DNA from: an uncultured SAR116 cluster alpha proteobacterium
GTDB lineage: Bacteria; Pseudomonadota; Alphaproteobacteria; Puniceispirillales; Marisalimonadaceae
Length of the DNA: 64,000 bases
Direction: 5' to 3'
Assembly: GCA_902615325.1 (NCBI GenBank)
Contig: CACMOJ010000001.1
Coordinates: 62,001-126,000 of the forward strand
A model generated the notes under the pieces. That model was not told the origin of the DNA. It ran no database searches and saw only the letters and a list, made by a program, of their open reading frames with translations. Both the position numbers and the translations under genes were made by a program. Shown here piece after piece: positions 1 to 64,000 of this stretch (the stretch's first letter is position 1; each line of letters opens with the position of its first letter).

Positions 1-47
1 AATTAAATCAGATGATTAAAATGGAATAACGAGGAGGTTCTCTCCTT
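1..47 (+). repeat. Copy 1 (left-truncated by window edge) of a dispersed intergenic element
   Basis: aattaaatcagatgattaaaatggaataacgaggaggttctctcc; matches copies at 508-597 and 1397-1486. Confidence 0.75.
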
Positions 48-140
48 CATATAATTAACATTTTTATAAAATTATATTAGTATGGAGTATGTCCTTTGTA
101 AGAACATCAATGACGTTTGTTTCAATGGAGTGTTTGTTGA

Positions 141-515
141 ATGAGTAAAAATAATGAAAAAGAAGTTTTGAAAGCGTATGAAAAATATTTAGTATATTTT
201 CTAAACAACGATATGGATGGCATCAATTCAATAGTTAAATTCCCTATTACATATATTGCTGATGGAGAATGTAAATCGTTAGATACATTCCCAGTCAAAC
301 CAAAAGAAATGATGGATAGCAAACAATGGGATACTACAATTGACATAAATACTTACACTCATGGTACGAATTCTACTAAAGGTCATGTTATCAGTAGTGG
401 CACCAGAATAAGAAAAGATAAATCTGTGATAGAAAAATATACAGTTTTTTATGCATTTACTAAAACTAATGATGGATGGAAAATGTATGCTATATCAGAT
501 ATAATTATAGACTAG
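141..515 (+). CDS. Small NTF2-like / SnoaL-type hypothetical protein
   Basis: ORF 124 aa; N-terminal helix then hydrophobic beta-strand pattern ending GWKMYAISDIIID, typical of NTF2-like folds. Confidence 0.6.
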   Translation: MSKNNEKEVLKAYEKYLVYFLNNDMDGINSIVKFPITYIADGECKSLDTFPVKPKEMMDSKQWDTTIDINTYTHGTNSTKGHVISSGTRIRKDKSVIEKYTVFYAFTKTNDGWKMYAISDIIID

Positions 516-597
516 TTTATAAAATGAATAGAAATAAATCTATAAAATACAAGTAAATCAGATAATTAAGATGAAATGACGAGGAGGTTGCATCCAC
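508..597 (+). repeat. Copy 2 of dispersed intergenic element
   Basis: TAGACTA-N24-TCTATAAAATacAAgTAAATCAGATaATTAAgATgAAATgAcgAGgAGGTTgcaTCC; same spacing as copy 3. Confidence 0.75.
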
Positions 598-612
598 CAA
601 TAAGATAACTTC

Positions 613-1239
613 TTAGAGTTGACTTTCTATTAGAAGAATTCTGTCTTGACCAAAGTACATTTTGTTTTCATTTAGAAAGAAAGTTGGTGACCCAAACCCT
701 CCACGATCCACGAGTTCTTGAGTGTTATCTTTTAGTCTATCCTTAGTGTCTTGTTGCTGAAGAAAATTTAAAAACTTGTTGGGATTTATATCTAAATTTT
801 CAACAATCTTAATAAGATTTTCTTCTAAGGATATATCTATGCCATCAGTCCAATATGCATAGAATATTGAATTAACGTAATTTTCAATACCTCCCTCATC
901 TATAAACATAAAGGCGCCTCTCATCGCTTTAACACTGTTTACAGGAAAAACTTTTGGAGAAAAGCCTTCCCCAAAACCATCGTGGTTGATTCTAATATTT
1001 CTAAAGCAACACCAGTCTTTTAAATCTTCAAAATAGTATTTTAATTTTTCTTTGACAGGGTTTGGGTTATTTCTTGCCTCATAAACACTTGGATTAGTTG
1101 TATTAAAAATACCTCCAACTAAAATAGGCTTCCAAATAAGTTCAAAATCTTTTTTTTTTGATAAATCTGTTATCCCTTTAAAAGCCAGATAAGTCCAAGG
1201 GCTACTACAATCAAAAAAATATTCAACCTTATTTTTCAT
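613..1239 (-). CDS. DsbA-family / 2-hydroxychromene-2-carboxylate isomerase-like protein
   Basis: FFDCSSPWTYLAFKGI N-terminus and GGFGSPTFFLNENKMYFGQDRI C-terminus typical of HCCA isomerase/kappa-GST family. Confidence 0.85.
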   Translation of the reverse strand: MKNKVEYFFDCSSPWTYLAFKGITDLSKKKDFELIWKPILVGGIFNTTNPSVYEARNNPNPVKEKLKYYFEDLKDWCCFRNIRINHDGFGEGFSPKVFPVNSVKAMRGAFMFIDEGGIENYVNSIFYAYWTDGIDISLEENLIKIVENLDINPNKFLNFLQQQDTKDRLKDNTQELVDRGGFGSPTFFLNENKMYFGQDRILLIESQL

Positions 1240-1396
1240 CTCAATAATAATCTCACTTAGTCATGATTATGTAAAGTTGCAATTTATTTTAATAAGAAAG
1301 ATGCCCAATTAATTCACTTTTAAATTAAATTAAAATTAATAAAAATAAAATTTGGAAAAATATTTGTACACTAAATAGTTAAAGAATTTTTAGTTG

Positions 1397-1486
1397 TAGA
1401 CTAAATTGAAAACTGCAAAACTATTAGTCTATAAAATGTAATTAAATCAGATGATTAACATAAAATAATAAGAAGGTTTTGCTCCT
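1397..1486 (+). repeat. Copy 3 of dispersed intergenic element
   Basis: TAGACTA-N24-TCTATAAAATgtAAtTAAATCAGATgATTAAcATaAAATaataAGaAGGTTttgcTCC. Confidence 0.75.
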
Positions 1487-1490
1487 AGTT

Positions 1491-2216
1491 TCATTTTTTT
1501 CTAGAATGAAACCAAAACCTTTTATTCTCTAACTTTACAATATCTCCAGTAGCAAACCATTCTTCATAAACACAAATGTCACCTTTTACATGCAATTCAT
1601 CCTGAATAATCTTTGTTTCAGAAAAAACTTTATTTCCCATTAAAGTCAAAGTTTTTTTTCCTATTTTTAAATCTTCAACTTTAGCATCTGATGGTTTAAT
1701 TGTTTCGTTAATGGCAACAGGACCAATTTCAGTCATTCCCCAATTAACTATAAACGTACATCCTTTTTCTACAAATTTATTTATCAAAAATGCCGGAACA
1801 CCCTCACTACCACAAGTAATTATCTTTCCTTCTAAATTTAAATCTTTCCAACTCTTAGTCTTAATTATTGCTTTTGCCATTTTAGGTGTTAAATGACTGT
1901 GAGTGAAATTTTTAATATTTTTAATCCACACAAATGGATTAAATGACTCAATAAAAACAGTAGCCTTAACCTCTAAAGCTGGTAAGGTTTGTGCTAATAA
2001 TCCTGCTGCATGACCTAAATTACATACTGTGTAAACTTTACTATTTTGAGTAATCATTTGAACTTCTCTAGCTATTTTATTAGCGATTTTAATTTTTCCA
2101 TTTGGCTGAACAATGCTTTTTTTCTTTCCCGTAGTACCGCTTGTAGAAATAATTAATTCTTTATTACTATTTTTTAATAGATTTATATTAATTTTTTTTA
2201 AGTATTCATTAAACAT
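1491..2216 (-). CDS. Short AMP-binding (adenylate-forming) enzyme, core region only
   Basis: STSGTTGKKK (A3), NWGMTEIGP (A5), FATGDIV (A7); only 241 aa, no C-terminal domain. Confidence 0.75.
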   Translation of the reverse strand: MFNEYLKKININLLKNSNKELIISTSGTTGKKKSIVQPNGKIKIANKIAREVQMITQNSKVYTVCNLGHAAGLLAQTLPALEVKATVFIESFNPFVWIKNIKNFTHSHLTPKMAKAIIKTKSWKDLNLEGKIITCGSEGVPAFLINKFVEKGCTFIVNWGMTEIGPVAINETIKPSDAKVEDLKIGKKTLTLMGNKVFSETKIIQDELHVKGDICVYEEWFATGDIVKLENKRFWFHSRKK

Positions 2217-2253
2217 AAGATTGTTGATCTACTTCTATTAACTAAAACATTAT

Positions 2254-2967
2254 TTAGTTATTATTAAAAACAGCAACTGCTCTAATTGGGCTTCCAGTCC
2301 CTCCTCTAATTCTTAAAGGTAGACCTATAAATTTAAACCTTCCTTTTCCTATTAATTTATCAAGGTTAGCTAAACCTTCTATATGTGTAAAACCCATATC
2401 TCTACAAACATTATGAACTTCAAAATTATTTTTTCCAGGAGTTCCAGGACTGACAGCCTCAACACCAAAACTTGTTATACCTTTTTTTCCAAGCCACTCT
2501 GCAGATTCTTTAGTTAAGCCTGGAAAATCAGTTAAAAATTTATTTGTTCCATAAGTTCTTTCATAATGAGCCATGTATAATAAAACAGTATCCTTAGGTC
2601 TTATTTCTAAATTATCTCGACTTAGGGCGTTTTCTAAATCTTCAATGGATATATTTGACTTTAAGGGCTTATGAGATAAATCAAGACAGATCCCATCTGT
2701 ATAAAAATTTTCAAGTGGCATTTGATCTATTGATTGAGCATTAGGGTCTGGATCAAAATGGTTAAATGCATCTACATGCGTTCCTGTATGTTCTCCCATA
2801 GACATATACATAGATGCACATGAAAACTTCACTCCTTCAGCTTCTCTGATTGTCTTATGAGTCTGATAATCTGATAAGACCATAGGTGGATGGTTAGGAA
2901 GAGTTGGACATTTTTGATAAATGTCTACAGATAAATCAATTAAAGTTTCATTCAATTTGTTCTCCAT
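2254..2967 (-). CDS. Cyclase family protein (kynurenine formamidase-like)
   Basis: GEHTGTHVDAFNHFD metal-binding motif; GVEAVSPGTPG. Confidence 0.85.
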   Translation of the reverse strand: MENKLNETLIDLSVDIYQKCPTLPNHPPMVLSDYQTHKTIREAEGVKFSCASMYMSMGEHTGTHVDAFNHFDPDPNAQSIDQMPLENFYTDGICLDLSHKPLKSNISIEDLENALSRDNLEIRPKDTVLLYMAHYERTYGTNKFLTDFPGLTKESAEWLGKKGITSFGVEAVSPGTPGKNNFEVHNVCRDMGFTHIEGLANLDKLIGKGRFKFIGLPLRIRGGTGSPIRAVAVFNNN

Positions 2968-3006
2968 ATGAAATTGCTATAAAGTTATAATAGCAAAGGA
3001 ATAATT

Positions 3007-3894
3007 ATGAAAAAGCTAAAAATTGCTGGTTATCAAGGTGATGGATCTGTTCATACTAGATCAGTAAAATTTTTTATCAATAAAGTGGCTAATTATTTTA
3101 ATATCTCATTTGACCAAGACATAACTGAGAAAGGTAAAAAAGCAGCATCTTTGATTGAGATGACTATGAACAATGAAATTCAAATATCATATCTATGGTC
3201 AAGCTATTATGAAAAGTATATACCTGAAATTAAACTATTAGATTTACCTTTCTACTTTAAAAATAAAAATGAAGTTAAAAGTTTAATTAATAATAACTTA
3301 CAAGCATATGTTTCAATTGAATTAATTAAAAAAAATAATTTAAAACTTCTTGGCTTTTGGGATAATGGATCAAGGCATATTAGCACAAATAATAACATTA
3401 TTAAAAATCAAAAATCTTGTGAAAATTTAAAAATAAGAACCACCCCAAGTCCACTTCATATAGATGTCTTTAATAAATTAGGATTTATATCAACACCACT
3501 AGATGTTAGAGATTTTAAAATTGCCCTAAAAAATGATGATATTGATGCACAAGAAAATCCACTAACAAACTATTGGAATTTTGGTGTTCAACATAAACAA
3601 AAATATCTAACTCTTTCATCTCACTTGTTTGGATTTTGTTTGTTTGTCATGAATAATACTTTTTTCAATGGACTTTCCAATCACGAAAAAAAACTACTTA
3701 CCAAAGCATCAGAAGATACAACAGCATATCAATATGAATTAGCGGAAGAAGATGATAAAAAATTAATAGACTTGATTAAAAAGGAAAATGTTCAAATCTA
3801 TGAGTTAACCCAACATGAAAAAGAAGAACTTCTAGATAAAGTTAAACATTTTCATGATGAGTTTTTTGAAAAATATCCCAAAATGAAATTTTAG
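3007..3894 (+). CDS. DctP-like TRAP solute-binding-family protein without a signal peptide
   Basis: KIRTTPSPLHIDVFNKLGFISTPLDVRDFKIALKNDDIDAQENPLTNYW resembles the DctP RxxxxPxxxxxxxxLG...A...G.vDgqEnP signature; N-terminus MKKLKIAGYQGDGS lacks a hydrophobic leader. Confidence 0.75.
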   Translation: MKKLKIAGYQGDGSVHTRSVKFFINKVANYFNISFDQDITEKGKKAASLIEMTMNNEIQISYLWSSYYEKYIPEIKLLDLPFYFKNKNEVKSLINNNLQAYVSIELIKKNNLKLLGFWDNGSRHISTNNNIIKNQKSCENLKIRTTPSPLHIDVFNKLGFISTPLDVRDFKIALKNDDIDAQENPLTNYWNFGVQHKQKYLTLSSHLFGFCLFVMNNTFFNGLSNHEKKLLTKASEDTTAYQYELAEEDDKKLIDLIKKENVQIYELTQHEKEELLDKVKHFHDEFFEKYPKMKF

Positions 3895-5093
3895 AAATAT
3901 GCTTCACCCGGTTTGATTGTTGGCTTCCACTCACAATTGCCAAAAGGTCCATCACCTTTATTACTAACGTAAGCTATTCTCTTATCATTAGTTTTACCTT
4001 CTACAAGTGCACGTTGCAGCCAATCCATAATATAATGGTGACAATCTAACTTACCTAAGTTTGGAATTCCCCATAAAGGATGAAACTGATCTTCTATAAC
4101 CCATAATTCTTTTTTACAGGTTAAGTCCTCATAAACTTCAACAGCATCCTCTAATGGACAAAGTGGATCAAATTCACCGGTTGCTAACAAAGTTGGACAT
4201 TTTACTTTGTCAGCATATCCTTTCACAGTCATTTTCTCTGCCATTTCATCAAATTCATCTTCATTATCCATACCTGCCATATACATGAACATTTGTTTAA
4301 ATCTAGGCGAAGAAACAGAAAATATAGTATTATTTGGATTAAATGTTGCAACACCACTTGCAAGTGCAGCTGGTCTATTATCATAACTTGCAAGTCTAAG
4401 TGACCAATAACTTCCCATACTTACTCCATAGATACCAATTTTGTCAGAATCTACTTCTTCTCTTTTTTCTAAATAATCAATTACAGCAGCTCCTGCTCTC
4501 TCATAATTATCTGCAACAGCTCTGATTTTTTGAATATTGGAGTTTCCTTGTCCAGGACCATCCATAGAAATAACATGCATTCCCCTATTAACGCCTAAAC
4601 TATTCATAACTCTTGGAAAATATTCTTTAGTTTGATCCATCCCAGGAACATAAATAACACATGGTGCTTTTCTTCTATCTGGTAGAAGGTGTAATAAACA
4701 TGATATCGTTTTTCCATCATCAAATGGAACTTCAACTCTTTCTATTGGGTATGGAGCTAATGCACTTCTTCTATCTACCATTTCCTTAAGTTTATTAGTT
4801 AAATATAATTTAACTGGATTATCATCGAAGTAAATAGGATGTTGCGCCATTCTATAAGATTCAACAGCATGATCATAGTGCTCTAATGCAGTCATTTTAA
4901 AACCATTTTTTTCAGCTGTTTTTGCTAATGCCTCATCATGTTCAGCTTTTTTTCGCCACATCTTAGGAAGCATTCTATAATTGTGTGCTCTTGTAGGCGT
5001 TTCAGGATCATCTCTTTCAAAGTTCTGTACTCTTCCTCTCATATTGAGAGCTAGATCTAACATCCATTGTTGATTATCTCTTTTTGTTCTCAT
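3891..5093 (-). CDS. Alpha/beta hydrolase (FrsA/dienelactone hydrolase-like)
   Basis: GIYGVSMGSYWSLRLASYD nucleophile elbow; LLATGEFDPLCP; H in EDQFHPLWG. Confidence 0.85.
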   Translation of the reverse strand: MRTKRDNQQWMLDLALNMRGRVQNFERDDPETPTRAHNYRMLPKMWRKKAEHDEALAKTAEKNGFKMTALEHYDHAVESYRMAQHPIYFDDNPVKLYLTNKLKEMVDRRSALAPYPIERVEVPFDDGKTISCLLHLLPDRRKAPCVIYVPGMDQTKEYFPRVMNSLGVNRGMHVISMDGPGQGNSNIQKIRAVADNYERAGAAVIDYLEKREEVDSDKIGIYGVSMGSYWSLRLASYDNRPAALASGVATFNPNNTIFSVSSPRFKQMFMYMAGMDNEDEFDEMAEKMTVKGYADKVKCPTLLATGEFDPLCPLEDAVEVYEDLTCKKELWVIEDQFHPLWGIPNLGKLDCHHYIMDWLQRALVEGKTNDKRIAYVSNKGDGPFGNCEWKPTIKPGEAYF

Positions 5094-5104
5094 TAAATGA
5101 TCTC

Positions 5105-6289
5105 CTATTTGAAATTAATATTAATTTTTGGTTCTAAAGCTTCGCATAACGTAGCGTGCAAATAACAAGTTCTTTCTGACATATCGATTAACTTTTCATT
5201 ATGTTCATCACTTGCTGTTCCGTTCATATAGAGATGCGTGTCTAATGGTAACATCTCAACTGTACCATCAGAATTTTCTTTAAATGATGCATATTGAGAC
5301 ATTCTCAATCCTTCAATTGAAAATTTTTGATGGTGGATATATCTATGTGTTTGAGTTAGAAAACAAAATGAAATAGCTGCACCCATTACGTTTACTGGAG
5401 ATGGCGCTATAATGCCGTCTATATCACTACTTATCACAAAATGTGTCATACCAGGTAGTCCGAGAACTGTATCAACTTCGATTATCTTACTATCAGCATT
5501 AGTTGAACTTTTACCTACAATTGTTCTAATTATTTTATTAAATGTTGGATTCTCTACATTACCACTATCACCTTTTGGTACGTTATATCCATCAACAGGT
5601 TGAACAGTACCAGCTGAAACCTCACCCGTTTTAACAATCATTCTATCTGAAAACTCATCACTTTTAGATGGTGAAGGCTCTACTTTATATTGTTGATACG
5701 GATCTTCAGCATCTGTTTTTGAACTCTCATTTAAATTTGATAAATCTTTCCTTCTACCATTTGCATATAATGCAAATGTATTTTTTAATGGAGTTCTTAA
5801 TCCAGCAAGAACAGGTGACATTTTTGATGCTTTTAGAATTAAGCTTTTAATGTCCTCATGATTTTCAGACGTGCTTACATCTAAATTTATAGTTGTTGGT
5901 TCTGCATGACCTTTACCATCACCTTTTACAAAGGATCCTGTCAAATAATATGAATTCAAAACTTCACAATCAATATTGTCAATCTTCAATCCGTTTAATC
6001 TGGCTTGTTTCATCACAGTACCAACAATGTCTCCATGAATGGATGCATTAAAAAAGCCTAAAGGGAATGGTGCTAAGTCAGTACCATTTAAATGTTTACC
6101 TTCGTCAGAAGTTAGTCTAAATGATGAAGAGTTCAAATCTCCTTCGTAACCAATTGTTTCTTTTTGGAGTATATCCATCTGCCTTGTATGTGATGTAAAT
6201 GTTCTATTAAAATTTTTTGAACTATCTTGCACTTTTTTAATTAAAAAACCTAAAGGGTATCCATTTTTACTTATATCTTCGTATTTCAT
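5105..6289 (-). CDS. OsmC-family protein with two tandem OsmC-like domains
   Basis: DLAPFPLGFFNASIHGDIVGTVMKQARLNGLKID and later GIIAPSPVNVMGAAISFCFLTQTHRYIHHQKFSIEGLRM. Confidence 0.7.
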   Translation of the reverse strand: MKYEDISKNGYPLGFLIKKVQDSSKNFNRTFTSHTRQMDILQKETIGYEGDLNSSSFRLTSDEGKHLNGTDLAPFPLGFFNASIHGDIVGTVMKQARLNGLKIDNIDCEVLNSYYLTGSFVKGDGKGHAEPTTINLDVSTSENHEDIKSLILKASKMSPVLAGLRTPLKNTFALYANGRRKDLSNLNESSKTDAEDPYQQYKVEPSPSKSDEFSDRMIVKTGEVSAGTVQPVDGYNVPKGDSGNVENPTFNKIIRTIVGKSSTNADSKIIEVDTVLGLPGMTHFVISSDIDGIIAPSPVNVMGAAISFCFLTQTHRYIHHQKFSIEGLRMSQYASFKENSDGTVEMLPLDTHLYMNGTASDEHNEKLIDMSERTCYLHATLCEALEPKININFK

Positions 6290-6304
6290 TATAACTCCTT
6301 GTTT

Positions 6305-8009
6305 TTATTTTAAAAATTGAAAGTCTACACCTTCGTCAGCTTGAGTGACTTCATCCATATAAAGTTTATTATACCCTCTTCTTTTAATCTTATCATCTGA
6401 TAATGATGATATTCTTTTATTTATTTCCTCTTCCGATATAAGAAGGTCTATCTTTCTATTAGGAACATCTAATTTTATTTGATCACCATTTTGAACGACA
6501 GCAAGTGGTCCTTTTTCGTAAGATTCAGGCGTAACATGGAGAACAATAGTGCCTGAAGCTGTGCCACTCATTCTTCCATCTGATATCCTTACCATGTCTT
6601 TAACACCTTGCCTTGCTAACTTTTTAGGAATTGGTATTAGTCCTGCTTCTGGCATGCCAGGCCCACCCTTTGGACCAATACTTTTTAATACAAGAATGTC
6701 ATCTTTTGATACGTCTAATTCTTCAGTATCAACTCTATTTGCTAAATCTTCTAAATTTTCAAAAACTACTGCCTTACCTTCATGAACAAGTAGATGAGGC
6801 GATGCTGCAGACTGTTTAATAATGGCGCAACCAGGAGCTAATGTTCCATTAAGCACAGCTATGCTACCACCTTTAAAAACTGGATTATCTTTTGAAGTGA
6901 TTATATTTTGTTTCCAGTTAGAAGCTTTTTGAATTTCTTTACCGATGGAATTCCCATTAACTAATTTAGCATCTAAATGAAGAAAATCTTTTAATTCATT
7001 AAATATTCTAATCGAGCCGCCTGCTTTATATAAATCCTCCATATATCCTATTCCAGAAGGTTTCAAATCAACAATCATTGGGAGATTTTGAGTAAGCTTA
7101 TCAAAATTCTTCAAGTCAATATTCACCCCAAGACGACCAGCCATAGCTGTAAGATGAACAACGCCATTTGTTGATCCACCGATTGCAGACAAAACCGTCA
7201 GTGCATTCATAAAACTTTTTTCATTTAAGAATTTAGAAGGATTTAGATTTTCATTAGCAATTTTAACAGATATCTCTCCAGTTTTCTCCGCAATACGTTT
7301 TCTATCTGCAGATACAGCTGGAGCACATGCGCTATTCGGTACCATCAACCCTAGGGCTTCAGTTGTAATTGCCATAGTGCTTGCGGTACCCATGACACCG
7401 CATGTGCCTACTGTAGGTACAAGCTGATTATTTACTTCTTCAATATCATCATCGTTAAGATCTTCCGCTCTATAACTTGCCCAAAATCTTCTACAATCAG
7501 TACATGCCCCCTACTCTTTCGCCTCTGAATGATCCTGTAAGCATTGGCCCTGTAACAAGCTGGATTATGGGTATATCTGCACTAATGCCACCCATTACTT
7601 GCGCAGGTACAGTTTTATCACATCCTCCTATAAGTATGCATGCATCCATAGGTTGAGATCTTAACATTTCTTCAGTATCCATAGACATAAGGTTTCTTAA
7701 ATACATTGATGTTGGGTTGGCAAATGATTCATGAATTGTAATTGTTGGAAATTCCAATGGTATTCCACCATTAGCAAGGATACCTGCTTTAGCACTTTTA
7801 ATTAAATCTGGAACATTACCATGGCATGGATTGTAATCACTAAATGTATTTGTAATACCAATAATTTTTTTATCCAGCATATCATCCGAGTACCCTAGCC
7901 CTTTTATGAACGCTTTTCTTAAGAAAATGGAAAATCCTGTATCACCATAATTGGTAAGGTTTTTTTTCATGCCAGTTTTATTTTTTGACACTTTATCCTC
8001 TCCCAACAA
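6305..8009 (-). pseudogene. IlvD/Edd-family dehydratase, interrupted by a single apparent frameshift (ORFs 7497-8009 and 6305-7393)
   Basis: N-part ends ...GPMLTGSFRGERVGGMY*; skipping one G in the G5 run (C5 at 7507-7511) reads RVGACTDCRRFWASYRAEDLNDDDIEEVNNQLVPTVGTCGVMGTASTM... continuously into the second ORF. Confidence 0.85.
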
Positions 8010-8739
8010 ATGGCATATTTGTAGCCATTATTGTCATATTTAAGATGTTAGTTCCTTCTGGTAAACTGGCTATATAAGCAACTGCTTTACCACAATCTTC
8101 AGCTTCAAAAACTGGTTCTACCATAACCTGACCATTTGCTTGAGGAACACCAGATTTAAAACGCGACCCAATAGCTGTATCTGCGTTTCCAATATCTAAT
8201 TGAGAACATGATATATTGAAATTTCTTCCATCTAAAGCAATTGATTTTGTTAGTCCATTTACCGCATGCTTTGTAGCAGTGTAGGCAACAGTATCAGGTC
8301 TTGGAGAATGAGCTGATACAGAACCATTATTTATTATTCTACCTCCTTGCGGAGATTGAGTTTTCATTAATTTTATAGCTTGCTGTGAACAAAGAAAGGA
8401 TCCAGTTAAATTCACATCAACAGTTTTTCTCCAATCTTCTTCTTTTAATTCTTCTATTGGAACTCTAGGAGCCCCCATCCCTGCATTATTAAAAAGCAAA
8501 TCTATTCGTCCATGATCAGATTTGATTTTATCAAATAAAGCAATAACTTGAGAGCCAATTGTAATATCAGTTTTAATAGGAATGATTTTATGATTATTAT
8601 TTGTTGAGAGTGATGACGTTTTAATTAATTCTTCTTCACGCCTCCCAACGACATAAACAATAAAATCAATTTTGTTTAACTCTAATGCAGCGGAGCGTCC
8701 TATACCTGTACCACCACCTGTTACTAAAGCAACTCTCAT
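7993..8739 (-). CDS. SDR family oxidoreductase
   Basis: VTGGGTGIGRSAALEL, NNAGMGAPR, YTATKHAVNGLTKSIAL. Confidence 0.9.
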   Translation of the reverse strand: MRVALVTGGGTGIGRSAALELNKIDFIVYVVGRREEELIKTSSLSTNNNHKIIPIKTDITIGSQVIALFDKIKSDHGRIDLLFNNAGMGAPRVPIEELKEEDWRKTVDVNLTGSFLCSQQAIKLMKTQSPQGGRIINNGSVSAHSPRPDTVAYTATKHAVNGLTKSIALDGRNFNISCSQLDIGNADTAIGSRFKSGVPQANGQVMVEPVFEAEDCGKAVAYIASLPEGTNILNMTIMATNMPFVGRG

Positions 8740-8749
8740 TACTCAATAC

Positions 8750-9631
8750 TTAAAATGAATAAAATTTTTCAGGATTGGTAACCATGATTTTTTGTCTCAT
8801 AGTATCGTCTGTTACCCATTCACCAAATGCATCAACCAAATCCCCATCATTGGGATTAACCTCATACTTATTTGGATGTGGCCAGTCTGTGCCCCACATA
8901 ATATTATCTGAATTTGCTTCTATCAGAGCTCGTGCCATTGGCATAACATCATCATATGGAGGAAGATCAGTTTCACTAACTCTATTCGCTCCAGAGATTT
9001 TTATCCATGTGTTACCATCACGCACTAAGTCCAGTAATGTTTTGAAACCTTCAGAATTAATTCCATTTGTTGCGGGTTGATACGCAAAATGTGCAATTGA
9101 AATTGGAACAGATGATTTTTTAAAAATAGGAGCTAACTCAACAACATCCTTTCCTGGGAAAAGATATTCTACATGCCAACCTAAATCTTTTATCCTCGCT
9201 TCAAGCGTTGGTATCTCATCTAAACCTATAGGCATACCACCAATATTGTCCATGTTCAATCTAACACCTTTTATGCCTTGTTTATCAAGATCCTCTAAAA
9301 AATTATCTGACACATCCATCTTAATTGCGCAAACACCTCTAGCTCTACCTGGCGTTTCGTCATTCATAACCTTCATTCCCTTCAATATTGCGGAGTTATC
9401 CACTCCATAAGGAGAAGGTTGAGTATAAACCACCCTACTCACTCCAAGTTGAGAATGTAAATGTTTTAAATCATCGAGTGTTGAATCTGGAGGATTATAG
9501 CCTCTTCCTTCAAAAAGGGGGTATTTGCTTTCAAATATATGCACATGTGTATCAATTGAACCTTCAGGCAACTTAATACTTGGAACTTTTGGGTTTCTAT
9601 CTGGAGCTATACAGTCTCTAATAGTTGTCAT
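8750..9631 (-). CDS. Amidohydrolase-2 family (2-pyrone-4,6-dicarboxylate lactonase / sugar lactonase-like)
   Basis: GSIDTHVHIFESKYPL, IAHFAYQPA, IMWGTDWPHPN. Confidence 0.85.
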   Translation of the reverse strand: MTTIRDCIAPDRNPKVPSIKLPEGSIDTHVHIFESKYPLFEGRGYNPPDSTLDDLKHLHSQLGVSRVVYTQPSPYGVDNSAILKGMKVMNDETPGRARGVCAIKMDVSDNFLEDLDKQGIKGVRLNMDNIGGMPIGLDEIPTLEARIKDLGWHVEYLFPGKDVVELAPIFKKSSVPISIAHFAYQPATNGINSEGFKTLLDLVRDGNTWIKISGANRVSETDLPPYDDVMPMARALIEANSDNIMWGTDWPHPNKYEVNPNDGDLVDAFGEWVTDDTMRQKIMVTNPEKFYSF

Positions 9632-9710
9632 TTGCGATCCTCCTCAAACAAATTTCATAAAAGACTAATAGAATTTAGATCAAAGTTAAAATGATAAATT
9701 CAAATAATTT

Positions 9711-9770
9711 AAATCATTTTATTTGATTTATATATTGAGTTACGAATTTTAATAATTTTTGTTTTTTAAT
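9711..9770 (+). promoter_or_regulatory. Element A, upstream of egtBD; contains AAATCA-N7-TGATTT inverted repeat
   Basis: aaatcattttatttgatttatatattgagttacgaattttaataattttt; near-duplicate at 12142-12200. Confidence 0.6.
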
Positions 9771-9865
9771 AAAATAACCTCTAATTATTAATTAAATTTA
9801 ACTCTAGCATGAGATTAACAAATTAATTTTTTAAATAACTAATTGTAAACTTTTTTATTATTAGT

Positions 9866-12130
9866 ATGATTTTAACTTTAATAGCAGAGATTATTATTTT
9901 AAAAACATCAAAAAATTTAGAGAACTTAAATGTAAATGAACATTTAGCAAGTTTATATGACAGGACACGTAATCAGTCATTACATTTGTCAAAACCTCTT
10001 AGTGAAGCAGACCAATGTATTCAATCAATGCCTGACGCAAGTCCAACTAAATGGCATTTAGCACACACTACGTGGTTTTTTGAAACGTTCATTCTAAAAC
10101 AATTTGTAAAAAATTATAAAGAGTTTCATGCTGACTTTAATTTCTTATTTAATTCTTACTACAATAAGATAGGTGATCGTCATGCTAGAGCTGAAAGAGG
10201 TATGATTACACGTCCTTCATCGACTGAGGTAAACGAATATAGAAAATATGTTGATAATAAAATGAGGGATTACTTTCAATCAAAGCCAACATCTGAAGTA
10301 CTAAAGTTAATAGAGCTTGGAATAAATCACGAGCAACAACATCAAGAACTTTTAATAACAGACATTAAACACGCTCTTTCAAAGAATCCATTATATCCAG
10401 CTTACAGCGAACAGTTACCAGTAAAAAGATTGAGTGTAAGTAAAAACAGTTGGGTAGATCATCCTGGAGGTCTCCTTGAAATTGGATATTCTGGGAAAAA
10501 ATTTATGTTTGATGCTGAAGGTCCAATACATAAAGTTTGGATAGAACCTTTTAGTTTAGCAAAACATCCAGTATCAAATCGTGAATTCATAAATTTTATT
10601 GAAGATGGTGGCTATAATAAGGCGGAATTTTGGTTATCTGACGGATGGGCATTATGTCAAAAAGAAAATTGGGAAGCTCCCATGTATTGGCATAAAAATA
10701 ACGATGGTAGTTGGTCTTATTATACAATGGGTGGTTTAATACCAATTAAACTAAATGCGCCAGTTTGCCATGTAAGTTATTATGAAGCTGATGCCTTTGC
10801 TCGATGGTCGAATGCTAGATTACCCAGAGAAACCGAATGGGAAGTTATTGCTAAATCATTAGATGTTGAAGGTCATTTCGCTGATGCTAATCTATTTGAT
10901 CCACAACCTTCAACTAAAGATGGAGTTACACAAATTTATGGAGATGTATGGGAATGGACACAAAGTTCTTTTAGTGCTTATCCAGGATATGAAATAGCTG
11001 AAGGTGCAGTGGGAGAATATAATGGTAAATTTATGTCTGGACAGATGGTTTTACGAGGTGGTTCTTGTGCCACACCCATGAACCATATTAGACCTTCTTA
11101 CCGAAACTTTTTTCCTCCATATGCACGATGGCAATTTTCAGGAATTCGTTTAGCTAAAGATAAATTCGCTTCTATTTCTTTCCTCCACGCTAATGATAAT
11201 AATAACAAAGATATATTTTTAAATGATATCATTTTAGGATTAAGTTCAATACCAAAACATATATCATCAAAATATCTTTATGATACTAAAGGCGCACAAC
11301 TATTCGAGAAAATTTGTAAACTTGAGGCTTATTACCCTACAAGAACAGAAATAGGTATTCTTAAAAATAATTCTGCTGAAATTGCAAAATCTCTTGGTCC
11401 GAACGTAACACTTATTGAATATGGCTCTGGAGCTCTTCAGAAAGTTCGCATACTCTTAGACACATTGATTGACCCAAGTTCACTTTGTGCGATAGATATC
11501 TCTGAAGAACAGTTAAAAAAATCTGCTAGTATTATACGCAATGCCTACCCCAATATTGAAGTTTTAACAGTTGCTGCTGATTTTACTAAAGCAGTAAAAA
11601 TACCAAAATCACAACTCGAGACAAAGTCTAAAATTGTGTTTTTCCCTGGTTCAACTATTGGTAATTTTGAACCAGATGATGCTAGAGCATTTTTACAAAA
11701 TATTTGTAAAACAATTGGTAAAAACGGAAAATTACTAATAGGTGTTGATTTAAAAAAGGATTATGAACGTCTTCTTAAAGCATATGACGACGATCATGGC
11801 ATCACAGAAGCTTTTAATAAAAATCTTTTATCTCGAATAAACCATGAATTAGGCGCTGATTTCAATCCAAATTTATTTCGTCATATTGTTCGGTTCAACA
11901 CTTTCAAAGGTAGAATTGAAATGCATCTTGAAAGTTGTATAGATCAGTCTGTTAATATTGGTAAAGAAAAATTTTTCTTTACAGCTGGAGAAACTATCCA
12001 TACTGAAAATTCATATAAATATCATATTCATGAATTTATAGAATTGGCTAAATCATCCGGTTTAGATAAACTATCTACATGGACAGACGAAGATAATCTC
12101 TTTGCTGTCATTTTATTTAGAGTAAAGTAA
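9866..12130 (+). CDS. egtBD: EgtB-EgtD fusion: hercynine oxygenase fused to histidine Nalpha-methyltransferase
   Basis: EgtB: SMPDASPTKWHLAHTTWFFETF, GINHEQQHQELLITDIKH, VLRGGSCATP, FSGIRLAKD; EgtD: KYLYDTKGAQLFEKICKLEAYYPTRTE, LIEYGSGALQKVRILLD, FFPGSTIGNFEP. Confidence 0.93.
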   Translation: MILTLIAEIIILKTSKNLENLNVNEHLASLYDRTRNQSLHLSKPLSEADQCIQSMPDASPTKWHLAHTTWFFETFILKQFVKNYKEFHADFNFLFNSYYNKIGDRHARAERGMITRPSSTEVNEYRKYVDNKMRDYFQSKPTSEVLKLIELGINHEQQHQELLITDIKHALSKNPLYPAYSEQLPVKRLSVSKNSWVDHPGGLLEIGYSGKKFMFDAEGPIHKVWIEPFSLAKHPVSNREFINFIEDGGYNKAEFWLSDGWALCQKENWEAPMYWHKNNDGSWSYYTMGGLIPIKLNAPVCHVSYYEADAFARWSNARLPRETEWEVIAKSLDVEGHFADANLFDPQPSTKDGVTQIYGDVWEWTQSSFSAYPGYEIAEGAVGEYNGKFMSGQMVLRGGSCATPMNHIRPSYRNFFPPYARWQFSGIRLAKDKFASISFLHANDNNNKDIFLNDIILGLSSIPKHISSKYLYDTKGAQLFEKICKLEAYYPTRTEIGILKNNSAEIAKSLGPNVTLIEYGSGALQKVRILLDTLIDPSSLCAIDISEEQLKKSASIIRNAYPNIEVLTVAADFTKAVKIPKSQLETKSKIVFFPGSTIGNFEPDDARAFLQNICKTIGKNGKLLIGVDLKKDYERLLKAYDDDHGITEAFNKNLLSRINHELGADFNPNLFRHIVRFNTFKGRIEMHLESCIDQSVNIGKEKFFFTAGETIHTENSYKYHIHEFIELAKSSGLDKLSTWTDEDNLFAVILFRVK

Positions 12131-12141
12131 TTAGATATCAA

Positions 12142-12200
12142 ATCATTCTATTTGATGTATGTTGAGTTATCAATTTTAATAATTTTAGTTATTTAAATTT
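12142..12200 (+). promoter_or_regulatory. Element A copy 2, upstream of TSUP transporter gene
   Basis: aaatcattctatttgatgtatgttgagttatcaattttaataattttag, aligned to 9711-9770 with one 2-nt gap and few mismatches. Confidence 0.6.
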
Positions 12201-12240
12201 ATAATTTAAAAAAAATAATAAAAAGCATTAATTTATATAA

Positions 12241-13002
12241 ATGTATGATTTATTACAATTGCCAGATTTTACCCATCTGCAATTTTTTTTAACTTGCTTG
12301 GTTGCATTTGGTGGTGGATTGATAAGAGGTTATACAGGTTTTGCCGGTGCCCTTTTGCTGCTACCTGGGTTTGTTCTTATCATGGGACCATTACCAGCAT
12401 TAAATGTCGTGATCATTTCAGGTATGGTCGGACAATTAATAATCCTTCCTAATGCAGTCAAAAGGGCACAAAAAAATGTAGTATTATCTTATGGCGGTGG
12501 AATTTTTTTAGGCGTCTATCTAGGATTATATTTTTTGTTTAAAAGAGATATTCCTGACATTACCTTTTTTATGGGTATATTTATAATATTAGCAACTTTA
12601 ATATTAATTTCTGGTTGGAAATATAAAGGACCGATAAATAATTATACTTCAGGTTCATTTGGAACTGGAATTGGTTTTTTTGCTGGTTTTTTTGGGGTGC
12701 CAACTGGACCTTTGACAGGACTTTTTTTCTTATCCTTAAAAGAGGATATAAAAATTATTCAAGCAAATATTCAATGTATAGTAATTTTAACAGTTTTTGC
12801 ATTTTTTACTTATTTTTATTTTATTGAAGGCTTTCGATCTGACTACTTATTATTGGGATTAATTATGTCGCTTCCCCTCGCTATTGGTTTAAAAACTGGT
12901 CAATATTTATTTAACTTTTTACCAGAGAAAGTGTTTAGACCTATAACATATATTTGCCTTTTATCTTTAGGTTCATCATTATGTTTTAAAGCATATAATT
13001 AG
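12241..13002 (+). CDS. TSUP family (TauE/SafE) transporter
   Basis: Multi-TM protein; GGGLIRGYTGFAGALLLLP and GTGIGFFAGFFGVPTGPLTGLFFL motif repeats. Confidence 0.88.
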   Translation: MYDLLQLPDFTHLQFFLTCLVAFGGGLIRGYTGFAGALLLLPGFVLIMGPLPALNVVIISGMVGQLIILPNAVKRAQKNVVLSYGGGIFLGVYLGLYFLFKRDIPDITFFMGIFIILATLILISGWKYKGPINNYTSGSFGTGIGFFAGFFGVPTGPLTGLFFLSLKEDIKIIQANIQCIVILTVFAFFTYFYFIEGFRSDYLLLGLIMSLPLAIGLKTGQYLFNFLPEKVFRPITYICLLSLGSSLCFKAYN

Positions 13003-13010
13003 GAATTAAA

Positions 13011-13427
13011 ATGAATGAAATTATTAAAACAGATAAAATAGATCATATTGGAATTGTTGTGCCAAATATTGAAAAAGCACTAGAACATTATAAGAATGTT
13101 TTTAATAAAATTGGAAGTAAACCTATAATATCAGAAACACAAAATGTAAAAATATCATTTATACAGTTTTCAAATATCAAATTAGAACTGATAGAACCAA
13201 TAAGTAAAAAAAGTCCTATATCTAACTTTCTTAAAAAAAATCCTTTAGGAGGTATGCATCATGTTGGATTAGAAGTAGATGATTTAAACAATACATATTC
13301 TGATGCTAAAAACAATGATCTAGAACCCTTATCAAAACCAGTGAAAGGCTATCATGGTAGAGATTTATTTTTTTTACACCCAAAAAAAATGATGAACACA
13401 TTATTTGAAATCTTATCTAAAAATTAA
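13011..13427 (+). CDS. VOC family protein, methylmalonyl-CoA epimerase-like
   Basis: DHIGIVVPNIEKALEHYKNVF and GGMHHVGLEVDDL, DVKG/GRDLFFLHPK. Confidence 0.85.
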   Translation: MNEIIKTDKIDHIGIVVPNIEKALEHYKNVFNKIGSKPIISETQNVKISFIQFSNIKLELIEPISKKSPISNFLKKNPLGGMHHVGLEVDDLNNTYSDAKNNDLEPLSKPVKGYHGRDLFFLHPKKMMNTLFEILSKN

Positions 13428-13438
13428 AGGAGAAAAAA

Positions 13439-14299
13439 ATGAGAACTGATTTTAAAGAAATATTATTTGAAATTAAAGAAAATGCAGCATGGATTACAAT
13501 AAACCGTCCTGAAGTAAGAAATGCATTTCGAGAGCAAACACTTGATGAAATGAGAGAAGCAGTGCTTCAAACCAAAGAAGATGTAACCATTTCTTGTATA
13601 GTTTTCACAGGTGCTGGCGATGAAGCATTTTCAGCTGGTGGAGATTTCTATGCAATGAAAAGATTAAACTGGTCTAATGCTTCTCATTGGAATGATAGAA
13701 TGTTAGGATTAGCAATGGCTATTAGAGGCGTTTCTATTCCTGTAATAGCAATGGTAAATGGTTGGTGTATGGGAGGTGGCCATGAATTAGCATTGTGGTG
13801 TGATATGGTCATTGCTTCTGAAAATGCTACACTTGGTCAAACTGGAGCAAGAGTTGGTGCCTGCCCTACAGTTGGTGCAACACAATACCTGCCAAGAATT
13901 GTGGGCGAAAGAATAGCTAGAGAAATGATATTTTTATGCAGAACCTTTAAAGGTCAAGAAGCAGTTGATGTTGGTTTGATCAATAAATGTGTTCCTCAAG
14001 ATCAACTGTATGATGAAACTATGAAGTGGGTTAAACAGATTAATAGTTACAGTGGTCAAACTATAAGACAGACTAAAAAGTCATTAAATGCTGAATCTGA
14101 TGAATTGTACGCTTCATGGCAACACGGAATGGAATTGCTTGCACATGTGTGGGGGTCAGAAGAATCTCTTGAAGGAATGCATGCATTTATTGAAAAAAGA
14201 AAGCCAAACTTTTTTAAATTTAGAGAAAAAAATGCAAATATTGTTAAAGAATATTTAGATGGTTTGGAAAAGGATGAGAATGTTAAACCTAAAGGATAA
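13439..14299 (+). CDS. Enoyl-CoA hydratase/isomerase family (BadI/MenB-like)
   Basis: WITINRPEVRNAFREQTLDEM, GAGDEAFSAGGDF, GWCMGGGHELALWCDMVIAS, EGMHAFIEKRKPNF. Confidence 0.9.
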   Translation: MRTDFKEILFEIKENAAWITINRPEVRNAFREQTLDEMREAVLQTKEDVTISCIVFTGAGDEAFSAGGDFYAMKRLNWSNASHWNDRMLGLAMAIRGVSIPVIAMVNGWCMGGGHELALWCDMVIASENATLGQTGARVGACPTVGATQYLPRIVGERIAREMIFLCRTFKGQEAVDVGLINKCVPQDQLYDETMKWVKQINSYSGQTIRQTKKSLNAESDELYASWQHGMELLAHVWGSEESLEGMHAFIEKRKPNFFKFREKNANIVKEYLDGLEKDENVKPKG

Positions 14300-14301
14300 T
14301 A

Positions 14302-15507
14302 ATGAGTAAAGTTTATCCACTAACAGGCATAAGGGTCTTAGATTTAACTAGAATTCTTGCAGGACCCTTGTGTACTCAGTATTTAGGTGATTTAGGTGCT
14401 GAAATAATTAAAATTGAAAACCCCAAGGGTGGTGATGATACCCGAGCTTGGGGTCCACCTTTTTTAGGAACTGAGTCAGCTTATTACCTCGGCATAAATA
14501 GAAACAAAAAAAGTATCTGTTTAGATATAAAAACAAAAGAAGGTTTTAAAATATTAAAAGACCTTATTAAAAAATCAGATGTAGTTATAGATAATTTCAA
14601 ACCAGGTTTTTGGGACAAAATTGATCTACCGGATAGCTGGTTTAATAAAAATGTTCAAAATGTAGTTAGAACTTCTATTTCTGGATACGGAGTAAAGGGA
14701 CCTCAGGGAGGATTACCAGGATATGATTTTTTAATGCAAGCCGAGTCAGGTTTAATGAAAATTACTGGAGAAGTTAATGGTGAACCCATGAAATTAGGAG
14801 TAGCTATAGTAGATATTGTAACAGGATTAAATGCAGTAATTTCAGTCCTTTCTGGTCTTTTATTAAATAAAAAATTAAAAAATAAAAATATATTAACTGA
14901 AGTTAATTTATACAACTCTGGAATTTTTTTACTTGCTAATGTTGCCTCTAATACACTTGTTTCTAATAAAGATGCCGAAAGATATGCAAATGGTCATCCT
15001 AACATCGTTCCGTATAATTTATTTAAAAGTAAAAATGGTGAGTTAGCAATAAGTGTTGGAAATGATAATCAATTTAAAGTTTTTACAAAACTACTAAAAA
15101 AACCAGAATGGGCTCTAGACAAAAGATTTGCTAAAAATGCAGATAGAGTTAAAAACAGAACTTTAATTGAAAAAATGATTAATAAAGAATTATCAAAAAA
15201 AAATAGAAGCTATTGGTATAATCTATTTTTAAAAAATAACATACCATCAGCTATTGTAAGAGGCGTTAAAGAAGCATTAAATCACTCTCAAACAAAAGAT
15301 AATGACATGACTTTGAAATTAGATAAGAAAAACACAAAAAGTTTAGAGACATTAAATACACCAATCCAGATTAATAACCAAAGAGGATTATCCAAACCTA
15401 AATACCCTCCTTCTCTTGGAGAAGATACTAAAAAAGTATTAAAAAATATTCTTAATATAGATGATGAAGAAATAAAAAAATTAATCTCACTGAAAGTTAT
15501 TAAATAA
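14302..15507 (+). CDS. CoA transferase family III (CaiB/BaiF)
   Basis: GIRVLDLTRILAGPLCTQYLGDLGAEIIKIENPKGGDDTRAWGPPF; NRNKKSICLDIK. Confidence 0.95.
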   Translation: MSKVYPLTGIRVLDLTRILAGPLCTQYLGDLGAEIIKIENPKGGDDTRAWGPPFLGTESAYYLGINRNKKSICLDIKTKEGFKILKDLIKKSDVVIDNFKPGFWDKIDLPDSWFNKNVQNVVRTSISGYGVKGPQGGLPGYDFLMQAESGLMKITGEVNGEPMKLGVAIVDIVTGLNAVISVLSGLLLNKKLKNKNILTEVNLYNSGIFLLANVASNTLVSNKDAERYANGHPNIVPYNLFKSKNGELAISVGNDNQFKVFTKLLKKPEWALDKRFAKNADRVKNRTLIEKMINKELSKKNRSYWYNLFLKNNIPSAIVRGVKEALNHSQTKDNDMTLKLDKKNTKSLETLNTPIQINNQRGLSKPKYPPSLGEDTKKVLKNILNIDDEEIKKLISLKVIK

Positions 15508-15522
15508 CACAAGGAGACATAT

Positions 15523-16653
15523 ATGTTTAAGTTAACAAAAGGCATTCTAATAAAAGAAGTAGAAATTTATATATTAAAAATTCCTTTAAACAAACCTATT
15601 AAAATGGCCGGAATAGTTGTTGATAGTGCTGAAAATCTTTTTGTAAAAATAATAAGTCAAAATGATACGTATGGATGGGGTGAAGCTTCTTCTGCTCCAA
15701 CAATGACAGGAGAATTCTCACATGGCATGTTTTCAGCTGCTTTATTTTTAAAAAATTTTTTGATCAATAAAAACTTAACATCATTAAATGATCTAGATAT
15801 TTTAAAAAAATCTCCTCTTTATGAAAACAAAGGAACTAAATCAGCATTCGAAATCGCTCTATTAGATTTAATGGCAAAAGAAAATAATATACCATTATTT
15901 CAATTATTCGCCTCTCAATCAAAGAGACATTCAATACCAATTATTAAAATGGTTGCAGGAAAAACTATTTCAGAAGAATTAGATGATTTTAAAAAAGCAT
16001 TAGATGCAGGATTTACAAAGTTTAAGATTAAAGTTGGATCAAATGACGCAAAAACAGATTTAAATAGATGTTCTTCAATTTCAAAAATTGGACATGATAA
16101 ATGTTTTTTTTCTGCAGACGCTAATGAAGGTTTTTCCCATGAAGATGCAGCAGAATTTGCTAAAAAAGCAAAAGATGCAGGAATATCTTTTTTTGAACAA
16201 CCTATAAAGGCTTCCGAAAAAAACAAGATTACTGAAATAACAGCATTTAGCAGCGTTCCTACTTGTTCTGATGAAGGCGTGCATTCTATAAATGATGTAA
16301 TTGAAATTGGAGAGAAATTAATAACTTCTGGACTAAGTTTAAAAACAATTAAACTTGGAGGAGCTTATGAAGCTTATAAATGCGGAGAGAAAGCTAATGA
16401 ATTAGGCTTAAATATAAATCTCTCAGGCAAAGTTGCTGAAACAAGTATTGCAAGTTTTGCAATCTCACATGTTGCACAAGCAATTACTCAAGCTAACTGG
16501 GATTTAAGCATTACCAATCAATATTTAGTTGAAGACCCTGTTACAACGAATTTAAAAATATCCAATGGTCAAATTAATTTTGAAAATACTGTTGGATTAG
16601 GAACTGAACTAGATATTTCTAAAGCTTCAAAGTTTATTCAACAATCAAGTTAA
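15523..16653 (+). CDS. Mandelate racemase/muconate lactonizing enzyme family (enolase superfamily)
   Basis: YGWGEASSAPTMTGE, FTKFKIKVG, DANEGFSHEDAAEFAK, FFEQPI, DEGVHS. Confidence 0.9.
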   Translation: MFKLTKGILIKEVEIYILKIPLNKPIKMAGIVVDSAENLFVKIISQNDTYGWGEASSAPTMTGEFSHGMFSAALFLKNFLINKNLTSLNDLDILKKSPLYENKGTKSAFEIALLDLMAKENNIPLFQLFASQSKRHSIPIIKMVAGKTISEELDDFKKALDAGFTKFKIKVGSNDAKTDLNRCSSISKIGHDKCFFSADANEGFSHEDAAEFAKKAKDAGISFFEQPIKASEKNKITEITAFSSVPTCSDEGVHSINDVIEIGEKLITSGLSLKTIKLGGAYEAYKCGEKANELGLNINLSGKVAETSIASFAISHVAQAITQANWDLSITNQYLVEDPVTTNLKISNGQINFENTVGLGTELDISKASKFIQQSS

Positions 16654-18189
16654 TTATATTAAAACTAATTGATCTGTTGTTTTTTTGGTTCTGACGGGCC
16701 TGACGGTTTTGACTTTTTTTCTGCTACCATGTTTATTGTAAACATTTTTAGATTTTGATTTATAATTATCATCTTTTCTTACTTTGGAAATTTTATCTCG
16801 TGCCATTCTAACTGCCTCTTTATGATCAACAATAGGCAATGGGTAATGCTTGCCTAATATACAACTATATTTTGTTTGTTCTTCTAGATTCATTTTCCAA
16901 GGTTCGTGTATAAACATTGATGGCACATTTTTTAATTCGGGAACCCATTTTTTAATAAACTCACCCTCTTTATCATGTTCAATTGATTGCTTGATAGGAT
17001 TATAAATTCTAAGAGTATTTATGCCTGTTACTCCTGATTGCATCTGTAATTGGCTATAGTGTATACCAGGCTCATAGTCAGTAAATAGTCTTGCCAAAAC
17101 ATAGCCGGATTCCCTCCAATCAATCCATAAATCATAACTTGCAAAGCTAGTTAGCATTGCTCTCATACGAAAAGTTATCCATCCATTATAAGTTAAACTT
17201 CTCATGCACGCATCTACAAATGGAAACCCAGTAAATCCAGTTTCCCATGCTTTAAGTGTATCTGTATTTGATTTTTTTTCTCGCATCCCTTCATAACTTG
17301 AGTGCATGCATTTATTTTCAATTGATGGCTGATCTTCTAATTTTTGAATAAAGTGACATCTCCAAGATAATCTCGAACTAAATGCTGATAATCCTCTTTT
17401 ATTATATTTTAGGCCTTGCTTTTCACATTTATACTTAAAATCTTTAAGTTTTTTGTAAATCTCTTTAACTGAAAGAGTTCCATAGGTAAGATGTGGAGAG
17501 AGCCTTGAGCAATACTTATCTGAATTATTAGGTCCAGAAATATTTTGTAAATAATTATCTAATTTATCATTTAAAAATTTATCTAATAATATTAAACCTT
17601 CTTTTCTTCCACCTTTTTGAAATATAAAATTGTCATCTTTAGAAAACAGACTATTTTCCTTAGTAAGGATATCAGACTTAATATCATGATTTAATTTTTT
17701 TAATATTTTTGGAGTTTGAAAAATGTTTTTAGACATTCTCTCATTCCTCAATCTAGACCATTCATTTCTGCCATTTAATTTTCTAATAATACCATTTGTT
17801 GGGAATTGAAGAAAATTAACGTTATTCTTAGTACACCAATTCGTTACATTAATATCTCTTTTATATGTCCAGTGGTTTGAAGTTTCTTCATGTGAATAAA
17901 TTGAAATCAATTCAAATTTGTGTTTAATAAGTTCAAGAAAATTAATAACATCACTATTTAAAAGTAAAAGTTCAGATTTAATTGATTTGATTTCTTTTTT
18001 CAGATCCATAAGACTATCGTGAATAAAATACCAATGTCTTTTAGAAGCAAAAGGTTGCTTCCAATAATCAGTTTCAAAAAAGTAAACTGGTATTGTAGGA
18101 ATATTTGTTTTAGAAGCTTCTAATAAAGGTCTATGATCGTTAATTCTTAAATCTTTTTTAAACCAGACGATTTGACACTCTTGTTTCAT
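16654..18189 (-). CDS. Cryptochrome/photolyase family protein
   Basis: IVWFKKDLRINDHRPL; RLSPHLTYGTLS; WETGFTGFPFVDACMRSLTYNGWITFRMRAMLTSFA. Confidence 0.92.
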   Translation of the reverse strand: MKQECQIVWFKKDLRINDHRPLLEASKTNIPTIPVYFFETDYWKQPFASKRHWYFIHDSLMDLKKEIKSIKSELLLLNSDVINFLELIKHKFELISIYSHEETSNHWTYKRDINVTNWCTKNNVNFLQFPTNGIIRKLNGRNEWSRLRNERMSKNIFQTPKILKKLNHDIKSDILTKENSLFSKDDNFIFQKGGRKEGLILLDKFLNDKLDNYLQNISGPNNSDKYCSRLSPHLTYGTLSVKEIYKKLKDFKYKCEKQGLKYNKRGLSAFSSRLSWRCHFIQKLEDQPSIENKCMHSSYEGMREKKSNTDTLKAWETGFTGFPFVDACMRSLTYNGWITFRMRAMLTSFASYDLWIDWRESGYVLARLFTDYEPGIHYSQLQMQSGVTGINTLRIYNPIKQSIEHDKEGEFIKKWVPELKNVPSMFIHEPWKMNLEEQTKYSCILGKHYPLPIVDHKEAVRMARDKISKVRKDDNYKSKSKNVYNKHGSRKKVKTVRPVRTKKTTDQLVLI

Positions 18190-18244
18190 TTTAATGATTT
18201 AAGATCAAAAATGAAAAAATAAAGGAATAATAATAGATTTTTAT

Positions 18245-20143
18245 TTATTCAAAGTCATATTTTTTTAAAATTGTTTCTATATATGGATATGTATTTATGT
18301 GTTGATTTTGTTTTTTTAATGCAAATTTAATTTTAGATAAATGATTTTCTTTCAAAAATTTTTTAACAAATTCAAAATGGTTTTTTGCTATTTCAAATTT
18401 TTTTACATGATCATAAGCCAAACCTAAATGCAAGTTCCACCAAACAAAATTTTTATGTTGTAAAGGTTCTAAAACATCTATTACTTTATCTCTTTCTTCA
18501 CTTGTTTGATAACATTGAGCAAGAAGGTAATTGTCCCAAGTTGCATAATTACCAGTGTCTAAGGAATAGGCTTTCTTTCCAATTTCCCAGCAGCCTCTTT
18601 GAAACTGGCACCTATTATTTTTTACAGATTTTAATTCATCAGTACTTTTATAAATGTCTTCTTTTTCGCATTGTCCACCATAGGCTAAACTATATCCAAT
18701 TTTACCAAGCAAATGAGGTCTTTCTCCTGCAAGAGAATATGCTTTTTCAGCAACATTAAACATTTCTTGCCAGTTGTTTTTATAAAATTCAATCTGTAGT
18801 TTTGTCGAATAGCCAAAGGCATGTTCAGGATCCAATATTAATCCTCTATTAATTTCTTTTGATGCTTCTTCTAACATGTACTTGAATTCATTTGTCATAG
18901 AAAAAGAAGAGTGTTGTGCTCTTTTTCTGTCAGCAAGCCAAATCCAAGCGTTGGCATAATTAGGATCTTTTTTTATTGACTTTTCAAGACATTCTATTGC
19001 TTTTGGATTTAAAGAAGGAGTAACTGCGCCTCTAGCAAAATTAATACATTCGTAAATAGAAATATCACTTGTAGACGTTGAAGCTATTTTTTTATTAATA
19101 TCTTTAGAGAGTACTGCTCCAGCTCCAACTAATTCATTAATAATTTTTTTAATTATTTCATCTTGCAAGGCAAAAATATTTTTACCTGTCAAATCCCTGT
19201 CATATGTTTCAGACCATATATTTGATATGTTCTTACCATCAATTAAATCAACCTTAACTCTAAGCATGTTATCAATTTGCATGATGTTACCATCTACCAA
19301 ATAAGAAGCGTTTGTTTTTTTTGATACTTCACTCAAATCATTTGGAATTTTTTTTAAATTTAATATATTCAATGATTTAGAAGACTTTGTTAGTTTCGAA
19401 CCTAAGTCTTGGGATATACCAAGAGCTAAAAGTTTTTCTTTTTTTGTGTCACTTAAACTTTTAAAAGGAAGTACAACTATTTTACTAGTATCAAGTTTTT
19501 TCTCAGTTTCAAAAATTCCAGTTAAAAATAATCCTATAAACACTGCAGCTACAGCACCCCCTACTAATCCAATAAGTTTTGCCTTTGATGATTGAGTTTT
19601 TAATTTTCTTTTTTGTGAAGGATCTAGTAACAAATCATATGCATGGAATGTATTTTCCTTAACCTTCTGCTCACCAAGATCATTAAATTCATACTTTGTT
19701 TTCTTAACAACTAAGTCATAAACATTCTTTGCTATTGTTATCCCACCTGGCTGTGCCAAGGCCTCTAAACGAGCGGAAATGTTTACACCATCGCCCATAA
19801 GATTCTTATCACCTTGCTTCACAACATCACCCATGTTTATACCTATACGGTATTCTAATTTGACCTGTGTTGTTTCTTTAGCATTACGCTCTTTGATTTT
19901 CTTTTGGAACTCTACAGCCATGTTGATAGCTGCTACAGCGCTTGGAAATTCTGCAAAGACAGAATCTCCACCTGTATTAAATATTCTACCCTTCTGCTTT
20001 TTTATGATAGGCTCAATTATTTTATTACATTCATTAAGACTTGCTAAAGTAGCATCTTCGTCTTTTTCCATATGTTTACTGTAGCCAACAACATCCGTGG
20101 CAAATATAACAGCAATTTTACGATCAGTATCTTGAGTAGACAT
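18245..20143 (-). CDS. Class III adenylate/guanylate cyclase with TM helix, TolB/FlgO-like and TPR-like C-terminus
   Basis: IFATDVVGYSKHMEKDEDATL, GDSVFAEFPSAVAAINMAVEFQ, RIGINMGDVV, GDGVNISARLEALAQPGGI; TM GLVGGAVAAVFIGLFLTGIF; IVVLPFKSLSD. Confidence 0.9.
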   Translation of the reverse strand: MSTQDTDRKIAVIFATDVVGYSKHMEKDEDATLASLNECNKIIEPIIKKQKGRIFNTGGDSVFAEFPSAVAAINMAVEFQKKIKERNAKETTQVKLEYRIGINMGDVVKQGDKNLMGDGVNISARLEALAQPGGITIAKNVYDLVVKKTKYEFNDLGEQKVKENTFHAYDLLLDPSQKRKLKTQSSKAKLIGLVGGAVAAVFIGLFLTGIFETEKKLDTSKIVVLPFKSLSDTKKEKLLALGISQDLGSKLTKSSKSLNILNLKKIPNDLSEVSKKTNASYLVDGNIMQIDNMLRVKVDLIDGKNISNIWSETYDRDLTGKNIFALQDEIIKKIINELVGAGAVLSKDINKKIASTSTSDISIYECINFARGAVTPSLNPKAIECLEKSIKKDPNYANAWIWLADRKRAQHSSFSMTNEFKYMLEEASKEINRGLILDPEHAFGYSTKLQIEFYKNNWQEMFNVAEKAYSLAGERPHLLGKIGYSLAYGGQCEKEDIYKSTDELKSVKNNRCQFQRGCWEIGKKAYSLDTGNYATWDNYLLAQCYQTSEERDKVIDVLEPLQHKNFVWWNLHLGLAYDHVKKFEIAKNHFEFVKKFLKENHLSKIKFALKKQNQHINTYPYIETILKKYDFE

Positions 20144-20189
20144 AGATATCTTAACTATACATATTTAATGTTAACTGAAAATATTTAAT

Positions 20190-20378
20190 TTAACTAAAAT
20201 TTCCAGAAATTAGTTTTGCACTTTTGAATTCTACTTTTTTTGGTTTTTTTCCATAAAATCGAGATATTCTTAGTTGGTCTTTGGCTTCGTCTGTAGCTTC
20301 TTGCAGTGATCCTTTAATTGGTCTACTCGACCAATCTCTACCATCTACTACAAATGTTATAATATATGTTGTTTCCAT
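20190..20378 (-). CDS. Small hypothetical protein
   Basis: 62-aa ORF between same-strand genes; METTYIITFVVDGRDWSSRP... Confidence 0.5.
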   Translation of the reverse strand: METTYIITFVVDGRDWSSRPIKGSLQEATDEAKDQLRISRFYGKKPKKVEFKSAKLISGNFS

Positions 20379-20418
20379 AATATTTACCTACAAATAATTG
20401 AATTAACTTTTTATTTAA

Positions 20419-21738
20419 TCATAATCCTTTCCATTCTTTTCCTAATAAGCACAAAAACATTCCTAAACCGGTTATTATTAGACCAAAACTTACTGAATAT
20501 AAAACATAATCTATAGGTAAATTTTTAGATATCGCAAAATAACCAAACAAAACAACACATGAAAATCTTAAAATTCCAATAAGAATTGGCTTTATCATTT
20601 TACCTGTTCCTTGACTTGAAAAATAAATAGCCTGACCAAAACCAAAAAGACAATAAAACGGTGTTACAATTAAAATATATTTTAAACAATATTTAATTAC
20701 ATCAGGGTTTGAAGAAAAATATTGATATAAAAAATGAGGAAAAAGATTAATGAAAAGTCCAATAAGACCAATAATCAAAAAACATACAATTCCTCCAGTG
20801 AAAGCTATCTTTCTTGCTCTAGCAAACTGTTTAGAGCCAAAATTTATACTAACAGATGCTGTTAAAGCCGCACCAATTCCAAATATTATAGGTGTCAAAA
20901 TCAATTCTAATCTTGCACCTATGCCATAACCAGCTAAAGCATTTGGACCAAAATTTCCTATATAACCCGTTATTACACCTACTGTTAGTGCAATAGTAAT
21001 GCTATTTAAAAGACCAAGACCTCCAACTTTCATAATGTCAATGAAAATTAAATTTGAAAATTTATGAAATTTAACTTTTAAAATACTTTGCTTAAAAATT
21101 AAATAATGAAACAAATAAGCCATCATAATTACATGGCAAATGACTATCGAAATAGCTGGACCAAGAATACCATATTTTAAACTGCCATTAATACCAAATG
21201 TTAAAACATATGATAATATTATTTGACATAAACTTCCAATTACAATTGCTTTTGAGGGAATAAAAGTATTTCCCAAACCTCGAATTATTGAAGCCAGTAT
21301 GTGAGTTAACCAAAAGAAAATCGAAAATGCAAAAAACACTTTTGCATAATTGATTGCCCCAAATAAAATTTCATCAGTTGCGCCCATGAGTATAAAAATT
21401 TTTTCTGAATATAATAAAAAAATTATTGTATAAGTTAATGCCATTCCAAACGCTATTAAAATCGAATGATAACAAGATATTTCAGCTCTTTTTATATCTT
21501 TGCTTCCGATAGCTCTTCCAACTGAAGAGGTGACTCCACCGCCAATAGCTCCTGCGGCCATCATTAACATAAGCATTTGAAAAGGAAAAATTATGGCTAT
21601 TATAGCTAAGGCTTCAGTACCTACAATACCAAGAAAAATAGCGTCGGCAAATGTTGCTATTGTCCAAGCAATCCAAGCAAATGCATTTGGAAGACCAAGT
21701 TTCCAAATTATTTTAAGAATTGATCCATTTAAGATCAA
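20419..21738 (-). CDS. MATE family efflux transporter
   Basis: 12-TM protein; IIRGLGNTFIPSKAIVIGSLCQIILSY, ALAGYGIGARLELI. Confidence 0.92.
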   Translation of the reverse strand: MILNGSILKIIWKLGLPNAFAWIAWTIATFADAIFLGIVGTEALAIIAIIFPFQMLMLMMAAGAIGGGVTSSVGRAIGSKDIKRAEISCYHSILIAFGMALTYTIIFLLYSEKIFILMGATDEILFGAINYAKVFFAFSIFFWLTHILASIIRGLGNTFIPSKAIVIGSLCQIILSYVLTFGINGSLKYGILGPAISIVICHVIMMAYLFHYLIFKQSILKVKFHKFSNLIFIDIMKVGGLGLLNSITIALTVGVITGYIGNFGPNALAGYGIGARLELILTPIIFGIGAALTASVSINFGSKQFARARKIAFTGGIVCFLIIGLIGLFINLFPHFLYQYFSSNPDVIKYCLKYILIVTPFYCLFGFGQAIYFSSQGTGKMIKPILIGILRFSCVVLFGYFAISKNLPIDYVLYSVSFGLIITGLGMFLCLLGKEWKGL

Positions 21739-21805
21739 AGGTATATTTGATATTTTAGTCTCCTTTAACTTTTTTCAAAAATAATGATATATAAGCACAA
21801 CTAAA

Positions 21806-22231
21806 TTATTTTAATGGGTAAGTCGATGTAGCATGACACAAAACATCTCTATTATCTTCAGAATAAACTTTTGTTTCACCAATGGCTATAGAACTTCCAA
21901 ATCTTTGTACCTCGCTTTCAATTATAAAATAGTCTCCAAATGCAGGTCTTATAAAATTATTATTTTGAGAAAGTGTCCCTCTTTGCGATTTAGTTGAAGT
22001 ATTCATCGCTATAGACATTACCGTATCTATAACTGACATTAAAATTTGACCTGACAAAGCTCCTGTTACAAATTGATAGTCTTTAGAATTTTCTAGTCTT
22101 GCTACAACTTTGCCTTCTTCAATACTTAAGAATGATAACATTAACTGTTTTACGTATGGAGCAAATACATAATTATATATCTTTTCTATATTTTCCATTG
22201 TAATTTTATCTTCTGGCAATTTAGGTTTCAT
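21806..22231 (-). CDS. PaaI-like hotdog thioesterase
   Basis: GALSGQILMSVIDTVMSIAMNTS; RPAFGDYFIIESEVQRFGSSIAIGETKVYSEDNRDVLCHATSTY. Confidence 0.75.
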   Translation of the reverse strand: MKPKLPEDKITMENIEKIYNYVFAPYVKQLMLSFLSIEEGKVVARLENSKDYQFVTGALSGQILMSVIDTVMSIAMNTSTKSQRGTLSQNNNFIRPAFGDYFIIESEVQRFGSSIAIGETKVYSEDNRDVLCHATSTYPLK

Positions 22232-22344
22232 GTATTAAAGCTATAAAATTTTGGAAATAAAACAATTAAATAATCACAAAGAGAATAAAATTATATAAAA
22301 ATTAATATTTTTTAGTATGATAAAATATTATTTAAGGACAAAAA

Positions 22345-22662
22345 ATGGCTACATATTTGATACTTGGAACATATTCAAATAAAGGAGCTAAAGGGTTAGT
22401 CGAAAAAGACTCTGATCGTAGAGAGGCCATGAAAACATTAACAGATAGTGTTGGTGCAAAATTTTTAGATTATCATATTACTAGAGGTATATATGATTTT
22501 TGGATACTAGTTGAAGCAGACAATTTTGAACAGATTGCTGCAATTAATCTTAAGGCTAAATCTGCAGATACAATAGATAAAGCTGACGTTTTAGAAACAG
22601 TTGATATCAATGACATTAGACAACAAGCTAAACGAGTTAATTACATTCCACCAACTGAATGA
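22345..22662 (+). CDS. GYD domain-containing protein
   Basis: YLILGTYSNKGAKGLVEKDSDRREA...YDFWILVEADNFEQIAAINLK. Confidence 0.85.
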   Translation: MATYLILGTYSNKGAKGLVEKDSDRREAMKTLTDSVGAKFLDYHITRGIYDFWILVEADNFEQIAAINLKAKSADTIDKADVLETVDINDIRQQAKRVNYIPPTE

Positions 22663-22698
22663 AAAAAAATTAATTTATGATAGAAAGTTAAATCTCTT

Positions 22699-23856
22699 TT
22701 AAAGAGATAAACTATATATCCTTATTGCATTGTCATGCATTATTTTTTTTTGAACAGAGCTTTTTAAACTTCCTATCATAAGACGAACTTTTTTAAGATG
22801 ATAAGGAAAATCATCAAAACTATATTTTCTACCTAGTTTCCAATCACTACCATACATGACTTTGTCAGGATATTTTTCAAAGAAAATAGCCCACCTTTCA
22901 TGTAATTTAAAGTCTAAGTCACTTGGATGATTTAAATCATGTCCACCCCAATATAATCCCCAACTATGAGTGAGCTTAAAGTCTGCATATATGTTATCGC
23001 AAAATTCAAATAAATTGCCAAGAGATTCTGGGGACAGATGTCCAAGATGAGCCAAGACAAACTTAGCATTTGGATATTGTTTACAATTAGTCTTATAAAA
23101 ATTTAAAACTTCATTTTCTCTATTAATTTTCTTTAATATATAAAAAGGTTCTATGTGAAAAACTATCGGCACATAATATTGATCAGCCAATTCTAATAAT
23201 TTAGTTATAATTTTATCATTTAAATCTAATAAAAGTTCTTGTTGTGACCATTTTTTCTTTCCACCTGGCAATATGGTTTTTGCATGTTTATTGTAATGCA
23301 CGGCACCAACCTCTCCAATGCCAATGCAATTTCCCTTTCTAAGATGTTTATTAATTCTATTTAATTCTCTTTCAATTTTGTTCTTACTTGTATTAAAATT
23401 ACTTTTTAAACTTTTATACTTCAATCCTATTATGTCAGCCCTGCATAATGCAGAGACAGTATCAAATTGTTTTGCAAATTTGACTGAATTTGCTCTTTTT
23501 TTCTTAGCTTTGTAATCGCCTGGAGTGTTCATAACAATAGTATGAACGACATTGAGTTTATTTTTAATTTCGACTATATCAGGTCCATTGGGTCCAATTT
23601 TTTCAACTTTAGTTTTATGTCTTCCTTTATAATTTGGATGATCATGAACATCTATAATCGGGCCTTGATATGGGGTTGTTAACTCTCTTTCTTTATATTG
23701 TTCAAGAATATTTTTATCCTTTAATTTTATAATTTCTTCAGAAGAAAAAAATTTCTTGCCTTGGATTTGTAATTGATAATCGCTTAAACTTTCGGATATG
23801 GAATCTTTACAAGAAAATAAAACAAATAATATTATTAATACAAAATTTTTGATCAT
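22699..23856 (-). CDS. Predicted lipoprotein amidohydrolase-family metal hydrolase
   Basis: Leader MIKNFVLIILFVLFSCKDS (candidate lipobox); IIDVHDHPN, IGEVGAVHYNKH, IVFHIEPF, FVLAHLGHLSPES, VMYGSDWK. Confidence 0.8.
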   Translation of the reverse strand: MIKNFVLIILFVLFSCKDSISESLSDYQLQIQGKKFFSSEEIIKLKDKNILEQYKERELTTPYQGPIIDVHDHPNYKGRHKTKVEKIGPNGPDIVEIKNKLNVVHTIVMNTPGDYKAKKKRANSVKFAKQFDTVSALCRADIIGLKYKSLKSNFNTSKNKIERELNRINKHLRKGNCIGIGEVGAVHYNKHAKTILPGGKKKWSQQELLLDLNDKIITKLLELADQYYVPIVFHIEPFYILKKINRENEVLNFYKTNCKQYPNAKFVLAHLGHLSPESLGNLFEFCDNIYADFKLTHSWGLYWGGHDLNHPSDLDFKLHERWAIFFEKYPDKVMYGSDWKLGRKYSFDDFPYHLKKVRLMIGSLKSSVQKKIMHDNAIRIYSLSL

Positions 23857-23898
23857 ATTATTACTATAACAAAAAATTAAAATACTTAATATATTTGA

Positions 23899-24201
23899 TT
23901 ATAAAATTATTTCAAAACCTTCAAACTCTGGATGACCTAGATATATATCACTATGTTGTCCAGCCCCTTTATGTGCTTCTCTAAAAGCCTCTGATTTTGT
24001 CCAGTTGATAAAGTCATTTTCGGATTCCCACAAACTATAAGAAGCATAAAGTCTATAATTTTCTTTTTTACTACCCTTAATTAAATTAAATTTTTTAAAA
24101 CCAGGCACATTTTCTAAATGTGTATCACGACTTTTCCATATTTCTTCAAAGGTTTCTTCTTTACCAGAAATTATTTTAAATCTATTCATTGCTATATACA
24201 A
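23899..24201 (-). CDS. HmoA/IsdG-like antibiotic biosynthesis monooxygenase (candidate haem-degrading)
   Basis: AMNRFKIISGKEETFEEIWKSRDTHLENVPGFKKFNLIKG...WTKSEAFREAHKG; TTG start immediately after upstream stop. Confidence 0.85.
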   Translation of the reverse strand: MYIAMNRFKIISGKEETFEEIWKSRDTHLENVPGFKKFNLIKGSKKENYRLYASYSLWESENDFINWTKSEAFREAHKGAGQHSDIYLGHPEFEGFEIIL

Positions 24202-24576
24202 TTAATTAACTCCTATATTAATATATTTTTTATTAACAAAATCATAATTTATTACATTAGTATCATTATTCATAGTCAGATAAAATATTGGATTTTGAAA
24301 AAAAATATTACCTGCACAAAAGCTTTCAGAAATTAATTTTGCACTATCAAAAGTTTTTTTAATATAAATGTTGTCAACTAGATCTTTTATATAATTTAAT
24401 TCCATGTCAGTATTATCACATTGGAATAGATATAATATTTTTAAAATTTCTTTTTCAGTTTCTCCAACAAAACAGCAGTCGTGTTTTCTAAAATCATAAA
24501 TTTTTACTGATGATAAGGATATTGATTTCATTAAATCATCAAAAGGAACTACTGTTTCTACATGACCATAACTCAT
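24202..24576 (-). CDS. Conserved-type hypothetical protein, probably 5'-truncated by a frameshift (possible true extent 24202-24700)
   Basis: Translationally coupled to HmoA-like gene; reading frame stays open upstream of the called Met (CIRSWIKSVVFKRNPIPQLINYL-MSYGHVE...). Confidence 0.6.
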   Translation of the reverse strand: MSYGHVETVVPFDDLMKSISLSSVKIYDFRKHDCCFVGETEKEILKILYLFQCDNTDMELNYIKDLVDNIYIKKTFDSAKLISESFCAGNIFFQNPIFYLTMNNDTNVINYDFVNKKYINIGVN

Positions 24577-24709
24577 TAAGTAATTTATTAATTGTGGAAT
24601 TGGGTTTCGCTTAAAAACAACTGATTTAATCCAACTTCTAATACATTACAATTAAATAATCTGCTTTCTTTAATTCTAATATTTTTAATTCTTTAATCAT
24701 ATTTATTTG

Positions 24710-24732
24710 ATAATGATAATAATTATCATTAT
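24710..24732. promoter_or_regulatory. Fur/Fur-family box
   Basis: ATAATGATAAT-A-ATTATCATTAT, perfect 11-bp arms around one base; matches Fur consensus GATAATGATAATCATTATC closely. Confidence 0.8.
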
Positions 24733-24757
24733 TAAGTAAAGGAGTAAATTCATTATT

Positions 24758-24787
24758 TAAGAATAAATATAATATCATTTATTCTTA
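24758..24787. promoter_or_regulatory. Inverted repeat upstream of ABC transporter operon
   Basis: TAAGAATAAAT-ataatatc-ATTTATTCTTA, perfect 11-bp arms. Confidence 0.45.
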
Positions 24788-24862
24788 TAATGATTATAAA
24801 ATTATTTAGTTTAAAGTTTTTAAAAACATGCTTAATATCTACTAATAATTTGGAGTTTATGA

Positions 24863-26716
24863 ATGAAAGATGATTACCTAATTGAAGTAAACAATTTAAA
24901 AGTATACTTCCCTCTAAAAGATAATACCGTTAAAGCTGTTGATGATGTATCTTGGAACATAAAAAAAGGTGAAACTTTAGCTGTCGTTGGAGAATCAGGA
25001 TCAGGTAAATCAGTCACAGCAATGTCTCTTATGAGATTAACAGATTACTCTGGTGGAGATATAATTTCAGGCTCAATAAACTTCAATAGAAAAAATGGGG
25101 ATACATTAGATATCACTCAACAAAATCAAGATACAATGAGAGAAATAAGAGGAAATGATATATCGATGATATTTCAAGAGCCAATGACTTCTCTAAATCC
25201 AGTATTTACAATAGGTATGCAAATTTCTGAAGCAATTATAAAGCATCAAAACAAAACTCCTGAAGAAGCCCGTGAAATTTCATTGGAAATGCTTAAACTA
25301 GTTAGGATACCAGAACCTGAAAAACAACTTGAACAATACCCGCATCAATTGTCTGGTGGAATGAGGCAACGCGTAATGATTGCAATGGCATTAAGTTGCA
25401 AACCATCACTTTTGATTGCTGATGAACCAACTACCGCATTAGATGTTACCATACAAGCTCAAATACTCGATTTAATTAAAATGTTACAGAGAGATATTGG
25501 AATGTCAGTCATGTTTATTACACATGATATGGGCGTAGTTGCAGAAGTTGCTGATAGAGTTGTTGTTATGCTTAATGGAAAAAAAGTGGAAGAAGGAACA
25601 GCAAAAGAAATTTTTTTAAAACCAAAACATCCTTACACAAAAGCTCTACTTTCAGCTGTACCAAAATTAGGAAGTATGAAAGGCCGTAGATTACCAGCTA
25701 AATTTGCCAATATAGACGTAAAAAGAGCTGAAGGTGATGAAGTTAAGGATATTAAAGACGGACATCAACTTCAAGATATAAAAGATCAGGTTAACTATAA
25801 ATCCCCTCCTCTATTAAAAGTTGAAGGATTGACAACACGTTTTGAAATAAAACAAGGGATGGGAGGAAAAAAGGGAATAGTGCATGCTGTTCAAAATATA
25901 GACTTTTCAATGCAACCAGGGGAAACATTCGGTTTAGTGGGTGAAAGTGGTTGCGGAAAATCAACAACTGGAAGAAGTATTCTCAGACTTACTGAACCCA
26001 CAAGAGGAAATGTAATTTTTGATGGCGTAGATCTGTCATCTTTGACTATAAAAGAATTAAGAACTTATAGAAAACAAATGCAAATGATATTTCAAGACCC
26101 ATTTGCTTCACTCAATCCAAGAATGATGGTAGGAGAAACAATTGCGGAACCTATTTACGTTCATGGATTAGCTAAGGGAAAAGAAGTTACAGATCGAGTT
26201 GAAAAACTATTAGATAGAGTTGGGCTTACGCCAGATTATGCTGTGAGATACCCTCATGAATTATCTGGTGGACAAAGACAAAGAATAGGTATTGCAAGAG
26301 CTTTAGCATTAGAACCAAAACTCATCATTGCTGATGAAGCTGTTTCTGCGTTAGATGTGTCAATTCAAGCTCAAGTTGTTAATCTTATGATGGAATTACA
26401 AGAAGATCTTGGGTTGTCATATTTATTTATAAGTCACGATATGGCTGTTATAGAAAGAGTAAGCCACAGAGTTGGTGTAATGTATCTAGGAGAAATTGTT
26501 GAACTTGGACTAAGAAGTCAAATTTTCGAAAACCCTCAACATCCTTATACTAAAAAGTTAATGTCTGCAGTACCAGTTGCTGACCCAAGAAAAAGAAAAA
26601 CTGAACTTAATCTAATGACTGATGAAATACCTAGTCTAGTAAAACCAGTAGATTATGAACCTGAGAAAATACATCTTACAAAAGTGGATGAAGGTCACTT
26701 CGTAATGCCTTATTGA
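24863..26716 (+). CDS. Peptide/nickel-type ABC transporter ATP-binding protein (DppD-DppF fused)
   Basis: Two Walker A ([19 protein letters not shown]) and two signature LSGG motifs. Confidence 0.97.
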
Positions 26717-26837
26717 GTATATCAGAAAAGATGATTTTTACTATTAGATATAATAATTTAATGTTTTTTGATGTATAACCTAACCTATAATTAATATAAA
26801 GTTAAATAAATTAACTAAGTTTTTAGGAGGAATAAAT

Positions 26838-28418
26838 ATGCTTGGTTTCATAAAAAACTTAGTTGGAGGATTAGCTCTGATTTCCTTCACCGTTATTGGT
26901 GGTATTGCGAATAGTGCATCTTGCCCCAAATCAGGTGGAATTTTAAAATATGGTGTTAAAGCTGAACCGCCAACTTACGACATGCATGGAACGAATTCAT
27001 ACGCAGTTATGCACTTCGTTGCACAGCATTACTCAACATTATTAACATTTGATTGGAATAAATTTCCAAAACTTGAAGGTGATGTTGCAGATAGTTGGAA
27101 CGTCTCATCCGATGGATTGACTTATACTTTTAAAATAAAAAAAGGTATAAAATTCCATGATGGCACTCCATTAACATCAAAAGATGTTAAAGCAACCTAT
27201 GACAGGTTAAGAAACCCACCTGAAGGTGTTATTTCAGTAAGAAAAGCACTCTTCTCATCGATTTCTGGAATTACAACGCCTGACGATAACACAGTTGTCT
27301 TTAAATTGAGTTCTCCAGATGCATTTATGCTTGATGGGTTTGCATCACCATTTAATGCGATTTACTCAGCAAAAGACATTGCAAAAGATCCAAAATGGCA
27401 CTTAAAAAATATAAATGGTACTGGACCATATAAGTTTGTTGCTCACAAAAAAGGTGAAAGCTGGAAAGCTGAGAAGTTTGCAGACTTTCATCATGGAGAT
27501 AACTGCTTAGATGGAACAGAATCTTTTAGAATTAAAAAAGTTGCTGAACCATTAATTGGTGGTCAAATAATGGCTGAGTGGAGAGGAACTGCACCACCTG
27601 AAAGAGTGTTATTGAAAAAAGAAATGGGTGATAATGTTTCATTTCAAGCTAAAACATTGATGACACTATGGGTAGTAAGTTTAAACAGTAAAACTAAAGC
27701 TTTCCAGAACAAGAAAGTAAGACAAGCGATCAATATGTGTATTGATAGACACACAGGATTAAAAAAGTTAGCTAAGATTACTTTTACAGCTCCAAGACCT
27801 TCTGGTTATCTACTATATGATACATTCTATGCATTACCAGATGAAGAATTATATAAAATTCCTGGTTTTCAAAAAGATATTGCTGCTAGTAGAAAAAAAG
27901 CGATGCAAATGCTTAAAGAAGCTGGTGCTGAAGGCTTAGAATTTACATACAGCAATAGAGCTGTATCTCATCCATATGATCATATAGCTATTTGGCTAAT
28001 GTCTGAGTGGAAAAAATGTGGATTAAAACCAAAAATGATTACTAACCCAACTTCAAAATTTGTAAAAATTAGAAGAGAAGGTGGTTTCGATGCTACAATC
28101 GATTGGGCTCCATCATTTTTACCAGATCCAACATTAATGCATTTTAAATATATATCAGCTGATAGAACAGCATCTAACTACTCTAAAAATACAGATAGAG
28201 GATTAGATAAGATTTTTGATGCTCAAAAAGGTGAAGTTGACAAGAATAAAAGAAAAGCTCTTGTTCATGATTTTGAAAAAACTGCACTTGAAAATGCATG
28301 GGTATTACCAATTACCTATACAGATCGTGTGATAGCACTAAACAGTAAGGTAAAAGGATATGTGATTGCAAACTCACATATATTAAATAACACCTGGAGA
28401 GGTGTCTATTTAGACTAA
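26838..28418 (+). CDS. ABC transporter substrate-binding protein (SBP_bac_5 family)
   Basis: Signal peptide; YTFKIKKGIKFHDGTPLTSKDVKATYDRL. Confidence 0.95.
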   Translation: MLGFIKNLVGGLALISFTVIGGIANSASCPKSGGILKYGVKAEPPTYDMHGTNSYAVMHFVAQHYSTLLTFDWNKFPKLEGDVADSWNVSSDGLTYTFKIKKGIKFHDGTPLTSKDVKATYDRLRNPPEGVISVRKALFSSISGITTPDDNTVVFKLSSPDAFMLDGFASPFNAIYSAKDIAKDPKWHLKNINGTGPYKFVAHKKGESWKAEKFADFHHGDNCLDGTESFRIKKVAEPLIGGQIMAEWRGTAPPERVLLKKEMGDNVSFQAKTLMTLWVVSLNSKTKAFQNKKVRQAINMCIDRHTGLKKLAKITFTAPRPSGYLLYDTFYALPDEELYKIPGFQKDIAASRKKAMQMLKEAGAEGLEFTYSNRAVSHPYDHIAIWLMSEWKKCGLKPKMITNPTSKFVKIRREGGFDATIDWAPSFLPDPTLMHFKYISADRTASNYSKNTDRGLDKIFDAQKGEVDKNKRKALVHDFEKTALENAWVLPITYTDRVIALNSKVKGYVIANSHILNNTWRGVYLD

Positions 28419-28431
28419 ACTTTATGAAATA

Positions 28432-28462
28432 AAGGCAATCTAATAATAATTTAGATTGCCTT
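28432..28462 (+). terminator. Intercistronic hairpin between SBP and permease genes
   Basis: AAGGCAATCTAA-taataat-TTAGATTGCCTT perfect 12-bp stem, then pyrimidine/T-rich tract. Confidence 0.7.
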
Positions 28463-28490
28463 CCCTTTTATTTTTTTTAAGAATAAATTA

Positions 28491-29447
28491 ATGTTAAAAT
28501 ACGCTATTAAAAGAATTTTGTTAATGATCCCTACCCTTTTGGCGGTAGCTGTTATAGTCTTTTTAGTTTTAAGAGTTGTTCCTGGAGATATTGTTGAATT
28601 AAAGTTAACTGCTGAAGGTGGTGAAGTATCTCTAGAACAAATAGAGGCTGAAAAAACAAGATTAGGCTTGAATGATCCACTTCACGTTCAATTCATAAAA
28701 TATATGAGCGGTCTGCCTCGTGGTGATTTAGGCATATCATTGTGGACTGAAGAACCTGTTTCTGCAGAAATTGCTGCACGTATTGGTCTATCTTTCGAGC
28801 TAGCTTTATTATCAACTATATTAGCTGTTATAATTGCATTTCCTTTAGGCACTCTATCTGCCCTATTTAGAGGAACGATATTAGATTATATAATAAGGAT
28901 TTTAACTATTGGTGGAATTGCTGTCCCCTCTTTTTGGCTAGGAATGTTATTAATTATGTTAGTTCTTGCTACCATAGGAACGTTACCACCATTAGGAACA
29001 GTAAGTCTTTTTGCAGATCCATTAGTAAACTTACAACAGATGATTTGGCCTGCAATTTCAGTTGGTTATAGATATAGTTCAGTTGTAGCAAGGATGCTTC
29101 GTTCATCAATATTAGAGGTTTTATCAGAAGATTATATAAGAACGGCTAGGGCTAAAGGTTTGTATGAAAAAATAGTTATAGTAAAACATGGTATGAGAAA
29201 CGCCCTATTACCTACTGTAACAGTAATAGGTCTTGAATTTGCTTTTTTGTTAGGTGGATTAGTTGTTACTGAGTCAGTATTTAATTTAAATGGAATTGGA
29301 AAACTATTTGTAGATAGTGTTGTAAGAAATGATTTAAATCTTTTACAAGGATTAGTTCTAACAGTTGCAACAGCATTTGTAGTGGTTAATTTATTGATAG
29401 ATCTTTTTTATGCAGCATTAGATCCTAGGATAAGATACCAGTCATGA
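28491..29447 (+). CDS. ABC transporter permease (DppB-like)
   Basis: MLKYAIKRILLMIPTLLAVAVIVFLVLRVVPGD; RTARAKGLYEKIVIVKHGMRNALLP. Confidence 0.95.
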   Translation: MLKYAIKRILLMIPTLLAVAVIVFLVLRVVPGDIVELKLTAEGGEVSLEQIEAEKTRLGLNDPLHVQFIKYMSGLPRGDLGISLWTEEPVSAEIAARIGLSFELALLSTILAVIIAFPLGTLSALFRGTILDYIIRILTIGGIAVPSFWLGMLLIMLVLATIGTLPPLGTVSLFADPLVNLQQMIWPAISVGYRYSSVVARMLRSSILEVLSEDYIRTARAKGLYEKIVIVKHGMRNALLPTVTVIGLEFAFLLGGLVVTESVFNLNGIGKLFVDSVVRNDLNLLQGLVLTVATAFVVVNLLIDLFYAALDPRIRYQS

Positions 29448-30334
29448 GTACAATGAATATCGCAAAACCAAAAAGAAGAACAGTTTGGGATTTTATAAAA
29501 CAACAACCACTTGGTTTTATAGGATTAATTTTAATTTTAATAATGTCTATTGCTGCTATTTTTTCACCGGAAGTTGCTCCATACCATCCAGAAGATGTTG
29601 ATTTTGAAGCCTCTCCTGCACTTGGAGGTGGGCAACCATCTTGGGATCATCTACTAGGTGCTGATGCGTTTGGCAGAGATATATTATCAAGATTGATATA
29701 TGGCGCTAGGACAGCTTTATCTATTGGTTTTCTATCAGCATTTATAGGCTGTACAGTTGGAGCAATAATAGGAACTACATCTGCATATTTTGGAGGTAAA
29801 ATTGACTTGATAATTCAAAGACTAATAGATCTAATGTTATCATTTCCTATCGTTGTTTTAGCAATTGTTGTAATCGCAGTTTTCCCAAAGACTGTCGTTG
29901 CCGGAATTGATATAAACGTTATCATTGCGATTGCAATACCATTTACACCAAAAGTTGCTAGAGTTATAAGATCACAAGCTTTAACAATAGTAACTTTACC
30001 ATATGTAGATGCAGCAAAATCTGCCGGTTTCTCTGCAACTAGAACGATATTTAGACATATATTACCTAACGTTACAGCACCATATCTTATAATGCTTACT
30101 GCATTTATAGGGCAAGCTATATTACTTGAGGCCAGTTTATCTTATCTTGGTTTAGGAGTTGTCGAACCAACACCTTCGTGGGGTTTAATGCTGTCAGGTG
30201 TGAACAGTGATTATTATAGAACAGCAGCATGGATGATTATTTATCCAGGATTAGCTGTGAGTATAGCAGTATTTTCATTCAACTTATTTGGTGATAGTTT
30301 AAGAGATTGGTTGGATCCAAAGTTAAAATTATAA
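29444..30334 (+). CDS. ABC transporter permease (DppC-like)
   Basis: LLGADAFGRDILSRLIYGARTALSIG; YVDAAKSAGFSATRTIFRHILPN. Confidence 0.95.
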   Translation: MSTMNIAKPKRRTVWDFIKQQPLGFIGLILILIMSIAAIFSPEVAPYHPEDVDFEASPALGGGQPSWDHLLGADAFGRDILSRLIYGARTALSIGFLSAFIGCTVGAIIGTTSAYFGGKIDLIIQRLIDLMLSFPIVVLAIVVIAVFPKTVVAGIDINVIIAIAIPFTPKVARVIRSQALTIVTLPYVDAAKSAGFSATRTIFRHILPNVTAPYLIMLTAFIGQAILLEASLSYLGLGVVEPTPSWGLMLSGVNSDYYRTAAWMIIYPGLAVSIAVFSFNLFGDSLRDWLDPKLKL

Positions 30335-30338
30335 ATTT

Positions 30339-31184
30339 ATGAATAAGAATTCAAATATTGGATTTGTTGGTCTTGGGAATATGGGAAAGCCAATATTTGA
30401 TAATCTAAATAAAGAATTTTCTAACGTTTTTTGTTTTGATAAAGATACATCCAAATTAAAAGTAAATAAATTCTCCTCTTCTCTAAATGAAATTTTTGAA
30501 AAATGTAAAATTATAATTTTTTGTATTGAATCAAATGAACAAATTATTGATATCATTAAAGAAAACGCAATAAAGAAAAATACAATTATTATTGATTTAA
30601 CAAGTTCACATCCAGAGTTAACAAAGCAAATTTCATCTTACTTAAAAATATTTGAATCACATTACATTGACGCTGGTATGTCAGGAGGTGCTTCAGGGGC
30701 AACAAATGGTACACTTACTTTAATGCTTGGTGGCGATAAAACTATATGTAAAAAAATCGATTTTATATTAAATACATTCGCAAAAAATATATTTTATCTT
30801 GGTAAATCGGGAAATGGTCATCTTTTGAAATTATTGCATAATTCAGTATGTCATAGTATTTTTTTAATAAATTGTGAAATTCTAAATATAGCTAAATCAT
30901 ATGGAATTACTGACACTGAAGTAATTGATGTATTTAATAAATCTAATGCTAGAAGTTATATTAGTGAGAATAGATTTCCAAATAATATTTTAAATGGAAA
31001 ATTTAATGGAAAATCAACAATTAAAAATCTTAAAAAAGATTTAAAAATGATGAATTCAATTTTAAAAAATTCAAAAAGTAAAAAAAAATATACCGAATTA
31101 AGTGATGAAATTTTAAGTAAAATAGATGATAAGTTAAATATGGAAGATTTCACAAATATTTATAAGATGTGGGACAAAATTTAA
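30339..31184 (+). CDS. NAD(P)-dependent oxidoreductase, 3-hydroxyisobutyrate dehydrogenase family
   Basis: IGFVGLGNMGKPIFDNL; DAGMSGGASGATNGTLTLMLGG; GHLLKLLHN. Confidence 0.92.
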   Translation: MNKNSNIGFVGLGNMGKPIFDNLNKEFSNVFCFDKDTSKLKVNKFSSSLNEIFEKCKIIIFCIESNEQIIDIIKENAIKKNTIIIDLTSSHPELTKQISSYLKIFESHYIDAGMSGGASGATNGTLTLMLGGDKTICKKIDFILNTFAKNIFYLGKSGNGHLLKLLHNSVCHSIFLINCEILNIAKSYGITDTEVIDVFNKSNARSYISENRFPNNILNGKFNGKSTIKNLKKDLKMMNSILKNSKSKKKYTELSDEILSKIDDKLNMEDFTNIYKMWDKI

Positions 31185-31197
31185 TTTAAGTCCTTAA

Positions 31198-31638
31198 TCA
31201 ATCTTTTAATTTTGCACCTGCTAAAATACTGATTTTTCCAGCTATAGGTATCATTGTTCTGATTTGCAAACCCCAATGGCCGTTCTTTTTTGTTGCAACC
31301 CATATACCACTTGCAGTTGCATAACTTTCCTTATTTTTTAATCTTCTGTTAAATTCTACTAGACATTGAACAGCATTCTCTGACTTGTTAATGACTTTAA
31401 CTTTATCTAAAGTTGATTTATTCCAGTTCTCTTCCTTTTCTAATTTATTTAAAAGAAACCCTATATATCCCCACATCTCTTCTTCATTATTATATATTGT
31501 TGGGTCATTATTATCTGATTGCGCCATATGTGGATAGTGAAGACAATTCAATATTTTGGATTTATCTTTTTTATTAAAATAGTATATAAAATCGTGCAAG
31601 CATTGAACTGCCCTATTTTCTTCTTCAGTGCTTATCAT
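31198..31638 (-). CDS. NTF2-like hypothetical protein
   Basis: 146 aa; NTF2-like pattern, FYYFNKKDKSKILNCLHYPHM ... WGLQIRTMIPIAG. Confidence 0.6.
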   Translation of the reverse strand: MISTEEENRAVQCLHDFIYYFNKKDKSKILNCLHYPHMAQSDNNDPTIYNNEEEMWGYIGFLLNKLEKEENWNKSTLDKVKVINKSENAVQCLVEFNRRLKNKESYATASGIWVATKKNGHWGLQIRTMIPIAGKISILAGAKLKD

Positions 31639-31745
31639 TATAGTCCTCTAAAAATAATTAAATATCTCAGTTTATATTAAAATACTATGAAGATGTTATA
31701 ATTTTATTAAAAAACTTTTAATATATAAATTTAATTTTCAATCTA

Positions 31746-32447
31746 TTACTTTGCTAAATTTATGAAAACATCACCCATTCCAGACTGAATTTGATCAAGT
31801 GGCGTTCTATTTCTAATACTGCATTGTCTTCCAGTTATTCTATTAGCATATATCTTCCTTAAATCTGATGAGGAACAATATTTTGCATCATGTAAAACAC
31901 CTATAATTAATTTATCATCTGTTACAGAAACTTGTTTTTTATCAAGTTTGTTATTTTCACAAAAATAGTTTTTATTCACTTTTTTAGGAAAATCTAATTT
32001 ATTACATGGGTCTTTTATTAACAATACAAAATATTCTTTTACCCCATTCTTAAAGGTTTTTTTAACCTTTTTAACTGAAGCATATTTCATTAAATCACAA
32101 ACACAAGGCCAACAACATTTATAATAATATCCACAAACTTTTTTATCTGAACCTTCTTCATTTAAATATACAAAATGAGGTGTTGAATTTGGTCGAATTA
32201 AAGATCCAGAAACTGCACAATAAAGTTTGTTAACCTCTTTAAAATCTTCATAGTTTGTATATTTTTTTAAAATATGATTATAAAACTTAGGTCCAGCAGC
32301 ATTCCTATTAGAGTCAGGAAAAATTTTTGGCCAATCCTTAACTAATTCATTATAAAATTTCTCGCTTTCAGAATATGAAGAATTGGTTGAGATAATAAAA
32401 ATAGATAATAGAAAAAGAAATAATAAATTTAAGTTCAGCTTAATCAT
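31746..32447 (-). CDS. Secreted Cys-rich protein of unknown function
   Basis: Signal peptide LLFLFLLSIFIISTNSSYSES; CGYYYKCCWPCVCDLMKYA motif and further Cys. Confidence 0.7.
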   Translation of the reverse strand: MIKLNLNLLFLFLLSIFIISTNSSYSESEKFYNELVKDWPKIFPDSNRNAAGPKFYNHILKKYTNYEDFKEVNKLYCAVSGSLIRPNSTPHFVYLNEEGSDKKVCGYYYKCCWPCVCDLMKYASVKKVKKTFKNGVKEYFVLLIKDPCNKLDFPKKVNKNYFCENNKLDKKQVSVTDDKLIIGVLHDAKYCSSSDLRKIYANRITGRQCSIRNRTPLDQIQSGMGDVFINLAK

Positions 32448-32455
32448 AAAATTTA

Positions 32456-33871
32456 CTAAAGACCTTTTCTGAACACATAAGTTTTATTTAAATCATTTAT
32501 TTTATATTCATTTATAGACCCGTCAGTCCATTTAATTATAACATTCTTTATAATCTCATTTTTCCTAAAGCCATAATGAGCCACAGGTTCCATTTGGCAT
32601 AAATATCCAGAGCCAGCATCAATAGTTTTTGCATGTTTTCTTTTGTTCGTTACAAGAATTACAGTTGCTCCTCTAGCAGGTGCTCCATATGTAGTTTTAG
32701 GAGCTATCCTAAGAAATTTTTCACTCTTAATATTTGATTTAAATAATGACAGAGGCTGTGGCCCAGATTCTCCATGTGAAATTAATAATTCTAATATACC
32801 ATCATTATCAATGTCAGCTACAGCCGCCCCGGTACCTAAACCATTTTTTTCCAAAGCATTTGAAATTTTGATTTGAGTAATCTTACCATTTTCTAAAATT
32901 TTAAAAAGCTTATTAGGTTCACCTATATTATTCATAAAAATTTCATCATAACCATCATTATCAAAATCAGCTGATATTATTGTTCTAATTCGTGATGGTA
33001 TTCTAAACTCTTTACTGGCCATATCATTGAAAGTAGTTTCATTATTGACAAAAATTCTATGAAAACCTTCCCAATTACCATTTATTATATCTAAACTACC
33101 CCTATATAAAAAATCTGATAAAGTGGTTCCTCTACCATTTTGCAAAACATCATCTGTATTATATTCTGTTGATACATTATAAAATTTATCTTCATCATTT
33201 AAGTATAAAAAATTTGGCCCTCTCTCATTTGCAGCAAATATATCCATTTTATTACCTAAAATATGACCTGCTACCACAGCCCTTCCTCCAGTGATTTTAT
33301 CAATTTTTAAATCTGGAGCTATGTCGCGAATTAAATCATTATTTAATTCGTAAAATCGTGTTGGGCCACCATAATTAGCAACATATAATCCATATTTGCC
33401 ATCGCCTTTTCTATCGACACAGACGACCGAACGCCCTGCAGTTAAATTCAAATTATTTTGGTTTTTTGGTAATTCAAATAAATCAGTTATATCTTTATTA
33501 AAGTTTAACAAACGATCAGAATATTTTTTTTCTCCACTATACGTGTCTGTATTTAAGAAATATATTTCTTCGATTCCATCTTGATCTATGTCACAAGAGG
33601 CAACTCCAATAGTAGATCTTTTTTGATCAGAAAAAATTGAATCATTGATTAAATTTTTTAATACTCCATCTTTAAACCCTAATGCTAGATTTGGGTATCT
33701 AAAACCTGCAACTATAAATTCAAACTTATTATCATTATTTATGTCAGCAACTGAAACTCCGTAACTTAATCTATCAGTGTTATTTTCAATTAAATTAGTT
33801 ATATTTTTGAAAAAATCACTCATAGCCAATTTTGGAGTTAGAATTAATATAAACATCAAGATATATTTCAT
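32456..33871 (-). CDS. Secreted FG-GAP/VCBS repeat protein with ASPIC/UnbV-like C-terminus (CRTAC1-like)
   Basis: Repeated D-x-N/D-x-D/N-G motifs (DINNDNKFEF, DIDQDGIEEI, DFDNDGYDEI, DIDNDGILEL); GARGATVILVTNKRKHAKTIDAGSGYLCQMEPVAHYG. Confidence 0.88.
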   Translation of the reverse strand: MKYILMFILILTPKLAMSDFFKNITNLIENNTDRLSYGVSVADINNDNKFEFIVAGFRYPNLALGFKDGVLKNLINDSIFSDQKRSTIGVASCDIDQDGIEEIYFLNTDTYSGEKKYSDRLLNFNKDITDLFELPKNQNNLNLTAGRSVVCVDRKGDGKYGLYVANYGGPTRFYELNNDLIRDIAPDLKIDKITGGRAVVAGHILGNKMDIFAANERGPNFLYLNDEDKFYNVSTEYNTDDVLQNGRGTTLSDFLYRGSLDIINGNWEGFHRIFVNNETTFNDMASKEFRIPSRIRTIISADFDNDGYDEIFMNNIGEPNKLFKILENGKITQIKISNALEKNGLGTGAAVADIDNDGILELLISHGESGPQPLSLFKSNIKSEKFLRIAPKTTYGAPARGATVILVTNKRKHAKTIDAGSGYLCQMEPVAHYGFRKNEIIKNVIIKWTDGSINEYKINDLNKTYVFRKGL

Positions 33872-34050
33872 AAATAATATCTAAATCTATTTTTTTTTAA
33901 TTCAATACATCAATGAAAAGATATTTAAACAATGTTAAGTTAGCTTGTCATCATGAAAATACTATAAATTTTTAATTAAAAAAGATATCTCAATTTAATA
34001 AAATAACATACTGAATTTACTAATTTATTTTCTTTTGATGATTCTTTTGT

Positions 34051-34075
34051 TTGACTCCGAAAGCGTTTTCGTCAA
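34051..34075. promoter_or_regulatory. LacI-type operator palindrome
   Basis: TTGACTCCGAAAGCGTTTTCGTCAA with outer TTGAC/GTCAA and inner CGAAAgCGtTTTCG symmetry; 10 nt before LacI start. Confidence 0.65.
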
Positions 34076-34084
34076 AAATTTATA

Positions 34085-35119
34085 TTGATGTCAAATTCAT
34101 CGCTTAAATCAATCGCAAAAAAACTTAGTTTGTCTGAGTCAACTGTCTCTCGTGCGCTTAATGATTATAAGGATATTTCACTAAGCACTAAGAAATTAGT
34201 AAATGAAACTGTCGTTGAGTTAGGATATCAGCCAAATATTTTTGCTCGAAGACTTGCATCTGGAAATCCTGAGTGTTTGGGTTTTGTTATACCGTGGCGT
34301 GATGGTCAATTAAATGATCCATTTTTAGGTGAACTTATGACAGGCATGTCAACTGCTTTAACAAAAATTGGATGGGATCTTACCGTGCTTGTTGCAAAAA
34401 GTTTTGAAAATGAAGTTGAGCTTTTTAAAAAATTATCCATGTCTAAAAATTTAAGTGGTTTAATTATATCTCGAACACTTAGAAATGATGAGAGATTTAA
34501 AATATTAAAAGATTTGAAAATTCCTTTTGTTGCTCATGGAAGATCTATTAATTGTAGTACTTCATCATGGTTAGATGTGGATAACGAAAGTGCATTTTTC
34601 GATATGACAAAACATTTCATTTCATTAGGTCATAGAAAAATTGCTCATATATGTGGCCCAAATGTTTATAATTTTTCTATACAAAGAATTGAAGGATGGA
34701 AAAAAGCACTTATGAAATCTGGTATTCAGATTAAAAGTGAATTTTTACAAGTTGCAGATTTAAGCTTTGATGGTGGTAAAATAGCTATGGATAAGCTTTT
34801 AAAGTTAAAGGACTTACCTACAGCTGTTAGTTGTGTTTCCGATACAGTGGCTATGGGAGCTATGCAATCAATGAGAAACCATAATTTGTCTCCTGGTAAA
34901 GAAATATCTTTAATGGGTTATGACGGATTAGAATTAGGTGCTTGGATTGATCCTCCTCTTTCTACAATGACACAACCAATACAAACTGTTGGAAAGAACC
35001 TTGCAGAAATGCTTGTTAATCTTGTAGATGGTAAGAAAAAACCATCAGATCTTCAGAAGCTTGTTCGTGCTAATATTTTAAGAAGAGCAACTGATAATTC
35101 ACCAATGACTACATCTTAA
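34085..35119 (+). CDS. LacI family transcriptional regulator
   Basis: SLKSIAKKLSLSESTVSRALNDYKDISLSTKKLVNETVVELGYQPN HTH; periplasmic-binding-like domain. Confidence 0.95.
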   Translation: MMSNSSLKSIAKKLSLSESTVSRALNDYKDISLSTKKLVNETVVELGYQPNIFARRLASGNPECLGFVIPWRDGQLNDPFLGELMTGMSTALTKIGWDLTVLVAKSFENEVELFKKLSMSKNLSGLIISRTLRNDERFKILKDLKIPFVAHGRSINCSTSSWLDVDNESAFFDMTKHFISLGHRKIAHICGPNVYNFSIQRIEGWKKALMKSGIQIKSEFLQVADLSFDGGKIAMDKLLKLKDLPTAVSCVSDTVAMGAMQSMRNHNLSPGKEISLMGYDGLELGAWIDPPLSTMTQPIQTVGKNLAEMLVNLVDGKKKPSDLQKLVRANILRRATDNSPMTTS

Positions 35120-35139
35120 ATTAAAAGGAGGAGTATAAT

Positions 35140-36483
35140 ATGAAAAAATTATTAAATTATCTAATCTACAGTTTGATATTTACTTTTTTTATAAGTAATG
35201 CGTCTGCTGAGACGATTAGATTTTGGACTACTGAAGAACAGCCAGCCCGATTAGCCAAACAACAAGCTATGGCTGCTGATTTCAAAAAGAGAACTGGACA
35301 CTCTGTTGAGGTAATTCCAGTATCTGAAAAAGACTTAGGTAAAAGAGCTACGGCAGCATTTGCGGCTGGTGATTTACCTGATGTTATCTATCATACCTTA
35401 CAATATGTTTTACCTTGGTCAGAAGCTGGTATTTTAGATGTAGAAACTAATGATGACATTGTAAACTCGCTTCAAAAAAGCACGTTTGCTCCAGGAGCAA
35501 TTTCAATGGCTCAATTTAATGGTAAAACAGCAGCAGTACCAGTTGATGGATGGACACAAATGGTCGTCTACAGAAAAGACCTTTTTGATCAAGCTGGCTT
35601 AGCTGCCCCAACAAGTTATGCAAATATAGAAGCCGCAATTGAAAAATTACATAATCCACCAAATATGTATGGTTTTGTTGCTGCCACAAAAGTTGACGAA
35701 AACTTTATGAGTCAGGTTTTAGAGCATGTATTTCTTGCAAATGGAGTTTCTCCAGTTAACAAAAATGGTTTTTCAAAATTAGATGAGAAAGCAACTTCAG
35801 AGGTTTTGAATTTTTATAAAAAAATAGCTAAAGCATCACCAGCTGGTGAACTTTACTGGAAACAATCTCGTGCAATTTATTTTGCTGGAAAAGCGGCAAT
35901 GATTATATGGTCTCCGTTTATTTTAGATGAGCTAGCTGGTTTAAGAAATTCAGCTCCTCCAACAATAAATGATGATCCTACATCAAAAGAACTAGCTCAA
36001 AAAACTGGCATTGTAACAACTTTTGGTGGCCCTTCTAATCCGTCAGGAGCTGCTTGGGCTGATATAAGATATTTTGGAGTGACTTCGGATGCTAATACTG
36101 ATGTAGCTTCAGAATTTGTAAAATACTCAATGAAAGATGGTTATACAGCTACACTTTCAATAGCACCTGAAGGTAAATTTCCAGTAAGAAGAGGTGAACC
36201 ACTAAACACATCAAAATATGTAAAAGCTTGGTCAAAATTACCTGTTGGAGTTGATAGAAAAGCACCACTTTCAGAATTGTATTCACCTTTAACTATTGAT
36301 AAAATAGTTGCTGGACTTGAAACTGCTGATCGTTGGGGAGTTTCAGAAGGTCAACTGTCTTTAGCATCAAAAATTATTAACTCTCAAGTTATTAATCGTA
36401 TTGTTCGTGAATATATTGATGATCAAATTGATGTAAAAGCAGCTGTTGCAAAAATGAATAAAGAACTTTCATCAATTAAGTAA
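35140..36483 (+). CDS. Sugar ABC transporter substrate-binding protein
   Basis: Signal peptide; TIRFWTTEEQPARLAKQQAMAADFKKRTGHSVEVIPV. Confidence 0.93.
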   Translation: MKKLLNYLIYSLIFTFFISNASAETIRFWTTEEQPARLAKQQAMAADFKKRTGHSVEVIPVSEKDLGKRATAAFAAGDLPDVIYHTLQYVLPWSEAGILDVETNDDIVNSLQKSTFAPGAISMAQFNGKTAAVPVDGWTQMVVYRKDLFDQAGLAAPTSYANIEAAIEKLHNPPNMYGFVAATKVDENFMSQVLEHVFLANGVSPVNKNGFSKLDEKATSEVLNFYKKIAKASPAGELYWKQSRAIYFAGKAAMIIWSPFILDELAGLRNSAPPTINDDPTSKELAQKTGIVTTFGGPSNPSGAAWADIRYFGVTSDANTDVASEFVKYSMKDGYTATLSIAPEGKFPVRRGEPLNTSKYVKAWSKLPVGVDRKAPLSELYSPLTIDKIVAGLETADRWGVSEGQLSLASKIINSQVINRIVREYIDDQIDVKAAVAKMNKELSSIK

Positions 36484-36493
36484 CCATTAGATT

Positions 36494-36525
36494 ATTACAG
36501 ACGGTACAAATGTATCGTCTGTAAT
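36494..36525 (+). terminator. Intercistronic hairpin downstream of sugar SBP gene
   Basis: ATTACAGACGGTAC-aaat-GTATCGTCTGTAAT stem (one G-T wobble) followed by TTTAATTTT. Confidence 0.7.
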
Positions 36526-36554
36526 TTTAATTTTGATGCTTTAAATATTTCATA

Positions 36555-37835
36555 ATGAAAAAAAATGTTAAAAGAAAAGAGAGCATCTTATCAATAAGAG
36601 AAAAAAAACTTGCTTATTCTTTGATTTTACCAACAATGATATTGGTTTTATCTATAGTGATTATTCCACTTTTAGCAAATTTTTGGATATCTTTTAAACC
36701 AATTTCACTAGGTGATTTAAGACCACCCAATCTTATTTTAAAAGAGAGTGTAAGAAGTAAATTATCACCTACAAATGATTTTGCAAAAATTCAATACAGA
36801 TATAGAAATAGTTCATCAAAATATGAATTAAATGAAGTAGCTTTTAGTGATTTAATACCCAAAGGGATAATTGTTACCAAAATTAAATCTCAACATGACT
36901 GTAAAATAGAAAAGAATAAATTAGTTTGCAAACTTGGAAAAATTAAACCTAAAGCTTTTGGCAAAATAATATTGACAATTACAAAAAATGAGTTCTGGAA
37001 TGATAATGACAACCCTAAATCTCAGAAACCTGAAGCAACATATAAGAGTACTAACATTTTAACTTCATTACAATTTACTTTTGAGAATTTTAAAAAAATC
37101 TTTTCTGCAAGTGAATTTTGGAATGTGTTAAAAGTTTCAATCTACTATACTTTTTTTGGTACAGCTGGTGCATTATTAATTGGCTTGTTTACAGCACAAA
37201 TTGTAAATAAATCTTTTAAAGGTCGTTCTTTTATAAGAGGATTACTTCTTTTTCCATATGTATCTCCCGTCATTGCAGTTGCATTTTCATGGGTAATTTT
37301 ATTTGATCCATATTCTGGGATAGTAAACTCCCTTTTTATACAAATGGAAGTTATAGAAAAACCAATTAATTTTTTTGGTCAAAAATATACTGCTATAAGC
37401 GTATTTGGATATAAATTTAATTTTCCTTTAGCTTTGACAATGGTTATAATATTTGAGATTTGGAGATATTTTCCATTATCTTTTTTGTTTATTCTGGCAA
37501 GAATACAATCTATACCACAAGATATATATGAAGCTGCTGAAATTGATGGCGCTACTCCTTTACAACAATTTTATTATTTATCAATTCCATTTCTAATAGG
37601 AATAATAGCTATTTTATTTTTACTCAGATTTATTTGGACGTTTAACAAATTTGACGATATTTTTCTTTTAACAGGAGGAAATGCTGGCACACGAACTCTA
37701 ACTGTAAATGTTTATGAACAAGCCTTTGCAATTTCTAACCTTGGTGCTGGTGCTGCGGTTGCAGTAGTAATTTTTATCTTCTTATTGGTTTTTTCTGTAA
37801 TTTTCATAAAATTTTCTAAAAAGGAAGCTATTTAA
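36555..37835 (+). CDS. Sugar ABC transporter permease (MalF/UgpA-type) with DUF11-like extracytoplasmic insertion
   Basis: EAAEIDGATPLQQFYYLSIPFL EAA loop; ~110-residue insertion after TM1. Confidence 0.92.
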   Translation: MKKNVKRKESILSIREKKLAYSLILPTMILVLSIVIIPLLANFWISFKPISLGDLRPPNLILKESVRSKLSPTNDFAKIQYRYRNSSSKYELNEVAFSDLIPKGIIVTKIKSQHDCKIEKNKLVCKLGKIKPKAFGKIILTITKNEFWNDNDNPKSQKPEATYKSTNILTSLQFTFENFKKIFSASEFWNVLKVSIYYTFFGTAGALLIGLFTAQIVNKSFKGRSFIRGLLLFPYVSPVIAVAFSWVILFDPYSGIVNSLFIQMEVIEKPINFFGQKYTAISVFGYKFNFPLALTMVIIFEIWRYFPLSFLFILARIQSIPQDIYEAAEIDGATPLQQFYYLSIPFLIGIIAILFLLRFIWTFNKFDDIFLLTGGNAGTRTLTVNVYEQAFAISNLGAGAAVAVVIFIFLLVFSVIFIKFSKKEAI

Positions 37836-37836
37836 A

Positions 37837-39060
37837 ATGTTTTGGAACTATGGTATTTTTTGTGCAATTTTATCCGGCTCAGCTTGGGGAGTTTTCTGGC
37901 AAATTATTTTAACTATATTAGGGATATTAACTACTGGCCTGCAATTATCTCTAGAAATAGCTCCTAGTTTTATTTCTGGTGCTTCAATTGGTTTTGCATA
38001 CCTTTTTTATCAAAAAAATATTCAAATAAAACAACATATTATATTTGTTATTACCACTACCTTATTAATATACGGGTTCACTTTAGGTGATCCATATTAT
38101 AGTGAAAAAGAAAATGTTTTTATTGAGTTAATTTTAGTTTTAGTCACATCAATTTTTATATGGATAAGTATTTACTTAACATTAAAAAATATATCAATTG
38201 GAAAATTATCAAGATATCAATCTGAAAAATTTTATATTCGTTTATTATGGGGTTTAGGCTTAATTACATTAATATTGATTACTTTAATTCCTTTTTATAT
38301 AATGATAATGACTAGTTTAAAAAATCAACAAAGTTTAATTTTAAACCCTTTAGATTTGTCGTTAGATTTGAGCAACGGTTTTAGTAATTTATTCATTTCG
38401 TACATTGAACTTTTTAAAAATTATAATTTTCATATTTTCTTGATAAATTCATTTTTCGTATCAATAGTTACAGTTTTAATAACTTTATTGTTTTCAATTC
38501 CAGGAGCATATGCTTTAGCAAGATTGAGATTTCCTCATAAAGAATGGTTTTCAAGCTCTGTTATACTTATTTATCTGATACCATCAATCGTATTAGTTAT
38601 ACCTTTATATGCAGTTTTTTCACAATTAGGACTAAGAAATTCTCTCTTTGGTTTAATTATAGTGTATCCTGCAACGACAATTCCAGTTGCACTATATATG
38701 TTAAGAGGTTATTTCAGCACACTCTCTAGCGAAATTGATGATGCTGCTATTATGGATGGTCTATCTCGATTACAAATAATTTTTAAAATTGCCATGCCTT
38801 TATCTAAACCCGCTATAGTTAGCGTTGCTTTGTATGTCTTTATGATTGCTTGGAATGAGTTTTTATTTGCCTTTATGTTTTTAGATGATCCAAACTTATT
38901 CACTTTATCTAGAGGTATAATTTCATTAAATTCATCTGAAGTTCCACAACAACATTTAATGGCTGGTGCTGTAATAGCAACAATCCCAATAATGTTTATT
39001 TTTATATATTTAGAAAGATTCTTAATTTCTGGCTTAACTACAGGAAGCGTAAAAGGTTAA
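37837..39060 (+). CDS. Sugar ABC transporter permease (MalG/UgpE-type) with N-terminal TM extension
   Basis: PFYIMIMTSLKN; DDAAIMDGLSRLQIIFKIAMPLSKPA; extra ~120 aa hydrophobic N-terminus. Confidence 0.92.
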   Translation: MFWNYGIFCAILSGSAWGVFWQIILTILGILTTGLQLSLEIAPSFISGASIGFAYLFYQKNIQIKQHIIFVITTTLLIYGFTLGDPYYSEKENVFIELILVLVTSIFIWISIYLTLKNISIGKLSRYQSEKFYIRLLWGLGLITLILITLIPFYIMIMTSLKNQQSLILNPLDLSLDLSNGFSNLFISYIELFKNYNFHIFLINSFFVSIVTVLITLLFSIPGAYALARLRFPHKEWFSSSVILIYLIPSIVLVIPLYAVFSQLGLRNSLFGLIIVYPATTIPVALYMLRGYFSTLSSEIDDAAIMDGLSRLQIIFKIAMPLSKPAIVSVALYVFMIAWNEFLFAFMFLDDPNLFTLSRGIISLNSSEVPQQHLMAGAVIATIPIMFIFIYLERFLISGLTTGSVKG

Positions 39061-39062
39061 AT

Positions 39063-40376
39063 ATGATTACAATGATTAAAGAAGCTATAGATGTAATAAA
39101 AAAAAATGATCGTGGTGGCTTTACAATACCAACTAATCGACTTTACCCTCATCAATGGAATTGGGACTCGGGATTCACAGCATTAGGTATATCTTCTTTA
39201 GACAAATCACGAGCATGGCAAGAATTAGTTATGCTTATCAACGCACAATGGACTAATGGAATGGTTCCTCACATAATATTTCATGAAAATAATCCTAATT
39301 ATTTTCCTGGGCCCGACCAGTGGCAAAAAAATGCGGAGTCCCAAACTAGTTGTCACTCGCAACCGCCTGTTCTAGCTAGTATTATATGGCAAATGGTCAG
39401 TAGAGGAACAGAATATGATAAAATGAAGGCAGGTACTCTTTTTAAATCAGTAATGGCTTACCATAGATGGTTTTTTTTAGCTAGAGATCCTGATAAAAAA
39501 GGCTATGTAAGCATAATTCACCCATGGGAATCTGGTAGAGATAATTGTCCTGATTGGGACAATGGATTAAATAATATAAAAATTCCTAAAAATTTAGAAA
39601 AGTATTTTAGAAAAGACATATCCTATGTTGATAAACTAGAAAGGCCAACAGATGACCATTATGACAGATTTATGACAATTCTGAAATTTGGTAGAGATTG
39701 TAATTGGGATAATGTCAAAATGCATAATGAAGGGCCATTCCTTGCTATTGATCCTGGTGTAAATTTTATTTTACTTCGAGCAAATAAGGATCTTTATAAA
39801 CTTGCGAACTATCTTGGCTATATAGAAACTTTAGATGAAATAGAAAACTGGATAAGTGTTCTTGAACAAGGTTGTCAAAAAATGTGGAATAAAAATGTTA
39901 ATGCATTTACTTCATATGACAAAAGAACCAATACATATTGTGATGCTATAACTAATGCATCATTTCTTTGTTTTTATGCAGGTGTAGGCTCAAATCAACA
40001 GAAATCATACATGATTGATCATTGCAATAGGATATTAAATGATTGTAATTATGGCATGCCAAGTTTGGACCCAATGCACAAATGTTTTGAAAGTAAAAGA
40101 TATTGGAGAGGACCTATATGGAGCATAATGAATTACATGATTGCAATTGGTCTTGAAAATATAAATGAATTGTGTCTAGCAGACAAAATTAAAAATGATA
40201 CTATTCAATTAGTTAAAAAAAATGGAATGGCGGAATACTTTGATCCAATTACTGGTGTTGGTTTAGGTGGAAGAGATTTCTCTTGGACTGCTGCAATTCA
40301 TTTAGAATTGTTAAAAGACAAAATTGATACGAATTTAAAATATGATTTTATAAATAATAAAAATGTCATCAATTAA
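39063..40376 (+). CDS. GH63-type glycosidase (mannosylglycerate/glucosylglycerate hydrolase-like, trehalase-like fold)
   Basis: TNRLYPHQWNWDSGFTALGISSLD; GMVPHIIFHENNPNYFPGPD; YWRGPIWSIMNYMI. Confidence 0.8.
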   Translation: MITMIKEAIDVIKKNDRGGFTIPTNRLYPHQWNWDSGFTALGISSLDKSRAWQELVMLINAQWTNGMVPHIIFHENNPNYFPGPDQWQKNAESQTSCHSQPPVLASIIWQMVSRGTEYDKMKAGTLFKSVMAYHRWFFLARDPDKKGYVSIIHPWESGRDNCPDWDNGLNNIKIPKNLEKYFRKDISYVDKLERPTDDHYDRFMTILKFGRDCNWDNVKMHNEGPFLAIDPGVNFILLRANKDLYKLANYLGYIETLDEIENWISVLEQGCQKMWNKNVNAFTSYDKRTNTYCDAITNASFLCFYAGVGSNQQKSYMIDHCNRILNDCNYGMPSLDPMHKCFESKRYWRGPIWSIMNYMIAIGLENINELCLADKIKNDTIQLVKKNGMAEYFDPITGVGLGGRDFSWTAAIHLELLKDKIDTNLKYDFINNKNVIN

Positions 40377-41424
40377 ACTTAAAAATATTTCTAAATGGTT
40401 TGGAAACAATCAAGTTATAAAAAATATTAATCTAGAAATTAAAAATGGAGAATTTGTTGTACTAGTTGGTCCGTCTGGATGTGGCAAATCTACATTATTA
40501 AGAATTATATCAGGTTTAGAAGATCTGGACGAGGGTGAAATTCTGATTAACTCTGAAGATGTTACAAGTAAGATTCCTTCAGAAAGAGAATTGTCAATGG
40601 TTTTTCAATCTTATGCTCTATACCCTCACATGAATGTCTCCGAAAATATTGGTTTTTCTCTTAAAACATCAGGAATGAACAAAGTATTGTTAAAGAAAAA
40701 AATAGCTGAAGTGGCAAAAATTCTAAAACTTGATAATTTATTAAATAGACTTCCAAAACAACTTTCGGGTGGACAAAGGCAAAGAGTAGCAATTGGTAGA
40801 GCAATAATTCGTCAACCTAAAGCATTTTTATTTGATGAACCTTTATCAAATTTAGATGCTTCTCTACGTGTTGAAATGAGACTAGAAATTTCAAGACTAC
40901 ATAAACAACTTGGAATTACCACAATTTACGTAACTCATGATCAAGTTGAAGCTATGACACTAGCAGATAAAATAGTTGTAATTAATCAAGGAGAAATTAT
41001 TCAAGTAGGTTCTCCACGTGAATTATTTAACAATCCTAAAAATTTATTTGTAGCTGAATTTATCGGAACTCCTAAAATGAATGTCTTAAATTGTATTACA
41101 AAAAGAGGTTTTATTTACTTAAATAGTAGAAAGGATATTAAAACAAACATAAAAAAAACAGATGATAAAATAAATAAAATTGGATTTAGACCAAATAAAG
41201 TTAGTATTTGTGAAAAAGAAAAAGGTTTATTAAATGGTGAGATTAAATTTATTGAATATTTAGGTTCAGAACAATTTATTTATATTGATTGTGGAATTGA
41301 TGAAAAACTTGTAGTTGTTAAAACAAACCCAGATTATAAAATACCACTAAAAAAGATTGTTGGTCTCAAAATGTTATCAAAAGATATATATTTCTTTTTA
41401 AAAAATGGTGAGGTTTTAATTTAG
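40363..41424 (+). CDS. Sugar ABC transporter ATP-binding protein (UgpC/MsmK-like)
   Basis: [36 protein letters not shown]-terminal TOBE-like region. Confidence 0.96.
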   Translation: MSSIKLKNISKWFGNNQVIKNINLEIKNGEFVVLVGPSGCGKSTLLRIISGLEDLDEGEILINSEDVTSKIPSERELSMVFQSYALYPHMNVSENIGFSLKTSGMNKVLLKKKIAEVAKILKLDNLLNRLPKQLSGGQRQRVAIGRAIIRQPKAFLFDEPLSNLDASLRVEMRLEISRLHKQLGITTIYVTHDQVEAMTLADKIVVINQGEIIQVGSPRELFNNPKNLFVAEFIGTPKMNVLNCITKRGFIYLNSRKDIKTNIKKTDDKINKIGFRPNKVSICEKEKGLLNGEIKFIEYLGSEQFIYIDCGIDEKLVVVKTNPDYKIPLKKIVGLKMLSKDIYFFLKNGEVLI

Positions 41425-41504
41425 CTATACATTTTAATAAATTGTATAAATTGCATTATTTGATAAAATCTAATGATGAATTATATGTAGTTTTATTTTC
41501 AAAA

Positions 41505-42518
41505 TTATAAATCATTAAAAGGATTAGATTTTATCCATTCAATTGTATCTTTTAAAATAGTTGAGAAACCTCTAATTTTTACTCCAAGTGAATCTCTTCT
41601 TGAAAAATCAAATCCTGTTGGCTCAACAGCATTTCCGTTAAATGATTCAGGCATTTTCATATCAGGAATTAATTTTTGACATTCATTATAAATATCTTGC
41701 CAATGTAAACTTTTATAAACACCATAATAACGACCAGATGCATTTTTATTTTCGTGACAAGCTAAAAATAATTCTGCTAAATCTCTTAAATGGATCATTG
41801 ATGCAGAATCATTTGGAACTTTAAGATGCCTAGGTTCTCCGCCATCTAACACTCTTTTTAACCAAACAAAAGGATTATGCTTCATATGATCTGGAAGTAT
41901 GGCATCTCCATACAAACCTGTTGGTAAGATAATGGATAATCTAATATTGTTATCATTACAAAATTTTATTGCAGCTTTTTCCATGATAGTTTTTGTTGCT
42001 GATGTATACTTTTTTGATTTGCATTGCTCGATCTCATCTGACCAATGATCAATTTCATTTTTAATGGGTACAGGTGGTATTGGATTAGTACTGGATGTAG
42101 ATGAACAAATTACAACATTTTTAACGTCTAATTTTTTTGCACTTTTCAATATATTTAAACAACCAGTAACAGTTGGGTTAATAATTTCGTCATAACCCCT
42201 TTTATCATTTAGTTCTTTTGCAAGAGTACCATCAAAACCTTTGTAAGTTGGAACTAAACAAGCAATAAATAAAGTAGATATATCTTGTAAGCAAAAATTA
42301 AAATCATTTTCATTTGACATTTCTGCCTTAAATAAATTGAGTTTTTTAAAATTTTTAAGCTTTTTTAAATACTTTATCCTTGTACTATCTTCGGTATTTC
42401 TCATAGTACCATTAACTTCATAACCTTTTTCAAGAGCACATCTAACAATACTTGAACCTACTAAACCGCTACAACCAATAACGGCTAATTTTTTATTATT
42501 TAATAGATTTGTAGACAT
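41505..42518 (-). CDS. NAD-dependent epimerase/dehydratase (dihydroflavonol reductase-like)
   Basis: LAVIGCSGLVGSSIVRCALEKGYEV; Y-x3-K-like SATKTIMEKAAIKF. Confidence 0.85.
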   Translation of the reverse strand: MSTNLLNNKKLAVIGCSGLVGSSIVRCALEKGYEVNGTMRNTEDSTRIKYLKKLKNFKKLNLFKAEMSNENDFNFCLQDISTLFIACLVPTYKGFDGTLAKELNDKRGYDEIINPTVTGCLNILKSAKKLDVKNVVICSSTSSTNPIPPVPIKNEIDHWSDEIEQCKSKKYTSATKTIMEKAAIKFCNDNNIRLSIILPTGLYGDAILPDHMKHNPFVWLKRVLDGGEPRHLKVPNDSASMIHLRDLAELFLACHENKNASGRYYGVYKSLHWQDIYNECQKLIPDMKMPESFNGNAVEPTGFDFSRRDSLGVKIRGFSTILKDTIEWIKSNPFNDL

Positions 42519-42582
42519 CGACTGGATTAAAACATATTAATAAATTAGTTGTAACATATTATTCAATAAACTAAACAAATTA

Positions 42583-43605
42583 TTAAATAACCTTTACTAG
42601 TTGCTTTCCTAAGTTTGAGCCATTTAATAATTTCACTAAACTTTTTGGTGCAGTTTCTAGTCCATGACTTATATCTTCTTGATTATTTAATTTTCCTTTT
42701 ATATACCAATCTAGTAATTCATTATATATTTCAGAATATTTATTAAAATAATCTAAGATTAATAGACCTTGTATCCTTGCTCTTTTTACTAAAAGTGTTC
42801 TATTAATTCTAGGACCATTTGGTGTTGGGTACGATGGCATGCCTATTGTTCCACAGATAACAATTCTAGCGTTGATATTAATATTTTCCATTATTGCATC
42901 AAATTGTTCACCACCAACATTATCAAAGAAACAGTCTATCCCCTGTGGAGCTATTTTTTTTAACTCTGATGAAATGTCTTTTATTTCATTATAATTTATA
43001 ACATGGTCATATTTAAATTCATTTAAACAAATAGATTTTTTTTCATTTGAGCTGGTAATTCCAATAGTTTTACATTCGAAAATTTTAGCAATTTGGCCAA
43101 CTGCCGAACCTACACTTCCAGCAGCAGTTGTAACGACAACGGTATCTCCCTTATTTGGCTTACAAATATCTACTAATCCTGCATATGCAGTGATTCCATT
43201 TAACCCAAGCACTCCTAAATTTGCAGAAAGAGGCACATCATTTTCTGGAATTTTCATTTGAATATTGTCAGCTTTTACAATTGAGTACTTTTGCCAACCA
43301 AGCCATCCAACAACAAAATCACCTACTTCAAACTTAATGTTTTTAGTAGAAATGATTTTACCAACGCCAAAACTTCGCATTGGCTCATCAAAAGCAACGG
43401 GTTCTGAATAGTTGCCAACTGTACTGATCCAACCTCTCATCGCAGGGTCAATTGAAACATACGAAACTTCAACGAGAAACTCTTCTTTATTTAACTCTCT
43501 TACAGTATCAGTAATTATATCGAATAAATCTTCTGAAACTTCCGGATTTGGTCTTCTTTTTAAGACAATTCTTGTGTTTGTTAAATTCATACTATAATTT
43601 AACAA
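42583..43605 (-). CDS. NADP-dependent MDR oxidoreductase (CurA/PTGR-like)
   Basis: SYVSIDPAMRGWI; VVVTTAAGSVGSAVGQIAKIFECKTIGITSSNEK; DCFFDNVGGE. Confidence 0.93.
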   Translation of the reverse strand: MLNYSMNLTNTRIVLKRRPNPEVSEDLFDIITDTVRELNKEEFLVEVSYVSIDPAMRGWISTVGNYSEPVAFDEPMRSFGVGKIISTKNIKFEVGDFVVGWLGWQKYSIVKADNIQMKIPENDVPLSANLGVLGLNGITAYAGLVDICKPNKGDTVVVTTAAGSVGSAVGQIAKIFECKTIGITSSNEKKSICLNEFKYDHVINYNEIKDISSELKKIAPQGIDCFFDNVGGEQFDAIMENININARIVICGTIGMPSYPTPNGPRINRTLLVKRARIQGLLILDYFNKYSEIYNELLDWYIKGKLNNQEDISHGLETAPKSLVKLLNGSNLGKQLVKVI

Positions 43606-43650
43606 GGTTTTATTTTGACAACAAGTGGTTTGAAATTATTCTATAAATGT

Positions 43651-44049
43651 CTAATAAAGCCTACTTGTCTCAAGTATTCTTATTATAAACATAAGTGTAA
43701 AATAACCTGCATTTATCATTAAAACAAAGCTTAACAAAAGATTAATAGAAAATGGAAGTTGATTTTGGAGAAAATCTCTCCAAAAATACTTTTCTAAGTA
43801 AAAGGCCAGCTCTGTATACCAAATTGTAAGAAGTGCTGCATGAATAATGTAAAGAGTATATTTATAGTTATCATACAAAATTTCATTTAATATGAAAAAA
43901 ATTATAAAAAATATTATTGAAAAAGTGACTTTAACAAAAAAATTTTTTAAATACACGAATTTCCGACTGAATTTAAAATGAAGTAATAAATAAATCAAAA
44001 CAACATGAAAACTGCAAACTAAAAATAATTTAACTAATTTAGGATCCAT
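43651..44049 (-). CDS. Hypothetical multi-TM membrane protein
   Basis: 132 aa, several hydrophobic helices; start overlaps upstream stop. Confidence 0.6.
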   Translation of the reverse strand: MDPKLVKLFLVCSFHVVLIYLLLHFKFSRKFVYLKNFFVKVTFSIIFFIIFFILNEILYDNYKYTLYIIHAALLTIWYTELAFYLEKYFWRDFLQNQLPFSINLLLSFVLMINAGYFTLMFIIRILETSRLY

Positions 44050-44258
44050 TAAATTAACAAAAGTGAATAACTTAAAATACCAAATGGAAGACCAATTGCA
44101 GCTCCTAAAGATAATGTTTTGTTAAAAGATTTAATTTTAAAAAAACCTAAAAAAAGTATCCAAGCTGTAAAAGGAACTGCAAGGCCAAACAAAAATCCTA
44201 TAATAAGGTTTGCATTATTTGCACTCCATTTTTTTGGACTATCTAAGAAATCATTCAT
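44049..44258 (-). CDS. Small hypothetical membrane protein
   Basis: 69 aa with two TM segments; coupled to 43651-44049. Confidence 0.6.
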   Translation of the reverse strand: MNDFLDSPKKWSANNANLIIGFLFGLAVPFTAWILFLGFFKIKSFNKTLSLGAAIGLPFGILSYSLLLI

Positions 44259-44358
44259 AAATTTTACATAATATAAAATCAGTTATTTATCAATTGAATA
44301 CATTTATAAATAGTATAATCTGTTTAATATTTTTATATAATTAAATTTTACAGGAGAC

Positions 44359-44559
44359 ATTATCAACGACTCTAATACAAATTTTTGGAATTGGTGGAAC
44401 GATGGCGAAAGTAAATTTAAAAAAATTACTTACCTGTTTAATAACTGGTGGAATAATGGAAAATATAAACCCTTAAAAGCTATATATGTCTCGATAAATT
44501 TACATATAATATTTGCAATATTTTACGGTATATATTGGATTTTTGTAAATTTATTTTAA
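44359..44559 (+). CDS. Un-called Trp-rich mini-protein with one TM segment (non-ATG start)
   Basis: RBS-like AGGAG at 44352-44356; open frame IINDSNTNFWNWWNDGESKFKKITYLFNNWWNNGKYKPLKAIYVSINLHIIFAIFYGIYWIFVNLF*. Confidence 0.5.
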   Translation: MINDSNTNFWNWWNDGESKFKKITYLFNNWWNNGKYKPLKAIYVSINLHIIFAIFYGIYWIFVNLF

Positions 44560-44664
44560 AAAATAATTTTGCTTAAATTTAATTCATATTTGCAAAATAA
44601 TCTAAATTTAATTTGAGTTCTCGTCTAATTATTGGAATAATAGAATTAATAGAAAGGTTATATT

Positions 44665-44946
44665 ATGAAAGATTATATGGTTGCACATACATTTAAATCA
44701 GAAGAATTAAGAGATCAATATTTTGAAATGTCGGCATCAATGACTGAAAACGATATCAGATCCAACATGAAAAATGAAAATGCGAGTTTTCAAATGAATT
44801 GGAATAACGAAAAAAATGATATGGTTATGTATTGCTGGTGGAAAGCTAATTCACCTGATGCAATAATAGAAACTCTTGGTGAAATGGCAAACATGTTTGA
44901 AAATGACATTAAAGAAATGCCTAATATTATGAATGTATCTGACTAA
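44665..44946 (+). CDS. Small hypothetical protein (ferredoxin-like/ABM-like pattern)
   Basis: 93 aa; MKDYMVAHTFKSEELRDQYFEMSASM... Confidence 0.6.
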   Translation: MKDYMVAHTFKSEELRDQYFEMSASMTENDIRSNMKNENASFQMNWNNEKNDMVMYCWWKANSPDAIIETLGEMANMFENDIKEMPNIMNVSD

Positions 44947-44958
44947 GAAAGAATTATT

Positions 44959-45219
44959 ATGAATACACTTATTATAGCAAAAATGACTAAAGTTACTTAT
45001 GATGATTGGAAAATTAAATTTGATGAAGACGCAGAAGTACAATCAAAAATGATGAGAAATACTACTGTTGGAAAAGTGAATGACAAAACTGCAATGGTAT
45101 TAACCGAAGTATTCAATCCTGAAATGGTTCAAGAATTTATGAATTCAGATGACTTTAAAGAAATGGAAACTAATCTTGGATTATCACATGAAGTCTATAA
45201 AGTTGAAAAAATTAATTAA
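44959..45219 (+). CDS. Small hypothetical protein (DUF3764/ABM-like)
   Basis: 86 aa; TLIIAKMTKVTYDDWKIKFDEDAEVQSKMMRNTTVGKVNDKTAMVLTEVFNPEMVQEFM. Confidence 0.6.
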   Translation: MNTLIIAKMTKVTYDDWKIKFDEDAEVQSKMMRNTTVGKVNDKTAMVLTEVFNPEMVQEFMNSDDFKEMETNLGLSHEVYKVEKIN

Positions 45220-45244
45220 ACTTGGTTTGATATAAGTTATTTAA

Positions 45245-45640
45245 TTATTCTTGAAACTTTCTTGAAGATACATAAAAGGATAAGATTACTAATGTAACAT
45301 GTAATACATAGATTATTATAGAAACGTTCACATCTCTAAAGAAATTTAAATAAATCAGATTTAACAAAACTATTGAAAATCCTAGCCCACAACAAAATAA
45401 AAGTTTTTGGGCTGCTGATTTAGGTACACCTCTACTTAAAAAAAGTAACATACCTAAGAAAAATACACCAGAAGCCATTGCATACCTTAGACTAACGCCA
45501 AGAGAAAGTGCCTCAGGATTGTTTTTTGAAAAAGGAAACATAACTTGTGTAATTTCTACAGCAAAAAATATGAAACCTATGCTTTCAAACATCATTATAA
45601 TACCAATTAATGCGAGCATAAATCTTGAATTGTTAAACAA
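45245..45640 (-). CDS. Hypothetical 4-TM membrane protein (DUF4345-like)
   Basis: 131 aa, four hydrophobic helices; SLRYAMASGVFFLGMLLFLSRG. Confidence 0.6.
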   Translation of the reverse strand: MFNNSRFMLALIGIIMMFESIGFIFFAVEITQVMFPFSKNNPEALSLGVSLRYAMASGVFFLGMLLFLSRGVPKSAAQKLLFCCGLGFSIVLLNLIYLNFFRDVNVSIIIYVLHVTLVILSFYVSSRKFQE

Positions 45641-45712
45641 AAGATAACCTCTACTTCTTAAAAAATATATAATTATGCAAAAATTTTACATTATTTTAAA
45701 TAATTTATCAAA

Positions 45713-46597
45713 TTAACGAGATAAATTAGCATTTTGTTCAACAATTTTTATTACAGATGAAGCATCTTTATCTCCAAGACCATTCGCAACTGCTGAATAA
45801 TAATATTGTAAAGCGACTTGATAAATTGGTAATGCAACTAAGTTTTCTCTAGATAATTCAGTAATAAATTTGGAATCTTTCATAGGTGTAGAAAAATTCA
45901 TACCTTCTTTTTCAAAGTCTTTATCAACCATCAATTTCCCCCTGTTTTCAAAAACTCCAGATGAAGAAAAAGTACCACTAATTGCCTTATGAATGACTTT
46001 AGGGTTTAAACCTGCTTTTGTACCTAATGTTAAAACCTCTGCTGAGACTGCATTGTGGACTAAATTTAGGATATTTCCTATCAGCTTCATAACAATACCA
46101 TTTCCAAAGATACCTACATCGGTTATTTTTTGACAAAATATATCGAGAATTTTTTTAGCAACTATTTTATCAGATTTATTACCACTTAAATAAGCTGATA
46201 GTTTTCCTTCCAGAGCTGCTAATCTGTTTCCAGATAATGGTGCATCAACAATTTTACATTTAGAGTTTTTTAATTGATTTAGTACTGTTTTCTTGCATTC
46301 ATGTGGCAATGTAGAGGTTTCAATGATTAAAACTTTTGATTTTATATTTTCTGTGACATCTAAAAGACTCTGTTCAGAAGGTAAACAAGTAATAATTATA
46401 TCACATTTACTATAAAGTTCCTCTAATGTATCAATAGGAGAAAAATATGATTTATTAAGTTTTTTGTAAAATTTATCAGATAAATCGTAACCTATAAGTC
46501 TAATTTTTTTATTTATAAAACATTCTGCTATTGCAGAGCCAAGAATACCAAGCCCAATTATCCCAATTTTATAGTTTAAAACATCATCTATTTTCAT
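45713..46597 (-). CDS. NAD(P)-dependent oxidoreductase, HIBADH family
   Basis: IGIIGLGILGSAIAECFI; DAPLSGNRLAALEGKLSAYLSG; KLIGNILNL. Confidence 0.9.
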   Translation of the reverse strand: MKIDDVLNYKIGIIGLGILGSAIAECFINKKIRLIGYDLSDKFYKKLNKSYFSPIDTLEELYSKCDIIITCLPSEQSLLDVTENIKSKVLIIETSTLPHECKKTVLNQLKNSKCKIVDAPLSGNRLAALEGKLSAYLSGNKSDKIVAKKILDIFCQKITDVGIFGNGIVMKLIGNILNLVHNAVSAEVLTLGTKAGLNPKVIHKAISGTFSSSGVFENRGKLMVDKDFEKEGMNFSTPMKDSKFITELSRENLVALPIYQVALQYYYSAVANGLGDKDASSVIKIVEQNANLSR

Positions 46598-46615
46598 TAA
46601 TATGAAGAGTATAAT

Positions 46616-47302
46616 ATGAAAGCAGACTTTACAAATTATAAATCTTCAATGAATAAATTGCTTAAAATTAAGCAAAAAGAAACTTGTTTACTAACTGTTG
46701 ATATGCAAAATGAATATCTAGATCCAAAAGTAGGCACATCACCTTTAGCTAAATCAGACGTAAATAGAATTTTAAAAAATTCAAATTTTCTATTAAACAA
46801 GTTAAGAAAATTAAGCATTCCTATCGTACATTGTTATGTTGTAAGAAAAAAAGAGGAGTTGAAGTATAACTTTTCGATAAGTCCTTATATTGACGTAAGT
46901 CAAAAAAATAAACTTTCACAAAACAAACAAGCTGTAGCAAGAAAAAAACCAGAGAGAGTTGAAGGGACATTATCTTGTGAATTACCAAAAATACTTGTTA
47001 AAAAAAATGATATTCATGTTACGAGCAAACGTAACTTTGATTGCTTTCAAGATACTGAATTAGACATGCTCTTAAAAAGAACTTTAGATGTTAAAAATAT
47101 AATAATTTGTGGCGTAAATACTGATACCTGTGTTTATGGAACAACATTTGGTGCAAGTAATAGAGGTTACAACCCTATTGTCATAGAATGTTGTACAGGC
47201 TCAATGCGTGGTGAAGACCAACATAAAACGGCTCTTAAAATCATGTCTCAATCGATAGCTTGGGTAATGAAAAAAGAAGAAATATTAAATAAATTAAATT
47301 AG
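46616..47302 (+). CDS. Isochorismatase-family cysteine hydrolase
   Basis: CLLTVDMQNEYLD; IICGVNTDTCVYGTTFGASNRGY. Confidence 0.93.
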   Translation: MKADFTNYKSSMNKLLKIKQKETCLLTVDMQNEYLDPKVGTSPLAKSDVNRILKNSNFLLNKLRKLSIPIVHCYVVRKKEELKYNFSISPYIDVSQKNKLSQNKQAVARKKPERVEGTLSCELPKILVKKNDIHVTSKRNFDCFQDTELDMLLKRTLDVKNIIICGVNTDTCVYGTTFGASNRGYNPIVIECCTGSMRGEDQHKTALKIMSQSIAWVMKKEEILNKLN

Positions 47303-48322
47303 TATACCAGCCCTTCCAGTAATTTCCCCTTTTTCGATTTTATCATGAAGACCTTCAGCTCCATCAAAATCTGTCTTAACAGACACTAGTGGTTCTATAA
47401 GACCTCTTGCGTACAAATCTAAACTCTCTTTTAATTCCTGCTTAGTACAATAACGAGATCCAATTAGTTCTAGCTCTTTTACAAGCATGTCAGCTGAATT
47501 TGCTAAAAATTGTTCTCCACTACCTCCAAGTGTAAGTAATCTGCCACCTTTACCTAAAATTGAACAACCTAACTCAAGAGATGATTTACTTGAAACAAAA
47601 TCTATAACAACATCTAAATCATTACTCTTAGAAAAATCAGCAATTTTATTTTTTAAATCATTCTCCATTGGAGAAACAGAGAATTCCGCACCATTTTCAT
47701 TACAAATATTAAACTTTTCAGTTTTTGTATCAATTCCAATTGCAGATATATTGTTTAACTTTAGCATTTTAAGCATATGAATACCTAACCCGCCACCTGC
47801 ACCAATAACTCCTACTTTATCAAAAGATGATATTCTTGCTTTTTTTATGATTTTTAATGGTGTTGCTACAGCATCACAAACTACAGCAGTTTCTAGGAGG
47901 TTATTTTTATAATCAATTTCTTCAGGTATTTTGATGAAGTTTTCAATTGGTAATTTAATATACTCTGCATAACCGCCATCAATTTCCCTTCCTATATAAC
48001 CTCTAAAATTATCACATAAAGTTTCACGATCTATGTTACACCATCGGCAATGACCACAAGTTAAATAAAAAAATGCAGTAACTGGGGTTCCAATTACTAA
48101 ATCACCTCCTTGTCCATTGATTTCAACTATCTCTCCAATAATCTCATGACCAATAATTCTTGGATAATTAACTGTAATCCTACCTGCCTTAACATGCTGA
48201 ATTGTCAAGCCAGACCCACATGCTAATACTTTTGCAACTGCATAACCTTTTTCTGGAGTGGGGTCTTTTATAGTCTCTATTGAAAAAGGTTTGCCTGGTC
48301 CATTTAAAAGTAATGCTTTCAT
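47294..48322 (-). CDS. Zinc-binding alcohol dehydrogenase family protein
   Basis: GHEIIGEIVEING; CGHCRWCNIDRETLCDNF; GVIGAGGGLGIHMLKM. Confidence 0.93.
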   Translation of the reverse strand: MKALLLNGPGKPFSIETIKDPTPEKGYAVAKVLACGSGLTIQHVKAGRITVNYPRIIGHEIIGEIVEINGQGGDLVIGTPVTAFFYLTCGHCRWCNIDRETLCDNFRGYIGREIDGGYAEYIKLPIENFIKIPEEIDYKNNLLETAVVCDAVATPLKIIKKARISSFDKVGVIGAGGGLGIHMLKMLKLNNISAIGIDTKTEKFNICNENGAEFSVSPMENDLKNKIADFSKSNDLDVVIDFVSSKSSLELGCSILGKGGRLLTLGGSGEQFLANSADMLVKELELIGSRYCTKQELKESLDLYARGLIEPLVSVKTDFDGAEGLHDKIEKGEITGRAGILI

Positions 48323-48323
48323 A

Positions 48324-49457
48324 TTATGAACTTTGTATTTTGAGAATTTCTGTTTCTATATCATCAGAAATATCGATTTTATTGTTTATTTTACTTGAAG
48401 CATCCATTGCCATTGTCATTAAAAGATTTTTATGTCCATCCTCTGCAGATGCATGTGGAGTATCTGTGCCAACATATAATCTTTGAAACCAAGAGTTAGT
48501 TTCTTCTCTCATAGGTCCCCAAAGTTGGTTATTATAAATATCTCCAGGCGGATATGATGTTAAAAAATCAACATGTCTTGTGTCTGAAGGTGTAAATCCT
48601 GAAGGGTTGTAGCCATGTCCTTGAGGCTTTTCACTAGCAAGAACTAAATCTCTATGTGTATCTTCAATATCTATAACCCCTTCTGTACCTACAATTCCAA
48701 TTTCTAGACCGTATACAGATCCTGGCCATACTGTTGGGAGAGCCCAGCTTATATTCATACTAAAAATAGTATCATCATCCATTGTAAAAATACCAAACGT
48801 AGAATCTTTAGTTCCATGACTTTGTAATTTTTTATCTACTGATTGTGCGAATACAGATCTTGGATACTTACCTTCCATTAACCAAAATGACATATCTAGA
48901 CTATGAGTGCCAGACACAACCATAGGTGTAAGATTTTTTCTTTCATTTGTTCTTCGTACAGTTGCTATTGGAACCATACTATTCATAAACGCTCTAGTTA
49001 CAACAGATGTAACATGACCGATCTTGTGATCCATTAATTTTTGCTTAACTGCCAAAAACCTTCTTCTAAATCTTTGAGTATATCCTAGAACTGCATCAAC
49101 ATTAGTTGACTTTATTTTATTTAGAACATCTCTACTTTCAACTAAATCAGTTGCAAGAGGTTTTTCTATAAATAAAGAACTTTCATTTTCAAGTGAGGAC
49201 ATTATAGGACCAAAATGATGATTTTCATCAGTAGCAATAATAACTGCATTAACTTCTGATCTTTTTACAAGCTCATTGTAATTAGTTGTAAAAAAATCAG
49301 CATTACAATCGTTTAACAATTTTTTACCTAATTCTTCATTAATATCACATAAACCAATCCAGCTAATTCCAGGATAATCTTTTGCCATCATTGCTCTTAT
49401 TCTACCAATAGTTCCACAACCAACTATCGCTAAACCTATTAGTTTTTTATTAGACAT
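48324..49457 (-). CDS. Gfo/Idh/MocA family oxidoreductase
   Basis: LAIVGCGTIGRIRAMMA; FIEKPLATDLVES; GYTQRFRRRFLAVKQ. Confidence 0.95.
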   Translation of the reverse strand: MSNKKLIGLAIVGCGTIGRIRAMMAKDYPGISWIGLCDINEELGKKLLNDCNADFFTTNYNELVKRSEVNAVIIATDENHHFGPIMSSLENESSLFIEKPLATDLVESRDVLNKIKSTNVDAVLGYTQRFRRRFLAVKQKLMDHKIGHVTSVVTRAFMNSMVPIATVRRTNERKNLTPMVVSGTHSLDMSFWLMEGKYPRSVFAQSVDKKLQSHGTKDSTFGIFTMDDDTIFSMNISWALPTVWPGSVYGLEIGIVGTEGVIDIEDTHRDLVLASEKPQGHGYNPSGFTPSDTRHVDFLTSYPPGDIYNNQLWGPMREETNSWFQRLYVGTDTPHASAEDGHKNLLMTMAMDASSKINNKIDISDDIETEILKIQSS

Positions 49458-49483
49458 TTATAGATCTCCCTAATTATAAATAT

Positions 49484-51640
49484 TTAACCTAGAAGTTGTT
49501 TTGTTATATTTTCTTGAGAAAAAGGCATACTTTTTATTCTTTCACCTAAAGCTCTGTTAAGCGCATTAGAAATTGATGCACCTGTTGGGCCAGCTACCGC
49601 CTCTCCAACACCAAGATAAGGAAAACCCACTCTGTTAATTACTGATGTATTTATTAGCGGTATATTGTCAAATTCAATTATTTTGTACCCATCCCAATCT
49701 TTTGACAAAATTTCATTATTATCAAAATTAACTTGTTCATAAAGAGACCAACTTGCAGCTTGAATAAATCCACCTTCCACTTGAGCCTCTATTCCCTCTT
49801 TAAAAGCCACTTCACCAGCATCTACACTTATCCATGCTTGTTTTAATTCAACTTCTACATTGTCAGAAACAGTTAATTCTACACCTACAGCACAATAAGA
49901 TGCTGAGTTTTTATATCGAGAAAAAGCTATTCCTCTAAAACCGTTTTCTGAAGGTTTGTTCTTTTCCATTTGGATTTTTAAATCGTTTAGTAAATCTATT
50001 GCTCTATTATCATCAAGATGATTAATCCGAAATTCAAATGGATCGATATTTGCTTCAATACAAAGATCATCCATAAATGTCTCAGTTGCAGTTGTATTTG
50101 CAAAAGCACCCAATGTTCTAAGCGCTGACGTTCTCAATGGTAAATCATGAACTAGGTTTTTAACTAACCTTGTTTCTTTAAAATTATATATAGGATCTAA
50201 ATTTCTGTGTATTCCCATATGAGCGCCCGTACGAGGCTCCACTTTATATTTTTTAAAATCGTTATTTATAAATCTTTGTGATACAAAATATTCTAATTTA
50301 CCAACCATTGGTCTGGTTAAATAAGTATCTGAATAAGCTTCACTAGACCAATATATAATCTTATTATTTTTATCCAAAGTAGCAGTTAATTTATTCTTAG
50401 ACGCACTTCCATAAGGCTCCCAACAATTTTCATCCTCTCTTGTCCATTTTAATAAAATATATTTATTTTCAAATTCTTTAGAGAGCAAAGCCGCCTCATA
50501 TGTTACATCGTCAGCGCCGTTATGACCATAACACCCAGCTCCAGGCATAAAATGAAGTGTTATATTTTTTTCGTTAAGATTAAACGCATTTGATAGAATA
50601 GATTTCAAAGCGTAAATTGCCTGACTGTGTGAGTAAATTATAAACTTCCCATTTTTATAAAATGAACATGAAGCAGATGGTCCAATAGAGCCATGCATTA
50701 AATAGGGTTTATTGAATTCTGATGTCAAAGTTTTATGATCAACATTATTATAAGATTTAATTTCTGGTATATTTTCACGAAATGCCTCACCTCCTCTTTT
50801 TACAATAAGAGAGTCTTTGCTATTTTGATCTATTAGGTTAAAAATTTTATCATTTGCTAATTTATTAACTTGTTCCCATTCAATAGAGTTTTTAATGCGG
50901 TTAAGTGACTTTATAACTTCGAATTCATCATTACCAAGAACAGCAATAAAAGAGTTTTTTATATATAATTTAAGGTTATGATCTTTTAAATATTTATGAA
51001 TAGCGTTATTAATTGATAAAAATTTATGAAAGTAACTAGGAGGCCTTACTATTCTAGCGTGCAACATGTCATCAAATCTTAAATCATGTAAAAATTTATA
51101 TTCGCCTTTAACAATAGAGTTAATAAATTTAGTTTCCACATGAGAGCTGTGATCAAAATTTTTTTGATCTTCAATTTCTATAATCTCTGGAATAGATAAC
51201 TTTAAAAATTCTTCTGCTTTTGAAAAGTCCCAAAAACTTATGCTAGCATTTGAATTTGGGTCTTTGGCAACACCATCTTCTAAATTAATATTGTTTATAT
51301 TTAAATTTAAAGATTTAGCAGCAAAATCTAAAAAATTTTTCTTAAATATAATTGACGCTGACCTTATTGCTGTACCAGAATTTGGAACTGATAAACTACT
51401 TGCTGTAATTCCTTCATTTGGCGTTATATCTGTATTTAGTTTATTGACAAAAATTGAATTAATATCAATTCCTAACTCTCTGGAACAAATTAGAGCTAAA
51501 GTTGTACTTATGTGTTGTCCTATATCAACTTTGCCTGATGAGATTTTAATTTTATTAGGAATTTCAAATGACAACCAATCAGAGACTTTATTATAATCTT
51601 TTACACTTGCACCAGTATTAATTTTATATTTATTAATCAT
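49484..51640 (-). CDS. Xanthine dehydrogenase-family molybdopterin-binding subunit (isoquinoline 1-oxidoreductase-like)
   Basis: 718 aa; GKVDIGQHISTTLALICSRELGID; RTSALRTLGAFANTTATETFMDDL; YLGVGEAVAGPTGASISNAL. Confidence 0.92.
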   Translation of the reverse strand: MINKYKINTGASVKDYNKVSDWLSFEIPNKIKISSGKVDIGQHISTTLALICSRELGIDINSIFVNKLNTDITPNEGITASSLSVPNSGTAIRSASIIFKKNFLDFAAKSLNLNINNINLEDGVAKDPNSNASISFWDFSKAEEFLKLSIPEIIEIEDQKNFDHSSHVETKFINSIVKGEYKFLHDLRFDDMLHARIVRPPSYFHKFLSINNAIHKYLKDHNLKLYIKNSFIAVLGNDEFEVIKSLNRIKNSIEWEQVNKLANDKIFNLIDQNSKDSLIVKRGGEAFRENIPEIKSYNNVDHKTLTSEFNKPYLMHGSIGPSASCSFYKNGKFIIYSHSQAIYALKSILSNAFNLNEKNITLHFMPGAGCYGHNGADDVTYEAALLSKEFENKYILLKWTREDENCWEPYGSASKNKLTATLDKNNKIIYWSSEAYSDTYLTRPMVGKLEYFVSQRFINNDFKKYKVEPRTGAHMGIHRNLDPIYNFKETRLVKNLVHDLPLRTSALRTLGAFANTTATETFMDDLCIEANIDPFEFRINHLDDNRAIDLLNDLKIQMEKNKPSENGFRGIAFSRYKNSASYCAVGVELTVSDNVEVELKQAWISVDAGEVAFKEGIEAQVEGGFIQAASWSLYEQVNFDNNEILSKDWDGYKIIEFDNIPLINTSVINRVGFPYLGVGEAVAGPTGASISNALNRALGERIKSMPFSQENITKQLLG

Positions 51641-52112
51641 TTTTATTTCTAAGTTTAATTATATTATTTATTGCTTTTAAGACAGAAGCATGAGAACCAC
51701 ATCTACATAATTGACCAGATAAAGATTCTATTATTTCTTTTTTACCAGGTGTTTCTTTCTTATTAAATAATTCTGTTAAAGAGACAATAATACCACTTGT
51801 ACAATAACCACATTGAGCAGCATTAAATTCTTTAAAAGATTGCTGAATTTCATTTAAAACGTCATTTTTTGAAATACCTTCGATAGTGGTTATTTCTTTA
51901 TCAACAAATTCTATAGCTGGTCTATTACAGCTTAAGATTTTACTTCCATCTACTAAGACAGCGCATGAACCACATTGCTCAAGACCACAACCTAACTTAG
52001 TTCCAGTCAATTTAAAGTCATCTCTTAATATATAGAGTAATGGTTTGTCTTCAGAAGAAACTATATTTTTAGATTTTCCGTTAACATTTAAAATATATTC
52101 AGTTTTACTCAT
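51633..52112 (-). CDS. (2Fe-2S)-binding small subunit of molybdenum hydroxylase
   Basis: GTKLGCGLEQCGSCAVLVDG; AQCGYCTSGIIVS; GQLCRCGSH. Confidence 0.96.
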   Translation of the reverse strand: MSKTEYILNVNGKSKNIVSSEDKPLLYILRDDFKLTGTKLGCGLEQCGSCAVLVDGSKILSCNRPAIEFVDKEITTIEGISKNDVLNEIQQSFKEFNAAQCGYCTSGIIVSLTELFNKKETPGKKEIIESLSGQLCRCGSHASVLKAINNIIKLRNKND

Positions 52113-52133
52113 TTATAATTACTATCAATAAAA

Positions 52134-53126
52134 TTAAGTTTTTAATATAATCTTTCCAAAATGTTTATTATCATTCATTCTATTTAGTGCAAGTTCTGCA
52201 TCAGTTAATTCAAAAACACTATCAATGGGATGTTTAATCTGATCATTTAGTACAAATTTCCATAATTCATCATTAGCTAATTTAGAAACTAAATAGTTTT
52301 CTTCAATTGACCTTGTTCTTCCAGTTGTTCCAATATAGTGAATTCTTCTTTTTGCATGCAAATCATGATCAAAATTTGAATTTATTCCCGCTAATCTACC
52401 GATGTTAATAAGATGTCCGTTAATCTTAGTAACTTCCATATTTAAATTAGAAAAATTGCCAGATAGCATATCAATAACTAAATCTACACCCTTACCATCA
52501 GTTTTATCTAGTATAATATTTTTCCAATTACTTTTGCTAATATCAATAAGATAATCTGCGCCAAATTCGCTAAGTTTTTTTAATCTAGTTTGATCAGATG
52601 ATGAACCAAAAATTAAACTTGCACCTAAACATTTTCCAATTTGAAGCCCGATCAAACCTACTCCACTACTTGCTCCTTGAATAAATATAGAATGACCTTT
52701 TTTAAATTTACCATTTGTAATAATGGCATCATGCATAGTTTGAAGACTTCCTTGAATAGATGAAGCTTTTTCCCAGTTAATTTGATCATTTTGAAACTTT
52801 ACACACCTTAAATGATGTGCCAATGCAAACTCAGCCCAGCCAGAGCCACCCCTACACATCACTTTATCACCTTTTGACAAATTAGACACTTTTGAGCCCA
52901 ATTCAATTACTTCACCAGCAAACTCTCCTCCTAATATTTTTAAGTTAGATCCCATATGTCCAAAGGATTGACCTTGAGTTTCTAGTAAATCTGATCTGTT
53001 TAAACCACACGCATATACTTTAACAAGTACTTGAAAATCATTTGGAGTCGGAACAGAAGTATCTACCACTTTAATTCCTTCTTTTTGTAATGTAACAGCT
53101 TTCATAAACTCTATCTCGAGGTCCAA
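52134..53126 (-). CDS. Quinone oxidoreductase-like MDR protein
   Basis: GLNRSDLLETQGQ; IFIQGASSGVGLIGLQIGKCLGA. Confidence 0.92.
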   Translation of the reverse strand: MDLEIEFMKAVTLQKEGIKVVDTSVPTPNDFQVLVKVYACGLNRSDLLETQGQSFGHMGSNLKILGGEFAGEVIELGSKVSNLSKGDKVMCRGGSGWAEFALAHHLRCVKFQNDQINWEKASSIQGSLQTMHDAIITNGKFKKGHSIFIQGASSGVGLIGLQIGKCLGASLIFGSSSDQTRLKKLSEFGADYLIDISKSNWKNIILDKTDGKGVDLVIDMLSGNFSNLNMEVTKINGHLINIGRLAGINSNFDHDLHAKRRIHYIGTTGRTRSIEENYLVSKLANDELWKFVLNDQIKHPIDSVFELTDAELALNRMNDNKHFGKIILKT

Positions 53127-53875
53127 CCACCATCAACAAGAACACTTGAACCAGTCATTAAAGAAGATGCATCAGATGCAAGAAAAACAAATGGACCCAT
53201 TAAATCAGAAATCTCGCCAAGTCTTCCAAGAGGGATCATTGAAAGAACTTGTTTTTTAAATTCATCATCTTTTAAAAAAGGTTCCGTCATAGGAGTTTTT
53301 ATGAAAGTTGGACAAATTGAATTAACTCTTATACCAATTGGAGCAAGCTCAATCGCAAGTGATTTAGTAAAACCCTCAATAGCAAATTTTGTTGAACAAT
53401 ACGTTGTTCTATTAGGACCTCCAACATGACCCATTTGAGATGAAACGTTAATAATTGATCCTTTTATATTATTTGAAATCATCTTCTTAACAACAGTTTG
53501 CGTTAAACTAATAACTGATTTTACATTTAATGACATAACATAATCAAAATCATTAATATTGGTATCAACTAAACTAGATGGTATATTCGTACCTGCATTA
53601 TTTACTAAAATATCAAAACAATCTTCATCATCAATGAGTTTAGACACATCGTTTTGGTTTGTTACGTCTAAAGATTTATAACTAGATTTATGACCTAATT
53701 TTTTTAAATGATTGTATATTTCTTCTAACTCTTTTGCTGTTCGTGAAACCATCATTACATCTGCTCCTGCGGAAGCTAATGCTATAGATGCACCAAGACC
53801 AATGCCTCTACCAGCTCCAGTAACTAAAGCTCTCTTGTTTTTTAAACTAAAACTTGGTGTTTCTGGAAAATTCAT
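53111..53875 (-). CDS. SDR family oxidoreductase
   Basis: ALVTGAGRGIGLGASIALASAGADV; NNAGTNIP; YCSTKFAIEGFTKSLAIEL. Confidence 0.95.
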   Translation of the reverse strand: MNFPETPSFSLKNKRALVTGAGRGIGLGASIALASAGADVMMVSRTAKELEEIYNHLKKLGHKSSYKSLDVTNQNDVSKLIDDEDCFDILVNNAGTNIPSSLVDTNINDFDYVMSLNVKSVISLTQTVVKKMISNNIKGSIINVSSQMGHVGGPNRTTYCSTKFAIEGFTKSLAIELAPIGIRVNSICPTFIKTPMTEPFLKDDEFKKQVLSMIPLGRLGEISDLMGPFVFLASDASSLMTGSSVLVDGGWTSR

Positions 53876-53884
53876 GATTTTCTC

Positions 53885-55192
53885 CTATTCTGCAACAGCA
53901 TAGGGTTTTATATTTCTACCACCATATCGTCTTACTCTTATGTTAGCTTGTTCACCATGGCCAGAAAACCCTTCTAATGCGCAAAGCCTAGAACAATATT
54001 CACCAATTTTTGATGATGCTTCATCTGTTAAAACCTTTTGATAAGTACAAGTTTTGATAAATTTACCAACCCATAAACCACCTGTATATCTTGCAGCTGT
54101 TTTTGTAGGTAAAGTATGATTTGTACCTATTACTTTGTCACCATAAGCTACATTAGTTCGAGATCCTAAAAATAAAGCTCCATAATTTGTCATATTTTTA
54201 AGAAAATAATCAACATCTTCTGTCATGATTTGAACGTGTTCAAATGCCAATTCATCTGCAACTTGAATCATTTCTTCTAGGGACTCACATACAATTACTT
54301 GCCCATATTCTTTCCATGAATTTTTTGCGATATCTGCAGTTGGTATAATATTTAACTGTCTATCAACTTCCGCTAAAGTGTCCTCAGCAAGTTTTCTTGA
54401 ATTGGTAAGTAAAATTGCAGGACTCGTTGGGCCATGTTCAGCTTGCCCAAGTAAATCAACTGCACATATCTCCGCATCTGAAGTTTTATCTGCTATAACT
54501 AAAGTTTCAGTTGGGCCTGCAAATAAATCTATACCAACTCTTCCATAAAGTTGTCTTTTTGCTTCTGCTACAAACATATTTCCTGGGCCTACTATCATAT
54601 CTGATTTGGTGATGCTTTCAGTCCCTAAAGCCATTGATGCAACAGCTTGAATACCACCAAGGCAAAGTATTTTATGTGCACCCCCATAAAACATTGCAGA
54701 TACTATTGCAGGATGGGGCTTCCCATCTTGCGGTGGAGCAGAGGCAGTGATATTTTTTACACCAGCCACACTTGCAGTAATAACTGACATATGAGCTGAG
54801 GCAACCATAGGATATTTTCCTCCAGGCACATAACAACCCACAGAATTCACTGGAATATTTTTATGACCCAAAACCACACCAGGCATAGTTTCTACTTCTA
54901 AATCTTTTAGACATTCTAATTGCTTTTTTGCGAAGTTTCTCACTTGATCTTGTGCAAACTTGATATCTTCTAAATCTCTTTTGTTTACTCTATCAATAAT
55001 ATTTTCAATTTCGTTTTTATTAAGAATAAAATTATCAGGTGAATAATTGTCAAACTTAAGTGATAATTCTCTAACAGCTTCATCACCTCTTTTAGAAACA
55101 TCGTTTAAAATGTTCTCAACTTTTCTTTTAACTTTTTCATCAGCCTCAATAATTTCACTTTCTGATTTACCTTCTTTTAACCATATAGCCAT
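53885..55192 (-). CDS. Histidinol dehydrogenase-family protein, HpsN (sulfopropanediol 3-dehydrogenase)-like
   Basis: [68 protein letters not shown]; close to my recollection of roseobacter HpsN. Confidence 0.88.
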
Positions 55193-55237
55193 ATAAAAAT
55201 TCCTTTTTACTTAATTTATACACATTTTAATAAATGC

Positions 55238-55266
55238 AAAAATACTTTAAACTATCAAGTATTTTT
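55238..55266 (-). terminator. Candidate terminator of flavin reductase gene
   Basis: AAAAATACTT-taaactatc-AAGTATTTTT perfect 10-bp inverted repeat at the 3' end of the minus-strand gene; AT-rich, so weak. Confidence 0.4.
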
Positions 55267-55724
55267 TAAGCTAAAGAACCATTCCAAAAAATCAAAGGAT
55301 CATTTTCATTAGCATGAAAATTTATAACTTCACCCACTAAAATTTGATGATCACCACCGGGATAGTTTTTCCATTTTAAACAATCAAACCATGCTAGTGA
55401 TTTTTGGATAATAGGAAACCCATTGTCACTTAAAATAAAATCAATATTGTTAAATTTATTATCAACTGAACTTGAAAATAAATTACAGATATCTCTTTGA
55501 TTTTTTGATAAAATACTAACTGAATAACCCTTAGCATTTAAAAAGATATCATAACTTGGTTGATTAATACCAATGTTCCATAACACTAACGGTGGATCAA
55601 GTGAAACAGAAGTAAAACTATTTACAGTCATTCCAATAGGTTTTCCATCATCATCAATGGTAGAAACTATTGTCACACCAGTGGCAAATTTTGATAAAAC
55701 ATTTCTTAAATTCTTGTTGTTCAT
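55266..55724 (-). CDS. Flavin reductase family protein
   Basis: LSKFATGVTIVSTIDDDGKPIGMTVNSFTSVSLDPPLVLWNIG. Confidence 0.95.
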   Translation of the reverse strand: MNNKNLRNVLSKFATGVTIVSTIDDDGKPIGMTVNSFTSVSLDPPLVLWNIGINQPSYDIFLNAKGYSVSILSKNQRDICNLFSSSVDNKFNNIDFILSDNGFPIIQKSLAWFDCLKWKNYPGGDHQILVGEVINFHANENDPLIFWNGSLA

Positions 55725-55732
55725 ATTTAATG

Positions 55733-55746
55733 CATCTAATTAGATG
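55733..55746. promoter_or_regulatory. Palindrome between divergent flavin reductase and LysR genes
   Basis: CATCTAATTAGATG, perfect 14-bp palindrome. Confidence 0.45.
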
Positions 55747-55820
55747 TTTTGTTTTATCATTATTTGTGTATTATAAGTAATTATTTATTTATATGAATTG
55801 TATCAACTTAACTGATAATT

Positions 55821-56756
55821 ATGTCTGTATCTATAAAACAACTTAAAGCATTTGTAGCAGTAGTTGAAGAAAAATCTTTTAGTCAAGCAGCCGAAAGGTT
55901 AAATGCAACTCAATCTGGTATGTCTATGCTAGTTCAAAATCTTGAAATTAGTATAGGAAAAAAATTATTAGATAGAATTCCAGGAAATATGCGTTTAACT
56001 GAAAGCGGAAAAGATTTCTATAAATATTCATTAGACATTTTAAGGCTTATGGAAAAAGCTTTAATCGATACTAAATCGTCATCAGATAGTTTTTCAGGTA
56101 ATATTGATTGTGGATTAATGCCAACTTTTACAAGATCAGCATTGCCAATAACATTATCTAAATTTTTAGAAGATCATCCCAAGGTTGAATTCAAAATAAC
56201 AGAAGCTTACTCAGGTGTTCTTGAAGAGATGGTCCGGTCAAACAAAATTGAATTTGCTATAGTTCCATCTGTAAAAAGTTCATTAGGATTAAATGTTCAA
56301 TTTGTATCAAAAGACTTAAACTTATTAGTAAGTTCCAAAAAATCTCCATTTGAACATTTAAAACCTCTTAAAATTGAAAATTTAAAATCTCATGACTTAA
56401 AAATCATTTTACCAAGTCCTGAAAATTCTAGACGGATTGCTATAAACCAATATTTATCTACTCATGGTATAAAACCTAAATCAATTCTTGAAATGGATGG
56501 CATGATTGGGACATTAGAAATGGTTGCTTACAGCGATTGGTGCTCCATACTTCCAGCTGCATTATGTGACTTAGATATAGATGGAAAATCAAGAACCTTA
56601 TCTCCATTAGATTCTCCCCCTTTAATAACAGATTATGTTTTAATTACCTCAGCTAGCAGAGAACTAAGTCCAGTTACAAAGTTTTTCAGTGAAAAAATTT
56701 GTGAAGAAATAAAAAATATCAGTGAAAAGCTAAATCAAAGAGTTCAAAAACATTGA
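55821..56756 (+). CDS. LysR family transcriptional regulator
   Basis: SIKQLKAFVAVVEEKSFSQAAERLNATQSGMSMLVQNLEISIGKKLLDR. Confidence 0.96.
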   Translation: MSVSIKQLKAFVAVVEEKSFSQAAERLNATQSGMSMLVQNLEISIGKKLLDRIPGNMRLTESGKDFYKYSLDILRLMEKALIDTKSSSDSFSGNIDCGLMPTFTRSALPITLSKFLEDHPKVEFKITEAYSGVLEEMVRSNKIEFAIVPSVKSSLGLNVQFVSKDLNLLVSSKKSPFEHLKPLKIENLKSHDLKIILPSPENSRRIAINQYLSTHGIKPKSILEMDGMIGTLEMVAYSDWCSILPAALCDLDIDGKSRTLSPLDSPPLITDYVLITSASRELSPVTKFFSEKICEEIKNISEKLNQRVQKH

Positions 56757-56824
56757 TTAGTTTAATTTATCCTTGATTGCATATTTAATATGTCTATTCT
56801 TTATCAAATTGAGAGGATTCTATA

Positions 56825-57292
56825 ATGGTAAAAAAAGTCTCTGAAATTTTACAAGGTATTGCTGCAATTTGGCTTGTTTTTGTAGCTTTTACAATTTTTG
56901 CTGAAGTAACTTTTAGAAATTTTGGACTTTTTTTGGGAGCTGATCAGATAGTTCAAAACTCTGTTCCAGCAATTGTTTTTCTTCAAGTCCCTTTTGCAAT
57001 TGTCTCAGGAACAATGTTAAGAACAACTTTAATATACGAGTTTTGTAGCAAAAATTCTAAAATAATAATTAATGTCTTATCCTTCTTAATTGGAATGATG
57101 CTTTTTATTGGCATAGCTGTGGGTGGGTGGACAGATATGATTAAAGGATGGGAAATTAGAGAGTACCAAGGAATTGGTGCAATTGAATTTCCAGTGTATA
57201 TTGTAAGAACAGTAATAATATTTGCTGCTATTATAATTGTTTATATATATGCAAGCCTTATTATCGATCAATTCAAAAAAAAAAATAATTAG
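56825..57292 (+). CDS. TRAP transporter small permease (DctQ)
   Basis: 4-TM; ILQGIAAIWLVFVAFTIFAEVTFRNFG; upstream of DctM. Confidence 0.9.
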   Translation: MVKKVSEILQGIAAIWLVFVAFTIFAEVTFRNFGLFLGADQIVQNSVPAIVFLQVPFAIVSGTMLRTTLIYEFCSKNSKIIINVLSFLIGMMLFIGIAVGGWTDMIKGWEIREYQGIGAIEFPVYIVRTVIIFAAIIIVYIYASLIIDQFKKKNN

Positions 57293-57307
57293 CCTTAGAG
57301 AATAAGT

Positions 57308-58624
57308 ATGGAAATGGATTTAAATGTATTAATGTTAATTACATTGCTTGGCATGTTACTAGCAATATTCGCAGGTGTTCACATAGCTTTAGCATTAGGT
57401 GCTACAGCAATGATTGGAACATATTTCATATTTGAAGACGCATATATGGCTGCAAGCCAAGTTGGAGGTGCAGCATATGAATTGATTAGAGATCATGTTT
57501 TTATGACAATACCCCTTTTTGTTTTAATGGGAGATTTTTTATCGAGAAGTGGAGCGGCAGCAGACCTTTATAATCTTATTAATAAAGGTCTTAAAGGAGT
57601 GCCAGGAAGATTAGGTGTCGCAACAGTAACTGGTAATACAGCATTTGCAGCAGTAACAGGAACATCTATTGCTTCAGCAGCAGCATTTACCAGAATAGCA
57701 TGGCCAGAAATGAAAAAAGCTGGTTATAATCATAGCTTTGCACTTGGAGCTATTTCGGGGAGTGCATGTTTAGGAATGTTGATTCCACCTAGCGTTTTGC
57801 TGATTGTTTGGGGAATTATAACAGAAGACTCAATTGGAAAATTATTTGTTGCTGGTTTGATTCCTGGAATTCTTCTTGCTTTATTATATGTAACCTACAA
57901 CCTTGTCAGAGCGATTATGAAACCAGAACTTGCTCCTGAACCAGATAAAGTTGGCTTAACGACAAAATTAACGAAAACAGAAATTTATTCAGGTTTTTCT
58001 ATTATAGCATTAATTTTTTTAGTACTTGGTGGGATTTGGGGAGGAATTTTTACAGCTACCGAAGCAGCAGGAATGGGCGCTATTGCTAGCTTTATAATAG
58101 CATTATGTAAAGGCATGAATTTTAAAGGTGTTGTTGATTCCGTGATCGATGCAGGAAAAACATCTGCTCCAATAATGATTTTACTAATAACAGCTGGGAT
58201 GTATTCAAGATTTCTTTCCTTATCTGATATAAATTCAATAATACTTGAAGCTATTACATCAGTTGGATTAAATCAGTTTGCCATTCTAATTATGATGGTT
58301 GTTATATGGCTAGTTTTAGGTATGCTTTTAGACTCAATTTCAATTATTCTTCTTACAGTACCTTTATTTATTCATTTAGTTCCTGAAATGAACCCATACG
58401 CATTTGCTATATTTGGTATTTTAGCAATTGAAGCTGGGCTTCTTACTCCTCCTTTTGGTCTTATTGTTTATACTGTCAAGGGAGTTCTCACGGGTAGCAA
58501 TGATAATGTTCCATTAGGCACAATTTTTATGGGTTCTATTCCATATTGGATAATGATGTTATTCGTAATGATTATGGTTTATTTAATTCCAGAATTAGCA
58601 AGCTGGCCAACAAAGTTTGTTTAA
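57308..58624 (+). CDS. TRAP transporter large permease (DctM)
   Basis: IPLFVLMGDFLSRSGAAADLYNL; GAISGSACLGMLIPPSVLLIVWG; EAGLLTPPFGL. Confidence 0.96.
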   Translation: MEMDLNVLMLITLLGMLLAIFAGVHIALALGATAMIGTYFIFEDAYMAASQVGGAAYELIRDHVFMTIPLFVLMGDFLSRSGAAADLYNLINKGLKGVPGRLGVATVTGNTAFAAVTGTSIASAAAFTRIAWPEMKKAGYNHSFALGAISGSACLGMLIPPSVLLIVWGIITEDSIGKLFVAGLIPGILLALLYVTYNLVRAIMKPELAPEPDKVGLTTKLTKTEIYSGFSIIALIFLVLGGIWGGIFTATEAAGMGAIASFIIALCKGMNFKGVVDSVIDAGKTSAPIMILLITAGMYSRFLSLSDINSIILEAITSVGLNQFAILIMMVVIWLVLGMLLDSISIILLTVPLFIHLVPEMNPYAFAIFGILAIEAGLLTPPFGLIVYTVKGVLTGSNDNVPLGTIFMGSIPYWIMMLFVMIMVYLIPELASWPTKFV

Positions 58625-58678
58625 ACTTTAAAAATAAATAAAAGATGCTAAACTTTTAACATTAACGGAGGAATATTT

Positions 58679-59782
58679 ATGTTAAAAAATTTAAAAAAAG
58701 CACTTCCACTTGGGCTTTTGATCTCTGGTGCTATTGCAACTTCTGCCATTGCAGGCTCATATACCTTAAGAGTTGGATCAGGACATCCTTCAGCTCCTAC
58801 TGCATATGTGACTGGAATGGAAAAAGTTTTTGTGCCGAACATTAAAAAAAGAGTGGCAGCGGAAACAAAACACAAAATTAAAATAATAGAAGCTTATGCT
58901 GGTAAAATAGCAAAAGTACATGAAACATTAGAGGCAGTTGAAAAAGGATTGCTTGACATTGGTTCATATTGTGTATGTTTTGAGACTGCAAAATTATTAC
59001 CATGGAACTTTGATTATTTTGTTCCATTTACATTAACAAATCTTGAGACAAACTGGGAAGTTAAGCATAGAGTTCTTAAAAAATTTCCACAATTAGCAAA
59101 AATGCTTGAAGATAAATATAATCAAAAATTTATAGCTATGCAGGGTTTTGATGATTATGGAATTGGAACTGTTAAACAATGGAATAAAGCACAAGAACTT
59201 AAAGGCGTTAAAGTAATTGCTGCTGGTCCAAACTTACCATGGGTATCATTATTTGGATCAATACCAGTAACATCGACATTGCCTACTATGTATAATGACT
59301 TAGCAACTGGTGTCGCCAAAGGTGTAATTATCTTCCCTTCTGCCCACGCTGGAGGATTTAAGTTTTATGAACAAGCTCCATACTGGAAAGTTATAGGTTT
59401 TGGTGCAATGGCACAAACTATCACAACAATTAATCTAAAAACATTAGCTAAACTTCCACCTGAAGTAGCAAAGATTGTTATGGAAGAAGCCGCTAATTAC
59501 GAAAGATCAGCTGTTAAAGATGGACAAAGAAGATACCAAAAAGGTTTAACTGATTTAATGAAACTAGGTCAGAAAAAAGGTATTAATGATTCTGTTACTT
59601 ATCTACCTGTAGCACAGCAAAAGATTTGGGCTGAAACAATTAAAGATTGGCCTAATTCAAGAGCTGCTGACATCACTAAAGGCTATCCTGGAATTGATGG
59701 TGCTGCTTTGATGAACGTTTACATGGAAGAAGTTGAAAAAACAGGACATAAATTCCCTGTAAGATATAAAATTGGTGGTTAA
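58679..59782 (+). CDS. TRAP transporter substrate-binding protein (DctP)
   Basis: Signal peptide; LRVGSGHPSAPTAYVTGMEKVFVPNI; LKGVKVIAAGPNLPWVSLFGSIPVTSTLPTMYNDLATG. Confidence 0.92.
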   Translation: MLKNLKKALPLGLLISGAIATSAIAGSYTLRVGSGHPSAPTAYVTGMEKVFVPNIKKRVAAETKHKIKIIEAYAGKIAKVHETLEAVEKGLLDIGSYCVCFETAKLLPWNFDYFVPFTLTNLETNWEVKHRVLKKFPQLAKMLEDKYNQKFIAMQGFDDYGIGTVKQWNKAQELKGVKVIAAGPNLPWVSLFGSIPVTSTLPTMYNDLATGVAKGVIIFPSAHAGGFKFYEQAPYWKVIGFGAMAQTITTINLKTLAKLPPEVAKIVMEEAANYERSAVKDGQRRYQKGLTDLMKLGQKKGINDSVTYLPVAQQKIWAETIKDWPNSRAADITKGYPGIDGAALMNVYMEEVEKTGHKFPVRYKIGG

Positions 59783-59801
59783 CCAATATTGATAAACATT
59801 T

Positions 59802-59832
59802 AAGGCATACAAGAAATTGTGTGCCTTTTTTA
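59802..59832 (+). terminator. Rho-independent terminator of TRAP operon
   Basis: AAGGCATAC-aagaaatt-GTGTGCCTT (9 bp with one wobble) followed by T-rich tract. Confidence 0.75.
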
Positions 59833-59834
59833 TT

Positions 59835-60071
59835 ATGAACAAACAAAAATACATAATTTATTTAGCATCAATATTCATGTCCATTGTTATAACAATGTTC
59901 ATTAGTTCTGTTGTAACGTTCAAATCTCTAGATAATTTGAGTTTATTTTGGCAAGTTTGGCCAATTAATTGGTTTTATGCGATACTTATTGCTTTCCCTG
60001 CAATAATTATATTTAGACCCATATGTCAAAAAGCTAGTGAAAAAATAATTAGCTTTTTATTAAAAAATTAA
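59835..60071 (+). CDS. Small DUF2798-like two-TM protein
   Basis: MNKQKYIIYLASIFMSIVITMFISSVVTF...WPINWFYAILIAFPAIIIFRPI; internal Met preferred because upstream Met lies in terminator. Confidence 0.65.
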   Translation: MNKQKYIIYLASIFMSIVITMFISSVVTFKSLDNLSLFWQVWPINWFYAILIAFPAIIIFRPICQKASEKIISFLLKN

Positions 60072-60841
60072 TAATCTAAAATAGCAACAACCCTTACAAA
60101 TCCCGCTGAACCATTTTTAATTTTAAATGGAAAAGCAGAAACTAAAAAACCTTTATCAGGTAATTTTTCTAAGTTACACAATTTTTCTATATGAGAATAT
60201 CCTTTATGCATGCCTGCTCTATGACCTTCCCAAATTAAGCAAGGATCTTTAGTCTTTTTAAATTTTTTAGCAGTATGTGTAAATGGAGCATCCCAACTCC
60301 AAGCATCTGTTCCGGTTAATCGAATACCTTGGTCAAGTAGATAAATTGTTGCATCTTTCCCAATACCACAACCTTTTAACAAAAAATCAGGTTTACCATA
60401 ATGCCCAGATGCAGATGTATTGACAAATATTATATCCAAAGGAGAAAGAGTATGTTCAATTCTATCTAATTCTTTTTTAATATCATCTACATTAACAACA
60501 TAACCATCTGAAAAAGACCTAAAATCAAATTTAACTCCTTTACCATAACACCATTCTAATGGCACCTCATCTATTGTAATAGCTCTATTTCCATTATCCA
60601 TGGTTGAATGGTAGTGATAAGGAGCGTCCATATGTGTCCCATTATGCGTACTTACAGTGATGGTTTCCATAGCCCAGCCCTCACCACCTGGCAAATCTTC
60701 TTTTTTTAACCCCGGGAAAAAGCTCATAATTTCTTCAGCGGTATCTTGGTGATGATGGTAATTAATCTTGGGAAGCATAAAATCTGGATCGGAAGTAATT
60801 CCTTCTTCTAATGAAACAGATAAATCAATAAACTTTTTCAT
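60068..60841 (-). CDS. Cyclase family protein
   Basis: STHNGTHMDAPYHYH metal motif; GTDAWSWDAPF. Confidence 0.92.
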   Translation of the reverse strand: MKKFIDLSVSLEEGITSDPDFMLPKINYHHHQDTAEEIMSFFPGLKKEDLPGGEGWAMETITVSTHNGTHMDAPYHYHSTMDNGNRAITIDEVPLEWCYGKGVKFDFRSFSDGYVVNVDDIKKELDRIEHTLSPLDIIFVNTSASGHYGKPDFLLKGCGIGKDATIYLLDQGIRLTGTDAWSWDAPFTHTAKKFKKTKDPCLIWEGHRAGMHKGYSHIEKLCNLEKLPDKGFLVSAFPFKIKNGSAGFVRVVAILDY

Positions 60842-60850
60842 ATAAACCTC

Positions 60851-61144
60851 TTATTTATTTGACAAATTATCTACCCTTTTATTAAAAGGGGAAATAATAA
60901 TATCTTCCCAAACATCTGCATGATATAGTGGATCATTTGCTTGAAATGTATGAATTTCTGAAATTTCGTCAGCTTCAACCATAAAAAATGAACCATTCAT
61001 AGTTTTACCATCCAAATCCGTTAAGGGTCCTGATACAAGTGTTTTTATTGGATTTGTTGATAAATACTTTCTGTGTTCGTCAATAACAGCCATTCTTCTT
61101 TTTAATGCGTCGGCTTTATCTTTACATACAATTATCCAAATCAT
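60851..61144 (-). CDS. YciI family protein
   Basis: WIIVCKDKADALKRRMAVIDEHRKYL...FFMVEADEISEIHTFQANDPLYHADVWEDI. Confidence 0.88.
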   Translation of the reverse strand: MIWIIVCKDKADALKRRMAVIDEHRKYLSTNPIKTLVSGPLTDLDGKTMNGSFFMVEADEISEIHTFQANDPLYHADVWEDIIISPFNKRVDNLSNK

Positions 61145-61152
61145 TTATTATT

Positions 61153-61719
61153 CTATGCTTGATTTGCTTCAAATTCAGATATTCTATTATAAGCCTTTTC
61201 AGTAAACTCTGCTTTTGGAGCATTACCTGCTATCACAACAAGCAAAACATGCTCTATATTAGGTTCGTCTTCTGTAATATTCATGAACCGTCTTGCACAG
61301 CCTGGAGGAAAAGATACAACATCACAAGGACCAACGTCTACTGACTGAAAATCATTTCCTTCGTTCCATTCACATCTCCATTTTCCAGTAATTGGCATAA
61401 AAGTTTCATTTGTGTCATGATTATGCATCAAAGGACCTTTTCCAGGTTTACATCTACAAAAACCTAGATTAAAACCTTCAGAAATATTTATTGCTGGCAT
61501 TTGAGAATTATCATCACCTAATGGAGACACATGTTTTGATTTTCCTTTTGGTGGCTCAAAACCAATAACATTTATTAATTCTCTTGTACATTCAGGAAGA
61601 AGGCTATCTGGTAACCCTTTTTTTGAACCTTTTAAATCTTTAAAAAAGGCAATTCTTTTACTCATTTCATCTTTTTTCCAAACTCTGATTTTAGGTAATT
61701 CTTTTGCATTATCACTCAT
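61153..61719 (-). CDS. Cupin domain-containing protein
   Basis: GKGPLMHNHDTNETFMPITGKWRCEWNEG...VVSFPPGCARRFMNI. Confidence 0.9.
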   Translation of the reverse strand: MSDNAKELPKIRVWKKDEMSKRIAFFKDLKGSKKGLPDSLLPECTRELINVIGFEPPKGKSKHVSPLGDDNSQMPAINISEGFNLGFCRCKPGKGPLMHNHDTNETFMPITGKWRCEWNEGNDFQSVDVGPCDVVSFPPGCARRFMNITEDEPNIEHVLLVVIAGNAPKAEFTEKAYNRISEFEANQA

Positions 61720-62596
61720 TCACATTCTCCATTTTTAAAACTTCATATACTGAAGCTGTATCCCAATTTTTAGATAAAGTTTTTTCTGCCTTGTCATATA
61801 TCTTTGCCGAACCCTCAAAGGTGGGTAAAATAACATTATTATTTTTTATAAAATTTCTAATAATATCAACATCTTTTAAAAAAATATTAAATGATGCTGT
61901 TGGAGGTTCGTAATTTTGATTAATCATTAAAGGCATTCTTTTTTGTAACATCACCGAAGTTGCTGCGCTGTTTCCTAAAACTTTATAAATCATATCTTTG
62001 TCTAAACCAGAACATTCACCTAGTCTAAGAGCCTCTGCAGCTGCTGTGTTGTGAATGGTTACTAACAAATTTGCAAGAATTTTAAATTTCATTCCATTCC
62101 CAAAAGGACCTACATAAATAACTTCTTTAGAAAAACTTTCAAAAATATTATTATATTTTTTTGTTATGGTCTCATCACCACTAGCAAAAACTGTTATATC
62201 TCCTTCCCAAGCTTGTGCTCCAGTTCCACTTACTGGGGTATCTAACATATCTATATTAAATTTTTTAATTTCATTTTTAAAATTAATTTTATCTTCAATC
62301 GAAATTGTATTCATATCCAATATAATTTTATTGGAAGTATGTTTTTCAAGTATCTTTAGATTCTCTAAAACATTTTTATATGCTTCAAGAGAAGGTAAAC
62401 TTAAAAGTACAACATCAACCTTATTAAATAAATTTGGATAAGTAATCTCATATCCTCCTAAATTTAAAAATCTTGAAATATTTTTTTTATCTATATCTAT
62501 ACCATAACAATTAAAGTTGTTTGTTATAAGGTGTTTGGCGTAAGCTCTACCCATAGTCCCTAAACCTATTAACCCAATATTCATAAAAAACCTCAT
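61712..62596 (-). CDS. NAD(P)-dependent oxidoreductase, HIBADH family
   Basis: IGLIGLGTMGRAYAKHLI; DTPVSGTGAQAWEGDITVFASG; KILANLLVTIHN. Confidence 0.92.
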   Translation of the reverse strand: MRFFMNIGLIGLGTMGRAYAKHLITNNFNCYGIDIDKKNISRFLNLGGYEITYPNLFNKVDVVLLSLPSLEAYKNVLENLKILEKHTSNKIILDMNTISIEDKINFKNEIKKFNIDMLDTPVSGTGAQAWEGDITVFASGDETITKKYNNIFESFSKEVIYVGPFGNGMKFKILANLLVTIHNTAAAEALRLGECSGLDKDMIYKVLGNSAATSVMLQKRMPLMINQNYEPPTASFNIFLKDVDIIRNFIKNNNVILPTFEGSAKIYDKAEKTLSKNWDTASVYEVLKMENVNE

Positions 62597-62717
62597 AGAA
62601 TTTTAATTTAGAATTTATATATTTATTCTAAATCAACCTTTTTGATAGAATCTATAAAATATTATTATTTTTTCTTTTAACTTGAATGTTATATATATCT
62701 AATAATAGGAGTTAAAT

Positions 62718-63815
62718 ATGGAAGTAGGATTTTTTACAATGCCTATTCATCCTTTAGATAAGGATTATAGGAAGACTTTAGCTGAAGATAGAGAAGCATT
62801 TTTATTAGCAGATGAAATAGGTTTTTCAGAAGCATATTGTGGAGAACATTATACAGACGCAGCTGAAAACATTACATCTAGCACAGTATTCATTGCATCA
62901 TTAGCAGCTGCCACAAAGAATATAAGATTAGGAACCGGTACAGTAAATTTGCCAAACTCCCACCCAGCAGCTGTAGCTGGCCAAATTGCCATGTTAGATC
63001 ATATGCTAGACGGTCGTCTTAATTTTGGTATCAGTCCAGGAGGTTTAGCTTCAGATGCAGAGGTCTTTGGAAATTTAGAAAAAAACCGGAACGAAATGTT
63101 TGTTGAATGCATTGATATGGTTTTAGAAATATGGAAACGAGATGCACCATATTCTATAAAAGGAAAATACTGGGAAGTTACAACAGAAAAAACTCAAATG
63201 ACTGATATAGGTCAAGGCATAATGCCTAAACCACTTCAAAAACCATATCCTCCTATAATTTGTACCGTTGTCGCACCTTATTCAAAAGGTATAACAGCTG
63301 CTGCCGCAAGAGGATGGAAACCAATATCAGCTAATTTTTTATTGCCTAAATGGGTTAAAACTCACTGGCCAGGTTATGTTGAGGGATGTAAACAAGCTAA
63401 CACAGAAGCCAATCCAATGGAATGGAGAATTGCTAAGTCTATTTTTGTATGTGAAGATAGAAAAAAAGCAGAAGAATATGCACTTGGCAATGGTAGTCCA
63501 TATGTATTTTACTACAGTCAACTCTTAACAAAAATGTTGAAGCATGGTCGTGCAAATTTATTTAAAGAAGATCAAAATATGTCTGATGACGCTCTTAAAT
63601 TAGAAGATATATGTAAAAAACTAATTTTATTTGGAACTCCAGATGAGGTTGCTGACAAGATTTTAGCCTTCAGAGAAGAAGTAGGTGAGTTTGGTACACT
63701 TTTATATGCTGGACATGATTGGAAAGATGTAAATTTAGCAAAAAATTCTATGAAGCTGATGACAGAAAAAGTTATGCCTCAGATTAATAGTAGCATTAAT
63801 ATAGCTGCAGAGTAG
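62718..63815 (+). CDS. LLM class flavin-dependent monooxygenase (luciferase-like)
   Basis: EVGFFTMPIHP; EAYCGEHYTDAAENITSSTVFIASLAAATKNIRLGTGTVNLPNSHPAAVAGQIAMLDHMLDGRLNFGISPGG. Confidence 0.95.
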   Translation: MEVGFFTMPIHPLDKDYRKTLAEDREAFLLADEIGFSEAYCGEHYTDAAENITSSTVFIASLAAATKNIRLGTGTVNLPNSHPAAVAGQIAMLDHMLDGRLNFGISPGGLASDAEVFGNLEKNRNEMFVECIDMVLEIWKRDAPYSIKGKYWEVTTEKTQMTDIGQGIMPKPLQKPYPPIICTVVAPYSKGITAAAARGWKPISANFLLPKWVKTHWPGYVEGCKQANTEANPMEWRIAKSIFVCEDRKKAEEYALGNGSPYVFYYSQLLTKMLKHGRANLFKEDQNMSDDALKLEDICKKLILFGTPDEVADKILAFREEVGEFGTLLYAGHDWKDVNLAKNSMKLMTEKVMPQINSSINIAAE

Positions 63816-63823
63816 GAACTCTT

Positions 63824-64000
63824 ATGAATAAATTGGATTTAGGAAATAATGAGTTTATAAATTATGAATTCCATGAAAATCCGAAGGGAAATACAATTGT
63901 TTTTTCAAACTCCTTAGGCTCAGATTTGTCAATGTGGGATCCACAAGTTGAATACTTTAAAGATAATTATCAAATAATTTGTTATGATAAAAGAGGTCAT
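63824..64000 (+). CDS. Alpha/beta hydrolase (3-oxoadipate enol-lactonase-like), truncated by window end
   Basis: MNKLDLGNNEFINYEFHENPKGNTIVFSNSLGSDLSMWDPQVEYFKDNYQIICYDKRGH, typical PcaD-like N-terminus. Confidence 0.8.
   Translation, partial: MNKLDLGNNEFINYEFHENPKGNTIVFSNSLGSDLSMWDPQVEYFKDNYQIICYDKRGH

Follow-up and report, generated by a model that had tools for sequence, protein, structure and literature searches.

The arrangement reported here belongs to a class that is already known from additive islands, tandem accretion and cis-mobilizable elements (PMC4119200, PMC7771536, PMC10872708, PMC5704250, PMC3146451). Additive flexible genomic islands bordered by repeats of tRNA 3' ends have been described in Alteromonas (PMC4119200), Ca. 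Actinomarinales (PMC7771536) and Methylophilaceae (PMC10872708), and tandem accretion and cis-mobilizable elements (CIMEs) have been reviewed (PMC5704250). The Dehalococcoides ssrA islands carry more than 12 tandem direct repeats of the RNA gene 3' end around strain-specific units (PMC3146451), and Prochlorococcus tycheposons, by the description given in PMC10872708, measure 4-200 kb.

The locus analyzed here, from the SAR116 cluster, shares with additive islands a tRNA target, the successive addition of cassettes, 3'-end repeats at the borders and strain-variable content, but its repeat is ~90 bp long with candidate arm repeats and an IHF-like site, its units often hold one gene, and arrays are not always beside a tRNA. 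As in CIMEs, integrase genes have apparently been lost while putative att sites are kept and elements are stacked at one target, although the units here are far smaller and reassortment is family-wide. The Dehalococcoides islands also have strain-specific units bounded by direct repeats that match an RNA gene's 3' end, but they involve a serine recombinase, a 20-bp repeat and a tmRNA target. The tycheposons, compared by description only, are likewise marine and tRNA-linked, with a tyrosine recombinase and cargo genes. A row of small cassettes with one common site between them also recalls integrons, from which the present system differs in its CP4/P4-type integrase, its tRNA core, its putative double-strand arm sites and its lack of IntI. 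What is distinctive here, and notable, is the combination of tiny integrase-free units, core-precise reassortment throughout the family and an array without an adjacent tRNA.

Results

A single-orientation array at the left edge of the window

The window, by which we mean the whole 64,000-nucleotide stretch of DNA analyzed (G000:C1:62001-126000), carries three + strand copies of a ~90-bp element at its left edge (1-46, which the edge truncates; ~497-596; and ~1391-1485). A search of the same genome with this region as query returned sister copies with E-values of 3e-20, 1e-15 and 6e-11, so the similarity between copies is far above chance. The repeat had been picked out in an initial annotation, and its description stands: copies 2 and 3 share TAGACTA (508-514; 1397-1403), exactly 24 nt and then TCTATAAAAT (539-548; 1428-1437); the window does start within copy 1; the array goes on leftward as supposed; and the copies keep one orientation while the flanking genes run both ways, an observation correctly used to argue against gene-linked terminators. 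Altogether, the array at this locus comprises four good and two degraded copies over ~5.4 kb in a single orientation. Its features are given below in window coordinates, except for those on contig C1 to the left of the window.

C1:58.05k, degraded copy left of the window
C1:59.9k, full copy left of the window
C1:60.65k, degraded copy left of the window, right half only, joined to a gene's end
1..46, + strand, copy 1, of which only the right part falls in the window (whole element at about C1:61955-62046); IHF-like site 6-18; core 31-45 (GAGGAGGTT followed by CTCTCC); putative crossover about 39-41
40..589, + strand, cassette unit 1, core to core, with an NTF2-like gene at 141-515 (+ strand)
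497..596, + strand, copy 2; candidate arm repeat 508-514; TCTATAAAAT 539-548; IHF-like site 556-568; core 581-595
590..1478, + strand, cassette unit 2, with a DSBA-family gene at 613-1239 (- strand)
1391..1485, + strand, copy 3; candidate arm repeat 1397-1403; TCTATAAAAT 1428-1437; IHF-like site 1445-1457
1470-1485, + strand, core of copy 3, partly degenerate (AAGAAGGTT followed by TTGCTCC)
1479..2240, + strand, last array unit, with a truncated AMP-binding enzyme gene at 1491-2216 (- strand)
near 2219-2240, right border of the array, at most a decayed core
2254..2967, - strand, first gene (family F51) of the conserved right flank of the variable locus

The NTF2-like gene of unit 1 has a weak Pfam match to DUF6841. 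This unit also occurs in G002, G006 and G010, where it is 95% identical and has a different left neighbor, and the DSBA-family gene of unit 2 (Pfam DSBA, E = 1.4e-32) comes after it in those genomes too. The AMP-binding enzyme gene of the last unit is short and spans part of the Pfam model. At the right border, an element in G001 directly adjoins sequence starting at about window position 2240; core-like sequence is present at this border in G001, G005 and G006, joined in each to different units, and beyond it families F51-F53 keep their order in G001, G002, G005 and G007.

Between family F9 on the left and F51-F53 on the right, G000 has four good copies, G005 one and G007 three, and none was detected in G002. 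Copy number therefore differs inside the same flanks, and with it the genes between copies, as the initial annotation had proposed to check among strains. In G007:C9, the interval between F9 and F51 (L055/L127) holds a ~10-kb block, F13-F37, that in G006 lies beside the tRNA-Ser(GCT) array; large blocks thus move between loci as well.

Anatomy of the element

The consensus of the element is TTgTAGACTAAATTGTAGACTgAAaAAttATTAntcTATAAAATnTAAnTAAATCAGATGATTAAaATGaAATAAcGAGGAGGTT followed by ctCTCCgccA. From left to right, the element is made up of two TGTAGACT repeats, a TATAAAAT box, AATCAGATGATTA, an inverted core GGAGG..CTCC and CTCCGCCA. The two TGTAGACT repeats are spaced by 12 bp, and the same pair is found upstream of the integrase ATG. 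The core is GAGGAGGTTnTCTCCGCCA, the right half of which is the tRNA-Ser 3' end, and CTCCGCCA is found both at tRNA-Ser ends and within element cores. The IHF consensus is WATCARNNNNTTR, and AATCAGATGATTA matches it at nearly the same place in 76 of 112 copies, against a background of 0.17 per kb; the copies are related and hence do not count as independent. IHF-beta was found in G000 above the NCBIfam cut-off, and IHF-alpha as a best hit below the cut-off.

In a lambda-type attP arm, arm-type repeats are followed by an IHF consensus and an inverted core. The parts of our element stand in the same order, in unrelated sequence, and we infer that the TGTAGACT repeats would be arm-type integrase sites, AATCAGATGATTA a bend at which IHF presumably binds, and GAGGAGGTTnTCTCCGCCA the core, its right half copied from the tRNA-Ser 3' end. 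As judged from sequence comparison, the element very probably represents the core and one arm of an att site, the cognate enzyme being a CP4/P4-type tyrosine integrase directed at tRNA-Ser 3' ends.

The element might instead be mainly a regulatory or structured-RNA unit consisting of a promoter (TAGACT-17-TAAAAT), a leader and a hairpin, and the TATAAAAT box is indeed retained in 75 of the 112 copies at promoter-like spacing. However, 63 divergent copies gave no consensus fold apart from a very small inverted repeat, GG..CC, at the core, an Rfam scan of the window returned zero matches, and opposing genes follow copies 2 and 3 in the window. On these grounds we rejected a promoter or small-RNA unit as the main reading, which we consider quite improbable, and the structured RNA suggested in the initial annotation falls with it; a promoter is a possible secondary role of the element. 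The short variable stem that had been read from GG..GGTT/TCC is better accounted for as inverted core-binding repeats around the crossover.

Three junctions (G006C25_rc:6808, G010C14:4400 and G005C39_rc:4684, in L042, L043 and L052) have the core GAGGAGGTTGTCTCCG and no TGTAGACT arms, and thus point to a second arm type, or to decayed arms, on the same core.

Linkage to tRNA-Ser genes and integrases

Wherever the start of an array is visible, it is located at a tRNA-Ser 3' end, and a CP4/P4-type tyrosine integrase lies 142-143 bp further on. ARAGORN identified tRNA-Ser(GCT) at the beginning of the arrays in G002 and G006, and tRNA-Ser(GGA) at the beginning of those in G011 and G003. An integrase with arm-binding and catalytic domains stands beside the tRNA in relatives: behind the tRNA in G011 and G002 is a tyrosine recombinase of ~390 aa (domains Arm-DNA-bind_3, Phage_int_M and Phage_integrase). 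Among solved structures it is closest to phage and CP4-like integrase domains, and an AlpA-like HTH gene comes after it. An empty tRNA-Ser site is present in G006:C6, where F80, tRNA-Ser(GGA) and F2 succeed one another without interruption; in G011 the same tRNA-Ser(GGA) is followed by the integrase, with the element and F2 about 15 kb on, and in G003 the two ends of the island are split over separate contigs.

At 14 of the 17 loci that make up the integrase clade (56% or greater identity to P0001), an intact tRNA-Ser lies 142-143 bp ahead of the ATG; the remaining three have core-like sequence there. An exact TGTAGAC arm motif occurs just upstream of the ATG at 14 of the 17 clade loci; of 13 integrases that are more distant (34-46% identity, mostly tRNA-Ser-adjacent as well), 1 has it, and the arm repeat therefore belongs with the P0001 clade, members of which probably act on the elements.

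Searching G000 (81.6% complete) did not turn up an integrase with 56% or more identity to P0001, and the array at the window locus does not start at a tRNA and has no tRNA-Ser beside it; the array at this locus may therefore be inert. The nearest tRNA-Ser, tRNA-Ser(TGA), lies ~14 kb to the left in the reverse direction and has a different integrase. The type of the window array was assigned from homologous elements elsewhere.

Several neighboring systems were seen in the course of this survey. At L005:399-1843 (G000:C1:42399-43843), a different P4-type integrase, P0002, stands beside tRNA-Ser(TGA) with TTGTGGGACA repeats ahead of it, not TGTAGACT, and is a related system with other arm sites. 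Contig C33 of G000 carries a degraded coreless element in the opposite orientation, ~250 bp behind tRNA-Ser(GCT) (L006:8223-8296). The integrase copy beside tRNA-Ser(GCT) at L140 (G010:C3:65087-66253) has one internal TAA and is a decaying autonomous island. Behind its integrase, the G011 island carries genes for a FliL/trypsin-like protein (L040:4008-6290) and a MORN-repeat and caspase-domain protein (L040:6828-9473), which could be a defense or signaling pair.

Small head-to-tail cassettes sharing a ~90-bp site would also fit a true integron, with attC sites and IntI. Yet none of 58 genomes has an integron integrase above the TIGR02249 cut-off, the site does not fold as an imperfect palindrome and has no consensus fold on either strand, its core is the tRNA-Ser 3' end, and the genes lie in both directions. 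We give this explanation next to no credence.

Distribution in the SAR116 family

A single-copy query gave matches in 11 of the 13 genomes of the genus, clustered in one orientation. Copies are present in 45 of 58 family genomes (SAR116 single-cell genomes) from four genera, the best being 85-99% identical to the consensus, and an order-wide search added only one matching genome outside the family. The initial annotation had staked its repeat on further copies in the genome or its relatives, and these exist. We located 124 copies in 58 contigs at a median spacing of 1.84 kb; adjacent pairs less than 8 kb apart have the same orientation in 60 cases and the opposite orientation in 1, forming head-to-tail arrays.

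Searching named genomes for the integrase led to SAR116-cluster genomes. Exact-pattern scans of viral contigs found neither the element nor the arm repeats. A search of these contigs for integrase relatives was likewise negative, and in phage records the matches listed all fell short of 60% identity, the best of them at about 38%, so no carrier was found. We found no description of the element in SAR116 in the open-licence literature.

The 57 units lying between two elements have a median length of 1.97 kb, and 22 of them contain one ORF of at least 80 aa; 115 ORFs run with the element and 61 against it. Integrase-like sequence is present in none of the 57, and the left end of an integrase island follows only 10 of the 112 copies, which suggests that one-armed sites may be inefficient.

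Core-precise exchange between genomes

For att sites, one would expect the DNA to the left of a core to be one unit and the DNA to the right the next. Among between-genome element pairs, which are not independent events, 57 have only the left flank in common and 58 only the right. Homology in hybrid junctions switches 0-2 bases past GAGGAGGTT. The closest left-sharing pairs retain 0.85-0.97 identity through the arms up to the core and then drop to background, and the closest right-sharing pairs are 0.93-0.98 identical from one to two bases past GAGGAGGTT; the arms of the latter are only a little more alike than those of unrelated copies, and outside the arms identity is at background. The arms stay with the left unit, with no gradient. 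In the hybrid element G006C25_rc:5249, the left side is identical to G002 (115/115) and the right side to G005 (118/118), and window copy 1 is itself a hybrid, 97-98% identical to G011 on its left and 91-92% identical to G002/G006/G010 on its right. Whole units recur at 95-99% identity with different neighbors on both sides, and the G006 integrase gene ends abruptly at the core (TTGTCTCCGCCG). Of the options offered in the initial annotation, a recombination-associated cassette boundary is the one that matches this switching of flanks at the core.

Another of those options, a dispersed mobile repeat of the MITE/REP type, would explain a short, AT-rich, multi-copy sequence with small inverted segments. 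The copies, however, form head-to-tail clusters with a 60:1 bias to a single orientation, they are tied to tRNA-Ser and an integrase, and flanks are exchanged at one edge, the internal core, rather than at two transposon ends, which makes such a repeat extremely improbable.

Homologous recombination gives a further account of the shuffling, in which old tRNA-Ser islands would have decayed to passive stubs that now recombine through their ~90-bp repeats or as whole islands. The repeats are similar enough for this, G000 was found without a cognate integrase, and the arms of right-sharing pairs do lie slightly above background. The confinement of the switches to the core, with ungraded arms that go with the left unit, argues against a passive relic, as do the intact integrases that are common in relatives and the near-identical units in which both neighbors differ. 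We regard a relic as unlikely, although far from negligible.

Discussion

Under the att-site reading, whether DNA enters at the tRNA or at a core belonging to a previous insert, each event would deposit a single element at the insert's distal end, and repeated integrations would thus build a head-to-tail array. A unit of the array would run from the core right half through the cargo gene(s) and arms to the core left half. Most units are integrase-free and would be shuffled in trans or by accretion, single cassettes perhaps moving in trans. The left edge of the window is best explained as the right end of a tandem array of such integrase-free cassettes, at a locus without an adjacent tRNA-Ser.

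We further suggest, tentatively and without committing ourselves to it, that a form of integron-like gene capture has evolved here from a CP4/P4-type tRNA-Ser integrase, using one- to few-gene cassettes and one-armed att sites. Cassettes would then be excised and re-inserted in trans by att x att recombination, drawing on a pool shared across the SAR116 family and forming arrays away from tRNA genes as well.

SAR116 is an abundant ocean clade that is mostly uncultured. For this family, the putative att element of ~90 bp would supply both a sequence-defined mechanism and a marker for gene turnover from strain to strain, so that cassette content and movement could be read from single-cell genomes and metagenomes. 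The arrays mark where small cassettes were gained, lost and reshuffled between SAR116 strains, and if single cassettes are mobile in trans, they would represent an independent route to integron-like gene capture.
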